Shown piece after piece: positions 1 to 64,000 of a DNA stretch of 64,000 nucleotides. The stretch spans positions 2,170,001 to 2,234,000 of the forward strand of contig OY725500.1 of NCBI GenBank assembly GCA_963281255.1. The letters run 5' to 3'. The number at the start of each line of letters is the position of its first letter. The stretch's first letter is position 1. This stretch comes from Aphrocallistes beatrix (taxonomy: Eukaryota > Porifera > Hexactinellida > Sceptrulophora > Aphrocallistidae). A program made the translations under genes and the position numbers. The notes below the pieces were generated by a model. That model was given only the letters and a program-made list of their open reading frames with translations. It was not told the origin of the DNA and did no database searches.

Positions 1-1039
1 ATGTTGATGATTGCTGCGTTTTCTCAAGGAATTTTAAGAAGCATCTAGACGACTTGCGAGTGACCTGGAAAGAATCCGAGAAGGGAGAGTGAAATTGAGG
101 GGAGACAAGTGCCATTTTGGCTATACCGAAATAGAGAATCTAGTGCACCAGATATCGTTAAAGGAAGATCTGCCACACAAGGAGCGGCCGATAAGCTAGC
201 TCAATTCCCAGTTCCCCACTCAGTGAAAGAATTACAGCGCTTCATTGGGAGCCTCAATTACTATAGAAGCTACTTCTTGAAGTTAGCTCAGATCGCCCAG
301 CGTCCTGACCAAGAAGGGACGACAAATGCCATGTAGCCTTTAACACCTTACGCCATGCTTTAGTTGAGGATCCGGTTTGCCTCGCTTATCCGGTGTGGGA
401 CAAAGAAATGTACGTAGAAGCTGACGCCAGCTCAGAGGGAGTAGCCGCGATGCTATCGCAAAAAACAAACGAGTCTGGCATACAGAAACCTATCAGCATC
501 TTCTCCTCTGCATTGTCAAAGTCCCAAAAGGATTACAGCGCCGGACAGCTTGAAGCGTGGGCATTAGTAGCCGCAAACAGGAAGTGGGAGATTTACCTCA
601 AGTCAGCTCCCGAGGTCACCATACTTACCGACCATAACCCCCTCCAGTGGTTGCGAAAACAAAAAGACCCCCGCCACACATTCATGCATTTCAGTCAAGT
701 CAGACTCTCCAACTCATCCGAAGGAGTTGTTTCTATATCAGGCTAGCACAGGATGTCAAGATGCATTACCGTGCTTTTATCGCCTGCTAAAAGTCAAAAC
801 TTTCCCGTAAACCTAAATAAAAGCTCGAGATATTTGACTGCTGTACGACGCAGCCAGGCGAAGCTGTCAGCATGGACGTGGGCACCTTATCGTGGACGGA
901 TGGTGAGTATAGATATTTTCTTCTAATTGTCGACCTCTTTTCTCATCATGTCGAAGCTGTACCTTTGAATGGCCAGACAGCGAGATCCATCACCCAGGCT
1001 TTCCTGGAGGGTTGGGTATACCATGGGCACGGAGTGCCC
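1..1039 (+). pseudogene. Ty3/gypsy pol fragment: RT end, RNase H, integrase core start
   Basis: Decayed pol gene of a Ty3/gypsy LTR retrotransposon; its 5' part lies outside the window. The Asp-Asp of the reverse-transcriptase catalytic motif is read at about bases 6-11. The connection region follows (SVKELQRFIGSLNYYRSYF, about 223-280). RNase H follows at 390-745 with its acidic residues in VEADASSEG, GQLEAWAL and LTDHNPLQWL. The integrase catalytic core begins at 872 (MDVGTLSWTDGEYRYFLLI). At least two frameshifts occur before 340 and stops separate the domains. Only about 100 bases lie between RNase H and the integrase core, so the integrase zinc domain is deleted. The gene is cut at 1039 by a Ginger element and resumes at 9405. 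Family assignment is firm; the copy is dead. Confidence 0.9.
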
Positions 1040-1160
1040 TGTTTCATCGTAACTTGATAACCACCATAGATGCACAACTTCTATCGTAACTTGATTACCA
1101 TCATAACTTGATTATTACCATAGATGCACAACTTCAATCGTAACTTGATAACCCTATGTT
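1040..1160 (+). repeat. Left terminal inverted repeat of Ginger element
   Basis: Made of sub-repeats of the type ATCGTAACTTGATTACC and ATGCACAACTTCTATCG in alternation. The same array, inverted, is at 9250-9400. A stray copy of the sub-repeat lies at 2132-2160. Iterated subterminal motifs are usual binding sites for a transposase; that role is inferred. Confidence 0.85.
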
Positions 1161-1850
1161 ACTTGGATAGGAGTGTTAAGTTGAATTAGGATTCGACCGA
1201 GCACACTTGAAGCGTTAATTTGACAACCAACTTCCGATTTGAATAAATTCGATGTTATTGGAATGGAAGAGGAACGGATGTTTATGAAAATGTGTTTTAA
1301 TTTAAATTTTTATGCCTTTTAGGCTAGTTAAACTGAGTACAGCCTCAATAATATTGTTAGTAGTTCATCTAAAAATTACAATTCAAGACGTTGTACCCAT
1401 ATTTCTGAATAACAGCCGTTTATGCAGTTCAAATTTCATAAGATTTCTTGGGAGCTATAGGTTGGTGAAGTTGGCGTTCAGTTAGTTCGGACCTTTTCCC
1501 CTCTTGCTAGTTACCAGAGTGAGCATGCTTTAAGCTTTGATTTTCAATCAATTGAAGAAGATGTATGTAGCTTAGTTGGATGTATTATTAATTGATAGAG
1601 AATAGACACATACGTTTTATGAGACGTGATCTGAATCGTATAAATTCACTAGTTTCTTAGGACTACCTCATCAAAGTTAACTAAAATCCGAAATTTTGAG
1701 TACTGACTTCTGGCTATTTTTATCCCGCTTTTAGGGTTGATACTCCATCAATGTATTCTTAATTACCTTATATTTTATTTGAAATAATAAAAACATCGGG
1801 TTGCTAATCGATTTTTGGAAGTATTTCATTTTTAATCTATCCAAATTTGA

Positions 1851-2131
1851 GCATCTTTCCCAATAGGTAATGTAATCCAGCACACTAGACAGTATAGAGA
1901 GAATTGATTTTGTGTAAGGATAAGACTACTGATAATGACTGTCTTTCCTGCTTGAAGGTATAGTTCCAATAATGTTACCAACACATTTTTCTGATGTGAA
2001 TATTAAGTAACATTATTGGAACTATACCTTCAAGCAGGAAAGATAGTCATTGTTAGTAATCATCCTTACACAATCAATTCTTTCTAGACAGTCTAGTGTT
2101 GCTGGATTACATTCCCTGTTGGGAAAGGTGC
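1851..2131. repeat. Foldback MITE (palindromic, 281 bp)
   Basis: Almost perfect inverted repeat. Arms begin GCATCTTTCCCAATAGG (left) and end CTGTTGGGAAAGGTGC (right), with about 115-130 bp per arm around a short loop near 1980-2000. No ORF. It sits in the 5' untranslated part of the Ginger element. A clear target duplication was not found. Confidence 0.75.
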
Positions 2132-2388
2132 TGTAACTTGATTACCATCATAACTTGATTAGTTTGAATATAATAACCATTTCACTTGCTACAGTGAGTA
2201 TATTTTTATGTAGTGGATTATTTATTATTTTGTAAACTTTACTCCCTAGCTAATTACGTCGTTTGTCTGCGATAAATCTTGATTCACTCAAATTAGTTAC
2301 TCAAAATTATTTCGATTTTTATTTCCCTCACACCTTATTTTTTATATCTTAGAGTTAGTACGTACATCCGTCGATCATAATTTAGTGA

Positions 2389-3578
2389 ATGGATCCGACT
2401 GAGCACGATAATATACGGAAGTACTTATCGGATGGAACCTTCCCAGTCGACATCCAAGAGGGACCCAAGTACGCTCGTGCGAATTTTCGTCGGAAAGCTT
2501 CGCATTATTATGCTGAAGGAGAGATTCTCTACAAGGTAAGTTTGCATCGAATAATTCCACATATTTGAATAGAAGTCCCAGATACTTCTGGCGTTTTGGG
2601 CTGGAATTGAAAGAATTATCTACTGCAAATCCAAGCGTTTTAAAACGATATTTATACGGAATCCTAGATTGGGGACTCTATTTGCATTTTAATTAGATAT
2701 AATTTTTGTGATGTTCTAATTTAGAAATCTTATAAAGTCGACGAATTGAAAAGTTTAACAAAGTCGATGTATTACAAACCGTTCATAGTTGATGATTTGT
2801 AAACCCTCAAAGGTTGATGATTTTCATGCGCCCCTTTGAATAATTAACCAATCAAGAATTCAATCATATTTATACTTTATTCCTCAATATTTTAGCTCAT
2901 TCGTAACAAAAGAGGGATCTTAGAACGTTTTGAATGTCCTGTTACTTCAGAAATCCCCCAAATCCTAGATGCCAATCATGTAGACCATCCAAGGATCAAT
3001 ACAATGGCCGCTTCCATCAGACAGAGATACTTCTGGGATAAAATGTACCAACAAATCGAACAATACGTAAGTTGTCATATCGTTTTGATTTTGGAAACAA
3101 TTTCATCTTCTCAAACACATTTAATACCTTCCCTGTTGTGACCTGACGAAATAAGTAGGCATCTGTCCATAACCCATATGCCATTGTTATAGCATCATTA
3201 TGAATAATATCCTACCAAGTTAGTTAAATAGTAATTCACAGAAGTTCAGTTCCAATATTGCCATATTCTCTGAATAGGTCAAGTCCTGCCATTACTGTCA
3301 GATTGATTCGGCAAAAATTAAACAGCCACAGAGGGAACTTCAACCTATTTCCCCATCTGAGAGACCATGGCAGCACATTTATTTGTCGATATGCCTCACA
3401 ACGAGTTCGGATACAGACATGTACTCGTAGTTGTGTGCTACCTCAGTAAATATGAGTGGCACGCCCGCTCAAGACCAGAACAAGTTCCGAAGTCGTTGCA
3501 GAACTCTTAGGAATATATCTAACGTTTGGTGCCCCGAAAATTTGCCAGCACGATTAGGGAAAAGAGTTTACCAGCAAG
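2389..3578 (+). pseudogene. Ginger integrase/transposase, exons 1-3
   Basis: Three exons with consensus splice sites. Exon 1 is 2389-2535, starting ATG and ending before GTAAGT. Exon 2 is 2896-3066, after TTTTAG and before GTAAGT. Exon 3 is 3278-3578, after GAATAG and before GTGAGG. Exons 1 and 2 are in phase 0 and open. Exons 2-3 carry an H2C2 zinc-binding domain (NHVDHPR .. KSCHYCQ). Exon 3 continues into the integrase core: W-Q-H-I-Y / D-M-P..VLVVV around the first acidic position, then HD.GKEF for the second. Exon 3 has two frameshifts (near 3380 and 3463) and a TAG at 3555 next to the second Asp. The exon that should hold the catalytic Glu is not visible before the OTU part. The gene is therefore inactive, though recognisable. 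Confidence 0.8.
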
Positions 3579-4178
3579 GTGAGGCATATTATATAAATTA
3601 TTAAATGTTATTATTCTACTCGTATATATAAATATATATAAATGGACGTTTTCTTTACTAATTAATCCTTTCGAAATTATTTAAAAGAAATCTAAATAAT
3701 GCATTGAGGTAGTGTACCCTGATTGATAAATAATAATGCTAAGTTCTACGATGTAATACATTATTTGATTACTCGCCCAGATTTTCTTTTGATTTTCGCA
3801 GCGATTTCCTAACAATTGCACAATGTATTGAATAATTCATCACTTGTACTATTTTTGTTATCGTGATCCTTCAATGCAAAGCACTGATAATCTCACATTT
3901 TGGAATGAATTTACTGTGGTTTCTATACTTAGTAGAAATGATTGCTGATCTCTAACTCAATCATCTCCCCAAAACTATGATAATTACTACGGGCGTTCAA
4001 TAAGTAGTCGTTTTTGTTATTTATCTTGGTTGTTTCATTTGATTCAGAATTGGGTTAGCATATCTAATGTAACCCTACCGATGCTCTTTCAAATGATACT
4101 TTACTTTTTCACTTCTGAGCTTTGGTTTTTAAACTGTGGCTATTATTAGTTTGGCAGTTTTATATACTGGCATTTATT

Positions 4179-7177
4179 ATGGCTTCCGAGAGTGCAGATT
4201 TCAAAACTGAGCAGCGAGCCTTTGTAAAGATTCGTACACTGCTCCAAGTTTCTTCAACCGACATCCACAAGGATTTGATTGTGGTTTATAATGATAGAAC
4301 CCTTCCATATTCCACGATAGTTGACTGGACCCGACGTTTTCGTGAGGGAAGAGAGTCGATAGAAGATAAGCCCAGAGCAGGGAGGCCGATTTCCGGCGCC
4401 AGTGACAAATTTGTCCTCGAGGTTTCCGAATTACTGGAAGAAGACCCTCATATTTCATTGGTGGAGATAGCTAATGCAGTTGGGGTCTCAACGGGAACCG
4501 CTCATACCATTGTGCATGACAATTTGCAATTTATGAAAATCTGCGCTCGGTGGGTCCCGCATGCACTAACACAGGCCCAAAAAACTAAGAGGGTTCAATG
4601 TGCTCAAAAGTTGCTTTCTGACTTCGATAGAACCGACTCCTGGAGTCTATTCGAGATCGTGACTGGTGATGAGACTTGGGTGCGTTATAGCGAGCCTTTG
4701 TCAAAGGAAGCTAACAAAGTATGGGTAGCTAAAGGCCAGGACCCACCAATGATGCCTCGACATGACTTCCGGAACCCCAAGGTTATGTACTGTTTTTTTT
4801 TATTCTTATGGTCCAGTGTGCCAGATTTGTGTCCCCAAGAATACCACTATTACTGGATCATTTTACATGAATGAGTGCCTATCTGAGGTTGAGAAATTCT
4901 ACCACAATCGACGGCCAAGGACTGGGACTCGAGGACTGAGATTATTGCATGATAATGCCCGACCCCACTAGACCAAGCTGGTAATGGAAAAGTTGGAAAG
5001 TCTGAGAGTTGTAGAGCTAGATCCTCCTCCCTAATCACCAGACCTCGCTCCATGCGACTTTTGGCTCTTCCCTAAGCTGAAGAAACACCTGTCAGGGAGG
5101 GAATTCGAAAGTCGGCCTCACCTCGGATCGGCGATTTTTCAGTATATGAAAGGTATACCGCGTGAAGACTTCAAAAAAGTTTTTTGGATTGGATTAAGAG
5201 GTTAAGGATACCGCCCTCGAAAAAACATATGATTTGCATTACAGCATACGATGAAAGTAGAGCTATAAGAGATGTTAAGCGTGGGGAGGTATCTCCATCA
5301 AGAAATACTGGCACATTCCAAACCGTTTTTCATTCTCATTTCTAGATTTTGAGATACAGTGTCTCAAAGTCTGTTTTTTTAATTTTCCGCTAGCACATCT
5401 TAATGGTAGAAATTTAGGCACTCAATGAATTGTTTAGGACATACCAAAGAATCAAACGCTTCCAAAATCGAATCATAGATAGTCTACCATATTTGCAACT
5501 TCATAGGACCAGAAGAAAGTTAAAATGACAAATATTGTAAATTTTATCGGTGTCCGAAAAAAAAGGGCCAAAAAAGGGCGAAAAATGTCTGTTTTTTGGG
5601 GAAATCATGTATAAAATCACCGAGTTAGAATATATCCAAAAAATGGTGGTCCTACGTTCATCGCCTAATGATATGAAACAACTCTTGAAATTTTCAAACT
5701 TCTATCTCAAACGAAATTTGAGAAATAATTCTGTAAAGACGGTCAATTTTGAAATTTTAAAGTCCCGAGATATAGAGATTTTAAGTTTAGGTGTTAAGAA
5801 GAATGTAAAATGAGTTATTAATAATGCACATAAGCATCCACATACATTTATTCGCATCCATACTGCTGATTTAGGTATATGAAAGCCAAATATTTATCAA
5901 AAATAGCAAAAGTACCCTGAAAATCCACAAATTTCCTTAAGGCCCCTAAGTCCGAATATTTTGAGATAATTGTAGATAATATTTCATATTCCTGGCACTG
6001 CGAAGTATAATCTATCAGTTTAGAATGAATAAAAAGCTTCCAAAAAGTATATTAGGAAGTTAGAGCGAAAGTCTACGACTTTTAGTTTCGAAGTTAGGAT
6101 TTTCGAAAAATGCTACGTCATCATATGACAAAAATTTAAAAACTTAACATTCCATAGGGTGTAGTGCAATTATTATCAAAGAATCATATATGCACACTCA
6201 TAAAAAGTATATTAGGAAGTGAGAACTAAGAATTTGGACTTGTATTTATAAAGATAGAGAGATATCTCTTTTTGGACCCTAAATGGGGGTTTTTGACCGA
6301 ATCTCCGAGGTCCAAGGCCAGAACTTTCAAAATAATTATCAAAAGTTGTCCAATTTTTCTGTACATATTATTAAAGGCAATTGTATTCACTATTTAGCAT
6401 AATAGCTAAATTTGGACACATATTTAATGATTAGATTCGCCATTTTCTAATAGATTCAAAGTTCTCCATAGAATTTGTATTACAATTAAATCAATGATAA
6501 GTCGAGAATTATTTATTTTTTGACAAAGGAATGGTCGAGGAACCTATATATTTTGCATATATCCTTTTATTTAAGGATATAATATATTCTATATCTACAA
6601 TAGTTTTTAAGATATGACATCAGCCTCTTTCGGGACCTTAGAGGGATATTATGGCCGAACTTTACCTATAATATGCGATATCTCAAGAACAAATGGTCGG
6701 ATCTGGACAAATTTTTTTTTGAAACGATCAGAATTTTATTTCTGACCCAGTGATCGCTAAATATCTGAGATCAAACTTGCGATTTCCCGAGGATTATATA
6801 AATGAACTCCCTTATAGAGCTATTTTGTTTGGATATATTTGCCCAATCTTTTAAATCTTTGTGTTTTATAATCTCCAAAGGTGCTAAAACAATGTTAAGG
6901 TTCATATCATTAAAAAAATATCAAATAAGTTAAAAACTAATTGGTAAATGAGTTAAAATCCTGTAATAATTTTTCAATTTTTATTAACGCTAAACTTTAG
7001 GGGGTTATTTCGCAAAAAATAAAAGAAAATGCCGTCCAAATAGTGTTATCAGATGGTAGACCGATCAGTAATACAATGAAATTAGCAATAAAACATTTTG
7101 CTTTTTTTTTTTACGCCAGGCAAGATTTTTCGAGGGCGGTATCCTTAATACTAGTTATACAGCATCAAGGAGAGTAG
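4179..7177 (+). pseudogene. mariner transposase (D,D34D type), broken
   Basis: Starts MASESADFKTEQRAF. It contains the paired HTH region (SIEDKPRAGRPISG, then ISLVEIANAVGVSTGTAHTI), linker ARWVPHALT, first catalytic Asp in VTGDETW (about 4660), second in LHDNARPH (about 4955), and third in SPDLAPCDFWLFPKLK (about 5035). The gene is dead. A T-run frameshift lies near 4790, and stops follow the LHDNARPH motif and the motif before SPDLAPCD. A 1.9-kb TTAA insertion at 5206-7144 splits the last codons. Across that insertion the frame rejoins as WIKRL-ILVIQHQGE and stop, which fits the normal mariner C-terminus. Confidence 0.9.
5206..7144. mobile_element. Non-autonomous TTAA-type DNA element, copy 1
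   Basis: TTAA at 5202-5205 and 7145-7148 flanks inverted ends GGATACCGCCCTCGAAAAA. Excision restores the mariner reading frame. The 1.94-kb interior is AT-rich and has no transposase-like ORF; an 87-codon ORF at 5550-5813 is simple and unconvincing. TTAA targeting points to piggyBac or Kolobok machinery; the GG start cannot decide between them. A second copy is at 53221-55012. Confidence 0.85.
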
Positions 7178-7620
7178 TCGAGAAATTGCAGCATTGATAT
7201 TAATTATATTACTTGTTTTGGGGAAAGTATACTATGATAACGACTACTTATTGAATGCCCGTAGTATATAAATTAATGGATGTAAAGTATACAAGTTCGA
7301 ATTTATTGAATCCATATTCATTTTACTTGTTGAGTTATTATAATTAATAATGTCTTGATTTTCCCACCGTACAACGTGGGTTAAAATTATACAGAGAACA
7401 GCTGCATGTGACGCAACAATTTTTCACACATAATTTTTACAATGAATGTAGTTTTATTAATTAATCAGCACTAGTGAGAAATTACCCTGAGGTCGTTTAT
7501 TTCTTGTAGCGTCTACCTGTTAAAATGCAAGTTCTATTGTGAATAAGCAAATCAGTTCATTAATTTTACTTAGTCTTATTCTGCATTCACATTCAATTGA
7601 TTTCCAATATTAATTAACAG

Positions 7621-8807
7621 GAATTCAATGATATGCATGAACTCTTTATTCTTCTTAAGGACGATGTCATCCGAAAATTAAAAGGCGATTTATTTATTTC
7701 CTCATTGCAGACTCTCCACAACACGATGAAGAGACAGATGTGTCCAACGACAACCGTTCTATTCTCGGTTCTTAAAGATGTCACTCCTTTTGACATGGTT
7801 TGTTTCATTTAATAAATTAATTTTGATATTTGAATGTGGAATTTATTGATGTTCAATATATAATTTTCGGAATTAAAGAGATTGCTTCATAGAGAGTAGA
7901 AATTATGAACGCACTTCAACAATGGGCTCAAGTAGCATACGTTGGAAAATTCGAAAACTCCACTTTGCAAAGTCGACATTGCATCAACTACTCTCACAAG
8001 GTTTTATACCCAGTTGTAAGTTAATCATTCATACTTATTTATCAATGAAGGTGTTTGATTGTTTTCGATGAAAAATTTGTTTTATTTTAGATTTGTGAAT
8101 TGCTAGAAGTGGGATTGATTAGCAGGAAATTTTCGTCGATAACTGAACAGTTCCCCTTCAAGTTGCCACCTCTATCTAAAACCGGGCCATTCTATCAACC
8201 GGTTACAGAACAATGGCAAAAGATTAAATGTTTGCAAATTGGAGTTACCTTCAAAGAATATTTTGAGCAACAATCAACACTGACTGGTTCTCTTTTATCA
8301 AAATTTATTCCGTGGCAAACTAGCAGAATTGGGATGGAAGGTAACTGCTTTTTTAGATGCCTATCTAAAATTATATCAGGCATGGAAGAGCATCATGCAA
8401 AGCTTAGGGCTGAAACATGTAGATACATGGTGACGGATGGAAAACCTATCTTCAATCGTTATCTAAAAACATTTAATAAGGATTTGTCTCCGATTTCCTA
8501 TCTAAAAACATCAGCCATGACTGAAGACGGTATTTGGGCGACAGATGTCGAGGTAATGGCGAAAGCGTGCATGTTATATTCTGATGTCTTCATTGCTACG
8601 GAGCAGCATGATGCTAGAAAACTCCAGATGAGAGTCATTTGGAACAGATACTCAGGGCGTATCGAGTTTATTAGAGATCCTCAAAATATCTGTCTCTATA
8701 TTTCAAATCCTCATCAACATCATTATGAGCCAGTTATCCGACTAATAAACTCAGAATACGATAGTTTCAAACTCCAGGACACTAGCGAAAACCCTTATTT
8801 CTGTTAG
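7621..8807 (+). CDS. Ginger element C-terminal exons with OTU-like cysteine protease domain
   Basis: Three exons, all phase 0: 7621-7797 (after TTAACAG; weak donor GTTTGT), 7893-8015 (donor GTAAGT) and 8091-8807 (after TTATTTTAG, stop TAG). The last exon is an open 238 residues with an OTU fold signature. This comprises the nucleophile motif EGNCFFRCLSKI, EEHHAKLRAETCRYM downstream, IWATDVEVMAKA, and the histidine motif HHYEPVI near the C-terminus. OTU enzymes cleave ubiquitin-type isopeptide bonds. The usual Asp two residues before the Cys-Asn pair is Glu here (MEGNC), so activity is uncertain. This part is uninterrupted, unlike the integrase exons. It is probably the 3' half of the same transposon gene. 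Confidence 0.8.
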
Positions 8808-9249
8808 AAGTAACATCATTCCTATCCTATTGGATTTTATATTTTTAAAAGTCGATATGTCTTTTAATGTTCTGTTATTATTGACATTTAATTTCAAAAA
8901 GTATCACTATTTAGATTTAATTGAAATTATAAATGCGTTGATAGCCAAATTTAAAATATACATATTATTGGTACTACATTGTTTAAAGGATTAAAGATTA
9001 TCCTGATTTTTCTGATATATTGCCGTCCCTACTAGAGATATTATTGAGGTTGTGCAATAGAAAATGTTCAATAAAATTGAGAAATTATATAATTGAAGCA
9101 ATAAATACGAAGAATTTTGATTAGCTAAAGAATGAGCGAGCCAAAATAGTTGTTAGCTAAATATACTACACTGCATCAAGCAAGTTTAGTTATTAATTCA
9201 AGCAAATTAGGGAGATCATATCTGGTTACTATAGATATTATGGATCCAT

Positions 9250-9400
9250 GATAATAATGAAGTTTATGATGGTAATCAAGTTACGATAGAAGTTGTGCAT
9301 ACATGTAATAATCAAGTTATGATGGTAATCAAGTTACGATAGAAGTTGTGCATCCATGGTGGTTATCAAGTTACGATGGTTATCAAGTTACGATGAAACA
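9250..9400 (-). repeat. Right terminal inverted repeat of Ginger element
   Basis: Inverted copy of 1040-1160. It contains one extra outer unit (GGTTATCAAGTTACGATGG) compared with the left end, so the sub-repeat number varies. Confidence 0.85.
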
Positions 9401-9404
9401 GCCC

Positions 9405-10007
9405 TACATTTTCGTAATCGACCAAAGAAAGAACGTTGATGGTACCGTAATACATGAACTATACAGCGAGTTAAGAATACTAGAGCGTGCACTTGAATCG
9501 GTTCAAATAATACAAACCTCACTTCATGACGACCAGGGGTTTATCTAAGTGCTCGGTCGGCACTTATAGGTGCCAGCCTGGTATCGCCTGATTAGCAAAA
9601 GTGATTGCAGGGTGATTTGATTTGGTGCCGGATTACCACCACCCCTGTAATAACACAATAAACCCCTGTTTGGGTGCCATTTGACCCCTATCGCCTTCCG
9701 AAAAGTGGCGGAGTGGAAAATCCTAGATAAACACATGATGACGACCCCAGCTGAACATCTAGAATAAAAGCGACAGCTAGACACAGAAGAGATGGATCCT
9801 GATCCGGATGTGACTGGAAAAATCCAAGACGTGCCCGGCACCGAGGTAACTGACCCGGGAGAGAGCCCGAATGAAGTGGTTAACGACACAACCAGACGTT
9901 TCCCTGCACGCAGTCGGAAGCCCAAAGTGTACGAGGGCTTTGTCCCCTGGGAGGAGGTGCCTACGAGCTATCTCCGCGCAGGTCGCGACGATTCAGAATA
10001 TACATGA
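9405..10007 (+). pseudogene. Ty3/gypsy integrase 3' part and pol C-terminus
   Basis: Continues the integrase core that stops at 1039: FVIDQRKNVDGTVIHELYSE is the second catalytic Asp region, somewhat diverged from the usual DQG. Stops follow 9548. A frame opens again at 9792-10007 (MDPDPDVTGKIQDVPGTE .. RSRKPKVYEGFVPWEEV), a Pro/Glu-rich C-terminal tail typical of gypsy pol ends. No usable protein remains. Confidence 0.8.
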
Positions 10008-10130
10008 GAAGGGGGGATGATGTTATACGATGAGTACTTAGGTATTTGAGAGAAACCCTTAGGTTTAGATAATAGGAACCAACGCTTTCAACCTAGATAG
10101 GATACTTAAGTAGACCATCTTAACGCGAAT
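10008..10130 (+). repeat. Polypurine tract and 3' LTR start
   Basis: The purine run GAGAAGGGGGGA (10006-10018) sits right after the pol stop. It is followed by TG at 10019-10022 (TGTTATACGATGAG), the expected order for plus-strand priming and a 3' LTR. The LTR end cannot be placed; the sequence changes character by about 10130. Confidence 0.65.
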
Positions 10131-10202
10131 TCTATTATAATTACTCACTGGTTTATTAGTGTTTACTGTATTGACAACAATTGTAATCTATTTGAAAAAA
10201 AT

Positions 10203-10431
10203 ATTAACATACACATTCCATTAAAATTTTAGTTCTATCACCTAAAATGGCTGAATTAAAGTCGAAAAACTGAAATTTCTAATAATATAAAAGTTGACAA
10301 TGAAGTCATAATTCCATGATGAGTCGATATTTTCGTTTGAGCCCAGAACTTAGCGGAGCCATAACAAAAAGACCCACATACCTAAAATCTGCTTTCTGTG
10401 CCCTGCAGTTTCTTCAATCAAATCGTTACAG
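10203..10431 (-). repeat. Family-A repeat, 5' half, inverted
   Basis: Reverse copy of the first ~230 bp of the family-A unit: contains TCATAATTCCATGATGAGTC and TTTCTTCAATCAAATCGTTA. It is followed by a TA microsatellite. Confidence 0.8.
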
Positions 10432-10440
10432 ATATATATA

Positions 10441-10577
10441 CAGTCTGTAACATAATTATTGAGAATAATTAAAATACTGTAAAACACACGTTCATCAAAT
10501 ATCTTCTAGTCGTTTGAATATATTGTTAACAACATGAATATATTGTTAACAACGTTTGAATATATTGTTAACAACAT
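10441..10577 (+). repeat. Tc1-type end and 22-bp tandem repeat
   Basis: CAGTCTGTAACATAATTATT at 10441, after a TA, is the same terminal sequence as the end at 17387 (inverted there). At 10513-10577 the unit GTTTGAATATATTGTTAACAAC occurs about three times, each with the palindrome GTTAAC. Confidence 0.6.
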
Positions 10578-10834
10578 GCTTCCATTTCATTCGTGATTGA
10601 GATAATTTAGTTATTTTGGTTGCTTTTGAAAGGAAATCCTTTGACATTTATGAAAAACAATGAAGCAAAAAGTTGGAATAAAAGTAAATTATTTCAAAAC
10701 ATCCTCAATATGGGATCCGTTTTTGACGATGACACGGTTCAAGCGTAGAGCAAAGTTCTGTATGACTTTTTTGCAAGTAAGTCGTGTTATCGTCGAGATG
10801 AAGCTCTCAATCTCAGTCTTCAGTTCATCTAGGG

Positions 10835-13059
10835 CAGTGGTTCCCAACCTGGGGTACGCGAGCCATTTTGTCAGGGATACGCGAACTACTTAATTGAGAT
10901 ATCTTAGATTATTGGTAACTTGTGGATTCAAGTTGACGAATCATAATTAAGTTGGCGCTAAAAACTTACTGTTATTCACTGTATCCTACTTACGTATGTA
11001 TCATTAGTGTTTTATATAAACATAATATTTCAGTCATAAATATAAATAGATAGTCTGTACTTTTCTCTACATTCTTATTCCGCAATATTGTGTACCCTTA
11101 TTCATAATGGAATCTGGAAAGAAGACGATTGTATTCCGACGAATATATCAAATATGGTTTTACTTCGATCAATATCAATAACATTGAGCGTCCACAATGC
11201 GTTATCTGTATTAAAACACTTTCTGCTGACAGCATGAAACCAAGCCTTTTGAGTAGGCATTTTGAAACATGTCATCCTGAACTTAAAGGCAGAGATCCCT
11301 CATATTTTTGAACGAAAAGAAAGTGGTGTAAAGAAAGCCCGATTAGATACCACTGGAACGTTTAATCAGCTTTCAGTTTCGGCAATTGAAGCGTCTTATG
11401 CTATTTCCTTGAAAATAGCTCAACAAAAGAAACCACATACAATTGGGGAAACTTTGATCCTTCCTTGCATCAAAGAAGCAGTTAAGTTCATGTTAGGTGA
11501 AGATGACGTTAAGAAATTAGCACCATTATCCATTTCCAATAACACTGTTCACCGTCGTATCGTAGATATGTCAGAAGATGTCAAGTTACAAGTATCTGAG
11601 ATGAAAACAGCACCATTGGGTTTATTCAGTATCCAGTTAGATGAGTTAACAGATGTAGCTTCATGTGCTCAGCTAATTTGCTTTGCCAGATATATCCATG
11701 ATAGGGAATTCAAAGAAGATTTTCTCTTTAGTCTGCCTTTACAAACAACAACAAGAGGAATTGATGTTTTTGAAAAAGTTAACGAATTCTTTATCGATAA
11801 CGGTTTGGTCTGGTAAAACCTATGTGGTGTCTGTACTGATGGGGCTCCTGCAATGTTAGGACGTCATTCAGGATTTCAAGCCCGAGTTAGAACTCAAGTT
11901 CCAGAAGTTTTGTCACTTCATTGCATGATACATAGACATGCTCTTGCTGTTAAAACACTCCCACTTTTGCTTTTGGATGTTATGTCTGGGGTTATAAAAT
12001 TGGTAAACTATATTAAGAGTAGTTCTTTGAATACACGTCTATTTCGAGAGTTATGTAAAGATCTAGATGCGAGTTCAGAAACCCTTCTATTTCACACAGA
12101 AGTGCGCTGGTTATCTAGAGGAATGTTGTTAAGCGAGTGTTTGAATTACGAGCCGAAATTCAAGAGTTTATTTTGCAAAAGAATAAACAAGACTTTATGT
12201 TGCATTTTAACATTGTCGAGCAGAGCCTAAAACTTGCCTACCTTGTTGATATTTTTTCTCAACTGAATAGACTAAATTTATTCATGCAAGGAATAGAAAA
12301 TACGATACTTGACATTGTGGATAAGGTCAATGCATTCATAATGAAACTAGAGCTGTGGAGTGGTCAAATTAGCAAAGGAAAATTGGACCAGTTTCATACT
12401 TTGAATGCACTCACTACGGAGAAGAAGACAGTTTTAGATGTTGAAACGAAAGAGGTAATTCTGGTGCACTTGAGAGCACTACAGAAATATTTTTTGTCAT
12501 ATTTTGAAGATGTGAATGACAGAGATTTCAAATTTGTCAGAAATCCTTTCAAAGTTGATTTTAATTCGATCCCAGAAGCCGAACAGGAAGAATTCATTGA
12601 ATTGATCAATGATAGCAATGCAAAAGAATTGTTCGCTGAAGTTCATCTGATTAGTTTCTGGTGCAAGATGGTCAATGCCTACCCCAAAGTATCTAAACTG
12701 GCTATTAGACTGCTACTCCCATTTCCTTCCACTTACTTGTGTGAATCCGGTTTTTCGACACTGTTTCACATAAAGACCAAACACAGGAATCGATTGTCTG
12801 TTCAAGACGACATGCGATGTGCAATTGCAAAGACTTCGCCTGACATTAAGATACTAGCTGCATTGAAGCAATCGCAACCGTCTCATTAACACACGTAATT
12901 TATTATACAGTACGTTATATATAAATCTACTCCTCAAAGCAATTCTTTCTAGTAAATAAACATTCATACAATAAACTCAACTATACTTTTTTACAGGGGT
13001 ACGCGGTAAATTTTCTATCTCGAAGGGGTACGTGAGTTAGGAAAGGTTGGGAATCACTG
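10835..13059 (+). mobile_element. hAT transposon, 2225 bp
   Basis: Ends CAGTGGTTCCCAACCTGGGG and ..GGTTGGGAATCACTG, with 8-bp duplications ATCTAGGG at 10827-10834 and 13060-13067. These are classic features of hAT elements of the Charlie/Buster kind. Almost full-length transposase inside. It is inserted in the transposase gene 10689-13596. Confidence 0.95.
11107..12889 (+). pseudogene. hAT transposase (ZBED5/SCAND3-like), lightly broken
   Basis: Starts MESGKK at 11107. It has a BED zinc finger (CVICIKTLSADSMKPS .. RHFETCH), the RNase H-like core with LFSIQLDELTDVASCAQL (first Asp), CTDGAPAMLG (second Asp), SLHCMIHRHALAVKTLP, and the hAT dimerisation end PFPSTYLCESGFSTLFHIKTKHRNRLSVQDDMR. The order and length (about 590 codons) match a full ZBED5-type transposase. 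Damage is small: frameshifts near 11140 and 11300, a TAA at 11814 after NGLVW, and a frameshift near 12150-12230. This suggests a fairly recent loss of function. Confidence 0.92.
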
Positions 13060-13716
13060 ATCTAGGGTTTGGGGGTTGTTTTTATACACTTATCCTTAGA
13101 GTAACTAACCCCAGAGAAAATAATCCAGAGGGTTCAGATATGGTGAGTTCGGCGACCATGGGAAGTCTGTCTTCCCGCTGATGATGCGGTATCGAAACAG
13201 GGTTTTGAGGTACTCCCGGGTGCTTATGGCAGTGTGGCAGGTTCTCCATCTTGCATAAACCATGCAGTGGTAGCCCCAAGTCGTTTGGATCTCAATTCTT
13301 GGTGGAATTTGCCGATAACCTCTTGATAATTGTCTGATCAACAGTGGTTGTTCGACAGTTGTTGTCCTCGAACCAATATGGACCGATGATCCCCTTTTCG
13401 CTCAAGGCACACCAAGCAGTCACCTTTGGACTATGTAGAGGCTTCTCTTGAGGGTCTAAATGAGGGTTTTCTGATCCCCAGAACCTATAGTTCTGCCTGT
13501 TGACCAGGCCTCCCGTTGAGCTCTTGAATAGGACTGATTTTTATGGTAGAATTCCACCATCTTGATCTGCTTTTGTTTGTCATCAAGCTTGTCCATTTTG
13601 CTGTCACACAAATGTCAGGTGCTAAACAACATCGTAAAAGGGGAAGATGATTAGTAAAATATTTACTTGTAATTTCAAATTATTTTCGTGATACAATCCA
13701 TGAAACACCTATGTAT

Positions 13717-14261
13717 ATCCTTACTATTAAAACTCGATTAATGTTTGTGTATATATATATATATCTGTAACGAATTGATTGAAGAAACTGCCGGGTGCAG
13801 AAAGCTGATTTTTGGCATGTGGGAGTCTTTTGGCTATGGCTCCAGTAAGTTCTGAGCTCAGAGCAAAATGTCGACTCATCATGGAATTATGACGTCATTG
13901 TCACCTTTTTAAAAGTTAAGCAACACAGTTATTCGGGCATTACTCAGCCATTATAGGAGATAGAAGGCTGAAATTTTAATAGAATATGTATACTAACATA
14001 CCTCATATATGATGCAACTATCATCAAAAAATGATGACTCATCACTTTGCTATGACGTCATCATTACTCATCAAAATTTTACAAATTGACAAATTTGGTC
14101 ATTTTTCGTGCGATGTCGGTTATCACAGTAGGACAGACGTAATTAGAGATGTTATCTCCCTTATAATTAACCATTGTGACCTCCAGGCGACCGAAGGGAG
14201 CCTCCAGCGGACATAGTGTCCGCCAGCCGCGCAGCGCAAGCAAGCGAAGCGCGCTTGTACG
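13717..14261 (+). repeat. Family-A unit 1 with left terminus
   Basis: Starts with the family end ATCCTTACTATTAAAACTCG, then a TA run, then the unit from CTGTAACGAATTGATTGAAG to the GC-rich cap GCAAGCAAGCGAAGCGCGCT. Two TGACGTCA palindromes at about 13889 and 14053. A Tc1 derivative has inserted at its 3' edge. Confidence 0.9.
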
Positions 14262-14263
14262 TA

Positions 14264-15019
14264 CAGTTTGTCCCATAATTATTGCAACAAAGCAGAATTT
14301 ATATTCAACCTTATCCCAGTCATTCTTCAAATGCTATGAAATAGTAATGTTCTGTTCTCTATTCGTACTAAAGTATTTCCCAACTAATAAAACCCCCAAA
14401 TTATTTATTTCTAATTTTGGACTTTTTATTTTATCGCTTTTAATTCATGATGACTCATCATTTTTATGTTTTATGTTATGAGATAGCTTTAAAGAGCAAC
14501 AACACTACTAAATGACTCAAGTTTTTAAACGAAAAAGATTTGTAGAACTTGTTAGTGAGGGGAAGCATACTCAAGCTGAAATTGCTTCTCTCTTGGATGT
14601 TAATCGAAGTACTATCAACCGTGTTATCAAGCGTGCAAATTCAGAATCTGGGCTGGATCATAAGAAAGGTGCTGAAAGGCCTGCTGTAAAGCGTCAAAAA
14701 ATTAAATTGAGTTGTTCCCATTATGTAAATAAAGATGCACAAAAGCCACTGAAATCGATAGAAAACGTCCTAAAACAATAAAAGATCTTAAAATCCGATT
14801 TGAAGAAATTTGGGATCATATCTCTCCTGAATTCCTGGTTCCGTTTTGGCAGTCAATACCTCGCCGCTGCCAAATGGTGATAAAGAACAAGGGTTATAAA
14901 ATAAAATACTAATCATTAGATACGTTGTGTTCTCTTAGAATCGTTAAATCTAGTTCACATCGCCTATTTTATAGAATAATTCCAATTTTGTTATGTTGCA
15001 ATAATTATGGGACAAACTG
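14264..15019 (+). mobile_element. Tc1-like element, internally deleted (756 bp)
   Basis: Ends CAGTTTGTCCCATAATTATT and its complement, flanked by TA (14262-14263, 15020-15021). Codes only the transposase N-terminal HTH and a short C-terminal piece. Confidence 0.92.
14512..14910 (+). pseudogene. Tc1 transposase remnant: N-terminal HTH joined to C-terminus
   Basis: Opens MTQVFKRKRFVELVSEGK, with the HTH segment AEIASLLDVNRSTINRVIKR (first PAIRED-like subdomain) and SGLDHKKGAERPAV. After the stop at 14781, frames read IWDHISPEFLVPFWQSIPRR and MVIKNKGYKIKY, the usual Tc1 carboxyl end. The whole DDE catalytic part is missing, so it is a deletion derivative. Confidence 0.8.
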
Positions 15020-15042
15020 TATATATATATATATATATATCA

Positions 15043-15524
15043 CTGTAACGAATTGATTGAAGAAACTGCCAAGCATAGAAAGCTGATTTTTGGCATGTGG
15101 GAGTCTTTTGGCTATGGTTCCAATATGTTCTGAGCTCAGACGAAAATGTCGTCTCATCATGGAATTATGACGTCATTGTCACCTTTTTTGTAATTAGAAA
15201 TTTCTGTTTTTCGACTATAACTCAGCCATTTTAGGTGATACAAGGCTGAAATTTTAATAGAATGTGTATATTAATATATCCCTATATGATACACCTCCTA
15301 TACAAAAATGATGACACATCACTCTGTTATGATGTCATCATTACGCATCAACATTTTTAAAATTGACAAATTTGGAATTTTTTCGTGCGATATCGATTAT
15401 AACAGTAGTGCAGCGTATTTAGAGATGTTATCTCCCTTATAATTAATCAATGGTGACCACCGGGGCTTCCGGCGGACACTTAGTGTCCGTCAGCTGCGCT
15501 GCACAAGCAAGCGAAGCGCGCTTG
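15043..15524 (+). repeat. Family-A unit 2
   Basis: CTGTAACGAATTGATTGAAG to GCGAAGCGCGCTTG. It follows unit 1 with only TA microsatellite (and the Tc1 derivative) between, so the units are in tandem. Confidence 0.9.
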
Positions 15525-15549
15525 AATATATATCTATATATCTATATAT

Positions 15550-16044
15550 CTGTAACGAATTGATTGAAGAAACTGCCATGCGCAAAAAGCTGTTTTTTGG
15601 CATGCTGGAGTCTTTTGGCTATGGCTCTACTAAGTTCTGAGCTCAGACGAAAATGTCGACTCATTATGGAATTATGACGTCATTGTCACCTTTTTTATAA
15701 TTATAAATTTCAGTTTTTCGACCATAACTCAGCCTTTTTAAGTGATGGAAGTCTGAAATTTTAATAGAATGTGTATATTAATATATCTCATATATGTTAC
15801 AACTATAATAAAAAAATGAAGACTCAGCACTCTGTTAATGACGTCATCATTACGCATCAAAATTTTTAAAATTGACAAATTTGGTGATTTTCCATGTGAT
15901 ATTGATTATAACATTAGGACAGACGTATTTCGAGATGTTATCTCCCTTATAATTAATCAATGTGACCCCAGGCGCCCAAAGGGCGCCTCCGGTGGACACA
16001 AAGTGTCCGCCAGCCGCTCAGCGCAAGCAAGCGAAGCGCGCTTG
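15550..16044 (+). repeat. Family-A unit 3
   Basis: Third tandem unit, full length. It includes one of the recurrent short ORFs (15838-16047, MTSSLRIKIFKIDKFGDFPC..). Confidence 0.9.
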
Positions 16045-16046
16045 TA

Positions 16047-17387
16047 ACTAATAATTAATCGGAAAACCGCCTGATTCTATCACTAACTGGCACCTGCGTG
16101 GCATGGAATCACAGTATGGCTTGAGAAATTCAGGATTTATGTTCGACCATACGATCTCGAGTTTTTCTCTCAGTTCGGCAATTGTCCTGGGAGCTCGTTT
16201 TATGAGTTCTCCTTTAACCCATCAGAAAACATTCTCAATCGGTTTGAGGTCAGGCCTCTGCGAAGGCCATGGTAGATGGTTTGGGATATTTGGAACAAAA
16301 ATTCCTTGACAACCTTCGAGGTGTGTTTTGGGTCATTATCCATGACTAGACGACATTCATTTTGATGAAAGACCTCAGCCTGGGTTAACAAATGCCCTTC
16401 TAGGATGGTAATAAACATTTGGTTGTTCATATTATCAGTAAAGATGGAGAGAGGAAACGTCCCCATTGAGCTAAATCCTGCTAAAACATTAATTTGGGGG
16501 TATGTTTAGTCGTTGGAGCTGTTCTTTGATTCGGATTTGTCCACATTTTAATCCTTCCTCGAGTCAACCAAATCGACATTTCATCGGTATAAACAGTCTT
16601 ATACCATGCTTTTTTGGGTAATTATGCTTCTTTGCCCATTGAACTCTCGCAAGCCGATTTTTCTCGCTCACCATTGGTCTGTTGGTCGGATATTTTTTAG
16701 TATAGTCGAGGTCTTTCATCGCTCGCCAGACAGTTTCATGAGAAGCTTTCCCGGGGACAAGATTAGCCAAAGTACGCAGAGAGATATGGCTTACTTCTGA
16801 TCTGTTGGGAAATGCTTTTTCGGATAGATAATCTCAGTTTAGACGGTCTTCCCTTACGATGTTCTAAACCAATGTTGTCTTGTTTTCTAGATTTCACCCT
16901 ATAAACCGTGGCAACGCTTACGCCCAACTTCCGTGATATCTCTTTTACAGATAAACCGGAGTTGTTCAAAAGTGTTTCTATTTGAGTTCTCTTTAGTTTT
17001 TGACTCATGTAGGCAGTATTACTAGCTAAATCATTGACAGGAAAATATAAAAGTTAACCCGAGCACGTCCAGGAATGTTGAATTGGAAGTGAAAGTTAAT
17101 TGAAAGTAAAATGAAAATGAAAGCTGGGTCATTTCTATTTATACCTTTGACCCCAGTAATCCTCGGGTTATTAAATATGCAAAAAATTAAGAAAATGATG
17201 ACGTCATCATTTAATTTGAGCTTGTATTTTAGCAAAAAATGAAAATTTCTTTCAATATGTTCAAAATACTTCAGAAAAAAAAAGATAAAGATAATTTTGA
17301 TAGAGAGTAAATGATAGAAGAGAGATATTTATTAAAATTGGTTCAATAAGAATTTATAAAAATTCTCAATAATTATGTTACAGACTG
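16047..17387 (-). mobile_element. Tc1-like transposon with broken transposase
   Basis: The minus-strand start is at the right. The end CAGTCTGTAACATAATTATT (complement ends at 17387, TA after) matches the end seen at 10441; the other end at 16047 is diverged or lost. The transposase reads MSQKLKRTQIETLLNNSGL (17008) with HTH KEISRKLGVSVATVYRV. The next parts are NLVPGKASHETVWRAMKDL (16770) and LVMDNDPKHTSKVVKEFL (second catalytic Asp, about 16340). RRPDLKPIEN-type residues with the catalytic Glu then appear in another frame near 16240. At least three frame breaks. Confidence 0.85.
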
Positions 17388-17419
17388 TATATAAATGCAC
17401 ATAAGTATACATACACAAA

Positions 17420-17555
17420 GATTAGTTGAGTTTTAATAGTAGCGATATATCTTTACTTTTAAAATTCAATTAATCTTTGTGTATATATCTCTCTTATTTT
17501 TCGAGTGTATCGTTTATAAATTAAGACAGATGTAATTCGAGATGTTAATGATAAA
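17420..17555 (+). repeat. Family-A right end abutting a left end, plus fragment
   Basis: TTAGTTGAGTTTTAATAGTA (right end, to 17446) is followed at once by a left end (ATCTTTACTTTTAAAATTCA). Next comes a short piece of the unit (CGAGTGTATCGTTTATAAAT). The L..R frame 13717-17446 therefore encloses three units and two Tc1 insertions. Confidence 0.65.
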
Positions 17556-17895
17556 ATATTTCTAATTAATTTAACAATATGAAAAAAAAATCCGCTGCAA
17601 CGAGTTGACAAAATTATTTCAAAAATTAAAAATATAATCACTATTTAAAACATTCTAATCGAGCCAATTTGTTCCTTATTGAATATGCTTCATAACGCAA
17701 TTTTGATTTTGACTCTATGTAGTACTGAAGTTGAGTTATGCTCAACATAAGTTGTGGCTGTAATTGATATGGATCATACTAAGTATACGTAGATTCGGAG
17801 TAAACTATGCATAGGAGCAGTATACTCTCGCACGTTTTATGTGTACTTAGTATAGAGTGATGATTTTGTACCATTCAATTAGCGCTACTATAATA

Positions 17896-18052
17896 TTGAT
17901 TTTTGAGATTAGTCTCACCTTAACTAACAATGTATGCCTAGGCGTCTGAAGGACACCTCTGGCGGGCATAAATGGTCTGCCAACCGCGCAGCACGAGCAA
18001 GCGAGCGCGCCTGTATGTATATAAACATTAATTGAGTTTTTATAGTAAGGAT
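17896..18052 (+). repeat. Family-A 3' fragment with right terminus
   Basis: Diverged 3' part with the GC-rich cap (CAGCACGAGCAAGCGAGCGC) and right end CATTAATTGAGTTTTTATAG..AAGGAT. Confidence 0.75.
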
Positions 18053-18433
18053 TAGTATAATTAGAATTTCAATTAATAGGTTGCAAATATTATAAGAAAT
18101 TTAAGCTCAAGAACATTATCGCGATTTGATGTAAAGCATCTCAAATACATTAAATTTCAGGCAATTTAGGGGAAGAACATTATAAACTCACGAAATTAAT
18201 GTGAATAAAAAATGTTTTTCTCGTATCAGATTGATTCCATATCTGAATATATCTGATAGTCAAAAGCATCAGCACAGTTATTCTTTTAACAAATTGTTGA
18301 AAAGCTTAATGTACTATTGCAGCTAGCTAATATAAGAAGACTTATTACATAGACAAGAGTTGTAAATTCTAGCAGTCTGTCTTTGGATTTTCAAAGAAAG
18401 TATGAATGACAATTTGGTTTTATCGAAGTAAAT

Positions 18434-18546
18434 GGCTTGTACATAAATTGTACATAAATTGTATATATATTGATAATGCATATAAATTGATAATGCATGT
18501 ATATAAATTGATAATGCAACTTGTACATAAATTGATAATGCATGTT
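18434..18546. repeat. ~20-bp minisatellite
   Basis: About five variable copies of TATAAATTGATAATGCATG, some with TGTACATAAATTG. It lies just downstream of the DRC3 stop codon on the minus strand (3' UTR side). Confidence 0.8.
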
Positions 18547-18641
18547 GAGGCAAATTATGATATTTATAAATCTCAAATTCAATGGTACATGTAATAAGCA
18601 GAATTCGAATTTGAAATTAATATAAATTTCTGATTATTCGG

Positions 18642-19596
18642 TTAACTGAATATTGCATGGTCTTCAAGATCTTGGAGTAATAGGTATTGTGAATCGATAA
18701 AGTTGTTTATTTCAGCAATCTTTAGCCGACCCCTTTTGTTCTCTGTTTTGAAAGTCTTATCGATCAAATTTTTCAAAAAAATAGATGATGAAGTGCTGAT
18801 AATATCCTCTTTATTATCAATTTTACTCATATGTGAATCATGGGAACTAGTAATATTAGCAAGAAGAGAATCTTTATCCATTAGTAGCCGTAATAATTCG
18901 TCTGGGGGATCAAATTCCAATTGATTTTTATTAAATAGTTCAAATGATAATTGGCCAATTTCATTCAGTTTCTCAAAGTAACACGTGGCTATTTCTCTTA
19001 AGTTGGAGAAAAACACACGTATACCTTCGATAAATATTGTAAACATTTCGTTTAAATTCCGCTCAAATTCTTGAATAATAGCATCTAATTGATCAACTAC
19101 ATCCATTTCATTCTTTAATAAGAAAGAATTTAAAGAAACTAATTTAGAACGAATTATGGTTATTTTTTCCTTAAAAATATTGTCATCACAATCGGTAACA
19201 AGTAGACTTTCAATATTACATCGGTGATTCTTAAACTGCAAAATTTTTTGGCTTGCAATTTTATCGTTCGTATGGATCAGATTTTCAAAACATTGATTAA
19301 ATAATTCAATCTCATTTTCACGATTTTCCTTAGCGCTCAGGGCAAAGACACTACATGATTTACAAACTGCGAGAAAATCTTCTTTAAATATAGCGAAGAC
19401 CTCATCGACACCATGGAGAAGATTGAGCGTGAGATTATCATCACTAAGTATATCTGTCAGAAACTCAGCTCCATTTAACCCAGTAATAAAAGCTGAGTCT
19501 TCGTTTAAGCGTTGTAATTGTATTTCATCATATAATATTTTTCTACTAAGAATTTCTTGAGATGAATCCTCAAGAAGTTGTATTTCAATTTCATAC
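18642..19596 (-). CDS. DRC3: DRC3 (LRRC48) terminal exon, coiled-coil half
   Basis: Dynein regulatory complex subunit 3 is part of the nexin-dynein link of motile cilia. This exon starts at 19596 after an AATATTTTAG acceptor. It gives one base plus 318 codons to a stop at 18642, all open. The protein is helical and acidic: YEIEIQLLEDSSQEILSRK at the start, DVVDQLDAIIQEFERNLNEM, FDPPDELLRLLMDKDSLLA, then SSHDSHMSKIDNKED, and EINNFIDSQYLLLQDLED near the end. The SHDxHxxKIDNxED block and the following EIN.xID segment are hallmarks of the DRC3 C-terminus, and order and spacing agree with the family. The single 5' base completes the codon left by the exon at 48984-49228 (AG+G = Arg). The ORF is intact, in contrast to everything around it. 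Confidence 0.87.
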
Positions 19597-20045
19597 CTAA
19601 AATATTAGGAAAGAAAGTAAATCATAGAATTGATATTCAAAATATATATTCAACAGAGTGATATAATATAACTAAGTATTGAAAGAAGGTTATTATGAAT
19701 TCTACAGATTATTCCTTGATAAAAAACGGTTAAATGAAATTCTCTCAAAATATTGGCAAAAGCAAATCATAATAACTTTCATCATTATACAGAGAAATAG
19801 TTTTAGTTTCCACACTGTATAGCAAAGTGACCACAAAACTGATTCATGCATTAATTGCTCTGAATTAGTGAATAATGTTACTCTGTCATCGCTAAGTCTT
19901 AGACGCTATAGATATTGAACGTGTTTAATCTTGCAAACAGCAAATAAATAACTCCAGAAATGATCTTAATTGCGAGATATCAAACAGATTTGGTCTATCC
20001 CTGATTATTTTGAATTTTTTGCTTGCTTGTCTTGAGATCACCATC

Positions 20046-20399
20046 ATCCTTACTATTAAAACTCGATTAATGCATATTTATTTATTTATATACAAATATA
20101 TATATATATATATATCTGTAACGAATTGAATGAAGAAACTGCCAGGCACAGAAAGCTGATTTTTGGCATGTAGGAGTTTTTCTAGCTATGGCTCCACTAA
20201 GTTCTGACCTCAGACCAAAATGTCAACTCATTATGGAATTATGACGTCATTGTCACCTTTTTTATAATTAGAAATTTCAGTTTTTCGATTATAACTAAGC
20301 CATTTTAAGTAATAGAAGGCTGAAATTTTAATAGAATGTGTATATTAATATGTATATGATTATCAAAAATGATGACTCATCACTCTGATGACTCATCAC
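20046..20399 (+). repeat. Family-A copy, truncated
   Basis: Left end ATCCTTACTATTAAAACTCG, TA run, unit start and first ~300 bp. It stops after a duplicated GATGACTCATCACT at the junction with a gag fragment. Confidence 0.88.
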
Positions 20400-21060
20400 T
20401 GTCTTCCCTTCTGTTGGGATGAAGTGCATGGCCGCATTGGTTTGCATTTTTTTCGACATCTTTGTAATGGCAATCAACCACTCGTTAGCTCGCACCACAA
20501 TTGATTGATTCGTCCTGCTTCCTTTACTATATAGAACTATTCAAAACCAATTTCGGACCGTTTAAATCCTGTAAGTTGCGGTTTGCAACCTCCATTGCTT
20601 GGCCTATTTCGAGAAATTGCTTGTAAGTCATATCTGATTCTGCGAGTAGACGACGTTGGAAACCTCCAGCATTTATACCGAAGACAAGGAAAGGCGGTCG
20701 CGAAGCATATATCATTTAGTGTGTTCACCGAACCCACAGTTTTCAGAGTGCATCTAAACAGCCAATGACTCTCCCTAACGGCTCCTGGAATGGCGAGTGA
20801 ACCTTTCGACATTTATTGATGGCCTACGCTGTAGATGATTCCCCATTATCTCGAAAAGCTCCTCTAAGCTCTTCCTCGCCGCCATTTCAGGAGCCAACCA
20901 ATTTCCTGAAGTTAGTTTATCTAAGCCCCACAAGCAGTCAAGAAGATCGCCCTCTTCTTCTCAGCTGCATCGACGTCATTAGCAAATAAATACTGCTAAA
21001 CCGTTCCGTGTAAGAATAAAATTTAGCTCCCGGCCTCAAACTCTTATATAACATCATGCT
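20400..21060 (-). pseudogene. Ty3/gypsy gag (capsid) fragment
   Basis: The minus strand in changing frames gives the pattern of gypsy-type Gag. In order there is a segment with AEKK-like lysines and an FLTACGA-type motif, a VERF-type motif, then FGINAGGFQRRLLAESDMTY and KQFLEIGQAMEVANRNLQDL. The last block is the capsid C-terminal helix region. Many stops and frameshifts. It is on the opposite strand from the pol at 1-10000 and is a separate insertion. Confidence 0.7.
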
Positions 21061-21639
21061 TGGACATCACCAAGACTGTCACTACGTCGCTTATGTAATA
21101 AACTTTGGTTTAGAATGGTGTGATGATTATTAATAAGTTAAGACAACTATCCTGTAATGGATATAGAAATGAACGTCGAAAGCAATTCAAAAAAATGGTA
21201 TTTTGCACACCTATTATCTTGTTGTTTAGCAAGACCTGGGTGTGGCGAGGTCTGATGGAAATGACTATCTGGCATTATTCCCTCGACACTTCTTCCAGCC
21301 TAATGTCTTTATTTCTTCCACTAAAGCGGGAGTACTAATGGTTGCTTTTATGACCTTTTTAAAGTTTTCCAAAATTTAAAAGTACTAATTTAACCCCTTT
21401 GCATGTCGTTGAGCAATAATTTTACCCATTTCAGGTAAAGGATTCAAGAATTAATAAAATCTTGAATGATAGACTGTTGCAAGGCAATAAAAAGTACAAA
21501 ATTCAAGTTAATGTAAATTAACTCAGGAGTGTGGATGACTTTAAGTGTAAGATTGAACAACAAAACATACCCACTACCCGGACGAAAGAAAGTATTTGTA
21601 CACATCATTATTTTATAGTAAAATGAGTCTAATCATGAA
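21061..21639. other. No recognisable feature
   Basis: AT-rich, without a credible ORF. A 72-codon ORF at 21120 has no family features. Confidence 0.5.
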
Positions 21640-22614
21640 GATCAATACTCCTAAACGGTAAGTGTTACAACTAATCCGATTCGAACTAGTTATTGTACAA
21701 TATTTCTCCTAATTCTTAATTCTTAATGTTTTAAAATTATTAATCACGTCTGCCTCATATGTTGCTACATAGCACTATAAATTGATGGTTATGAATTACT
21801 TCTTGTGCCACAGGTTGACAATATTACGTTGGGTTTACCAATATAAATGTTCAACTATTATCAATTGGAATTTGTAGATTTCAAATCTTAAATTAAATAA
21901 ATCGCTGCCACCATGTGACAAATATGTCCCCATTAATCACTATACATGATGGTAATGAATGACTTCCCAATTTAGATGTCCTTACAGATACAAATCACAA
22001 GGATTTAAATCATTGGTCTCAACGCAGTGTGACCACTTTTGGCTACCTCAGTCAGTCACCTTGTTAACCTGCAATATCTGTATTTTTTAGGGGAACAAGT
22101 TTAGATTATCCACAAGGATCCTTCTGACTTATAATCTTGATATTTTGACCTTTCTAGCCAATAATTAATAGTCGGTGAGGTGAATCTGTAAATTGTCCTT
22201 TCGCTTTTTCAAAGTTTGGATGAATAATGATTATCATTGAAGGTCCAGATCTGCTTCTCTCATCTATTGACCACTCTCCTCGAACCCTTAACTATCTCGT
22301 TGATGTTTCTGGGAGTTGGAGCACTTTTTCTATTAATATTCCTCTCAAATGTTTGATGCATTTTTAAGATAAATCTTCGGTTTTCATAGTACCTAACGAC
22401 CTTAGTTCCTTATTCTGTTGTGATCCTTGGCATTGCTTTCTAATGATGTAGTCTTTAGTAGAAAACAAAATATTTGACAAATGAATCGACCAAAAGACTT
22501 GGGAATAACGGTATTTTAAAATCAGGATACTTTCCGTGGCCCACCCTATAATTGCGCAGATTTCAAATTTGAAATCCGATGAGTTGTATCACTTACCATT
22601 TAGAAGTATTGATC
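21640..22614. repeat. Element with ~43-bp inverted ends
   Basis: GATCAATACTCCTAAACGGT (21640) has its inverted partner ACCATTTAGAAGTATTGATC (right arm 22572-22614); arms match over about 43 bp. No ORF inside. Probably a non-autonomous DNA element; class unknown. 22615-23097 shows nothing else. Confidence 0.55.
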
Positions 22615-23097
22615 ACTATGAATATTGATATTCTGCATTGTAGAGAAATATAGGGTTGAGTTGAGAACTTTCAGAACGCCAGTAGTACAAGTAAGTATAC
22701 GCGTAAATGTATTTATTATGCAATAAATTAATATAATGAGATCTTAGTGATTACCACTTAATAGTATTTCATGAAATGACTAAAATTATCAGTATCGATA
22801 GTTCCAATCACAATCTTGTTAAGGCCATGTCTGGCTCCATGTGTAACATGGAAGAAATTAATGAAATGAGATCTTAATGATTCTGGATTCAGCTTCCTGA
22901 TGGTTACATTGTGATATCTTATATTTGTCTACGGGAGTTAAGCTCAATACATTCACATTTCATTTTGAAAAGCTCGAGATGTTTTGCCAAAAATGCAAAT
23001 AATATTGCTCGTATTAATCCTCACAAACCTCACATATGATACAACTATCATCAAAAGATGACGACTCAACACTCTCTTCTAAATTCTGATGATTTAG

Positions 23098-23543
23098 TAG
23101 TCGCGCAAGGTAAGCTTCACCAAGTGCGGATTGTAATGGGATTATTCCGATTTAGGGATAAAATTGCAAAAAGAGTGCTTCTGATATATGCAATGGGTCT
23201 AACAACCTTGTATTGAGATATTTGGGTATGGTTTTATATCAGCTAATAATTCATTTGATGTGCTAAAATCTACTGGTTCGGATATATTGGTGAAATCAGT
23301 TGGGACCAGCCTTCGTATTTGCAATTATTAATGGCCCCAACTGGTTTCACCAATATCTCTTAACCGGTGGATTTTAGCCCATCAAAATGTATTATTGGTT
23401 GATATAAAACAACACACAAATATCTCAATACAAGGTTGTTATATCCATTGCTCATATCAGAAGTACTCTTTTTGCAATTTTATCCCTAAACCGGAAAATC
23501 CGATTATAAATCGGCACTAGGAGAAGCCTACCTTGCGCGACTA
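23098..23543. repeat. Foldback MITE, 446 bp
   Basis: Long palindrome with ends TAGTCGCGCAAGGTAAGCTT and ..CTACCTTGCGCGACTA. The arms of about 200 bp can pair over nearly their whole length, including AACAACCTTGTATTGAGATA and its complement. Noncoding. Confidence 0.85.
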
Positions 23544-23680
23544 ATAAATAATCTCCAAATTGCTTGATTTTTTTATGGTGAACATTTGGTGATAAGTAAA
23601 CTATTTAAAGGGTCCAAAGATTCAAACTTTTTAATTTTTTGACACACTCTAGAAGTATATATATATATATATATATATAT

Positions 23681-24078
23681 GTAACAAATTGATTTAAGAA
23701 ACTGTCAGGAACAGAGAGCTTTTTGGTTATCATGGCTCCACTAAGTTCTGACCTCAAATGAAAATGTCGACTCATCATGGAGTTATCACGTCACCTTTTA
23801 TTATTATAAATTTCAGTTTGTCGACTATAGCTCAGCCATTTGAAGTGATAGAAGGCTGAAATATTTTTAGAATGTATATATTAATATTCTTCACATATGA
23901 TACAACAATCATCCCAAATGATAGCTCATGACTCTGTGATGACGTCATCATAACGCATCAAATATTTGAAAATTTGGTGATTTTTAAGTGTTATCTATTA
24001 TAACAGAAAAACAGACGCATTTAGAGAGGATATCTACCTTATCAATAATCAAATGTGAGCCTATGCGAAGCGCGCTTG
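23681..24078 (+). repeat. Family-A unit, diverged
   Basis: GTAACAAATTGATTTAAGAA through GCGAAGCGCGCTTG. The GC cap has lost its first two hairpins. Confidence 0.85.
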
Positions 24079-24439
24079 CTAATACCACATCCATATGTGT
24101 GTGCGTACAGATCATGTTCGCTGCAAAAGGTATTTCACTACTCAAAGACAGAGATAGAGGGCATACCTGTTTTTTATGTATGAAGAAATCTTAAATGCTC
24201 TCCATAAAACCTGAATGACATCCAATATACATTCTAATAAATAGATGCAATCGTTTGGAATCTATTCTACGTTGGACTTTATTGGCTTTGAAAACTACAG
24301 GTAGCTCAGATTAAAGGAATACCATTCTTGTAGATTGCTTCCGTCACTGCTTTAGTACACACTTTTATGCTCCATGTTGTTAGCTTTTGCATAATATTGA
24401 ACCAGTTCTAACTGTTCAGTAGTATTCAGGAATGGCATT

Positions 24440-25040
24440 TCGTGTGTTCAGTGTATGAGCGCATTGCCCTTTTACCTGAAGGAATTTGTCAAGTACTGCC
24501 AAGTTGTGTTTATGATGTCGGATTCAAGATTTGAACATCCATAAGACTTCTCAAATTCGGTGATTATCCTTGTAACTTTTGATCCAGCGTCATTCAACGT
24601 CGGAGGGCAACTATGCTTCATGTGAAGCCAACAGTACCACCATCATCTTTATGATCTCACTCTCCTGCTCATGATTATGATCAAAGGTCATCATTGAGGA
24701 TGTATGCTAGATTTTCTTCACAACAAATCCCTGCCTTGACTATTTGGACACTCTGAATGTCTTGACTCTAAACTGAGCATATTCCAGTTATGACCTGAAA
24801 CCATCTGGTAATAATTACTGTAGTGTAGTGCAAAGAACCAAATAACCAGTTGATCTCGTGTGTGTGTGTGTGGGACAAAGTTTCCACTTTGCAGCGATTT
24901 CATGTATTTCAGTACCAAGAGTTCTATTCCTAACCACCTGTATGAATGTTGGAACGCTTTAGCAAATCAAATGTTCAGCTGTTTCACACATCTATGCAAT
25001 TTGGTGCATACAGATCTTTACAGGGTATAGGTATTGGCTG
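24440..25040 (-). pseudogene. Fragment of an uncharacterised repeat-borne invertebrate protein
   Basis: Minus-strand frames give VLKYMKSLQSGNFVPHTHTR, ALHYSNYYQMVSGHNW, NMLSLESRHSE, then in another frame DHNHEQESEI, DGGTVGFT and KVTRIITEFEKSYGCSN. I recognise this order (long LKYMKSL helix, ALDHxNYxRW-like block, DHxHEQ, GGxVGLT, EFE). It belongs to a protein seen many times in invertebrate genomes, of unknown function and probably spread by mobile DNA. Here it is short and broken. Recognition is from memory and modest. 24079-24439 and 25041-25521 hold nothing clear. Confidence 0.45.
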
Positions 25041-25521
25041 GCTGTTTGTGCCATTATAATAATCTCTGAAGGTCACGGACACTTTTATGGAGTAAATTGT
25101 GAGATTAATCCCGGTTAAACCGCTTTTTAAACTTCGAGAATACTATATGTTAGAAAGTTGTGTTGGAGATTGTAGTGCTGTATGAAGATTACATTGCTGC
25201 GTAAACTCGGATTGTGATTAAAATAGTATACACAGAACTGAAATTTGCAACACTCTATCAAGGAAATACAGAGTCCGTGCTTTTGGAGCTCACCAATTAA
25301 TTGCATGTCTATAGTGTTGCAGCGTGAAAAATAAGGCAAAGATAAATTGCAAAAAAGACTTTCTTTATTACATTACAGAGTTAAATATCAAGAGATACCA
25401 ATGCTATTGAGGCATTGTTTCCTCCTTGGGGAGCTTTGTACTATCTATTACGTCATTCTACTATCATGTCTACGAGGACCAGGATATTGTATAGAAAGTT
25501 TCTCTCTTGCATTTCATTTCC

Positions 25522-25995
25522 AACAAGCGCGCTTCGCTTCCATGAGCTGCGCGCGAGGCTGACGGAAATTTTGTGTCTGCTGGAGGCCTGGAACACTTTG
25601 ATTGATTATAAGGGGGATAACATCTTTAAATACATTTGTCAAACTGTTATAATCGATATCGCACGAAAAATCACCAAATTTGTTAATTTTTAAATTTTAG
25701 AAGCGTAATGATAACGTCATAACAGAGTGATGAGTCAGACTTTAGTGATGATAGTTGCATAATGTGTGAAGTATATTGATATACACAATGCATCAAAATT
25801 TCAGCTTTCTATCACCTAAAATGGCAGAGTTATAGTCGAAAAACAGAAATTTCCAATTATAAAAAATGTGAAAATGACATCATAATTCCATGATGAGTAG
25901 AAATTTTCGTCTGAGGTCAGAACTTAGTGGAGCCATAGCCAGAAGACCCTCACATGCTAAAAATCAGCTTTCTGTGCATGGCAGTTTCTTCGTCG
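25522..25995 (-). repeat. Family-A unit, inverted
   Basis: Begins with the cap CAAGCGCGCTTCGCTTCCAT and ends GCAGTTTCTTCGTCG. Contains GACGTCAT-type palindrome variants (ATAACGTCATAA; ATGACATCAT), both decayed. Confidence 0.88.
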
Positions 25996-26007
25996 TATAT
26001 ATATATA

Positions 26008-26483
26008 CAAGCGCGCTTCGCGGCTGGCGAACACTTCGCGTCCGCCGGAGGCTCCCTTCGGTCGCCTGGAATCACATTGGTTAATTATAAGGGAGATACA
26101 TCTCTAAATATGTCTATTCTACTGTGCTAATCGATATCACTCGAAAAATCACCAAATTTGTGAATTTAAAAATTTTTGATGCGTAATGATGACGTCATAA
26201 CAAAGTGATGAGTCATCATTTTTTTATGATAGTCGCATCATATGTGAGACATGTTAGTATACAGATTCTATTAAAATTTCAGCCTTCTATCTCCTATAAT
26301 GGCTGAGTTATGCCCGAATAACTGTGTTGCTTAACTTTTAAAAATGTGACAATGACGTCATAATTCCATGATGAGTCGACATTTTGCTCTGAGCTCAGAA
26401 CTTACTGGAGCCATAGCCAAAATACTCCCACATGCCAAAAATTAGCTTTCTATGACCGACAGTTTTTTCAATCAATCCGTTAC

Positions 26484-26485
<2 letters not shown>
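26008..26485 (-). repeat. Family-A unit, inverted, second of tandem pair
   Basis: CAAGCGCGCTTCGCGGCTGG to CAATCCGTTACAG. Both TGACGTCA palindromes intact. Confidence 0.9.
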
Positions 26486-26546
<61 letters not shown>

Positions 26547-26593
26547 AATATATATATACACATACACAATAATCGAGTTTTAATAGTAAGGAT
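26486..26593. repeat. (TA)n microsatellite and family-A end
   Basis: About 80 bp of TA repeats, then CAATAATCGAGTTTTAATAG and TAAGGAT: the outer end belonging to the inverted pair. 26600-26955 shows no recognisable feature. Confidence 0.85.
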
Positions 26594-26961
26594 ATATATA
26601 TATATATAATGTATGTATATTATATAACGAAGAAACTGTTTTTTATATGATTAAATGGAAACAAACCTCAACGATGGTAAGTACTATGAGTCATTATTTG
26701 TGTAACATTCCCAAGAAATCAGTTGATTTCTGATATTTGTGAAGTAGCAAGAAATTCAGATTTTCCATATGAAATGGCTTGAAATGTGGTGTTATGTCAG
26801 AAGACACAAAATGTTTTGAGGCGTATAATTCATGAAACAAGGACTCTTGTCTCAAAATCCGCAAAAAAACATCTTGATAGGGTAGTTTATCATATATACT
26901 TAATTTGACTTTGTATTAATTCAGGGATTATCCTTTTACTCGAACTTATTGAACACTCGGT

Positions 26962-27508
26962 ATCATTACTATTATAACACTCGATTAATATATATAATAG
27001 TATATGTATACGTATATCTAGAATATATAGTATATCTATAACGAATTTATTGAAGAAACTGCAAGGCGTAGAAAGCTGATTTTTGGCAAGTGGATTCTTT
27101 TGGCCATGGCTTTACTGAGGACTGCCTCAGAGGAAAATGCCGACACATCATGGAATTATGACATCATTGTGACCTTTTTTATAATTATAAATTTCTATTT
27201 TTAACTACAACGATAGAAGGCTGAAATTTTAAGAGAATCTGTAAATTAATATACTTCACAAATGATGCAACTATTGTCATAAAATGATGACTCATCACTC
27301 TGTTATGACGTTATCATTACGCTTCAAAATTTGAAAAATTGACAAATTTGGTGATTTTTGTGTTATCGATTATAACCATAGGACAGACGTATTTAGATTT
27401 GTTATCTCCCTTATAAATAATCGATGTTACCCCAAGCACACGAAGAGCACCTCTGGCGGATCAAAGTGTCCGCTAGCCGCTCAGCACAAGCAAGTGAAGT
27501 GCACTTGT
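26962..27508 (+). repeat. Family-A copy with left end
   Basis: Diverged left end (ATCATTACTATTATAACACT), TA-rich spacer, unit from CTATAACGAATTTATTGAAG to the cap. It is followed directly by a family-B unit. Confidence 0.85.
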
Positions 27509-27549
27509 ATATACGTTATATATATATATATATATACAAGTATATATCT

Positions 27550-28330
27550 TATATATTAAAATGCTAGGATTTTTTTTGTTTGTTTTGTTTGTCCGAATTG
27601 ATTGAAGAATTGGGAAGTCATAGAGATGTGAAAATTGGCATGTAGTAGGTGTCAAATTATATGACTACGATTAAGTTCTAAGATCTAAGCGAAATTTTCA
27701 CATCTCTGCAAAAAAAATGGAAAACAATTTTTAACACCTTTTCTATACAAAATAAATGATTACACTATCACAATAGAAATCATTGTACAAGTACGACACT
27801 ACAATAGATCGTCATTGTTGTTAATACTTCAAAGCCACAACTTATGTTTGATATCTTAAATATATTATAGTGTATGGCAATAAAAATGATTATCTGCATA
27901 TTTTCACACCTTTATATATGTACATATTTTCACACCATTTGATGAATTTCGAAAATAATGCTCGACACTAGCTTCCAACGGGTGACATGGGGTTTTCAGG
28001 GGTGTAGATTTCGAATATCATATTTTCGAGTAAATTTAATGATCAATTAGTTTACTTTTGTTAACAATAGATACATAAAGTAAACAACTTACAAAAATGG
28101 TTAGAGACTTACTTTCAACGGTTGACATGGGGTTTTAGCGCTGTAGATTTTGAATATTATATTTTCGGATCCATATGAGAAATTATTCGTTGACCTTTCT
28201 TTACAATATTTATATAAAGGAAAAAATTCTCAAAATATGTTAGATTGAGTAACTCCAGGCGCTCGCAGGGCGACTCTGCGGACACGCAGTGTCCTCAAGC
28301 CACGCAGCGCAAGCAAGCGAAGCGTGCTTG
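27550..28330 (+). repeat. Family-B unit (sister of family A)
   Basis: Starts TATATTAAAATGCTAGG, then GTCCGAATTGATTGAAGAAT. It ends in the same GC-rich cap as family A (GCGCAAGCAAGCGAAGCGTG). The interior is different: AGGTGTGAAAA-type motifs and a doubled segment GGTGACATGGGGTTTTCAGG / GGTTGACATGGGGTTTTAGC. It shares the two end modules of family A but not the middle. Confidence 0.8.
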
Positions 28331-28626
28331 TATATATGTTATGGAGCAAAGTGTAAATTGGCCAAGATTTGTGAATCTTGGCTAAATCTTGGTTAAACGC
28401 AAATTTGGCTCAGCCAAACATCTGGCTGAGCCAAATTGTTGAGTTAACCTAAATTTGATGGGAGCACATTATGGGTCAATATAAATAGTACATTTATTTA
28501 ATATCTTATTGCGTAATGCGTTATGTGTGAGAGTAGTCAAGATGATGATTACCAGTTGAGAAAATCCAATATAAAACTCATTCATGTTAACAGTAATTAG
28601 CAATGCACAATAATTAATTAAAAATA

Positions 28627-29192
28627 CAGGGTGTAACAAAAGTCTTGGCCGGTTGTGAATCTAATTAGTATTCATTCTTTACGAATACCTTCTATCATAG
28701 TATCTAGAATAGTACTACACCACAATTAGTTACTACATAGATATGCAATTTAAATGGTTAGCTGATTTTAACTAGATCACACCTCTTTAGTACCTTCGAG
28801 TTTATTTTTCTGAACATCACTTTTTCCTGATGAGATTAATGTCAGCGATCTTGAAATTGAAGTCCGCTGTAAAGAAATTAATATGGTAGAAGGAGGCCTA
28901 ACACAAAAAGGAACTGCTGAAAAGCTTCAGCAAGTTTTAATCGAGTTTGGAACAAAGGATTTTAGTTGAGATCTCTGGGGAATTTTGTATGAACGATTGG
29001 ATGAAATGAGGATCGCAGATATAATTTCTAACCGTAAAAAGGTATGGACGAAGGTCCAACCTACCCTGCTTGAAAACAGGGTTGCTAATTTTTCCCTAAT
29101 AGGGTAAAATTAAGTAATTCGAGACAATACAAACAAAAAATATTATTGTTATATGCTATAATACAACCGGTCAAGACTTTTGTTACACCCTG
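28627..29192 (+). mobile_element. Tc1-like deletion derivative, 566 bp
   Basis: Ends CAGGGTGTAACAAAAGTCTT and complement, TA on both sides (28625-28626, 29193-29194). Same end type as the full Tc1 at 49313. A decayed transposase C-terminus is visible near 28980-29100 (ILYERLDEMRIADIISNRKK). Confidence 0.9.
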
Positions 29193-29224
29193 TATTAACA
29201 ATTCAACAAAGGTATGAGTCATTC

Positions 29225-29345
29225 GTACTAATTACTTGCTCTGTTACCAGGGACAGGGTGTAGTTCAGTTGTCACTTGCTCTGTTATGAGGGACAGGGTG
29301 TAATTCAGTAGTCACTTGCTCTGTTATAAGGGACAGAGTGTAGTT
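29225..29345 (+). repeat. ~41-bp tandem repeat, 3 copies
   Basis: Unit ACTTGCTCTGTTATGAGGGA plus CAGGGTGTAGTTCAGT, three adjacent copies with few differences. Lies in the subterminal part of the second Ginger. Confidence 0.85.
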
Positions 29346-29897
29346 CAAATATGTTCAATATACTAGGAATACTGTCAAACAATCTAAACTTGGACGTACT
29401 CCCTTTGAAGTGCACTTTAGGAGGACCCCCTGATCTATCTGTAGATTTGATGCTACCCCAAGAGTTGATAGACTCGCTCAATATGATGTAGATGACGCCC
29501 TACAGATGGGTAGCGAGATCATCGAATTCTCTACTCAAACTACCGAGGCTACAGCAGTTCCTGTCCCACGATCGAGCACGCCTACCCTCCTCCTCCCACT
29601 CTCTCGCATGACTCTATGTCAGCCGATGTGGCGATTCCTTCAGCCGATGTTCCTAACCAAGTGGATAGAGACCAACAGCCTCAGCCATGTTATTCTTATA
29701 GCCCAGAACCTTTCCACGGTACACCGAAGTTGAAGTTCCCTCCTCGCCTCTCTCTTCTACTGACGAGCTGGATGAAGCGATTCTTACGACTTGGAGGTTA
29801 GACCGCTTATTAGGACTGATATTACACCATCTGTTAACCTAGACGATATACTGTAGTACTAATCGCTGTATTGTAAGGTTAAATGTTCTTCATTTAA
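29345..29897 (+). repeat. Left arm of inverted duplication in Ginger 2
   Basis: Very similar, in reverse, to 30088-30626 (partner). It carries a copy of the integrase C-terminal coding segment on the plus strand (TPFEVHFRRTP-type, then GSEIIEFSTQTTEATAVPVP). A unique spacer of about 190 bp lies at 29898-30087. Low divergence between arms suggests the duplication is young. Confidence 0.85.
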
Positions 29898-30087
29898 TGT
29901 CTGCTATGTAAATGTTTCCAGTTTGATAGTGAATAGCTAGAATTCTGGGACTGTTAAAATCTCCTGGAGCTTTCTTGTCCGTAGATCTCTTACAGGCGTA
30001 ATCAATAGGAAGTCGTTTAGTTTTGTAATCAGGAACGACAGGCTTGACTCGAGGAAGGAAGGAGTGAGTGGGGGAAGTGTTGGGAAG

Positions 30088-30626
30088 GGAAATGAAGAAC
30101 ATTTAACCTTACAATACAGCGATTAGTACTACAGTATATCGTCTTGGTTAACAAATGATGTAATATCAGTCCTAATAAGCGGTCTAACCTCCAAGTCGTA
30201 AGAATCGCTTCATCCAGCTCGTCAGTAGAAGAGAGAGGCGAGGAGGGAACTTCAACTTCGGTGTACCGTGGAAAGGTTCTGGGCTATAAGAATAACATGG
30301 CTGAGGCTGTTGGTCTCTATCCACTTGGTTAGGAACATCGGCTGAAGGAATCGCCACATCCGGCCGACATAGAGTCATGCGAGAGAGTGGGAGGAGGAGG
30401 GTAGGCGTGCTCGATCGTGGGACAGGAACTGCTGTAGCCTCGGTAGTTTGAATAGGGAATTCGATGATCTCGCTACCCATCTGTAGGGCGTCATCTACAT
30501 CATATTGAGCGAGTCTATCAACTCTTGGGGTAGCATCAAATCTACAGATAGATCAGGGGGGTCCTCCTAAAGTGCACTTCAAAGGGAGTACGTCCAAGTG
30601 TAGATTGTTTGACAGTATTCTTAGTA
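30088..30626 (-). repeat. Right arm of inverted duplication in Ginger 2
   Basis: Contains the original C-terminal integrase coding segment, continuous (apart from a mariner insertion) with the integrase at 31788-32680. Confidence 0.85.
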
Positions 30627-31787
30627 CTACGGAAGTTCAATAAGTTCTGATCATTATGAGGTAACATTACTAGATTTACTAGTACCTTAATTCGCTCATA
30701 GAATATGTTTATTTTATCAATTACCTAAAAGCTAGTTTTATCTCATCTTGATACTTTATATACTTAATGATTTACACATAATTTTGTAAAACCTATTTTG
30801 CATACTGATCAATTATGGCGTCATCAAAGAAGAATTCTAATATTGAACAGAGATCATACGTTAATTAAGAATCGTAGTCTGCTCGGGAAATCTGAGCACG
30901 ATATACATGTTAACTTGGTGCAAGTCTAGGGTATGAAAGGTGCTCTATCTTATCCTGGAGTCAGACGATGGGCCCAGTGCTTTAGGGTAGGTAGAGAGTC
31001 TGTGAAAGATGACCCTTGGGCTGGAGCACCTGTTACGGCGGTTGTCCCCAAGTCAAAACTAAATCTATCAAAGGTTTGTGCTCGATGGGTCCCTCATTAC
31101 CTAACAAAGGCCCAAATGGCAACCAGGGTTAGATGTTCCCGAAAACATTCATTGTATAAAGGAGCTGACCCTCGCCGTTTATTTGATAGTGACTGGTGAT
31201 GAAACGTGGGTACAGTATAGCACTCCTCTATCTAAAGATCCAAAGTGATGTACTGTATATTCTTTGATGGATATGGCAAAGTTGCTCAGATAATAGTTCC
31301 AAAAGGACAAACCATTACAAGGAATTTCTATACTAACCAATGTCTTCGTGAAGTTGAACAACGACTATTTAAACGAAGACCTAGTACTAGAACAAAAGGG
31401 TTGAAATTAGTGCACAATAATGCCCGCCCTCACAAAACCAAGCAGGTCAAAGCCAAAATTGCAAGCATGGGAATGATTGAGCTTGAGCATCCACCCTACA
31501 GTCCAGACCTAGCTCCTTGTGACTTTTATTTATTCCCGAAGATAAAAGAATACCTTTATGGTCGTCATTTCGACACAAATGCAGGACTGGGTTCGGCGAT
31601 TTTCCAGTATCTAAACCTTATACCTCCTGAGGACTGTGAAAAAGTATTTGTACAATGATTAGAACGTTTACAACGCTGTATCGATAATCGTGGGAGTATT
31701 TTGAAAAAATAGAACATTAATTACTTGTTTATTGTGTATTTTAAATGTTTTACAGTGTACTGATCAGAACTTATTGAACGCCCGTAG
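30627..31787 (+). mobile_element. mariner element, 1161 bp
   Basis: Ends CTACGGAAGTTCAATAAGTT and ..AACTTATTGAACGCCCGTAG, TA at 30625-30626 and 31788-31789. Same family as 3987-7264. The inverted-duplication partner at 29345 shows the empty site, which confirms the borders. Confidence 0.94.
30933..31712 (+). pseudogene. mariner transposase, internally deleted and frameshifted
   Basis: Reads VRRWAQCFRVGRESVKDDPW, then KVCARWVPHYLTKAQMATRV. The first catalytic Asp, VTGDETWVQYS, is in a shifted frame at about 31190. A long open part at 31245-31658 follows with LVHNNARPH (second acid position is Asn rather than Asp) and SPDLAPCDFYLFPKIKEYL (third). The N-terminal HTH half is mostly missing. Stop at 31656, then ERLQRCIDNRGSILKK. 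Confidence 0.88.
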
Positions 31788-33193
31788 TATATTGAACATA
31801 TTTTAACTCACTAACCCATTGGTCCAGTGGCTTTTTCAATGATCTGAGGCGGGCAAAGAGCAGCTCGACATCCTGGTTGGCTCGTTCAATGCTTCCTTGA
31901 TCTGTGGATTTCCTAGGCCTTCCATGTACGAACCGTATGCTCTTCCACTCATTGCGCAGTGTCATATTCAGCATGTTATTAGTAAATTCACCTCCGTTAT
32001 CAGTTTGGAAGATGTGAGGTGCTCAATGTTTACAGAATATAGAGATCAGGTGTCCACACACCTCTACAGCTGACTTCGTTTTAAGCACTCTCAACACAAT
32101 AAACTTGCTAAAGCATGTCCTGGTAATTGAGGATGTATTTGTACCCGTTATCCTCCAGCACTCATAAATCTATCAGGTCAGACTGTGCACGCTGGCCAAC
32201 AGTTGGAGGAATGATTGGCTTGTGGACAATCCTTTTCGCAGTCACCTTCCCCTTCTTCTCCTGGTATATAGGGCAGAGTCGTCAAAATAATTCCAAGCGA
32301 GCGAGTAATGTGCAGTTTATTCTTCTCCAAATAGGCCCACATTCTAAACATCCCTGCATGACAGATCTTGTCGTGTGCTTTGCAGAGGGTCTCGTAAACA
32401 TCTTCCTTGGCAACTACTAATGCGCGCTCTCTCTCTCTTCCTCGAAACTCCCCACCCTTCGTATGCAGCTCCAAAATATCACCAAACCGACAGACGCTGT
32501 ACTTCTCAGCTGCTCGGAGGTAGAAGCTTTGCAAAAATCCTCAGAAGAAACTAACAAACTTATCATTTCTTCAATATCCCCCTGGGTTAAAGGCTGCTTA
32601 GATTTGGGGAGTTGATCTAACTCCTCATAAAATCTTCTGATGTTGGTGATGGCAAGTACACTCGGGCAGCTTTTCAACATTATATACTGCGAAAAACTAC
32701 TTCATACAATAGGCATAGTTAAATGAAACTAAAATTACATTCCTACAATTACATTATCCGTTGCCAAGTACTTACAGTTCTCAATATTTAGAATGTAGTT
32801 ATGGACATTCCAAACTCACTTGACTGATACTTAGTAATCGTTTGATTGTCAATTCTACACTAACTAGACTGTAGTTACGGACTCGAAAAATTCATTAGCT
32901 GATTACTTATTCAGAATCATTGTAGCCTTCTGTGAAAGTGAAACTACCATTCTATCTAATAATATATTTAAAGAGCTTATATTTGTTATATTTATTGTCA
33001 TAAATTAGTTTTATTAATAATAAATTGATTAATAACATTTAGAATTAAATCTACAATTTCTTGTCAACCCATAATGTATGATGCTCCCATCAAAATTAAC
33101 TCAACAATTTGGCTCAGCCAAAGTTGCGTTTAGCCAAGATTTAGCCAAGATTCACAAATCTTGGCCAATTTACACTTTGGTCCATGACATATA

Positions 33194-33720
33194 CAAACAT
33201 TAATCGAGTTTTAAAAGTAAGGATATATAGTATATGTAACGAAATGATTGAAGAAACTGCCAGGCACAGAAAGCTGATTTTTGGCATGTGAGAGCCTTTG
33301 GCTATGGCTCCACAAGTATTGACCTCAGACCAAAATGTTGATTAATCATGGAATTCTGACGTCATTGTCACCTTTTTATAATTAGAAATTTCAGTTTTTC
33401 GACTTTACTCAGTCATTTTAGGTCATAGAAGGCTGAAATTTTAAGAGAATGTGCAATTTAATATACCTCACATATGATGCAACTATCATCAAAAAATGAT
33501 GGTTCATCACTCTGTTATGATGTCATCATTACGCATCAAAATTTCAAAATTGACTAATTAGGTGATTTTTCGTGTGATAATTGATTATAGCAGAGGAAAG
33601 ACGTATTTAGAAATGTTATCTCTCTTAAAATTAATCAATGTTATCCCAGGCGCCCAAAGGCCGCCTCCAGTAGACACAAAGTGTCAGCCTGCCAAGTAGC
33701 GCAAGCAAGCGAATCGCGCT

Positions 33721-33757
<37 letters not shown>

Positions 33758-33781
33758 TAATTGAGTATCAATAGTAAGGAT
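33194..33781 (+). repeat. Family-A right end, unit, and second right end
   Basis: A right end (ATTAATCGAGTTTTAAAAGT) lies immediately after the Ginger. A full unit (33236-33722) and a TA run follow, then another right end (CATTAATTGAGTATCAATAG). Confidence 0.88.
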
Positions 33782-34199
33782 AAACTATAAAGATTGGCTA
33801 TTATCCAGAAAATATTCGCGAACAATGGATGCAGCTTTCGCAAGATGTATGCTAAATGTGAAATCCTAGTATCTGCTCACGTTCCATCATTTTTCCAATC
33901 CTACTACAAATAAGAGTTTCTATTCTCACTAGAATAGAAACGTATTTCAATTTTTACCCCAACACTGTTAATTAACTTAATTAATCGAAAATGAAACCCT
34001 AAGTGTCTCCAATTTCGATTTTTAAGTTAGAGTTAGAGTTATAAAATATATTTTATAAAATTAAGTTAAAAAGAGTTAAAATTTAGAAACTAAAAGTTAA
34101 AGTTAAAGTTTATAGATTTATATACCCCCGAATCCATGCTAATATGTTCTCAGGGGGTTTACAATCTGGATGAGGTGTCAAACCTACTGATAGTTGCTG
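33782..34199. other. No recognisable feature
   Basis: AT-rich with a short iterated AAAGTTAAAGTT stretch (about 34085-34110). No ORF. Confidence 0.5.
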
Positions 34200-34481
34200 A
34201 TTGTGATGTATGCGGCATGTGTGTATGCATATGATAGAGTGTTATAGAGAAAAACTCAGCTAACAGTAGGCAAGAAAGATAGCACCCTGACCTAACTTTA
34301 CTTTTAAACGAGATAACATCCCTAGTGCTTTCAGCTCACTAAGGTTCTGCAAGAGTGTAGGCTCAGATTACATTACCGAAGCAATGTAATTGAGAGTAAA
34401 TGCAAATGACTAGAGCGAGGTTAGAACCCGCGACCTAAGTCTTGGTATTCAAACGCCCTAACCACTGCACCACCCAAGCAG
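34200..34481 (-). repeat. tRNA-derived SINE
   Basis: Minus strand starts GCTTGGGTGGTGCAGTGGTT (box A TGGTGCAGTGG at 34462-34472), with box B GGTTCTAACC at 34419-34428, spaced as in a tRNA. The acceptor stem does not pair, so this is not a working tRNA gene. The body continues to a segment GTGAGCTGAAAGCACTAGGG and GTTATCTCGTTTAAAAGTAA. The 3' end is not certain. It is a Pol III-type retroposon. Confidence 0.75.
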
Positions 34482-34693
34482 ATAAGAAACTATATGTAGT
34501 TTCCCAACTGGAATTATTCAAGTTAATATACCGAATCTCACGGAATAAATGTGGGGTGAATATTTTGGAAAATTTTTAAAACATTGAGAATAAATAATTT
34601 AATTGAAATATTCTACAATGACTAATTAAATGCGCAGATTTCGAATTTGAAATTAGATTAAATAATGAAGGTACACATACTTTTACCCTAGTA

Positions 34694-36667
34694 CAGTAGA
34701 GACTAGCAAACCGGGCACCTCGGGGGAGTCGCCGAGGCGCCCCGATTTGGGAGAGTGCCCCGGTTTGCGAGTGGGAAAGAAATTAATAGTAGAACTGTTC
34801 CCAGAGTACAATCTGTACTAAAATAGTGATCACCTAAAGTGTTACATCATTTACTAGAAATCATTTCTAGAAATCAGTACAAAAAATCGGAATTGTTAAT
34901 GATCTAGTAATGATTATCCATAAAGAAGTCGCTGATCTTTGTCTGGTACCTTTCCTGGTCCCTGCGGCTCTGAACGATGCCCTGATACCAGGCCAAATCG
35001 AAGGTGCCAGCCAAAACATATTCATCTCCCCTTCCCAGTGCATACATCTGCAAGGTTTGCAGGGCTTCTAAAGCATCCTTTGAGGAAGGGATAACGCACT
35101 CGGGTTCAGGATCAGCTTTCTGCTCTTTTGATATTCCATCTTGGGCCCCTTGAAATCCATCTACGACCTGATCGAACAAGTCTTCAGACTCCACAGGAGG
35201 AGGAAACAGGTTCTTCTCGTCCATTTCAGCGACTATCAGCTCAGAATAGTCATCAGCAGCCCCCGGAAGCGTATTATCATCTGTTGGTGCATCTCCCGAA
35301 AACTGAAACCCAAACCTCGCAAAGCACTTGGAAATGGTCCTCGGGTTAAGGTCACGCCAAGCCCGAAACACCCACACAATCACCAGTGCGATGTTCACAG
35401 ACTTATAAGGATCCTCAGTAGCAGTGGTCTCATCGGTCATTCGATTCAGAATGTGATTGTGCAGCTGCTTACGGTAATTCATCTTGAATGCATGTATGAC
35501 TCCAGCATCTAGTGGCTGTAAGCAACTCGTGGTGTTCTTAGGAAAGAACACAATTTTGGTGGTGCTTAAGCACAAATCGTGAATGTTGTGCACTCCAGCG
35601 TTATCCATAAATAACAACACACGTCTTTTGGAATTCTTCATGCGACTATCAAAATCGTTGATCCAAGAGGTGAAAATATTCCCTGTCATCCAAGATTTTT
35701 TCTGAGCTCTGTAAATAACTGGTAATTTAGACTTGTCAGTCCCCTTTAGAGCTCGAGGATTCTCACTCGCTCCAATCAGCAAGATCTTTTCTTTCTCTCC
35801 AAGCCAGGACGCGCACAAGAGCAACGAAAACCTGGACTTGTCTCGCTTATCACCATGACCGTGATTGCCGTGAATGACAAGTGACTTGGTGGTGGCCTGT
35901 TTGAAGAATAGGGCACCACCTTAGTCTCATCACAGTTGAAGATGTCTGCCATGTAATATCCAGCGATAATCTCAGTCAATTCTTTCTGCTAATTCTTGAC
36001 CATAACCTTATCCACTGTACCAGCTTCTCCAGAGAGGTTCCTTCTTGAGATACCGTGCCTAGCCTTTCCCAACCAGCCTCAGAGGCAGTGAATCCATCAA
36101 TAGCCCTTTTATGGGCCTCCCTCTCAGCCAGACTTTTCAGCATGGGACCAATCACGGACATTTCCCGTTCCCTAGCGGCGGCAAGGAATCTTACAACCGC
36201 ACCCTCGATCAGCTCATACTGAGGGTTGATGATACAGTTCTTACGCTTCTTCAAGTAGGCTGAGATATTCTCCTCATCATCCTTCAGATCCTCTAGGTTA
36301 TTTCGGGATCGCTTGATGCGATTGATAGTCCCCTTTCCGATTGAGAACTTGGTAGCTACGTCTCGTTCAGATAATCCACCATCAAGCAGCTTCAAAGCCT
36401 TAATTTTTTGCTCGATAGTGAGACGAGAGTTCGTTCCTAACATCAACGCTAACAAAACTTAACAAATAATCGGTGACTCGAAACATTACACTTCTACACT
36501 TGTGAAAATTTCTGCTAACATTAGAGTTTACATGAAAAGACTAAGACAATATATGCGCCCTGGTTTGCGAGTGTGGTTTGTATGCGGGAAAATCAAATTC
36601 TGACCATTGTGCCCCGGATTGGGAGATGCCCCGGTTTGCGGGTGCCCCCGTTTGCGAGTGTCTACTG
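34694..36667 (-). mobile_element. Tigger/pogo-type transposon, 1974 bp
   Basis: Ends CAGTAGAGACTAGCAAACCG and ..TTTGCGAGTGTCTACTG, TA at 34692-34693 and 36668-36669. Subterminal GC-rich repeats GCCCCGGTTTGCGAGTG occur several times at both ends. Contains a nearly complete CENP-B/jerky-like transposase. Confidence 0.94.
34904..36455 (-). pseudogene. Tigger/jerky-like transposase, two frameshifts
   Basis: Begins MLALMLGTNSRLTIEQKIKA at 36455. It has a CENP-B-type N-terminal HTH (GLSERDVATKFSIGKGTINR) and the second DNA-binding helix region to 35976. The DDE core starts after a frameshift: IFNCDETKVVPYS (first Asp, about 35940). After another frameshift near 35825 a long open part (306 codons) carries RVLLFMDNAGVHN (second Asp, about 35590) and FFPKNTTSCLQPLDAGVI (third Asp, about 35505). 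It ends RYQTKISDFFMDNHY. Only two or three small lesions separate it from an intact gene. Confidence 0.92.
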
Positions 36668-36669
36668 TA

Positions 36670-37405
36670 GTGTACTTTAACAATTGTTGAACTTATTGAT
36701 GATTACCGGTATATAAACCAAAAGAAATAATCATATTATAGTATATCGAATTGATATCTGAATACAGAAAAGATAAAAATATTCAATCAGGAGCAAATAA
36801 TTATTTTTGAAATTGATGCTTTGGAGAATATAATATTAGAGTCCATATAATGTTTCAAAAAATTTTGGAAAAATATTATGCGCATTAAATAGAGTTCATT
36901 TCTAAACTAGAAGGGTGCTAGATTCCATAGATGCAATCCGATTTAAAGTTAAACTAAATGATCGTATTAACATCAATGAAGAAAATATATTGTTGCAGAA
37001 CTTTTGATCACCCTGTAGTGTATATAGTAGATCCACTGAATGAAGGATTTCAATATGTTATTCGAAACTCCACTGGATGACCATTTAGTTGAGAAATTAA
37101 AGTTATCAAATTAAAAAATTATTATAAAAGGAGATACAGTAAATAATAATTCCTCCGATATTAAGATATTTTGCAGCTGTTTTTAGTCCCGAATAAAACA
37201 AATATATTCTCAACGAAACGAGATCGTGAATCAAAATGATTAATTCACTAATTAATCATTCAATATCCGAAAGTTGTATCATTTAACTGATGCTAAATTA
37301 TTCTAATTCGACGAAGATTGGATATTTTGGAAGAGAAAAATTCTAAATTTAAGCAATATAAATATAAAAATATGACTGGTCTTTAGTAGCTTACGTCAAT
37401 TACCA
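36670..37405. other. No recognisable feature
   Basis: AT-rich, no credible ORF or repeat family seen. Confidence 0.5.
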
Positions 37406-37407
37406 CT

Positions 37408-37735
37408 GAATGATCTTTACTATTAAAACTCGATGAATGTGCATGGGGAATTCCATGTCAATTCATCAAGTCATTTAGCCAACATTAAACGATTTGCCTG
37501 AAAGTTGGTGAAACACAAGCTCTTAATTATTCATTGAATATGTGAAAGTTTTAAATCGTATACTCAGGCGTTTAGAAATTATGATATCGATTATGACAGT
37601 AAGACTGACGTTCTTAGAGATGTCATCCACCTTATAATTAATCTTTGTGAGCCAAGGCGCTCAAAGGACGTTCATGGAGGACACTTTGTACACGACAGTC
37701 GCGGAAGCGCAAGCAAGCGAAGCGCGCTTGTATAA
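37408..37735 (+). repeat. Family-A copy, internally different
   Basis: Left end (TTACTATTAAAACTCGATGA) and the 3' ~170 bp with GC cap (GCGCAAGCAAGCGAAGCGCG). The ~110 bp between do not match the usual unit. Confidence 0.75.
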
Positions 37736-37757
37736 TTATAAATCATCAACCTATATA

Positions 37758-38208
37758 CAGTCGAACCTGCTATAACGGCCACTCTATATAACGGTCACCT
37801 GTCTATAGCGGTCACCAATGAACAGTCCCGTCCGAAATTCCATAATATTGAACCTGTGTATAGCGGTAACCTGCTCAACGCGGCCAACGGCCACCCATTT
37901 GTAGTCCCTTATTGACCCTAAAACTGTGTATAACGGCCATCACCTGCCTAAACGGTCACTACCTGTCAATAACGGCTATCATCTTTTTCACCTTTTTATG
38001 TGTTTATTGCATGACCTGTTACGAACGATAAACAAGTTTCAAGTAATTACTTCAAGTAATGGATTTCTAAAAGTTTGATATTTATTGCACTACGTTGATA
38101 CCTTTGGGGGATAATTATTAAGACAATCACCTGTATATAACGGTCACCTGTGTATAACGGCCAATTTTGCCCAGTCCCTTGGGTGGCCGTTATATACAGG
38201 TTCCACTG
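37758..38208. mobile_element. pogo-type MITE, 451 bp
   Basis: Ends CAGTCGAACCTGCTATAACG and complement (..TATACAGGTTCCACTG), TA on both sides. The interior is rich in TATAACGGCCACC-type iterations. No ORF. A second copy is at 61764. 38211-38640 shows nothing else. Confidence 0.9.
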
Positions 38209-38640
38209 TATATATATATGTAAAACTTAACTACTATAAACCTAGAATATATCTATTATGTAAGAAGCCTCAACATTCTAAACATCTCACTCCAGTGAAA
38301 ACAGATCAATATTAGGGACTTCGTAAATAAGTATTTGGCAAATTCACTTAATAATGACTAAATAATACATGTTTATGTCACAGTAAACAATATTTAAGGA
38401 TAAAACATCAATAAATCTCGATAAATGTATGCTTTTGACTGAACATAATTTTTATTGCTATTTTATATACCTACTCACACTTCTAAAATCATTCAAAAGT
38501 GACTTAATGCAAATATCCACACTTTATCGCGAAGCTAAGAATGGTCCCTATAGTCCAGACTCAACTATTTGAATTTCTCCTTGTGGTTCATTTTAGAGTC
38601 AAGTGCATATTCGAAGTCTCAGCAAATATCGAATTAAGGC

Positions 38641-38960
38641 ACAATTTTTGGCTATGGCTCTACTAAGTTCTGACATCAGACGAAAATGTCGACGCATCAT
38701 GGAATTATTACGTCATTATCGCATTTATTTAAATTGTAAATTTTAGTTTTTCAAAAAAAATTATATCACAAAAACCTATATCACAAAAACCTTATAGGTA
38801 ATGGAAGGTTGAAATTTTAATAGTAGTGTATATTACTTGTAATATTCTTCACAAATTATACAACTATGATCAAATAATGATGACTGATCACTGTTATGAA
38901 GTCATCATTATGAATCAAAAAGCGTAAATGACAAATTTCGTTTTTGCGAGTGATATCGAT
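38641..38960 (+). repeat. Family-A fragment without ends
   Basis: From TTTTTGGCTATGGCTCTACT to TGATATCGAT; the 5' edge and GC cap are absent. Directly followed by the left end of the next copy. Confidence 0.82.
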
Positions 38961-39737
38961 ATCCTTACTATTAAAACTCGATTAATGTGTATGTGTGTGT
39001 ATACAGTGGAGTTCGCTTATTAGCAATATTGCTCTATTAGCAACCAATCTTCAGGTCCCAGGTGTAGATTTTGTATCAATTATGTTCCCTTATTAGCAAC
39101 TTCGCTTATTAGCAACCAGTTTATGAGCAAAACTCGAGTTGCTAATAAGCGAATTCCACTGTATATATATATATATATATATAATTATATATCTCTGCAA
39201 CGAAATGATTGAAGAAACTGCGGGGCACAAAAAGCTGATTTTTGGCATGTGGGAGTCTTTTGGGTATGGCTCCACTAAGTTCTGAGCTCAGAGCAAAATG
39301 TCGACTCATCATGGAATTATGACGTCATTGTCACATTTTTAAAAGTTAAGCAACAGAGTTATGGGAGGATAACTCAGCCATCGTAGGAGATAGAAGGCTG
39401 AAATTTTAATAAAATATGTATACTAACATGCTTCACACATGATACAACTATCATCAAAAATGATAACTCATCACTTTTTTATGACGTCATCATTACTCAT
39501 CAAAAATTTTAAAATTGACAAATTTGGTGATTTTTCGAGTGATATCTATTATCACAGTAGGACAGACATATTTAGAGATGCTATCTCCCTTATAATTAAC
39601 CAATGTGACCCCAGGCGACCGAAGGGAGCCTCTGGCGGACACAAAGTGTCCGCTAGTTGTGTTCGCCAGCCGCGCAGCGCAAGCAAGCGAAGCGCGCTTG
39701 TATATATAAACATTAATTGAGAATTAATAGTAAGGAT
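38961..39737 (+). repeat. Family-A complete copy (left end, unit, right end)
   Basis: Left end at 38961, a pogo MITE inserted in the TA run, unit 39197-39700 and right end CATTAATTGAGAATTAATAG to 39737. It is the clearest L-unit-R example. It includes the recurrent ORF 39439-39720. Confidence 0.92.
39004..39161. mobile_element. pogo-type MITE, 158 bp
   Basis: Ends CAGTGGAGTTCGCTTATTAG and ..CTAATAAGCGAATTCCACTG, TA on both sides. The interior repeats TTATTAGCAA. Inserted in a family-A element. Confidence 0.92.
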
Positions 39738-39755
39738 ATATATATATATATATAT

Positions 39756-40207
39756 CTGTAACGAATTGATTGAAGAAACTGCCAGTCAAAGAAAGCTGAT
39801 TTTGGCATGTGGGAGTATTTTGCCTATGGCTCCAGTAAGCTCTGAGCTCAGACGAAAATGTCGACTCATCATGGAATTATGACGTCATTGTCACATTCTT
39901 AAAAGTTAAGCGATACAGTTATTCGAGCATCTCACATTTGGCACAACATCTCACATATGGCACAACTATCATCAAAAAATGATGACTCATCACCCTGTTA
40001 TGACGTCATCATTACGCATCAAAATTTAAAAAATTTAAAAAATTGGCGTTTTTTCGAGTGATATCGATTTTAAAACTAAGATGGACATATTTAGAGATGA
40101 TATCTCCCTTATTATTAACCAATGTCACATCCAGGCGACCGAAGGGAGCCTCCGGCGGACACTAAGTGTCCGCCAGCCGCGCAGCGATAGCAAGCAAAGC
40201 GCGCTTG
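39756..40207 (+). repeat. Family-A unit
   Basis: Full unit with a small rearrangement (doubled TCACATATGGCACAAC) near 39945-39970. The GC cap is complete. Confidence 0.9.
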
Positions 40208-40220
40208 TATACATATATAT

Positions 40221-40704
40221 GTAACGAATTGATTGAAGAAACTGCCAGTCACAGAAAGCTGATTTTTGGCATGTGGGAGTCCATTGGCTATGACTTCACT
40301 AAGTGCTGAGGTCAGACGAAAATGTCGACTCATCATGGAATTATGACGCCATTGTCACCTTTTTATATTTAGAAATTTCAGTTTTTCGACCTTAACTTAG
40401 CCATTTTAAGCGATGGAAGGCTGAAATTGTAATATAATTTGTATATTAATATACCTCACATATGATGCAGCTATCATAAAAAAATGATAACTCATCACTC
40501 GTTTATGACGTCATCATTACGCATCAAAATTTAAAAAAATTAAAAAATAGGTGATTTTTCGAGCGATATCGATTATAACAGTTGGACAGAAGTATTTATA
40601 GATGTCATCTCCCATATACTTAATCAATGGTGACCACAGGACACCTCCGGCGGACACTTTGTGTCCGCCAGCTGCGCAGTGCAAGCAAGCGAAGCGCGCG
40701 CTTG
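40221..40704 (+). repeat. Family-A unit
   Basis: Tandem with the preceding unit, separated by 13 bp. One CRE-like palindrome is mutated (GACGCCAT). Confidence 0.9.
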
Positions 40705-40784
40705 TATTAGTAATTCAGACATACAACTATTTTGAAGTGTTATTATCTACTTTATTAGTCAGGTCAATATGATGCATGACCCTA

Positions 40785-41140
40785 AAAAATAACAAGAAAT
40801 TGTTTTATTGCATTTTTGCGTAGCATTATATCGTAGGAGTAACATACTAAGAGTTTCCCGAAATCGGAATATCAAAAAGTAATTTGGCACGACCGGTCGT
40901 TGACCTCGAACTATAAAAATCGCCGGTTTTGAAAACTGAGATTTAACCTTTCCAATGATTGCAAATCAGATTATATGTCGTATTCGTGGTCAGCATCAAA
41001 TTTCCTGGAATTTGATATATATACTATATGGAGTCGTGCTAAATCTCTTTTTGACATTCCGATTTCGGTAAATTTTTAGTATGTTACTCCTAAGACATGA
41101 TACTACGGAAAAATGCAAAAAAAACTCTTGCAATTCTTTT
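40785..41140. repeat. Foldback element, ~90-bp arms
   Basis: GGAGTAACATACTAAGAGTT..CGGAATATCAAAAAG is mirrored by CTTTTTGACATTCCGATTTC..AGTATGTTACTCC. Spacer of about 170 bp. Noncoding. Confidence 0.75.
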
Positions 41141-41162
41141 GGGGTTGGGATTATTTGCTTCC

Positions 41163-41273
41163 TATTTTTACCTGATTATATAATTAATCAGTGTGAGCCT
41201 AGGCAACTAAAGGACTCCTCTGGCGGACACAAATTTTCTGCCATACTGCAGCTAAAGCAAGCGAATCGCGCTT
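41163..41273 (+). repeat. Family-A 3' cap fragment
   Basis: TATAATTAATCAGTGTGAGC through AAGCAAGCGAATCGCGCTTA; only the last ~110 bp. Confidence 0.75.
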
Positions 41274-41460
41274 ATTTTTACAAGGTATGTATATGGATAT
41301 ATCATACAATAAGTTACATAACTTTATTATCTAGTAAATGAATAGATAAGCATGAAATCACCTTACTTAATCTGAATTAGAGCTTTCAGAAGTTTTCCCA
41401 ATTATGTGGCACTAATCTTTCTCATCATCACTAATCTCATCATTTTCTACTTCTTTATTA

Positions 41461-41757
41461 CTAAGGGCGTTCAAAAAGTTTACATCATTTATAAATATTA
41501 ACTAAACCAACATATCTACTATCAATGTAATTACATAATGTGTTCAAAGTACTCTCCTTGATTATCGATGAAAAGTTTCAAACGTTCAATCCACTTCGAA
41601 AAAGTTTTTGCACACGACAATCTTTGTTTTTTTTGGTCTTTTGTCAGCAATTTTGGTATCCACCTGGCTGAAACCTTCCGCAAATTCAGAACGTCATGCA
41701 GAATGTGATGAACTGCTCCCGTTGAGATGTCTACCGTCTCAGCAATTTTTGAACTGT
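41461..41757 (-). pseudogene. mariner fragment (different family), internally deleted
   Basis: Terminus CTAAGGGCGTTCAAAAAGTT after TA at 41459. Minus strand: KIAETVDISTGAVHHILHDV, RKVSARWIPKLLTKDQKKQR, KTFSKWIERLKLFIDNQGEY, then FEHIM and stop. The HTH end is joined directly to the C-terminus, so the catalytic domain is deleted. The other end is overwritten by a family-A copy. Confidence 0.85.
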
Positions 41758-42057
41758 AATGATGACGTCATAACAGAGTGATGAGTCAACATTTTTTGAT
41801 GATAGTTGTATTATATGTGAGATATATTAATATACACATTCTATTAAAATTTCTGCCTTATATCACCTAAAATGGTCGAGTTATGGTCGAAAAACTGAAA
41901 TTTTTAATTCTAAAAGAGGTGACAATGACGTCATAATTCCATGATGAGTCGACATTTTCGTCTGAGCTCAGAACTTAGTGGAGCCATGCAAAAATCAGCT
42001 TTCTGTGCCTGGCAGTTTCTTCAATCAATTCATTAATCGAGTTTTAATAGTAAGGAT
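41758..42057 (-). repeat. Family-A 5' half, inverted, with end
   Basis: ATGATGACGTCATAACAGAG to the end ATTAATCGAGTTTTAATAGT..AAGGAT. Here the unit passes straight into the end without a TA run. 42058-43006 shows no recognisable feature. Confidence 0.88.
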
Positions 42058-43006
42058 GGACAAGGGTAGTTGCACGATGTTTGTTGAATACCCATGGGTA
42101 AAGTCGCAACTTTAAAATCGCAAACGATCTGCATAGGAATACCAATTTTAAATAATTAAATAATTAAACAACTCCCCCAAATTATGATAATTCCCCGGTG
42201 CGCTTCTCATTGCAACGACAAAGTTTGAAAATTCGTTATTTGGAGTCGGAGTGTAAGGCTATTAGGATGCATTGTTAAAATATTATAATAGGTATTGCTA
42301 TAATATAACATACAATCATTGGAAATCCTTCCTGCTGTCAATTTGAAGCTTCAATCTATATATATAATCTGACTGAGAATGAGTAATAATGCGAGGAGGT
42401 AATTGATATGAACACAAATTCCGAATGGAGTGCATTCTTGCATTCTATACACTAAGGCAATGGTGCTGATTGGTGGACTTGGAATAGGCATTGGTTAGAT
42501 CAGTTAGTTTACTATCTTTACTTTTATATCAAAGTGCTAATACAACTGAAAATTTACTGTAACTACCCATTTTAGGTAAATAATTAAAAACCTACTTCCC
42601 GTTTAGGAAATCATGAATGGTCTGGAGATAATTTTATAATAGTGGACATGTAATAAGTAAATTAATAAATAATCATTCAGAAATTATGAGTAAATTTGTT
42701 AAAATCTGATTCACAGTTAAAATGAGCATAGAGGTAGTTTAAAAAGTTGAGTAGAAGCGAGATATGATCAGGGCCTATGAGAAGGTGGGCCAGAGGGGGC
42801 CTCCTCACCCTCCAAGGTCTTCAAAAAATAGTGAAAAATAGTTCAAAAAAGAGTTCATGATAGTAATTAATTGTATAATATATTTTACAATATTTGTATT
42901 ATGTAGTGTTCTTGTTAACACATTACAGTAACTGTATTTTCAACATTTAGTGAAAACCCAGTACGATTTAATTATATTGAACAGACGTATATACTATTTT
43001 ATTAGA

Positions 43007-43665
43007 TACAAGCGCGCTTCGCTTGCGTGCGCTGCGCAGCTTGCGGAGACTTTGTGTCCGCAGAGTCACCTGCGGGTGCATGGAGTTATTCAATCTAACC
43101 TATTTTGGGAATTTGTTTACTATAATATAAAAATATTGCAAACAAATTTAACAAACAATTTCTCATATAGATTCGAAAATACAATATTCTAAATCTACAC
43201 CCCTGAAAACCCCATTTCAACCGTTGGAAAGTAGTCTATAGCGATTTTTTTAAATTCTTCAAGTGGTGTTAAAATTTGTATATAAAGATTTGAAAATATA
43301 CACAAAACCATTTTTATTACTATACACACTAATATAATTGAGACATCTTATAAGTAATTTCTTTGAGGTATTAAAAAAGTATCAAAAACAATGACAGCCT
43401 ACAAAGTGTCGTACAATGATTTCTATCGTGAGAGTGAAGCCATACATACACAGTATTTTATAGAAAAGGTGTGAAAAATTGTTTTCCATTTTTTGCAGAG
43501 GTGTGAAAATTTTGCTTAGATCTTCGAACTTAATCGTAGATTCATCATTTGACACCGACATGCCAATTTTCGTATATCTACGACTTGTATATCTACGACA
43601 ATTCTTCAATCAATTCGGACAAACTAACAAAAAACAAAAAGAACGTTTTAATATATAAGATAATA
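43007..43665 (-). repeat. Family-B unit, inverted
   Basis: Cap CAAGCGCGCTTCGCTTGCGT to TTCTTCAATCAATTCGGACA. Same interior motifs as 27550-28330 (AACCGTTGGAAAGTAG, AGGTGTGAAAATTTTG). Confidence 0.85.
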
Positions 43666-44109
43666 CGGGTGCAATCCAAAGGAATTGCTTCGAGAAATAC
43701 TCGAACTTGGGCTATCTGCAATGTTTCTAAATACCATAATTGCACTTCGTATTTTGTTAGTTTGGCTGCATACACTGAGGCGTCAGGGAAACGCACCTTC
43801 AATGTTTTTCGCATAGAACTGAGAAGTGAATGTGTTAATACGAAAAATTTGGATTTTTTTCATGGAATGTTCTTACATTCCAGTGTTGCCATGGAAACGT
43901 GTTTTGGTCAGTTGGGGTAAATCTTGAAAACAGCGATAGCTAGACATTCAAATTTAATCCCATTTGATAGCTAATAGGCTACTTCCTATTAAGCTATAAT
44001 ACAATTTCTTTGTATTTTGCCCTTGAGTAGAGTCATGTCTATATATAGGAACTGTATAACCACATCCATATATGGAAATACCATTTGATTTTTCACAATG
44101 AATTACTTA

Positions 44110-44349
<240 letters not shown>

Positions 44350-44426
44350 TTATCAAAAGTTCATATTAAATACTTATTTATCAGTTAGAATTACAGGAAA
44401 TGGATTTGCATCATACTTCTGATTTC

Positions 44427-44625
44427 CTGTAAGCAGGCTTTCATCCAGGCGTACTGGGCGCGCCTATAGGCGCTTATTTGATCCCATGGATCATAATTAG
44501 GCGTATGATTTAGGCGCGTGGCATAAAACATATATAAAAATGCAAAATCTAGGCGGTAGAAAAATGGTGGCGGCAATTTAGGCGTATGACTTCGGAAAGC
44601 TGGATGAAACCCGCCTTGTAAGTGT
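44427..44625. repeat. Small MITE, ~200 bp
   Basis: Inverted ends GTAAGCAGGCTTTCATCCAG (left) and GCTGGATGAAACCCGCCTTG (right); interior has repeated AATTAGGCGTATGA. Lies upstream of the GAPDH exon in the same foldback loop. Confidence 0.6.
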
Positions 44626-45137
44626 TTCTATTAAGCTATAATACATATAATACTTCCTATTAGCTATAATACTTCCTATTAAGCTATAATACAATTTCTT
44701 TGTAAATTGTATTATAGCTAAATAGGAAGTAGCCTATTTGCTATCAAATGGGATTATATTTGAATGTCTAGCTATCGCTGTTTTCAAGATATAGCCCCAA
44801 CTGACCAAAACACGTTCCCATAGCAACACTGGAATGTAAGAACATTGCATGAAAAAAATCCAATTTTTAGTATTAACACATTCACTTCTCAGTTCTATGC
44901 GAAAAACTTTATAATAAAAACACTTAGAAGTGCCCTTAAACGACTTCTGAAAATCACTAAATTTGACCCAAATATAGCCTGTTGCACAATCATTTAATGA
45001 CTAATCTAAATTTTAACAACGGATATGGGTGCTTTGACATCATTTTTATATATGCTGGTAATACAATCCTAAGCTCTATTGTGCTTTGTTAATGATTTAA
45101 GGCAGCTCATGTATTTCTTCATCCATCTTCTACCGCA

Positions 45138-45504
45138 TCGACTCATCATGGAATTATGACGTCATTGTCACATTTCAAAAAGTTAAGCAACACAGTTATT
45201 CGGGCATAACTCAGCCATTATAGGAGATAGAAGGTTGAAATTTTAATAGAATCTGTATACTAACATACCTCACATATGATGCAACTATCATCAAAAAATG
45301 ATGACTCATCACTCTGTTATGACGTCATCATTATGCATCAATTTTTTCAAAATTGACAAATTTGGTGATTTTTCGTGCGATATCGATTATAACAGTTGGA
45401 CAGGCGTATTTAGTGGTGTTATCTCCCTTATTATTAATCAATGTGCCTCCAGGCGGCGGACACAAAGTCCGCCAGCCGCAGCGCAAGCAAGCGAAGCGCG
45501 CTTA
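45138..45504 (+). repeat. Family-A 3' two-thirds
   Basis: CGACTCATCATGGAATTATG to GCGAAGCGCGCTTA. Both TGACGTCA palindromes present; the cap is shortened. It includes recurrent ORF 45298-45507. Confidence 0.88.
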
Positions 45505-45587
45505 TAATACAATAATCAGGTATAGGTAGTAAATTTGGTTCGAAATAATATTTGTAACGGATATATAAGAATAATTATCGGTACATA

Positions 45588-45868
45588 CAGGGTGTTTCAA
45601 AAGCCTTAGCACCTATTCCAATAGAGTCACGAAAACAAACTCAGAAAAAACCCTCTCAATCGGGCCGCTAGAATAATAATATCGAAATCATTCTTAATTT
45701 CTTAGATAATTTGGTGAATAGTATGCCAAATCGAATTAGGAAAGTACTCTATAATTGAAAGGTGGTTATATTGGTAAATGAAATTCATGGTGAATGGAAA
45801 TCAGCATGTATTATGTAGCATATACTAAGTTAAAATGTTCAAGGGGCAAGACTTTTGAAACAACGCTG
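45588..45868. mobile_element. Tc1-type MITE, 281 bp
   Basis: CAGGGTGTTTCAAAAGCCTT and ..AGACTTTTGAAACAACGCTG, TA on both sides (45586-45587, 45869-45870). Related ends to 28627 and 49313. Confidence 0.85.
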
Positions 45869-45873
45869 TAAAG

Positions 45874-45994
45874 CAGCGGTTCTGAACTTGGGGTAAATTT
45901 TTAAAACAATCCAAACCAACAAAACAAAACAAAATTGCGAGGGTACGTGAAACCGCATGTTGACCTCACTGACTGAAAAGGTTCAGAACAACTA
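45874..45994. mobile_element. Probable hAT MITE, ~121 bp
   Basis: CAGCGGTTCTGAACTTGGGG and ..AAAAGGTTCAGAACAAC resemble hAT ends. Possible imperfect 8-bp duplication CTGTAAAG / ATGTAGAG. Confidence 0.5.
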
Positions 45995-46557
45995 ATGTAG
46001 AGCCTCAATAAATAAATAGCAACTGTCGATATCGCTCATTGTTTTAGACATAATTGGAAATATATCAACCGCGGAGGGAGACCCTAACGGAATTGGAAGA
46101 ACAATGGTTTGAAATACAATTGTGGGGATCACTTGGATTGTCGATGGCGCCGAAAACTTTACTTCATTCATAAGACGTCACAATACGAATGTGAACTTCA
46201 TCCATTCGAAGTATCACATGGCGCTCACTATGGTTAAAGTTAATTTTCTTTTGTATTTGAAAGTAATCGCCGCCAATACCCATAGTATTATTTATACTAA
46301 TGAAATTTCTCTCACGTGGTAAGATTAAGCAATGAGATGACTGGAAAAGTCGGTAACAAGCAGGTGATATTCTATATATTTTTAATGAAAATACCTTCGT
46401 TAAGATGATATATAACGACGACGAATTTTAGAATTTATCAAATTTCTAAGTTGCCAAACTAAACTGTTGAATGAAACATTCAAAGATTCACTATTCAATA
46501 TTGGTAAATACGTATCAACCTCATTGAGGATGGTCTCAACTTGGCGATTATCATTAA

Positions 46558-47701
46558 GGTTGGCCTTTCCTATGGGCATTTTGTTTTTTGTCAAAAATTT
46601 GCCAAAAGACCTTTTTAATCATTTTTAGATCCCTAAAGGGTTCTAAACATTAATTTCGATTTTTAGAATTTCAATGCTATTATTTCGCCACTTAGAGCCA
46701 CTTGTACCACCTGGTGTCGCCTAAAAAAGGACACATTTTTAAGCGAAATGTCTCATAGCCATAACTTCTTTGAACCTTGTCAAATTCGTCCTCAGCACTA
46801 AATTTCCAGCAATTTGATATATATATTGGACACATTAGGAGAAATTCTTTCGCTGCGGGTTCCTAGCAACGGCCAGGAATGTGAAAAAAATCCTGGCCGT
46901 TGCTATGCACGGACATCCAAAAAATTCTCCAATTATGGTCAATATAATATAAAATTGCTGGAAATTCAATGCTGGACAGACGATTTCAGCATTCAAATGA
47001 TGATCTGGCATGGTTCAAAGAAGTTATTGATCTGGGATTCCGGCGGATACTATCGAAAGTGGTTATTTTTGGGTGGCCAGTCATCAAAAACCAGTTTTTC
47101 ACACTTTTGATTGTAAAAATTTTGATGTACCATATTTTGAAGTAAAGCACTGCTATAAGTTGTCGAATAAGGAAGGATAATTGGATGTTATTTAATATTC
47201 CAAAGCAGTTAAAACTAATGGAAATTGAGGGACTTATATGAATATTTTTTAAATCCTATTTTCCTAGACTTTTTTATCAGCAATTATCAAGGTGATAACT
47301 TTTTGTAAATTCAACATAGGGGCGAAAACTCAACGGTTTTTGATATTAGGAATAAAAAGAGAATTATGAAAAAAATAGTGTCAAAATTACTAAAAATATA
47401 ATTCCTCGGCTGTTTTGGAGTGAATTTTTAAAAATTTTCAAAATTTCTAAAATCTGTCCGTTCATTAGCTAGATCATCGATTAATGAATTAATTTGAAAA
47501 GTTTCTAAAGGATTGTAAGCATATTGTGTCTGATTTCTTTATTGTAAAATGACCAAATTTTTTAAAATTTTTTTTATCTGTTGCAATATTTCAATTATTA
47601 ATGCAGTTTTGCAGATAACTCTGCGATTCAAATCTGCACAGAAAAAATGAAATGAATCGGTTGAAAAAGTCAAAAGTTAGCTATTATAGGAAAGGCCAAC
47701 C
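46558..47701. mobile_element. TTAA-type element with hairpin, 1144 bp
   Basis: TTAA at 46554-46557 and 47702-47705; inverted ends GGTTGGCCTTTCCTAT. The interior is AT-rich without transposase. A 98-codon ORF at 46814-47110 overlaps a strong hairpin and has no family match that I know. Confidence 0.85.
46863..46904. repeat. Perfect 15-bp-stem hairpin
   Basis: TAGCAACGGCCAGGA, a 12-nt A-rich loop, then TCCTGGCCGTTGCTA. It stands out as GC-rich in AT-rich DNA, inside the TTAA element. Confidence 0.85.
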
Positions 47702-47850
47702 TTAATAGAAATTCGCGAGTTCAGAATTGTGTCGTTTTTATTATCAAATGCATTTATATACAAATCGTCGTTAATTTACATGGCTCGGTCATGAAAGGTC
47801 CGGTTTCTGATATAACTATCTTAAGAAAAATAAAGAGTTGTTATACGTAC

Positions 47851-48021
47851 ATCAGCTATCCAGTCGTTTCGTAGGTCAATTATATTTAGTTTAGGAAGAA
47901 GATCTGGAAATGAACTAACTAAGAACTTATCTACCTTTTCTTTGTTGTCAGTTATGCCCTTAGATTAGGCAGATTCCATCAGCAAACGTTCTTTGTGATC
48001 CAAAGATAGTCTCTTTACTTG
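47851..48021 (-). pseudogene. Leucine-rich-repeat-like exon, one stop
   Basis: Minus strand. A polypyrimidine tract and CAAG precede the frame; a donor GTACGT follows at 47850. The frame reads KRLSLDHKERLLMESA, stop, SKGITDNKEKVDKFLVSSFP, then LLPKLNIIDLRNDWIAD. LPKLxIIDLRxNxI is LRR-like. It lies in the DRC3 intron but 3' of the last DRC3 LRR exon, so it does not fit DRC3 order. It may be an exon of another, broken gene (with 46400-47770). Confidence 0.35.
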
Positions 48022-48574
48022 GAATTGGAATCAGATAAAAAGGAAGGAAGGAAGGTTGGGGAATGTCCTGGGTACTGCAGTTTTATTAAGAGCTATTGTA
48101 TCACAGGAAACTGTAACCGTACGAAGCCAGTCATTGTAGGTATGATTCATTCGAATCTCGATGCCATCTGGTTTGAAATGATGTACACATACCTAAACGG
48201 TGAGTGGAAGTGCAAATGTGACAATCAGCAAATGAAACATAGTTATAGAAACTTACATTTGCTTGTTTGCATAGTCTTTCCGTGGGTGTGAAATTGGTCC
48301 AAAGTCTATTCTACACGTAGTTTCAGATTTTCAGAGGGATATTATGCTTGACTTCTATAATTAGACTATAACCCTGGGACAACACATGACATTGTCGTTC
48401 GAAAGAGTAATAATAATTTGATACTTGTGGGGAGTCAGGAGTATTTCAGATTAAGTTTGATTTGTGTATATGAAAAGACAGTGATTTGTAGAACTTTACA
48501 ACAAGGTAGTACGTAAATAAATATATAATCACCATAGTTTATTTTAAAACAATACAAATAAGTAGTGTTAATGT

Positions 48575-48780
48575 ATCCTTACTATTAAAACTCGATTAAC
48601 TATATGTGTATATATATACATATATATCGGTGATTTATTTAGCGAGTCAATGTATTTAATTGGAAAGAGAGACACTTAATTTGACTACAAATTCGAATAT
48701 GGAGAATTCGAATTTGAAGTTAAATTAAGCGTATCTCTTACCAATTAAATACCCTGACTCGCTAAATAAATCAGTATTAT
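48575..48780. repeat. Family-A left end followed by a palindromic MITE
   Basis: ATCCTTACTATTAAAACTCG at 48575, TA run, then a palindrome at 48627-48778 (TGATTTATTTAGCGAGTCAA .. GACTCGCTAAATAAATCA). No family-A unit follows; the palindrome seems to take its place. Confidence 0.75.
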
Positions 48781-48983
48781 AACTATTTGTATGGGGAATT
48801 ATGGGGTGTACGAATACTTTTGTTCAGGCAGTGTATAGTCTATACATGAAATATTGTCGGATACATTATCTAGCTTGTAATCCTTCTATAACTTTAATAA
48901 ATCTAGTATATTAATAGACTAATTGATTATACTAATGGAAATAACAAGATATTCTAAAGCTTAAATCAAAATTGAATATCTAC

Positions 48984-49228
48984 CTTTTTGTAGCTTCTGC
49001 TTTCAAAGCGGGAGAAATTATTGCAAAATCACAATATAATAATTGAGGAAGGTGAGATATGGTAAAGAATAAATAATTAGGATCAGTAACTATCGGGTTG
49101 CCAACTAGCCCAAGAGATTTCAAGCAAGAACAATTACGTAATGTCGAAATAGAACGTAAATCAGCTATCCGATTAACGCAAAGAGTGATAGACTGAAGAG
49201 AATTCAGTCTGTCTAGACCTTCGATTTC
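48984..49228 (-). CDS. DRC3: DRC3 (LRRC48) exon with last leucine-rich repeat
   Basis: Starts at 49228 after an ATTTATAG acceptor in phase 0 and ends at 48984 before GTAGAT, leaving 2 nt. It reads EIEGLDRLNSLQSITL, NRIADLRSISTLRNCSCLKS, LGLVGNPIVTDPNYLFFTIS, HLPQLLYCDFAII, then LKAEATKR. The GNPI..Y..F.I..LP.L.Y.DF block is the LRR cap of DRC3, followed in the family by the coiled-coil half; here that is the exon at 18642-19596 (KR joins YEIEIQ). The protein belongs to the dynein regulatory complex on axonemal doublets. The exon is open. Confidence 0.87.
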
Positions 49229-49312
49229 CTATAAATGATATTTACATAAAAATGAATAGTAAGGGAATTAAAGAAATATTTATCCATTGGATAGTAGAAC
49301 GACAAAGCTATA

Positions 49313-50657
49313 CAGGGTGTCTCAAAAGTTTTTTCCGGTTGTACTAATACCCATAACTAGTAAACTATGGTATAGAAATCTTATATTATTTGCAAATATA
49401 ATCTCCTCTAAGTTGGATACAAGAATTAATTCGAGCAGGCATTCCTGAGATTAAATTCTCCAAAATCGACGGCGTGAGTCCATTCCAGATATTTTTCAGG
49501 TAATTAGCGAGCTCTGACAAGTTGGTGGCTGGTGTCTTCTTGTCAAGCTCGGCTTGAATAATCACCCAAAGATTTTCAATGGGATTTAAATCTGGTGAAT
49601 TGCTAGGCCAAATTCCTTTTGCCCAGTAGCCTGGAATATGATTGGAAAGCCAGGTTTGCGTCTTTTTGGCGGTATGGGCAGGAGCCCCATCCTGCATAAA
49701 AATGGCCTCGGACATCAAGCGACACATTTTCCGTTCTGTCACTGGGCCTGTAGTTTTCCTTCTCTTCAAGGTAGGAAGGCAGGACTTCTCCAAAATTCCT
49801 TTTATATAGTATTCTGCATCTACAGATTGTTTGGGAGGAAGAAAATGGAGTTCCGAGAGCCCAGTGCCACTCATCATCCCCCAGACCATGATTTTAGGCG
49901 GGAATTTAACTGTTTGAACAGGTTCAATATTTCGCGCATTCTGACTCCAAACCCGATCGTTCTGCCTATTTGTTGGATGGAAAAGTTCAAAAGAACTCTC
50001 ATCACTAAAAAGAACCCTTTTCCAATCCTGTCCATCCCAAAATTTATGACTAAGGCAGAATTGTAGCCTCTGTTCCTTCTGTTTTCCGACAATTTTGGTT
50101 GCGAAGGTCTTTTGTATGGCTTTGCTCCGATGGTATTCCTTAAATAACGATGTATAGTGTCTTTACTAACTCTCTGTGAATTTTTCGAAACGATACAAGC
50201 AAGTTTTCGCGTAGACTACAAACGTTTGCCTAGAGATTTTCTAATAATGATTTTAGGAACGCGAGAAAGCCGTGTTGGACGCCCAGACCGAGGTTTGTCC
50301 GCCATGGATTTTCCTGATAGAATCTTCGTTTTCCAATTCCAAACAGTCTTAACTGTAACCCCTAAGGTCTGAGCAATCTGTTTCTGGCTAATACCAGATT
50401 CTAACATACCGATTGCACGTAATCTCTTATCAATTCTGGAATTTTGGACATCCATAATATAAACTATATATTGATGATGAAGTGAGGTCAAAAAAATCAC
50501 AAGATGTTAACAAATACAATTGATTTGTATTTCATTCAAACATTATGACCGTTCAAGTTAAATATTATCAAAAAAGGGCGAGTTTAAATGCAAGCACAGA
50601 TGTAAAAGGAATATTTTGATTAATTACAAAACCGGAAAAAACTTTTGAGACACCCTG
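49313..50657 (-). mobile_element. Tc1-type transposon, 1345 bp, nearly complete
   Basis: Ends CAGGGTGTCTCAAAAGTTTT and ..AACTTTTGAGACACCCTG, TA at 49311-49312 and 50658-50659. Full-length transposase with few lesions. Confidence 0.95.
49386..50455 (-). pseudogene. Tc1 transposase (DD34E), few frameshifts
   Basis: Starts MDVQNSRIDKRLRAIGMLES near 50455, with HTH KQIAQTLGVTVKTVWNWKTK and the GRPTRLSR linker. The first Asp is near 50005 (LFSDESSF, frame-shifted). An open C-terminal part of 167 codons carries VWGMMSGTGLSELHFLPPKQ, FMQDGAPAHTAKKTQTWL (second Asp, about 49690) and WPSNSPDLNPIENLWVIIQA (Glu, about 49575). Length and order match Tc1 transposases. Two or three frame breaks are seen. 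Confidence 0.92.
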
Positions 50658-50689
50658 TATAGTCATATTTGCACAAAGCAAGCTTGGAT

Positions 50690-51189
50690 TAAGTTAACCG
50701 GTTAACTGGCAAAGCGCCATTAATCTCGGTTAACGGTTATTAATTCTTAGAACGGTTAGCCGATTTGCTACATCTTACAAACATTCAGATCCAACCTGAT
50801 AAAGAAATATAAAATATTTCCAGAATACAGCTTTTTCAACCTTTTTATCTCAATTATCTCAAAAAGAGGTAAATTTGAATGGGGAAATAATTTCTGTAAT
50901 TCTTATCTCTCCCATTCTCTACTTTCCCGCTCACAGAAATTCATTGCATTAAACCGATAAAGATTGCCTAAATTTTCCCAATATAAAGAGAATCCCCAAA
51001 TATAGAGACTCAAAGCCTACTCTAATAATGCCTCACAGTAAAATAACCAAGGCTGTAAGAATAGCCGAATGGATTAATACACGATTAGACTAAAATCGTT
51101 AACCATGTAGAATATGCATTAAGAATGTATTACCAGCATATATAAGCATGGCATCCAAGTGCATATAAAATTTCGATTAGTCATATCAT
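50690..51189. other. No gene; short GTTAACCGG palindromes
   Basis: 50690-50760 carries GTTAACCGGTTAAC and related GGTTAAC repeats. Otherwise AT-rich and featureless. Confidence 0.5.
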
Positions 51190-51800
51190 TGGACAACAGG
51201 TTATTTTAGAACGATTTACGCGATTTCCTAAGCTGTTTTAAGCTTAATTCTAAATGCTATTAAGGTATAATTTTTGTGTAGAACTAAGATTAGTATTACT
51301 AGTTGATTTGAAAGTTTACAATTTTTCAATGGAATATTGTTACATTTCTACGTTGCCACTGTAAAGCATTTTGATCAGTTTGAGCCATATCCTGCAAACT
51401 GCAATAACTAGCTATTAGAGTAATGCGACAATTTAGTATTTTGGTCACATTCTTAAAATCAACCCAAAACTCAAAACTCGTAGAATTTAGAAGTTGAAGT
51501 TGTATTATCAACCAATAGGTAGTACATTGCAGATCAAACACGATTAAATTTGAAGATCTAGTTATCACAGTTTGCACGGAAAGGCACAGAATGACTAAAA
51601 TGCTTTACCATAGCAACACAGGAATGTAACAATATTCCATTGAAAGATTCTCTTTTTTTCAAATCAACTAGTAGTACTAATTGGTTCAACACAAACATCA
51701 CACCTTAATAACATTTAGAAATAGGATTAAAACAGCTTAGAAAATCACTTAAATCGTCCTTAGAATGAACTGTTGCGCAATGAAATGATGAATAATCAAA
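51190..51800. repeat. Foldback element C, copy 2 (no captured gene)
   Basis: Arms of about 230 bp. Left: TTGAAAGTTTACAATTTTTC, CAATGGAATATTGTTACATT. Right: AATGTAACAATATTCCATTG, CTAATTGGTTCAACACAAAC. The inner part matches the inner arms of 43800-44930. The loop is only about 100 bp. Confidence 0.78.
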
Positions 51801-51904
51801 TTCGTTAACTGCTCTGGAGAGAATCAAAAAAAATTAAACTAAATCGAAGAGCTAGAAAACAAATTTTTCCAATTAGTCAAATATTCCAAAATTTAACATT
51901 GCAC

Positions 51905-52815
51905 TACAGGTAGAAGTTGTTCAGGGGGGTATACAGATATTCAAGAAACTGACTTTCAACTACTATACATGAGTCGAACCAAGTCTACCACTTACTTTCG
52001 CGATTATGTTGCTGACTAACAATCTACAATTGTTGCAATCACTGAGAACTGGTTAAGATCAAGAGATGCAGCTGTAAGAGTCGAATGTTCCCATCGGGTT
52101 ACATGCGCCTTGGTCATCCGAGGCACAAACCATGTCAGGGTAGTGATACAGCAGTACTGTACCGAGATACCATGACAGTTAAGTGCTATTGTTCTAGAGC
52201 AGTGTTTCTCAACCTTTTTCTTCTCGCGGCACCCTTTCTAAACTTACACCTTTCAGCGGCACCCCTTAATTTGACTTAGGGGCAGGCCAATGAACAAATG
52301 ATAGTAAAAGTGGAGATTGATTTGAATTATTACGACTTTATTATAGAATAACTAATTAATATACTAGGAAATTATTGTGAATATTGTATAATAAATTATT
52401 CCAGAGGATTGTCAGAGGACAATCATCAAATTCAACATTGGCAATGGTATCAATAGAAAATAAAATAAAGCAGTATGTAAGTGTGGTAAGGCCTGCGGCA
52501 ACCCTAGAGGAAGCAAATGGCACCCCAGGGTGCTGCGGCACCCCGGTTGAGAATCACTGTTCTAGAGAATCTATATCCCTCCTTTCCACAAACAATTCAA
52601 ATTCTATGTATACCTTCCTAACAGCCCTCCTCCTATCTCGAACCCACTATCATATGAATGGAACAACAAATCATATCAGGTTACAATTAAATGAACTCCT
52701 TCACCAAATGTCTCTTGTCGAGCATGTTAATTAACCAACCTATGAAAAAGGCAATAAGCTTGAACTCGTTATAAGCTCTCCCTCTGACAACATTTTTAAG
52801 AGGGGTTGGTAAGTA
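51905..52815 (+). pseudogene. LINE (CR1/L2-type) endonuclease-region fragment
   Basis: Plus-strand frames give TIVAITENWLRSRDAAVRVE (the TETWL-type block of apurinic endonucleases). After a hAT MITE come QLNELLHQMSLVEHVN and PTYEKGNKLELVISSPSDNI, the PTR..N.LDLV..N.P block near the end of the endonuclease domain. Stops and frame changes throughout. Assignment to the CR1/L2/Jockey group is by motif; the clade is not certain. Confidence 0.65.
52200..52559. mobile_element. hAT MITE, 360 bp
   Basis: Ends CAGTGTTTCTCAACCTTTTT and ..CACCCCGGTTGAGAATCACTG, 8-bp duplications TTCTAGAG at 52192-52199 and 52560-52567. The GCGGCACCCC motif is repeated near both ends. Inserted in the LINE fragment. Confidence 0.95.
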
Positions 52816-53220
52816 TACATACGCCTATTTTAATCACTACACTTGATGGCATGAATTACCTATGGTGGCTCAGGGTGATAAGATTATACATTAAGTTGAA
52901 CAATTTTGAGATAGATTCAACTATGACTAATTCGAAAGTGTAGATTTTGAATCTGAATCCAGACTATTAGTATCTCTTAGAATTTGAACGTATTGCTCTT
53001 CATGAAAAGATCCAATTTAGTATTACTTGTATTAGAAAGAATTAAGTGTTAAAACTGGTCTCTTTTTAAATCTATCTAAACAACTTGATGGACCTTTAGT
53101 ATCTTATAACATTACTCTTGCGACCTACTACGACTCAAACTTCTTTGACGGAACAAAATAATCTTAGCCCTTCGTCGCGTCCCCTAATTACTAAGGCAAA
53201 CACATATCTGAGCCAGCTAA

Positions 53221-55012
53221 GGATACCGAAATCATATGATTTGACTTACAGCATACTATGAAAGTAGAGCTATGAGAGATGTTAAGCGTGGGCACGTATC
53301 TCCGTCTAGAAATACTTGCACATTCCAAACCGTTTTTGATTCTCATTTCCAGTTTTTGAAATACAGTGTCTCAAAGTCTGTTTTTTTCGTTTGTCGCTAG
53401 CACATCTTAATGGTAGAAATCCGGCTACTCCAAAAATTTTTTAGGACATAAAATGGAAACAAATGCTTCCAAAATTGAATCATAGATAGTCTATCATATT
53501 TGTCACCTCATTGGACCTAAGAAAGGTAAAATGACAAATTTTGTAAATTTTATTGGTGTCTGAAAAAAAAGTGGCAAAAACGGAGAAAAACGTGTTTTTT
53601 TTGTAAATCATGAATAAAATCACAAGTTATAAGCTATCGAAAATAAAGTAGTGCTACGTTCATCAGCTAATAATATGGAACAACTTATGAAATTTTCAAA
53701 CCTCTATCTCAAACCAATTTTGACTTAAAGTTTTGTAAAGACGATCAATTTTGAAATTTTAAAGTCCCGAGATAGAGAGATTTTAAGGTTAGACGTTAAG
53801 AACAATGTAAAATGAGTTATTAAAAATGTCGGTTGACAGACCGATAGTGAAGCTCCAGGAAGTGATTCGAAAGGAACATGAAATGTGAATATGAAAAGGT
53901 GTGAAAATATGTACGTATATGTATGTCAAAATTTAATAGCACATAAAACATTCTAATTATTTCATTCAAAGTGCGAAAATCGGAATCTAAAAATTAAAAT
54001 ATCCTATATTATCCGTTGAGAACTCGCTTTTAGCTCAAAATATGATTTTTTCAAAAGGTGTGAAAGTATGTATATAATTTATATAGTAACTCATAACATT
54101 TGCACATTACCACTTTCAAAGTGCGAAATTCGGAATCTACATATTAAAATATCCTATATTATCCGTTGAGAACTTACTTATATCATTAAACAAAGCTTTG
54201 CAATGGTGGTGTTAAAATATTAACACGTATATACTACATACATACATACATACATACATACATCCCTTTTTTGACCCTAAATGGGGGTTTTTGACCGAAT
54301 CTGCGAGGTCCAAGGCCAGAACTTTCAAAATAATTATCCAAAGTTCTCCAATTTTTCTGTACACATAATCAACGACAATTGTATTCATTATTTAGTATAA
54401 TAGCCACATTTGGATACATATTTAATGATTAGATTCACCATTTTCTAATATATTCAAAGTTCTCCATAGAATTTGTATTACAATCAAATCAATGATAAGA
54501 CGAGATGACATCGGCCTCTTTCGGGACCATAGAGAGATATTATGCCCGAACTTTACTTATAGAAAGCGATATATCACGAACAAATGGTCGGACCCGAACA
54601 AATTTTTTTTTAAACGATCAGAATTTTATTTCTGATCCAATGATCGCTAAATATCTGATATAAAACAGGCGATTTACCGAGCATTATATAAATGAATTCC
54701 CTTATAGAGCAATTTTGTTTAGATTTTATTTGGCCTTTCTTCCAAATCTTTGTGTTATATAATCTCATAAAGTTCCATATCATTTAAAAAATATGAAATA
54801 AGTTGAAAACTAATTGGTGAATGCGTCAAAAACCTCCAATAATTTTTCAATTTATAGTAACGCTAAACTTTAGGTGATTAACTCATAAAAATCAAATAAA
54901 TACCGTCCAACTAGTACTATCTAGGTAGACTGCTCAGTAATACAATGAAATTATCGATAAAAAACTTTGCCTTATTTTTTACGCCAGGCAAAGTTTTTCG
55001 AGGGCAGTATCC
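53221..55012. mobile_element. TTAA-type element, copy 2 of the 5206-7144 family
   Basis: Right end ..TTTTTCGAGGGCAGTATCC then TTAA (55013-55016). The left end GGATACCG has lost about 10 bp of the terminal repeat and its flank is CTAA. Long stretches match copy 1 (AAAGTAGAGCTATGAGAGAT, TTGACCCTAAATGGGGGTTT). The segment 53826-54265 is different and contains AGGTGTGAAAATATG motifs like family B and a (CATA)n run at 54236-54262. Confidence 0.85.
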
Positions 55013-55016
55013 TTAA

Positions 55017-56690
55017 GAGAAACGCTACCTGAGTGTCGCATGACCAATGAGTTTTAACAGTGGTTGAATGGTTACTTTGGACAAGAAATCATACTGTGTG
55101 TTTAAGATCAACAATCATCGTTTACGAGCTTTTGAGTTGTTGAAACACTATTGCTGTTCAAGGTATCCCTGAACTAAATTAAGTTTCGAAAAATATGGTT
55201 GTTAATGTATTTATCGTTTTCATTAATTTCAAGCCTCAATGTTGAAAATATAACTAAATTGAAGTAGTTTTATTTGGTAAATTTAATTTTCGATGTCGGT
55301 GAGTGTTTAGTGATATATTAATACTACAAATCTATATTTTTTAAAAGTTTTGTTTGTAAATGATCATATTTCTAAAAAAATACAATATAAATATATTCTA
55401 GTCATTATTGATGCTTAAAAATGTGATTGCAAATAACATTCATTTTATATTTCACATTGCGCAACCCCAAAAATTTATAATGGAGTCAAATAAATCGGAA
55501 TAATATTTCATTTTCTATGGAATTTAATTCATATTCTGTCGAATTTTGACATTATTCTTTAAAATTTGATAACTAATAAACGAAGTTAGAATTACCTGTA
55601 TACTGATATATTTTGAAAGGGAATGATAATAATAACAGATACCACAAATTATATTAACTGTTTTAAAAAATATAATATAAAATCCCTAAATTACATAGTA
55701 CATATGTACTAACAGCCTAATAATTTGGAAATTTAGGAATCATGAAATTTCAAGTAAACCTATTTAAATCTGTTTTGAAAATGATTCAAGGATCCCTACA
55801 TATGTCAAAAATGCAAAGAAGTAATGGTCCATATAGATTACAACCTAAACTTGGTCTAGGGACACTGTGCATGTCACCTAGCTGTGGTTTTGACCTAGGC
55901 TGGTAGCTCTTGTATATAATTGCAACAAAAATTATTTTATTTGTCAGTAAGATTTCTGGATTTTAATGAAGAAAGTAGTATGTAGAAAGCAATTCAGAAA
56001 ATATAGTTCTCGATAAAAGTTTGAAATTCCGTGTAAATTCAAGCTTACTCATTTTGGATAACTAACCAGTAGTACTCAAAACGCGAATGGAAGCATATGA
56101 GCTCGTCTGTAATTCAAAACAATAACATTTTATGTTATTTACAATCTTGGATTTCTCATACTAAAATGCTGAAAACATATTAATTATATCATGAAGTTCT
56201 GATCTCACAGTTTTGAGAAATGTATTACAATTTAATGGAAATCAATTAAGTCGCATTAATGTATATACTTTTCATCTACCAGAACTAAGTAGCATCAGGA
56301 AAAATGTTTCACCGCTGATTTAAATGTAATCGTAATTCTTGTTGGCAGTCGGAATGTAATAGTATAATTGTAATTAATTACTTTTGCAATGTAATTGCTC
56401 TATGTCTAGAATTGACATGTCGAAATTATGATATATATTTGCAACTGATGATAACTAGCGAAACAAGATAATAGTGCTCCTTTTCAAAGCAGAAACTTAT
56501 TTTGAATGAAGCCTGGAGCCTCGAAAAGTTAATTTTTGAAAGATGTAATGCAATTGATGATATAATTAATCCTACAAAATTAATTTATTACAAAAAAAAC
56601 GTGTGAAAATTATTTCATTTTCTGACATAAGTGAGATGCAAACCAATAATATTAAATTATATTTCAAACAATAATACTTGTACTTAATAC
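55017..56690. other. No recognisable feature
   Basis: Strongly AT-rich, no credible ORF, no clear repeat family. Could hold old decayed insertions. Confidence 0.5.
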
Positions 56691-56719
56691 CCGAAGGACA
56701 ATGAACTAATTAATATTCG

Positions 56720-57145
56720 AATGAAAATCTTGCTCAATGATGAATAAACCGCAACTTTAAAGTCATCCAATCGTACTCTACGATCATCCAACGCCATCCA
56801 CCTTGAGCATCCTACTATCAAATCTTCCAAAACTCTGGGTGATCGTGCATTCACTTTAGCTGCGCCTGTTGAGTGGAATCTTCTGCCTCCGAGCATTCGG
56901 AATGCCCCCTCACTTCTTCTCTTCAAAAACTCTTGAAAACTCATCTTTTCCGTATCGCGCACGGCACATCCACTTAAATTAATTTCAATGCATATACCTT
57001 ACAAGCATACATACACATACATACGCATACATACACATACATACGTACATGCATAACACACCTACTTTTATTGAATTGTACAGCGCACTTGAACATATTA
57101 ATATGGAATCTGCGCTATATAAATGTATATTATTATTATTATAAA
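56720..57145 (+). pseudogene. LINE (CR1/L2-type) 3' end with tail
   Basis: Plus strand: SSNAIHLEHPTIKSSKTLGD, RAFTLAAPVEWNLLPPSIRN, then LLLFKNS, stop, KLIF. GdRaFxxaaPxxWNxLPxxiR..F is the very C-terminus of CR1/L2 reverse transcriptase ORFs. A (CATA)n stretch (57003-57055) and the 3' end TGCGCTATATAAATGTATAT with ATT repeats follow, typical of L2-type tails. Confidence 0.8.
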
Positions 57146-57291
57146 TTTGCTTATTCTACTAAGTATAAACTCTGGGATTATTTCTCAAGCTAGACGCTCT
57201 TCAGCTCCCAGGTGTATGAACAATTATAACAACGAAGAGCAAGTCCCAGTGTTCAGGGTAACACTTAAGCCTGATGAACCTAGACACGCAT

Positions 57292-57820
57292 GCACGTCCA
57301 CTTAAAATCTTAAAAAATCACGAAAAAATTACGTTAAGCTTATCTCAGTATTTACAAACATTTTGGTATTTTTCAGCTCCAGCGGATCAAAGTAAGACCT
57401 TGAAAAATTTAATATTTCATTTTCACATATAAATGTGGTGTATATTGTGTTAAAATCCACTTCATCTGTTATAACTTCCATTCTCCATTAATAAAAGTTC
57501 TGAAAATTAGGTACAAATTCTAAATTACTAATACTTGGATCGAACACACCTAAAGTTATAATCTAGCCAACTAATTCTCGAATTATTACGTCATCATGAC
57601 AGTACAAAATTTCATAGCAATGACTCAATTCATTACAGCTCAGGCAATATTCATCATAAATCAATGAAACTTAAACACTAGATCTATCTTACCCTTTTCT
57701 GCCAGATTGTCTCAAAATCTCGTCAAAATGCAAATTCATCATTGATTATGACGTCATAATTGTGTATAAAAAGTGGAAATTTTACCAATTCAATTTTTAC
57801 AATTTTTATCATTTTCGAGT
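57292..57820 (+). repeat. Left ~529-bp terminal inverted repeat
   Basis: Pairs with 60695-61204. Matching landmarks include CAGCTCCAGCGGATCAAAGT, GTTATAACTTCCATTCTCCA and GCCAGATTGTCTCAAAATCT. Contains TGACGTCA (about 57747). Confidence 0.88.
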
Positions 57821-57829
57821 AAAACTCAT

Positions 57830-58049
57830 TAATTAATATACACATATTGATTTCTTATTGTAATTCTAATAAAAATGGAAATATTTTGAAATTTCGAAAA
57901 AGTAAAAGGTGACAATGACGTCACAACTCCATGATGAGTCGATATTTTCTTAGTCTGAAGTTAGAACTTAGTGGAGCCATAGCCAAAAGACTCCCACATG
58001 CCAAAAATCAGCTTTCTGCGCTTGTCAGTTTCTTCAATCAATTCGTTAC

Positions 58050-58104
<55 letters not shown>

Positions 58105-58150
58105 AATAAATAAATAAATATATATTAATCGATTTTTAATAGTAAGGATA
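57830..58150 (-). repeat. Family-A 5' half, inverted, with (GATA)n and end
   Basis: GACAATGACGTCACAACTCC, TAGTGGAGCCATAGCCAAAA, TTTCTTCAATCAATTCGTTA, then (GATA)n at 58051-58104 and the end ATTAATCGATTTTTAATAGT..AAGGAT at 58150. The usual (TA)n is replaced by (GATA)n. Confidence 0.82.
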
Positions 58151-58168
58151 TCCTTCAGTTTATTCATT

Positions 58169-60322
58169 ATGATAATAAATTCATCTATACCCCCTGCTTC
58201 CTCTGTGATACCTTTCGTATGTCCCCACTTTAATGAGTACTGCTACTGTTGTGGAGTCTCATGGTCCAAAGTGGTGCTGTACCCTATCACAAATTGTATG
58301 GCATTAAAGATGGATAAAGAATTCCAGGAATATGCAGGGCCAACTGGTTCGCACTCAGATCTCACTGGTCCCTCTTCCATATGCGGTAATTGCAAGATCA
58401 CTCTCACCGTTAATACAAATGCTCAGCTGGACAGTTGGAAAAAGCAATTCGCCAAGAGAAGAATAGAACACTACTGTATAGTGCGGAGGTGGCCAAAGCC
58501 AGATCACACAGAAGAAAAATGCTGGTATTGTGACAACCACAAGCTCAAGATGAGGAAGGGGAAGAAGAAAAACAGAAAGGGTGCAGGGAGACCCCCAGGA
58601 TTTTCTTTCATCACTCCGTTTCGACCAGCGAAGACTCGTCAGGAGTTAACACAGGGCCTAATAGCTCAGGCTGAGGATGCTGGACAAATCGATCAATTGG
58701 TTCGAGCTGGGCTGAGTGCCATTCGTAAGTCGCGAGGTCTCCCCAAGGATGCACCCTTTGAACTATTAGGTCATCATGGCAGGGCAACTACCTTCCAACG
58801 AGCAAACCCCAGCCAGAAGCGGACAAAGCTTGTAGTTCCTACTTCCTTCATTCGACAGCTCCAGCTTGTGACCACGACCTCTAATTCCTCCATGGACTGT
58901 CTTATGACTATCATGAATCGGTTCATCGGTTCTGCAGTTCGTCTCCCAAAAAGACTAACAATTGTGTCGGAACGAGCTGAGTATATGACCCACTTTGCCA
59001 TAAAGAACTTTGGAGAAGCTGATGATCTGTTACATGAAGCGACTGACACATTGGCAAAGTTTTGGATGGCTGAGACTGGCGAAGTACACAGGCAGAGTCG
59101 AAATTCTACATATGGAATTGTTCGGGATATATGTGGGGAATTAGTCAGTCAAGAGTACAAGTCTGGAGACTGTCTGAAAATGTCAATTGATGGCGGCGGC
59201 GGATCTGTAAAAGTGATAATCAATCACCAAGGAGAAGCCATTAGTTTCAAAGGCAAAGGAGAGAGACAGATTCCATTCGTCATCGCTATTTCAGAGGCTA
59301 GTGAGAGTCGAGCTCTACTATCATGCATGATGTATGACCTGTCCCCTATGTTTGACGATTATAATGTAACAGTGGCATGTGACTTCAAGTGCGCCCAATT
59401 GCTAACTGGCTGCACCACGACTGCTTGTGTGTTCTGCTGTACAACTGGCAAGAGGGTAAACAAGAGCCAAATCTACTCTCCGGACAACAGAAACGTTCCA
59501 AGGACTGCAGATCAAGCAGCCTTATTACCCAAAACCAAGCCGGCCAGAGCAAGACACATTGATGGACAGATACATCACCCTATTCTGGACCTCGGAAATG
59601 ACCCTGTAGAGATATTCCATATACCTGTTTTACACATATCTATGTGCATATTGCGGCAATTGTTTCAACGCGAGACTCGACTTGGCTCGACCTGCAAGGA
59701 TGTATGGGAATCAAGAAAGCTCAAACTTCTGGTATTCCTGGAGACCAACTATCAAGTGAAAGCTTTGACCGCAACCTGCACCAGCACACTCAAAGCCGAG
59801 CACATGAAGTGTCCCTCATTCGCTGGCAAGGACGTTACTAGGCTCGCCTCAGCAGTTTCAAGTGCTAGTGGTGCTGTATCTCTATGGATTGACTCTGGCT
59901 TCTCGGATTGCTCCGTTTTTGTCCTCAGAGCATGGCACTCACTTCGAACTGCTGCATGGGCTGGAGAAGAGATTGGAGAAGTTGCAAGACTCCTTTACGA
60001 ATTCAGGATAGTGTGGCTTGATAATGGACTGACAGTAACGCTTCTTATCCATTGCTTGCTCGCTCACTTCATGGATTGGTATTCTATACACCGAGGAAAG
60101 GTACAGCTCCTTACAGAGGAGCAAATTGAGTCATGTCACAATGACTTCTCTGCGGTACAGACCACTCATCATAGTACTGCAGTAGATGCACTAGGTCGAT
60201 ACAACTTCACCAGGAAGGATGGCCATAAGAGAAAGGCTGATGCACCAGCTAGACCCATTAGAGAGTCAGCCAAACGGGCAATTCGTTTCTGGAAGGAGAT
60301 CGATGGTACAGACGAAGACTAG
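58169..60322 (+). CDS. 717-residue putative transposase-like protein, intact
   Basis: Largest ORF of the window, uninterrupted. The N-terminus has Cys-rich pairs (CPHFNEYCYCCG, SSICGNC, KCWYCDNHK) likely to bind zinc, then a basic stretch KMRKGKKKNRKGAGRPPGF (AT-hook-like GRPP) at residues ~129-147. The middle holds LKMSIDGGGGSVKVIINHQG, then YNVTVACDFKCAQLLTGCTT and ACVFCCTTGKRV. The C-terminal third has DPVEIFHIPVLHISM and a basic tail. The DGGGG..., CDFK.. and downstream acidic residues look like a possible RNase H/DDE core. I have a memory of similar DGGGG/DLK..GL..H..PC..C proteins in invertebrate genomes but know no function. The start could also be Met-44 (58298). AATAAA follows at 60472. 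Confidence 0.6.
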   Translation: MIINSSIPPASSVIPFVCPHFNEYCYCCGVSWSKVVLYPITNCMALKMDKEFQEYAGPTGSHSDLTGPSSICGNCKITLTVNTNAQLDSWKKQFAKRRIEHYCIVRRWPKPDHTEEKCWYCDNHKLKMRKGKKKNRKGAGRPPGFSFITPFRPAKTRQELTQGLIAQAEDAGQIDQLVRAGLSAIRKSRGLPKDAPFELLGHHGRATTFQRANPSQKRTKLVVPTSFIRQLQLVTTTSNSSMDCLMTIMNRFIGSAVRLPKRLTIVSERAEYMTHFAIKNFGEADDLLHEATDTLAKFWMAETGEVHRQSRNSTYGIVRDICGELVSQEYKSGDCLKMSIDGGGGSVKVIINHQGEAISFKGKGERQIPFVIAISEASESRALLSCMMYDLSPMFDDYNVTVACDFKCAQLLTGCTTTACVFCCTTGKRVNKSQIYSPDNRNVPRTADQAALLPKTKPARARHIDGQIHHPILDLGNDPVEIFHIPVLHISMCILRQLFQRETRLGSTCKDVWESRKLKLLVFLETNYQVKALTATCTSTLKAEHMKCPSFAGKDVTRLASAVSSASGAVSLWIDSGFSDCSVFVLRAWHSLRTAAWAGEEIGEVARLLYEFRIVWLDNGLTVTLLIHCLLAHFMDWYSIHRGKVQLLTEEQIESCHNDFSAVQTTHHSTAVDALGRYNFTRKDGHKRKADAPARPIRESAKRAIRFWKEIDGTDED

Positions 60323-60471
60323 CGAGATAAACAAATATTGGTGTAATCATAGCGGAAGGTTTCGGTTGAAATAGTGTAGTAGAATTCTATGTACTAATAT
60401 TCTCATTATATTCATATTATCAATATAAACATTTTCTCAATAGATTGATATTTTCACTAAACAGATATTCT

Positions 60472-60477
60472 AATAAA
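60472..60477 (+). promoter_or_regulatory. Candidate polyadenylation signal
   Basis: AATAAA about 150 bp after the 717-codon ORF and before the right terminal repeat. Confidence 0.5.
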
Positions 60478-60694
60478 TAATATTTCAGTCTGGTGAATGT
60501 CGTAGCACAAATCAATTCCAACTCAATTGAGGGCAATGTCGTTTGCTCATACAATCTCAAAGTATGTCATTATAGACAATGACGGGTAGTGTATAGGAGC
60601 GCGCATCGTTTTCTAGATCGCTAAAGATCGGTATAGCGCATACCCAAAACAACTTTGCAGTAGCCGTGTACTTGCCATCGACACTTTTTGCCTC

Positions 60695-61204
60695 GGAAAA
60701 ATGATAAAAATTGTAAAAATTGAATTGGTAAAATTTCCACTTTTTATACACAATTAAGACGTCATAATCTAATGATGAATTTGCATTTTGACGAGATTTT
60801 GAGACAATCTGGCAGAAAAGGGTAAGATAGATCTAGTGTTTAAGTTTCATTGATTTATAATTAATATTGCCTGAGCTATAATGAAATTTTGTACTGTCAT
60901 GATGACGTAATAATTCGAGAATTAGTTGGCTAGATCATAACTTTAGGTGTGTTCGATACAAGTATTATTAATTTAGAATTTGTAGCTAATTTTCAGAACT
61001 TTTATTAATGGAGAATGGAAGTTATAACAGATGAAGTGGATTTTAACACAATATACACCACATTTATATGTGAAAATGAAATATTAAATTTTTCAAGGTC
61101 TTACTTTGATCCGCTGGAGCTGAAAAACACCAAAATGTTTGTAAATACTGAGATCAGCTTAACGTAATTTTTTCGTGATTTTTTACGATTTAAAGTGGAC
61201 GTGC
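60695..61204 (-). repeat. Right ~510-bp terminal inverted repeat
   Basis: Partner of 57292-57820. A few small indels (for example extra T in CACTTTAAATC). Its palindrome is decayed to AGACGTCA. Confidence 0.88.
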
Positions 61205-61208
61205 GCAT

Positions 61209-61723
61209 GGGTTCGATCGCTCCACAGAGTTGGCCTATAACTCAAAAGCAGGTTACATTTGATCCAAGTAGTTCAATGATGGAGACATTGAATATACACA
61301 CAAAATATCAAATGGTGACGATGGTACCCATCGTGAAATACCGCAAAAGTGCTTAAAGCTAAAACAAGGTGACGTACCATATATTCTACCAGGGTACCCA
61401 TCTTAATATTCATCACAATCAGGAACTAAACGCTCTCGTCTATCTCTAGAAGAAAAGATGATGAACTCCTCTCTCAAGTAAGAGTCTCAGCCAAATATCA
61501 AATACTGAGGAGAGTCAAGTTTCTGATCAACATTTTCCAAGAACTGCAAGATAAGTTTCACATCTTTCTATTTATGAAACATGGTCATACAGGTATTCGA
61601 ATTCAAGTACATTAGTATTTATTCGAACTAAGCAAGATACTAGCAATGTTTCCAGGGCTATTTACATATCAGTATTCTTTGATTTGTCTGTAAAAGCAAA
61701 TCACAAAGGTAAAACTTTTTCAA
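61209..61723. other. No recognisable feature
   Basis: No credible ORF. It opens with GGGTTCGATC, resembling a Pol III box B, but I find no partner box A. Confidence 0.45.
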
Positions 61724-62129
61724 TATTCTTACTAATTAAAACTCGATTAATGTTTATATATATAGTCGAACCTGCTATAACGGGCACTCTATATAACGGC
61801 CACCTCTCTATAGCGATCACCAATGAACAGTCCAGTCCGAAATTCCATAATACTGAACCTGTGCATAGCGGTCATCTGCTCAACGCGGCCAGCGGCCACC
61901 AGTTTGTAGCCCCTTACTGACCTAAAACTGTGTATAACGGCCACTACCTGTCTATAACGGCCACCACCTGTCTATAATGGCCATCACCTTTTTCACGTAT
62001 TGATGTGTTAATTACAGAACCTGTTACAAACGATAACAAGTTTCATGTAATTACTTCAAGTAATGGATTTCTAAAAACGTTGATACCATTTGGGGATTAA
62101 GACAATCACCCTTATATAAGGTCACCTGT
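61724..62129. mobile_element. Family-A left end with pogo MITE (second copy), cut by gap
   Basis: Left end CTTACTAATTAAAACTCGAT (61729-61748). Then AGTCGAACCTGCTATAACG at 61764 starts a copy of the MITE 37758-38208, which runs into the N gap before its right end. Confidence 0.85.
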
Positions 62130-62329
62130 NNNNNNNNNNNNNNNNNNNNNNNNNNNNNNNNNNNNNNNNNNNNNNNNNNNNNNNNNNNNNNNNNNNNNNN
62201 NNNNNNNNNNNNNNNNNNNNNNNNNNNNNNNNNNNNNNNNNNNNNNNNNNNNNNNNNNNNNNNNNNNNNNNNNNNNNNNNNNNNNNNNNNNNNNNNNNNN
62301 NNNNNNNNNNNNNNNNNNNNNNNNNNNNN
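62130..62329. other. Assembly gap (200 N)
   Basis: Run of 200 N; exactly 200 suggests an arbitrary gap size. It joins the MITE and a family-A 3' part. The flanks predict the missing MITE end and a family-A 5' part. Confidence 0.98.
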
Positions 62330-62334
62330 TTCCA

Positions 62335-62564
62335 AATATAATTGACTCAACTCTCTGTTATGACGTCATCATTACGCATCAAAATTTTAAAAATTGACAA
62401 ATTCGGTGATTTTTCGTGCGATATCGATTATAGCAGTAGGACAGACATATTTAGAGGTGTTTTCTCCTTTATAATTAATCATTGTAACACCAGGCACCCA
62501 CAGGGCGCCTCCGGCGGACACAGTGTTCGCCATCCGCGCAGTGCAAGCAAGCGAATCGCGCTTG
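62335..62564 (+). repeat. Family-A 3' half
   Basis: From about GTTATGACGTCATCATTACG to GCGAATCGCGCTTG. It includes recurrent ORF 62342-62581. 62600-63216 shows no other feature. Confidence 0.88.
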
Positions 62565-63216
62565 TCTCAAATATATCATAGTGACATTCGTAAATTAGAA
62601 ATGCTATTTGGAGAAATTTCTATTTCATTTCTAAGTACTTCATAATCTAAAATAACGATAGTTTATCGTGTGGAATTTACACTCAAATCTGAAAATGTGG
62701 TCTAACAATAATTTTTGATGCATATAGGATGACGTCAATTGAAGTAGTCGAGCTACACTGTTCGTCACCCTACTATAAACTTCAACACTTGAAAATACTA
62801 ATTAATGGTTTCGTGCGAAGTATCATTACAGCAGGACTAATAATCCTAGCTAAGATAGGCATGTTTATCTAGAAATTCGCAAAAATCTAAGAATTCCCAA
62901 TTTCATCTTGACACACTGCATTTTGAATGGCCGACCTATCAAAAACTTAGTTTAAATGTCAAAATTATACAAAAACTTAGTATGTGATTATTATAACTGA
63001 ATAATTTCAAAAACAAAGTAAACACTAAGTAGTAGTAACTTAGTTTTCCGCTTAAACTAAGTATTTACCGAGCAATTACTTTGGTTTTTAGCCAAAAAAA
63101 TCCCCTCACAGACGGGCTAGAAGTGTGTTTCCAAATTCCTTGGATGACATGTATTGTGTCATCATGCAAGGAATGTGGAAGCACAAAAAATATTTAACTG
63201 AAATTAGTACCATAAT

Positions 63217-63272
63217 CATTTTCATCCAACAAACTTTAATTGATGTAACAATTAAAGTTTGTAGGATGAAAA
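63217..63272. repeat. ~25-bp-stem hairpin
   Basis: TTTTCATCCAACAAACTTTA and AAAGTTTGTAGGATGAAAA pair with a short loop (AATTGATGTAACAATT is part of the stem and loop). AT-rich palindrome, possibly a small MITE core. Confidence 0.75.
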
Positions 63273-63301
63273 TTGTGTATGTAAATTTTAGCTGAATCAC
63301 T

Positions 63302-63652
63302 ATGATGACGCCAGCATATTTAATTAGCATAGTTTTGTACAGTCATCTACACTGAACACTTTCTACAACAAATGTTTATTTTTATTTCTTATCATTGTAA
63401 CTTTATTAGCAATTTATAATTATTGCTGTGTGATCATGATGACGACAGCATAAAAAATTAACATAATTTTGTAGAGTAATCGATTCTGAACACTATATAC
63501 AATATATGTTTATTTCTATCTATTATCATTTTATTTCTATTAACCATTCATTATTATTGCTGTATCATCATGATGACGTAAGCATGATTAATTAAGATAA
63601 TTTTGTTGAGACATCTATATTGAACACTTTATTGAACAATTGTTTATCTCAA
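63302..63652 (+). repeat. ~132-bp tandem repeat, about 2.6 copies
   Basis: Units begin ATGATGACGCCAGCATATTT, ATGATGACGACAGCATAAAA and ATGATGACGTAAGCATGATT, and continue with CTGAACACT..ACAA..TGTTTAT. Divergence of 20-25% shows an old array. The GATGACG start recalls the family-A palindrome region. Confidence 0.75.
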
Positions 63653-63828
63653 ACTATTAAAATTTGAGCTCTAATAAGCATTTATCATTAAAATTAGAGC
63701 GATGAAGATGCGACAACAATTTTACCTCAAATTGCTGAGGTCATATGTCCGATGTGTCTAGGAATGAAATAGGTTTTAGAGGGCTTCATATTTCATCAGT
63801 GTTAACAATCTTTTTCTCGCACTTCTGG

Positions 63829-63872
63829 CGCACATCTACATATATGTCCGCACATCTACATATATGTCCGCA
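63829..63872 (+). repeat. 20-bp tandem duplication
   Basis: GCACATCTACATATATGTCC occurs twice in a row, exactly. Confidence 0.9.
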
Positions 63873-64000
63873 AATTCACAAAGAATTTCAGGGCGATATC
63901 TTTTAAACTCTGGGGCCTCATTCACCAAAGTTCTAAACTGAAATTCTTAGAATTTCATTTGATTCTAAGAATTATTCTAAGAAATTTTCAATTTTAAGTC

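Follow-up and report, generated by a model that had tools for sequence, protein, structure and literature searches.

In a 64,000-nt stretch of contig OY725500.1 from the hexactinellid sponge Aphrocallistes beatrix (the window), we found a transposon of 3,911 bp that begins with CACGTCC. Its bounds are best read as 57293-61203, which corrects the 57292..61204 given in a first-pass annotation made from the letters alone. A single uninterrupted open frame lies between inverted arms of about 0.5 kb, no second long ORF was found in the element, and a THAP-like relic forms the interrupted target. The features of the locus are as follows.

57180..57292, plus strand: THAP-like relic, left part of the interrupted target, which resumes at 61210
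57287..57292, no strand: left copy of the target site duplication (TSD), CGCATG, 6 bp
57293..57815, plus strand: left terminal inverted repeat (TIR), tip CACGTCCACTT
57904..58151, plus strand: SINE-like interspersed repeat (captured) with a GATA tail, between the left arm and the ORF
58169..60322, plus strand: transposase ORF, 717 aa, one frame
60698..61203, minus strand: right TIR, the left arm inverted
61204..61209, no strand: right copy of the TSD, CGCATG, 6 bp

The arms (57292-57815 against 60698-61204) share about 94% identity across 525 nt, interrupted by one 18-bp indel, so the TIRs of about 520 bp described in the first-pass annotation stand, as does its intact 717-codon ORF. That annotation also called every other transposase in the window broken, in line with which the longest other stop-to-stop frame has 338 aa. 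The SINE-like repeat has 16 more matches within the window. The distance from arm to ORF is similar (337-361 nt) in six other copies of the element, which argues that the repeat was probably already in the master copy ahead of its spread.

These six copies and that of the window make up seven near-identical members of the family in the genome (family 1), to which damaged ones are added. Finding six more copies elsewhere rules out chance for the arrangement of arms and ORF. The seven ORFs are 1 to 4 substitutions apart, with the full frame kept in three, so the family has moved recently, and the recent activity suggested earlier for this autonomous DNA transposon is borne out. Wherever arm sequence was found, it accompanied an ORF-bearing copy or the remains of one, a single 47-nt scrap excepted, and it was not widely dispersed without the ORF. 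A second family has a transposase 28% identical to that of family 1, and long arms and CAC...GTG tips are common to these two families and a third, more distant one. The tips read CACGTCC in family 1, CACGGGG or CACGAGG in family 2, and CAC(A/G)GGTG in family 3. A protein database search returned one near-identical protein of 710 aa, and a search with an alignment returned seven further partial proteins.

The TSD of the window copy is CGCATG. The GCAT reported earlier does flank both tips and is part of this hexamer, and copies with the same TIRs, for which the first-pass annotation proposed to look, exist, but the duplication is of 6 bp, not a constant 4 bp. Perfect 6-bp duplications were found at six of the seven two-sided sites in families 1 and 2; at the seventh (L027), 5 bp are duplicated. 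At the six perfect sites, either G or A adjoins the left tip and the matching position on the far side of the element covaries with it, and the right tip is followed directly by CG or CA (TG at the one-sided site L026). Since the tip-adjacent bases vary, and covary across the element, all six duplicated bases belong to the target and not to the element, and a 4-bp TSD of GCAT is ruled out. The target reads CG-NN-(CG/TG/CA) on one strand at 10 of 11 sites in families 1 and 2. This count leaves out L030, whose tips were not reached, L034 and L037, whose ends were not located, the fragment L035, and L068, the single copy of family 3 read, in which the ends were found and a duplication was absent. 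An uninterrupted relative of the THAP-like target of the window copy lies in L036 (THAP, Pfam PF05485), and one family-2 copy has an uninterrupted relative of its target repeat nearby. A Transib-like element of the same genome has a 5-bp TSD, GAAAA.

The residues of the transposase that bear on its classification are listed here by codon.

58241..58531, plus strand: N-terminal region with three CxxC pairs, C25/C28, C72/C75 and C118/C121
58586..58594, plus strand: GRP of the AGRPP basic segment, residues 140-142
59189..59191, plus strand: D341, proposed first catalytic acid, in SIDGGGG
59381..59383, plus strand: D405, proposed second catalytic acid, in ACDFK
59426..59437, plus strand: C420-x2-C423, proposed zinc C(2)C
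59633..59635, plus strand: H489 of the LH motif, proposed counterpart of RAG1 H795
60050..60067, plus strand: H628-x4-H633, proposed zinc H(4)H
60128..60130, plus strand: E654, proposed third catalytic acid, in LTEEQIESCH

The acids of SIDGGGG and ACDFK had been proposed as the first two of a DDE-type recombinase, which is probably correct. Family 2 retains both aspartates, as do L068 and L067, which are more distant; their invariance fails in L034, a decayed relative in which N replaces the second one. Family 2 and L068 also carry C(2)C, LH and H(4)H. Number and order of the CxxC pairs are the same in family 2, L068 and L067 add a fourth pair, and the GRP segment has counterparts in L068 (PGRPL), L067 (PGRPT) and family 2 (GQP). 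At motif level, the D-E-D-H-E active site and the ZnC2/ZnH2 motifs of Transib/RAG1 are present in order, with E379 as the putative counterpart of RAG1 E662 in profile alignments. Mouse RAG1 residue numbers other than H795 are consistent with the sequence letters. The spacings D1-D2/D2-C/C-LH/LH-HH/HH-E are 64/15/66/139/21 in the window ORF, 106/15/67/141/23 in the Transib-like L062 and 108/19/65/142/20 in RAG1; four of the five are thus close, and D1-D2 is shorter. With patterns drawn after the sequence had been seen, a strict ordered motif pattern recurred in 1 of 100,000 shuffles of the window protein and a loose one in 17 of 100,000.

Searches of the ORF against Pfam, NCBIfam and PDB sequences gave no match, PHROGs gave no useful match, and viral contigs searched with the single protein gave none. 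The Pfam RAG1 model had 19 weak matches in the genome, the window ORF not among them. Two AlphaFold models had pLDDT of 31.6 and 34.7, too low for use, with an order of strands and helices compatible with RNase H; Foldseek with the second model returned 72 matches, none below 0.001.

The profile of families 1 and 2 (with P0002 and L034) aligned co-linearly with that of L068 and L067 over 362 columns (score 127.8, E 1e-15). The joint profile of all of these matched Transib/RAG1 with a score of 31.3 (P 0.0077) over 232 columns from D2 through E, with the motifs in register. Column shuffles reached at most 21.1, and none attained this score (0 of 30 and 0 of 164), while four other transposase fragments of the window scored 12.4-18.5. 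Without L068 and L067 the score was 29.1 (0 of 61 column shuffles, maximum 19.4); L068 and L067 alone gave 15.7, no match. Smaller hhalign runs gave P of 0.16-0.23, which does not improve on the 0.08-0.52 of four unrelated transposase fragments, and one of 20 single-sequence shuffles scored 29.6, so this statistic can give outliers. Smith-Waterman scores against Transib/RAG1 were at shuffle level; the method was uninformative, as its top Z (3.0) fell on a mariner fragment, and family 2 scored 2.2 with Tc1. The N-terminal region matched the RAG1 N terminus weakly in hhalign, equalled by 2 of 105, 2 of 103 and 4 of 81 shuffles. Homology to Transib/RAG1 thus has moderate support from the joint profile; the pairwise and small-profile comparisons, and that of L068 and L067 by themselves, do not reach significance.

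Motif order, spacing, CAC...GTG tips and the moderate profile match together place the transposase, probably, with those of the CMC/Transib/RAG1 clade. The first-pass annotation had named no superfamily, and the clade level is probably within reach. We consider it likely that the element, an autonomous cut-and-paste DNA transposon, encodes a single DDE transposase that belongs to the CMC/Transib (RAG1) kind. RAG1, the antibody-gene recombinase, derived from this transposase clade, and the sponge enzyme seems distantly related to the family ancestral to it. In the mechanism we propose, the N-terminal CxxC/GRP region, which may correspond to the zinc region and GGRPR segment of RAG1, would bind the arms. 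Within an RNase H fold, D341, D405 and E654 would coordinate two metal ions, assisted by E379 and H489, and C420/C423 with H628/H633 would bind one zinc. The enzyme would cleave at the CAC tips and attach the 3' ends to opposite strands of near-palindromic CGNNCG targets, with an offset of 6 bp between the two joints: overall the RAG/Transib reaction with a stagger one base pair longer.

A plausible alternative, which we rate somewhat short of even, places the element in a branch of Chapaev or some other CMC group (such as the CNEST clade) that is unlisted, has drifted in TSD length and is perhaps already in Repbase. The available part of PMC4079192 gives CAC/GTG tips and C(2)C, LH and H(4)H motifs as Chapaev hallmarks, which match the tips of all three families and C420-x2-C423, LH489 and H628-x4-H633. 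The three CxxC pairs ahead of the core recall the Chapa domain, the N-terminal zinc domain of Chapaev (excerpts of PMC4411706). CNEST of Cryptococcus, a CMC element of about 7.2 kb with 33-bp TIRs, has CACGG tips like those of family 2 (CACGG/CACGA) and a CMC-type DDE core, and unclassified transposases of diverse animals fall in its clade (PMC12810828, in part). However, with Chapaev and CNEST compared by description only, their TSDs differ from the 6 bp at CGNNCG-type targets seen here: generally 3-4 bp in Chapaev (same part of PMC4079192), TWA in Chapaev3 as partially documented, and 2-bp TA in CNEST, where family 1 also departs with CACGT tips. The 6-bp TSD moreover recurs in two families that are 28% identical, and the weak N-terminal match to RAG1 also counts against this alternative.

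An unrelated DDE superfamily (Dada, IS3EU, hAT6 or KDZ) with RAG1-like motifs by coincidence is unlikely. TSDs of 6 bp are described, in the source portions at hand, for Dada (6-7 bp), IS3EU and hAT6, the Transib profile evidence is moderate, and pairwise scores are at noise. Against this, four of five RAG1/Transib spacings fit closely and the joint profile outscored all 164 shuffles. Dada, which resembles our element in duplication length, is described in the available part of PMC3706591 as without TIRs, mostly with introns, and with a DxxH motif and small-RNA-gene targets. It was suspected from GGTTCGATC in the right flank and is ruled out by the long TIRs and the THAP-like target; ARAGORN found no tRNA gene within the window. 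IS3EU agrees in TSD length, but the TAYGG..CCRTA ends partially documented for rust fungi do not. A domesticated host gene merely lying between inverted repeats, as an open frame among fragments might suggest, is hardly credible, given that the seven near-identical copies occupy different places, that several of them have 6-bp duplications of their own, and that the arms are confined, but for the scrap, to ORF-bearing copies or remains.

In our reading the element represents a separate lineage within the CMC/Transib clade, and its signature comes nearest to that of Chapaev, compared by description. More tentatively, it may be a distinct superfamily of the RAG1/Chapaev clade, with three or more deeply divergent families inside a single genome, of which at least one is recently mobile. 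Its marks would be long CAC...GTG arms, a stagger of 6 bp at CGNNCG targets, and CxxC pairs plus GRP in the N-terminal region. If so, strand transfer in RAG-type transpososomes would not be tied to a spacing of at most 5 bp, and a zinc/GRP front end like that of RAG1 would occur without RAG2. A young relative with intact copies and another stagger and tips makes testable the basis of the 5-bp RAG/Transib strand-transfer spacing and the evolution of that front end.

The CMCT clade, in the available part of PMC12730594, has C(2)C and H(3-4)H between the second D and E and CA..TG ends, as here, but a TSD range of 2 to 5 bp, which our 6 bp would widen. Compared with Transib, RAG1 and ProtoRAG (parts of PMC7204232 and PMC11844651; PDB 6pqn, 6b40 and 4wwx), the element has the same motif order (D, D, C(2)C, LH, H(4)H, E) and for the most part the same spacings, as well as CAC at the tips and a CpG-containing near-palindromic target, CGCCG being the target in one RAG strand-transfer complex in the portion available. 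It differs from Transib/RAG1 in its 6-bp rather than 5-bp duplication, in a D1-D2 distance of 59-70 instead of 106-108, in its lack of a second long ORF, and in tips that, across families 1-3, have no RSS-like heptamer and CAC alone in common.

The first-pass annotation had described an intact 717-codon ORF between long terminal inverted repeats (TIRs), and both were borne out. The two arms are ~0.5 kb each, with 94% identity and one 18-bp indel.

Features of the window element (family 1)
58169-60322, + strand: transposase ORF, 717 aa, open, flanked by arms on both sides
Element tip: CACGTCCACTT

Between the left arm and the ORF lies a copy (57904-58151) of an abundant, GATA-tailed short interspersed repeat, which is found at 16 further places (e.g., 15527-15694, 26341-26595, and 39162-39339) and seems to have travelled along with the transposon. 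Seven other stretches of the window (34904-35920, 35976-36458, 49386-50162, 4119-4874, 12119-12889, 309-746, and 8091-8807) hold transposon- or retroelement-type domain fragments, including pogo/Tigger-like DDE_1, Tc1-like DDE_3, hAT dimerisation, and retroelement RNase H domains, with CENP-B-like HTH and mariner-like HTH_48 below the cutoff and one weak OTU-like match.

A six-frame protein search of the genome (100.5 Mb, 28 contigs; the window is C14:2170001-2234000) gave at least 23 matches, among them at least seven near-identical copies (C14, C10, C20, C1 twice, C11, and C2). Any two of the ORFs in these copies are 1 to 4 substitutions apart, not counting indels; three encode 717 aa, three carry a 1-nt indel, and one, L026, has a 710-aa frame through a 21-nt deletion. 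The first-pass annotation had advised a search for copies with the same long TIRs, and five other whole left arms are 98.7 to 99.6% identical to that of the window. It had also named arms widespread without the ORF as evidence to the contrary; no arm-only population was found among the 21 genomic matches to the left arm used as a DNA query. Apart from a 47-nt scrap at C11:2366735, these matches all fall on copies that carry the ORF or on remnants of such copies. Left arms are this similar between copies, whereas left and right arms within one copy differ by ~6%, so the copies descend from one recent master.

In L026 (C1:4244-4250 kb), both arms are split, by other sequence of ~0.7 kb and ~1.3 kb (L026 1281-2498 and 5351-7218), which suggests nested insertions. 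A public near-identical protein, P0001, is likewise 710 aa long and lacks the seven residues DVTRLAS.

Insertion sites of family 1 and of family 2 (28% identical transposase)
Family 1, two-sided flanks, ORF orientation: window CGCATG; L024 CGGTCA; L028 CATTCG; L029 CAGTCG
Family 2, 6-bp duplications: L032 CGGTCA; L033 CGATCA
One-sided flanks: L031 CGCCTG; L026 TGTTCG; L036 CGACCG; L025 CTGGCC
Family 2 tips: CACGGGGGTC/CACGAGGGTC

The constant 4-bp target site duplication (TSD) proposed at first did not hold. Six of the seven two-sided sites of families 1 and 2 (family 2 has arms of ~310 bp, and L032 and L033 are each 4,215 bp long) show a perfect 6-bp duplication; at L027 it is only 5 bp, CAAGC, and the right flank carries on with G. 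Empty-site comparisons alone cannot discriminate 6 from 4 bp, and it is the variation between copies that decides. In a pattern spotted post hoc, 10 of 11 sites (L027 scored via its right flank) begin or end with CG and carry CG, TG, or CA at the opposite end, as do 0.86% of the 6-mers in the window; only L025, a copy altered at its other tip, does not fit. Because TG and CA are the decay products of CpG, the target would read CGNNCG.

The uninterrupted sites that the first-pass annotation called for were found as relatives of two insertions. L033 lies in a repeat, of which a nearby copy without the element reads GACCA-CAATAA-TCTCACTG, against GACCA-CGATCA-element-CGATCA-TCTCACTG in L033. The window flanks, fused with a single CGCATG, give an open stretch, PDEPRHAWVRSLHRVG, that aligns with a THAP relic in L036 (the L036 ORF matches Pfam PF05485, E value of 3.8e-12), as DNA without gaps to 5 bp beyond the junction and as peptide over 33 residues across it (30 to 62 of the joined peptide; score of 107). 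The window element thus landed in a THAP-like relic. Mobility, ends, duplication, and target bias are all shown.

None of the libraries searched with the transposase protein gave a name. Families 1 and 2 share the blocks SIDGGGG, E(S/T)R, D(F/T)K, C(V)(F/Y)C, LLHI/VLHI, LIH(x4)H, and LTEExIExxH, the last represented in family 2 by L036 and L037 only (L032 and L033 end upstream of it). The Asp residues singled out earlier are thus retained, in SIDGGGG and D(F/T)K, and the candidate catalytic residues are conserved.

A core-only search gave further matches (E values of 0.002 to 0.3), several in long open frames; the four that were read (L066 to L069) and others among them are transposase families with long ORFs (602 to 761 aa) related to that of the window. 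In a profile comparison, L068 (family 3) and L067 match families 1 and 2 with an E value of 1e-15 over 362 columns. L068 encodes 761 aa and has arms of ~345 bp (90% identical) with tips CAC(A/G)GGTG; no duplication was found in its flanks. By eye, L066 and L069 are near-identical to it, so the three may form a second recently active family. Upstream of the core, CxxC pairs and a GRP segment (families 1 and 3; GQP in family 2) resemble the N-terminal zinc region and GGRPR segment of RAG1, with a weak profile match; our guess is that this front end binds the arms.

The active site of RAG1L is described as D, E, D, H, E, with one zinc held by two Cys and two His (PMC7204232). The proposed counterparts in the window protein are D341 (D1), E379, D405 (D2), H489, E654 (E), C420/C423, and H628/H633.

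Spacings D1-D2, D2-C, C-LH, LH-HH, and HH-E (mouse residue numbers for RAG1)
Window protein: 64/15/66/139/21
Family 2: 62/15/60/141/21 (last value from L036)
L068: 70/19/54/120/25
Transib-like L062, same genome: 106/15/67/141/23
RAG1: 108/19/65/142/20

The strict ordered motif pattern, set post hoc, occurred in 1 of 100,000 shuffles of the window protein. A joint profile (window, P0002, family 2, decayed relative L034, L068, and L067) scored 31.3 (P = 0.0077; 232 columns, D2 to E) against L062 relatives, HzTransib pieces, and RAG1; none of 164 column shuffles reached this (maximum of 21.1), and four other transposase fragments gave 12.4 to 18.5. Without L068/L067 the score was 29.1 (P = 0.013; 0 of 61 shuffles, maximum of 19.4), and the full joint profile against L062 alone scored 23.8 (0 of 70, maximum of 22.0). 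Against homology we count the score of L068 and L067 alone (15.7), the smaller profile runs, whose P values of 0.16 to 0.23 were on par with unrelated fragments and in which 1 of 20 shuffles reached 29.6, and the pairwise Smith-Waterman scores against Transib/RAG1, which were at noise level. Homology to Transib/RAG1 is probable but not proven. The transposase would have an RNase H fold and use two-metal chemistry, cutting at CAC and then joining to target positions 6 bp apart; of two AlphaFold predictions, neither model was usable.

L062 served as an internal control: its tips are CACAGTGGTTTA, and its duplication is 5 bp long. With L064/L065 it forms a separate Transib-like family (C15:2751300-2756700; open 726-aa frame; tips CACAGTGGTTTAGA / CACAGTGGTTTAAA, with the RSS heptamer CACAGTG; duplication GAAAA, 5 bp). 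PF12940 had 19 weak matches genome-wide, and the five loci read (L059 to L063) were all L062-like.

Among the papers listed by literature searches, no Chapaev, Transib, or CMC element with a 6-bp TSD came up; the 6-bp TSD in PMC12810828 belongs to a Gypsy element. CNEST, which has CACGG tips and TA TSDs, is described there as a CMC lineage near Chapaev and Mirage that also has relatives among unclassified animal transposases. Chapaev is described with TSDs of generally 3 to 4 bp, CAC...GTG ends, C(2)C, LH, and H(4)H (PMC4079192), and the CMCT clade (CMC plus Transib) with TSDs of 2 to 5 bp, C(2)C plus H(3-4)H, and mostly CA..TG ends (PMC12730594). The window element shares the motifs and ends of both but differs from both in its TSD, so it is not filed as a member; it works like Chapaev/CMCT elements.
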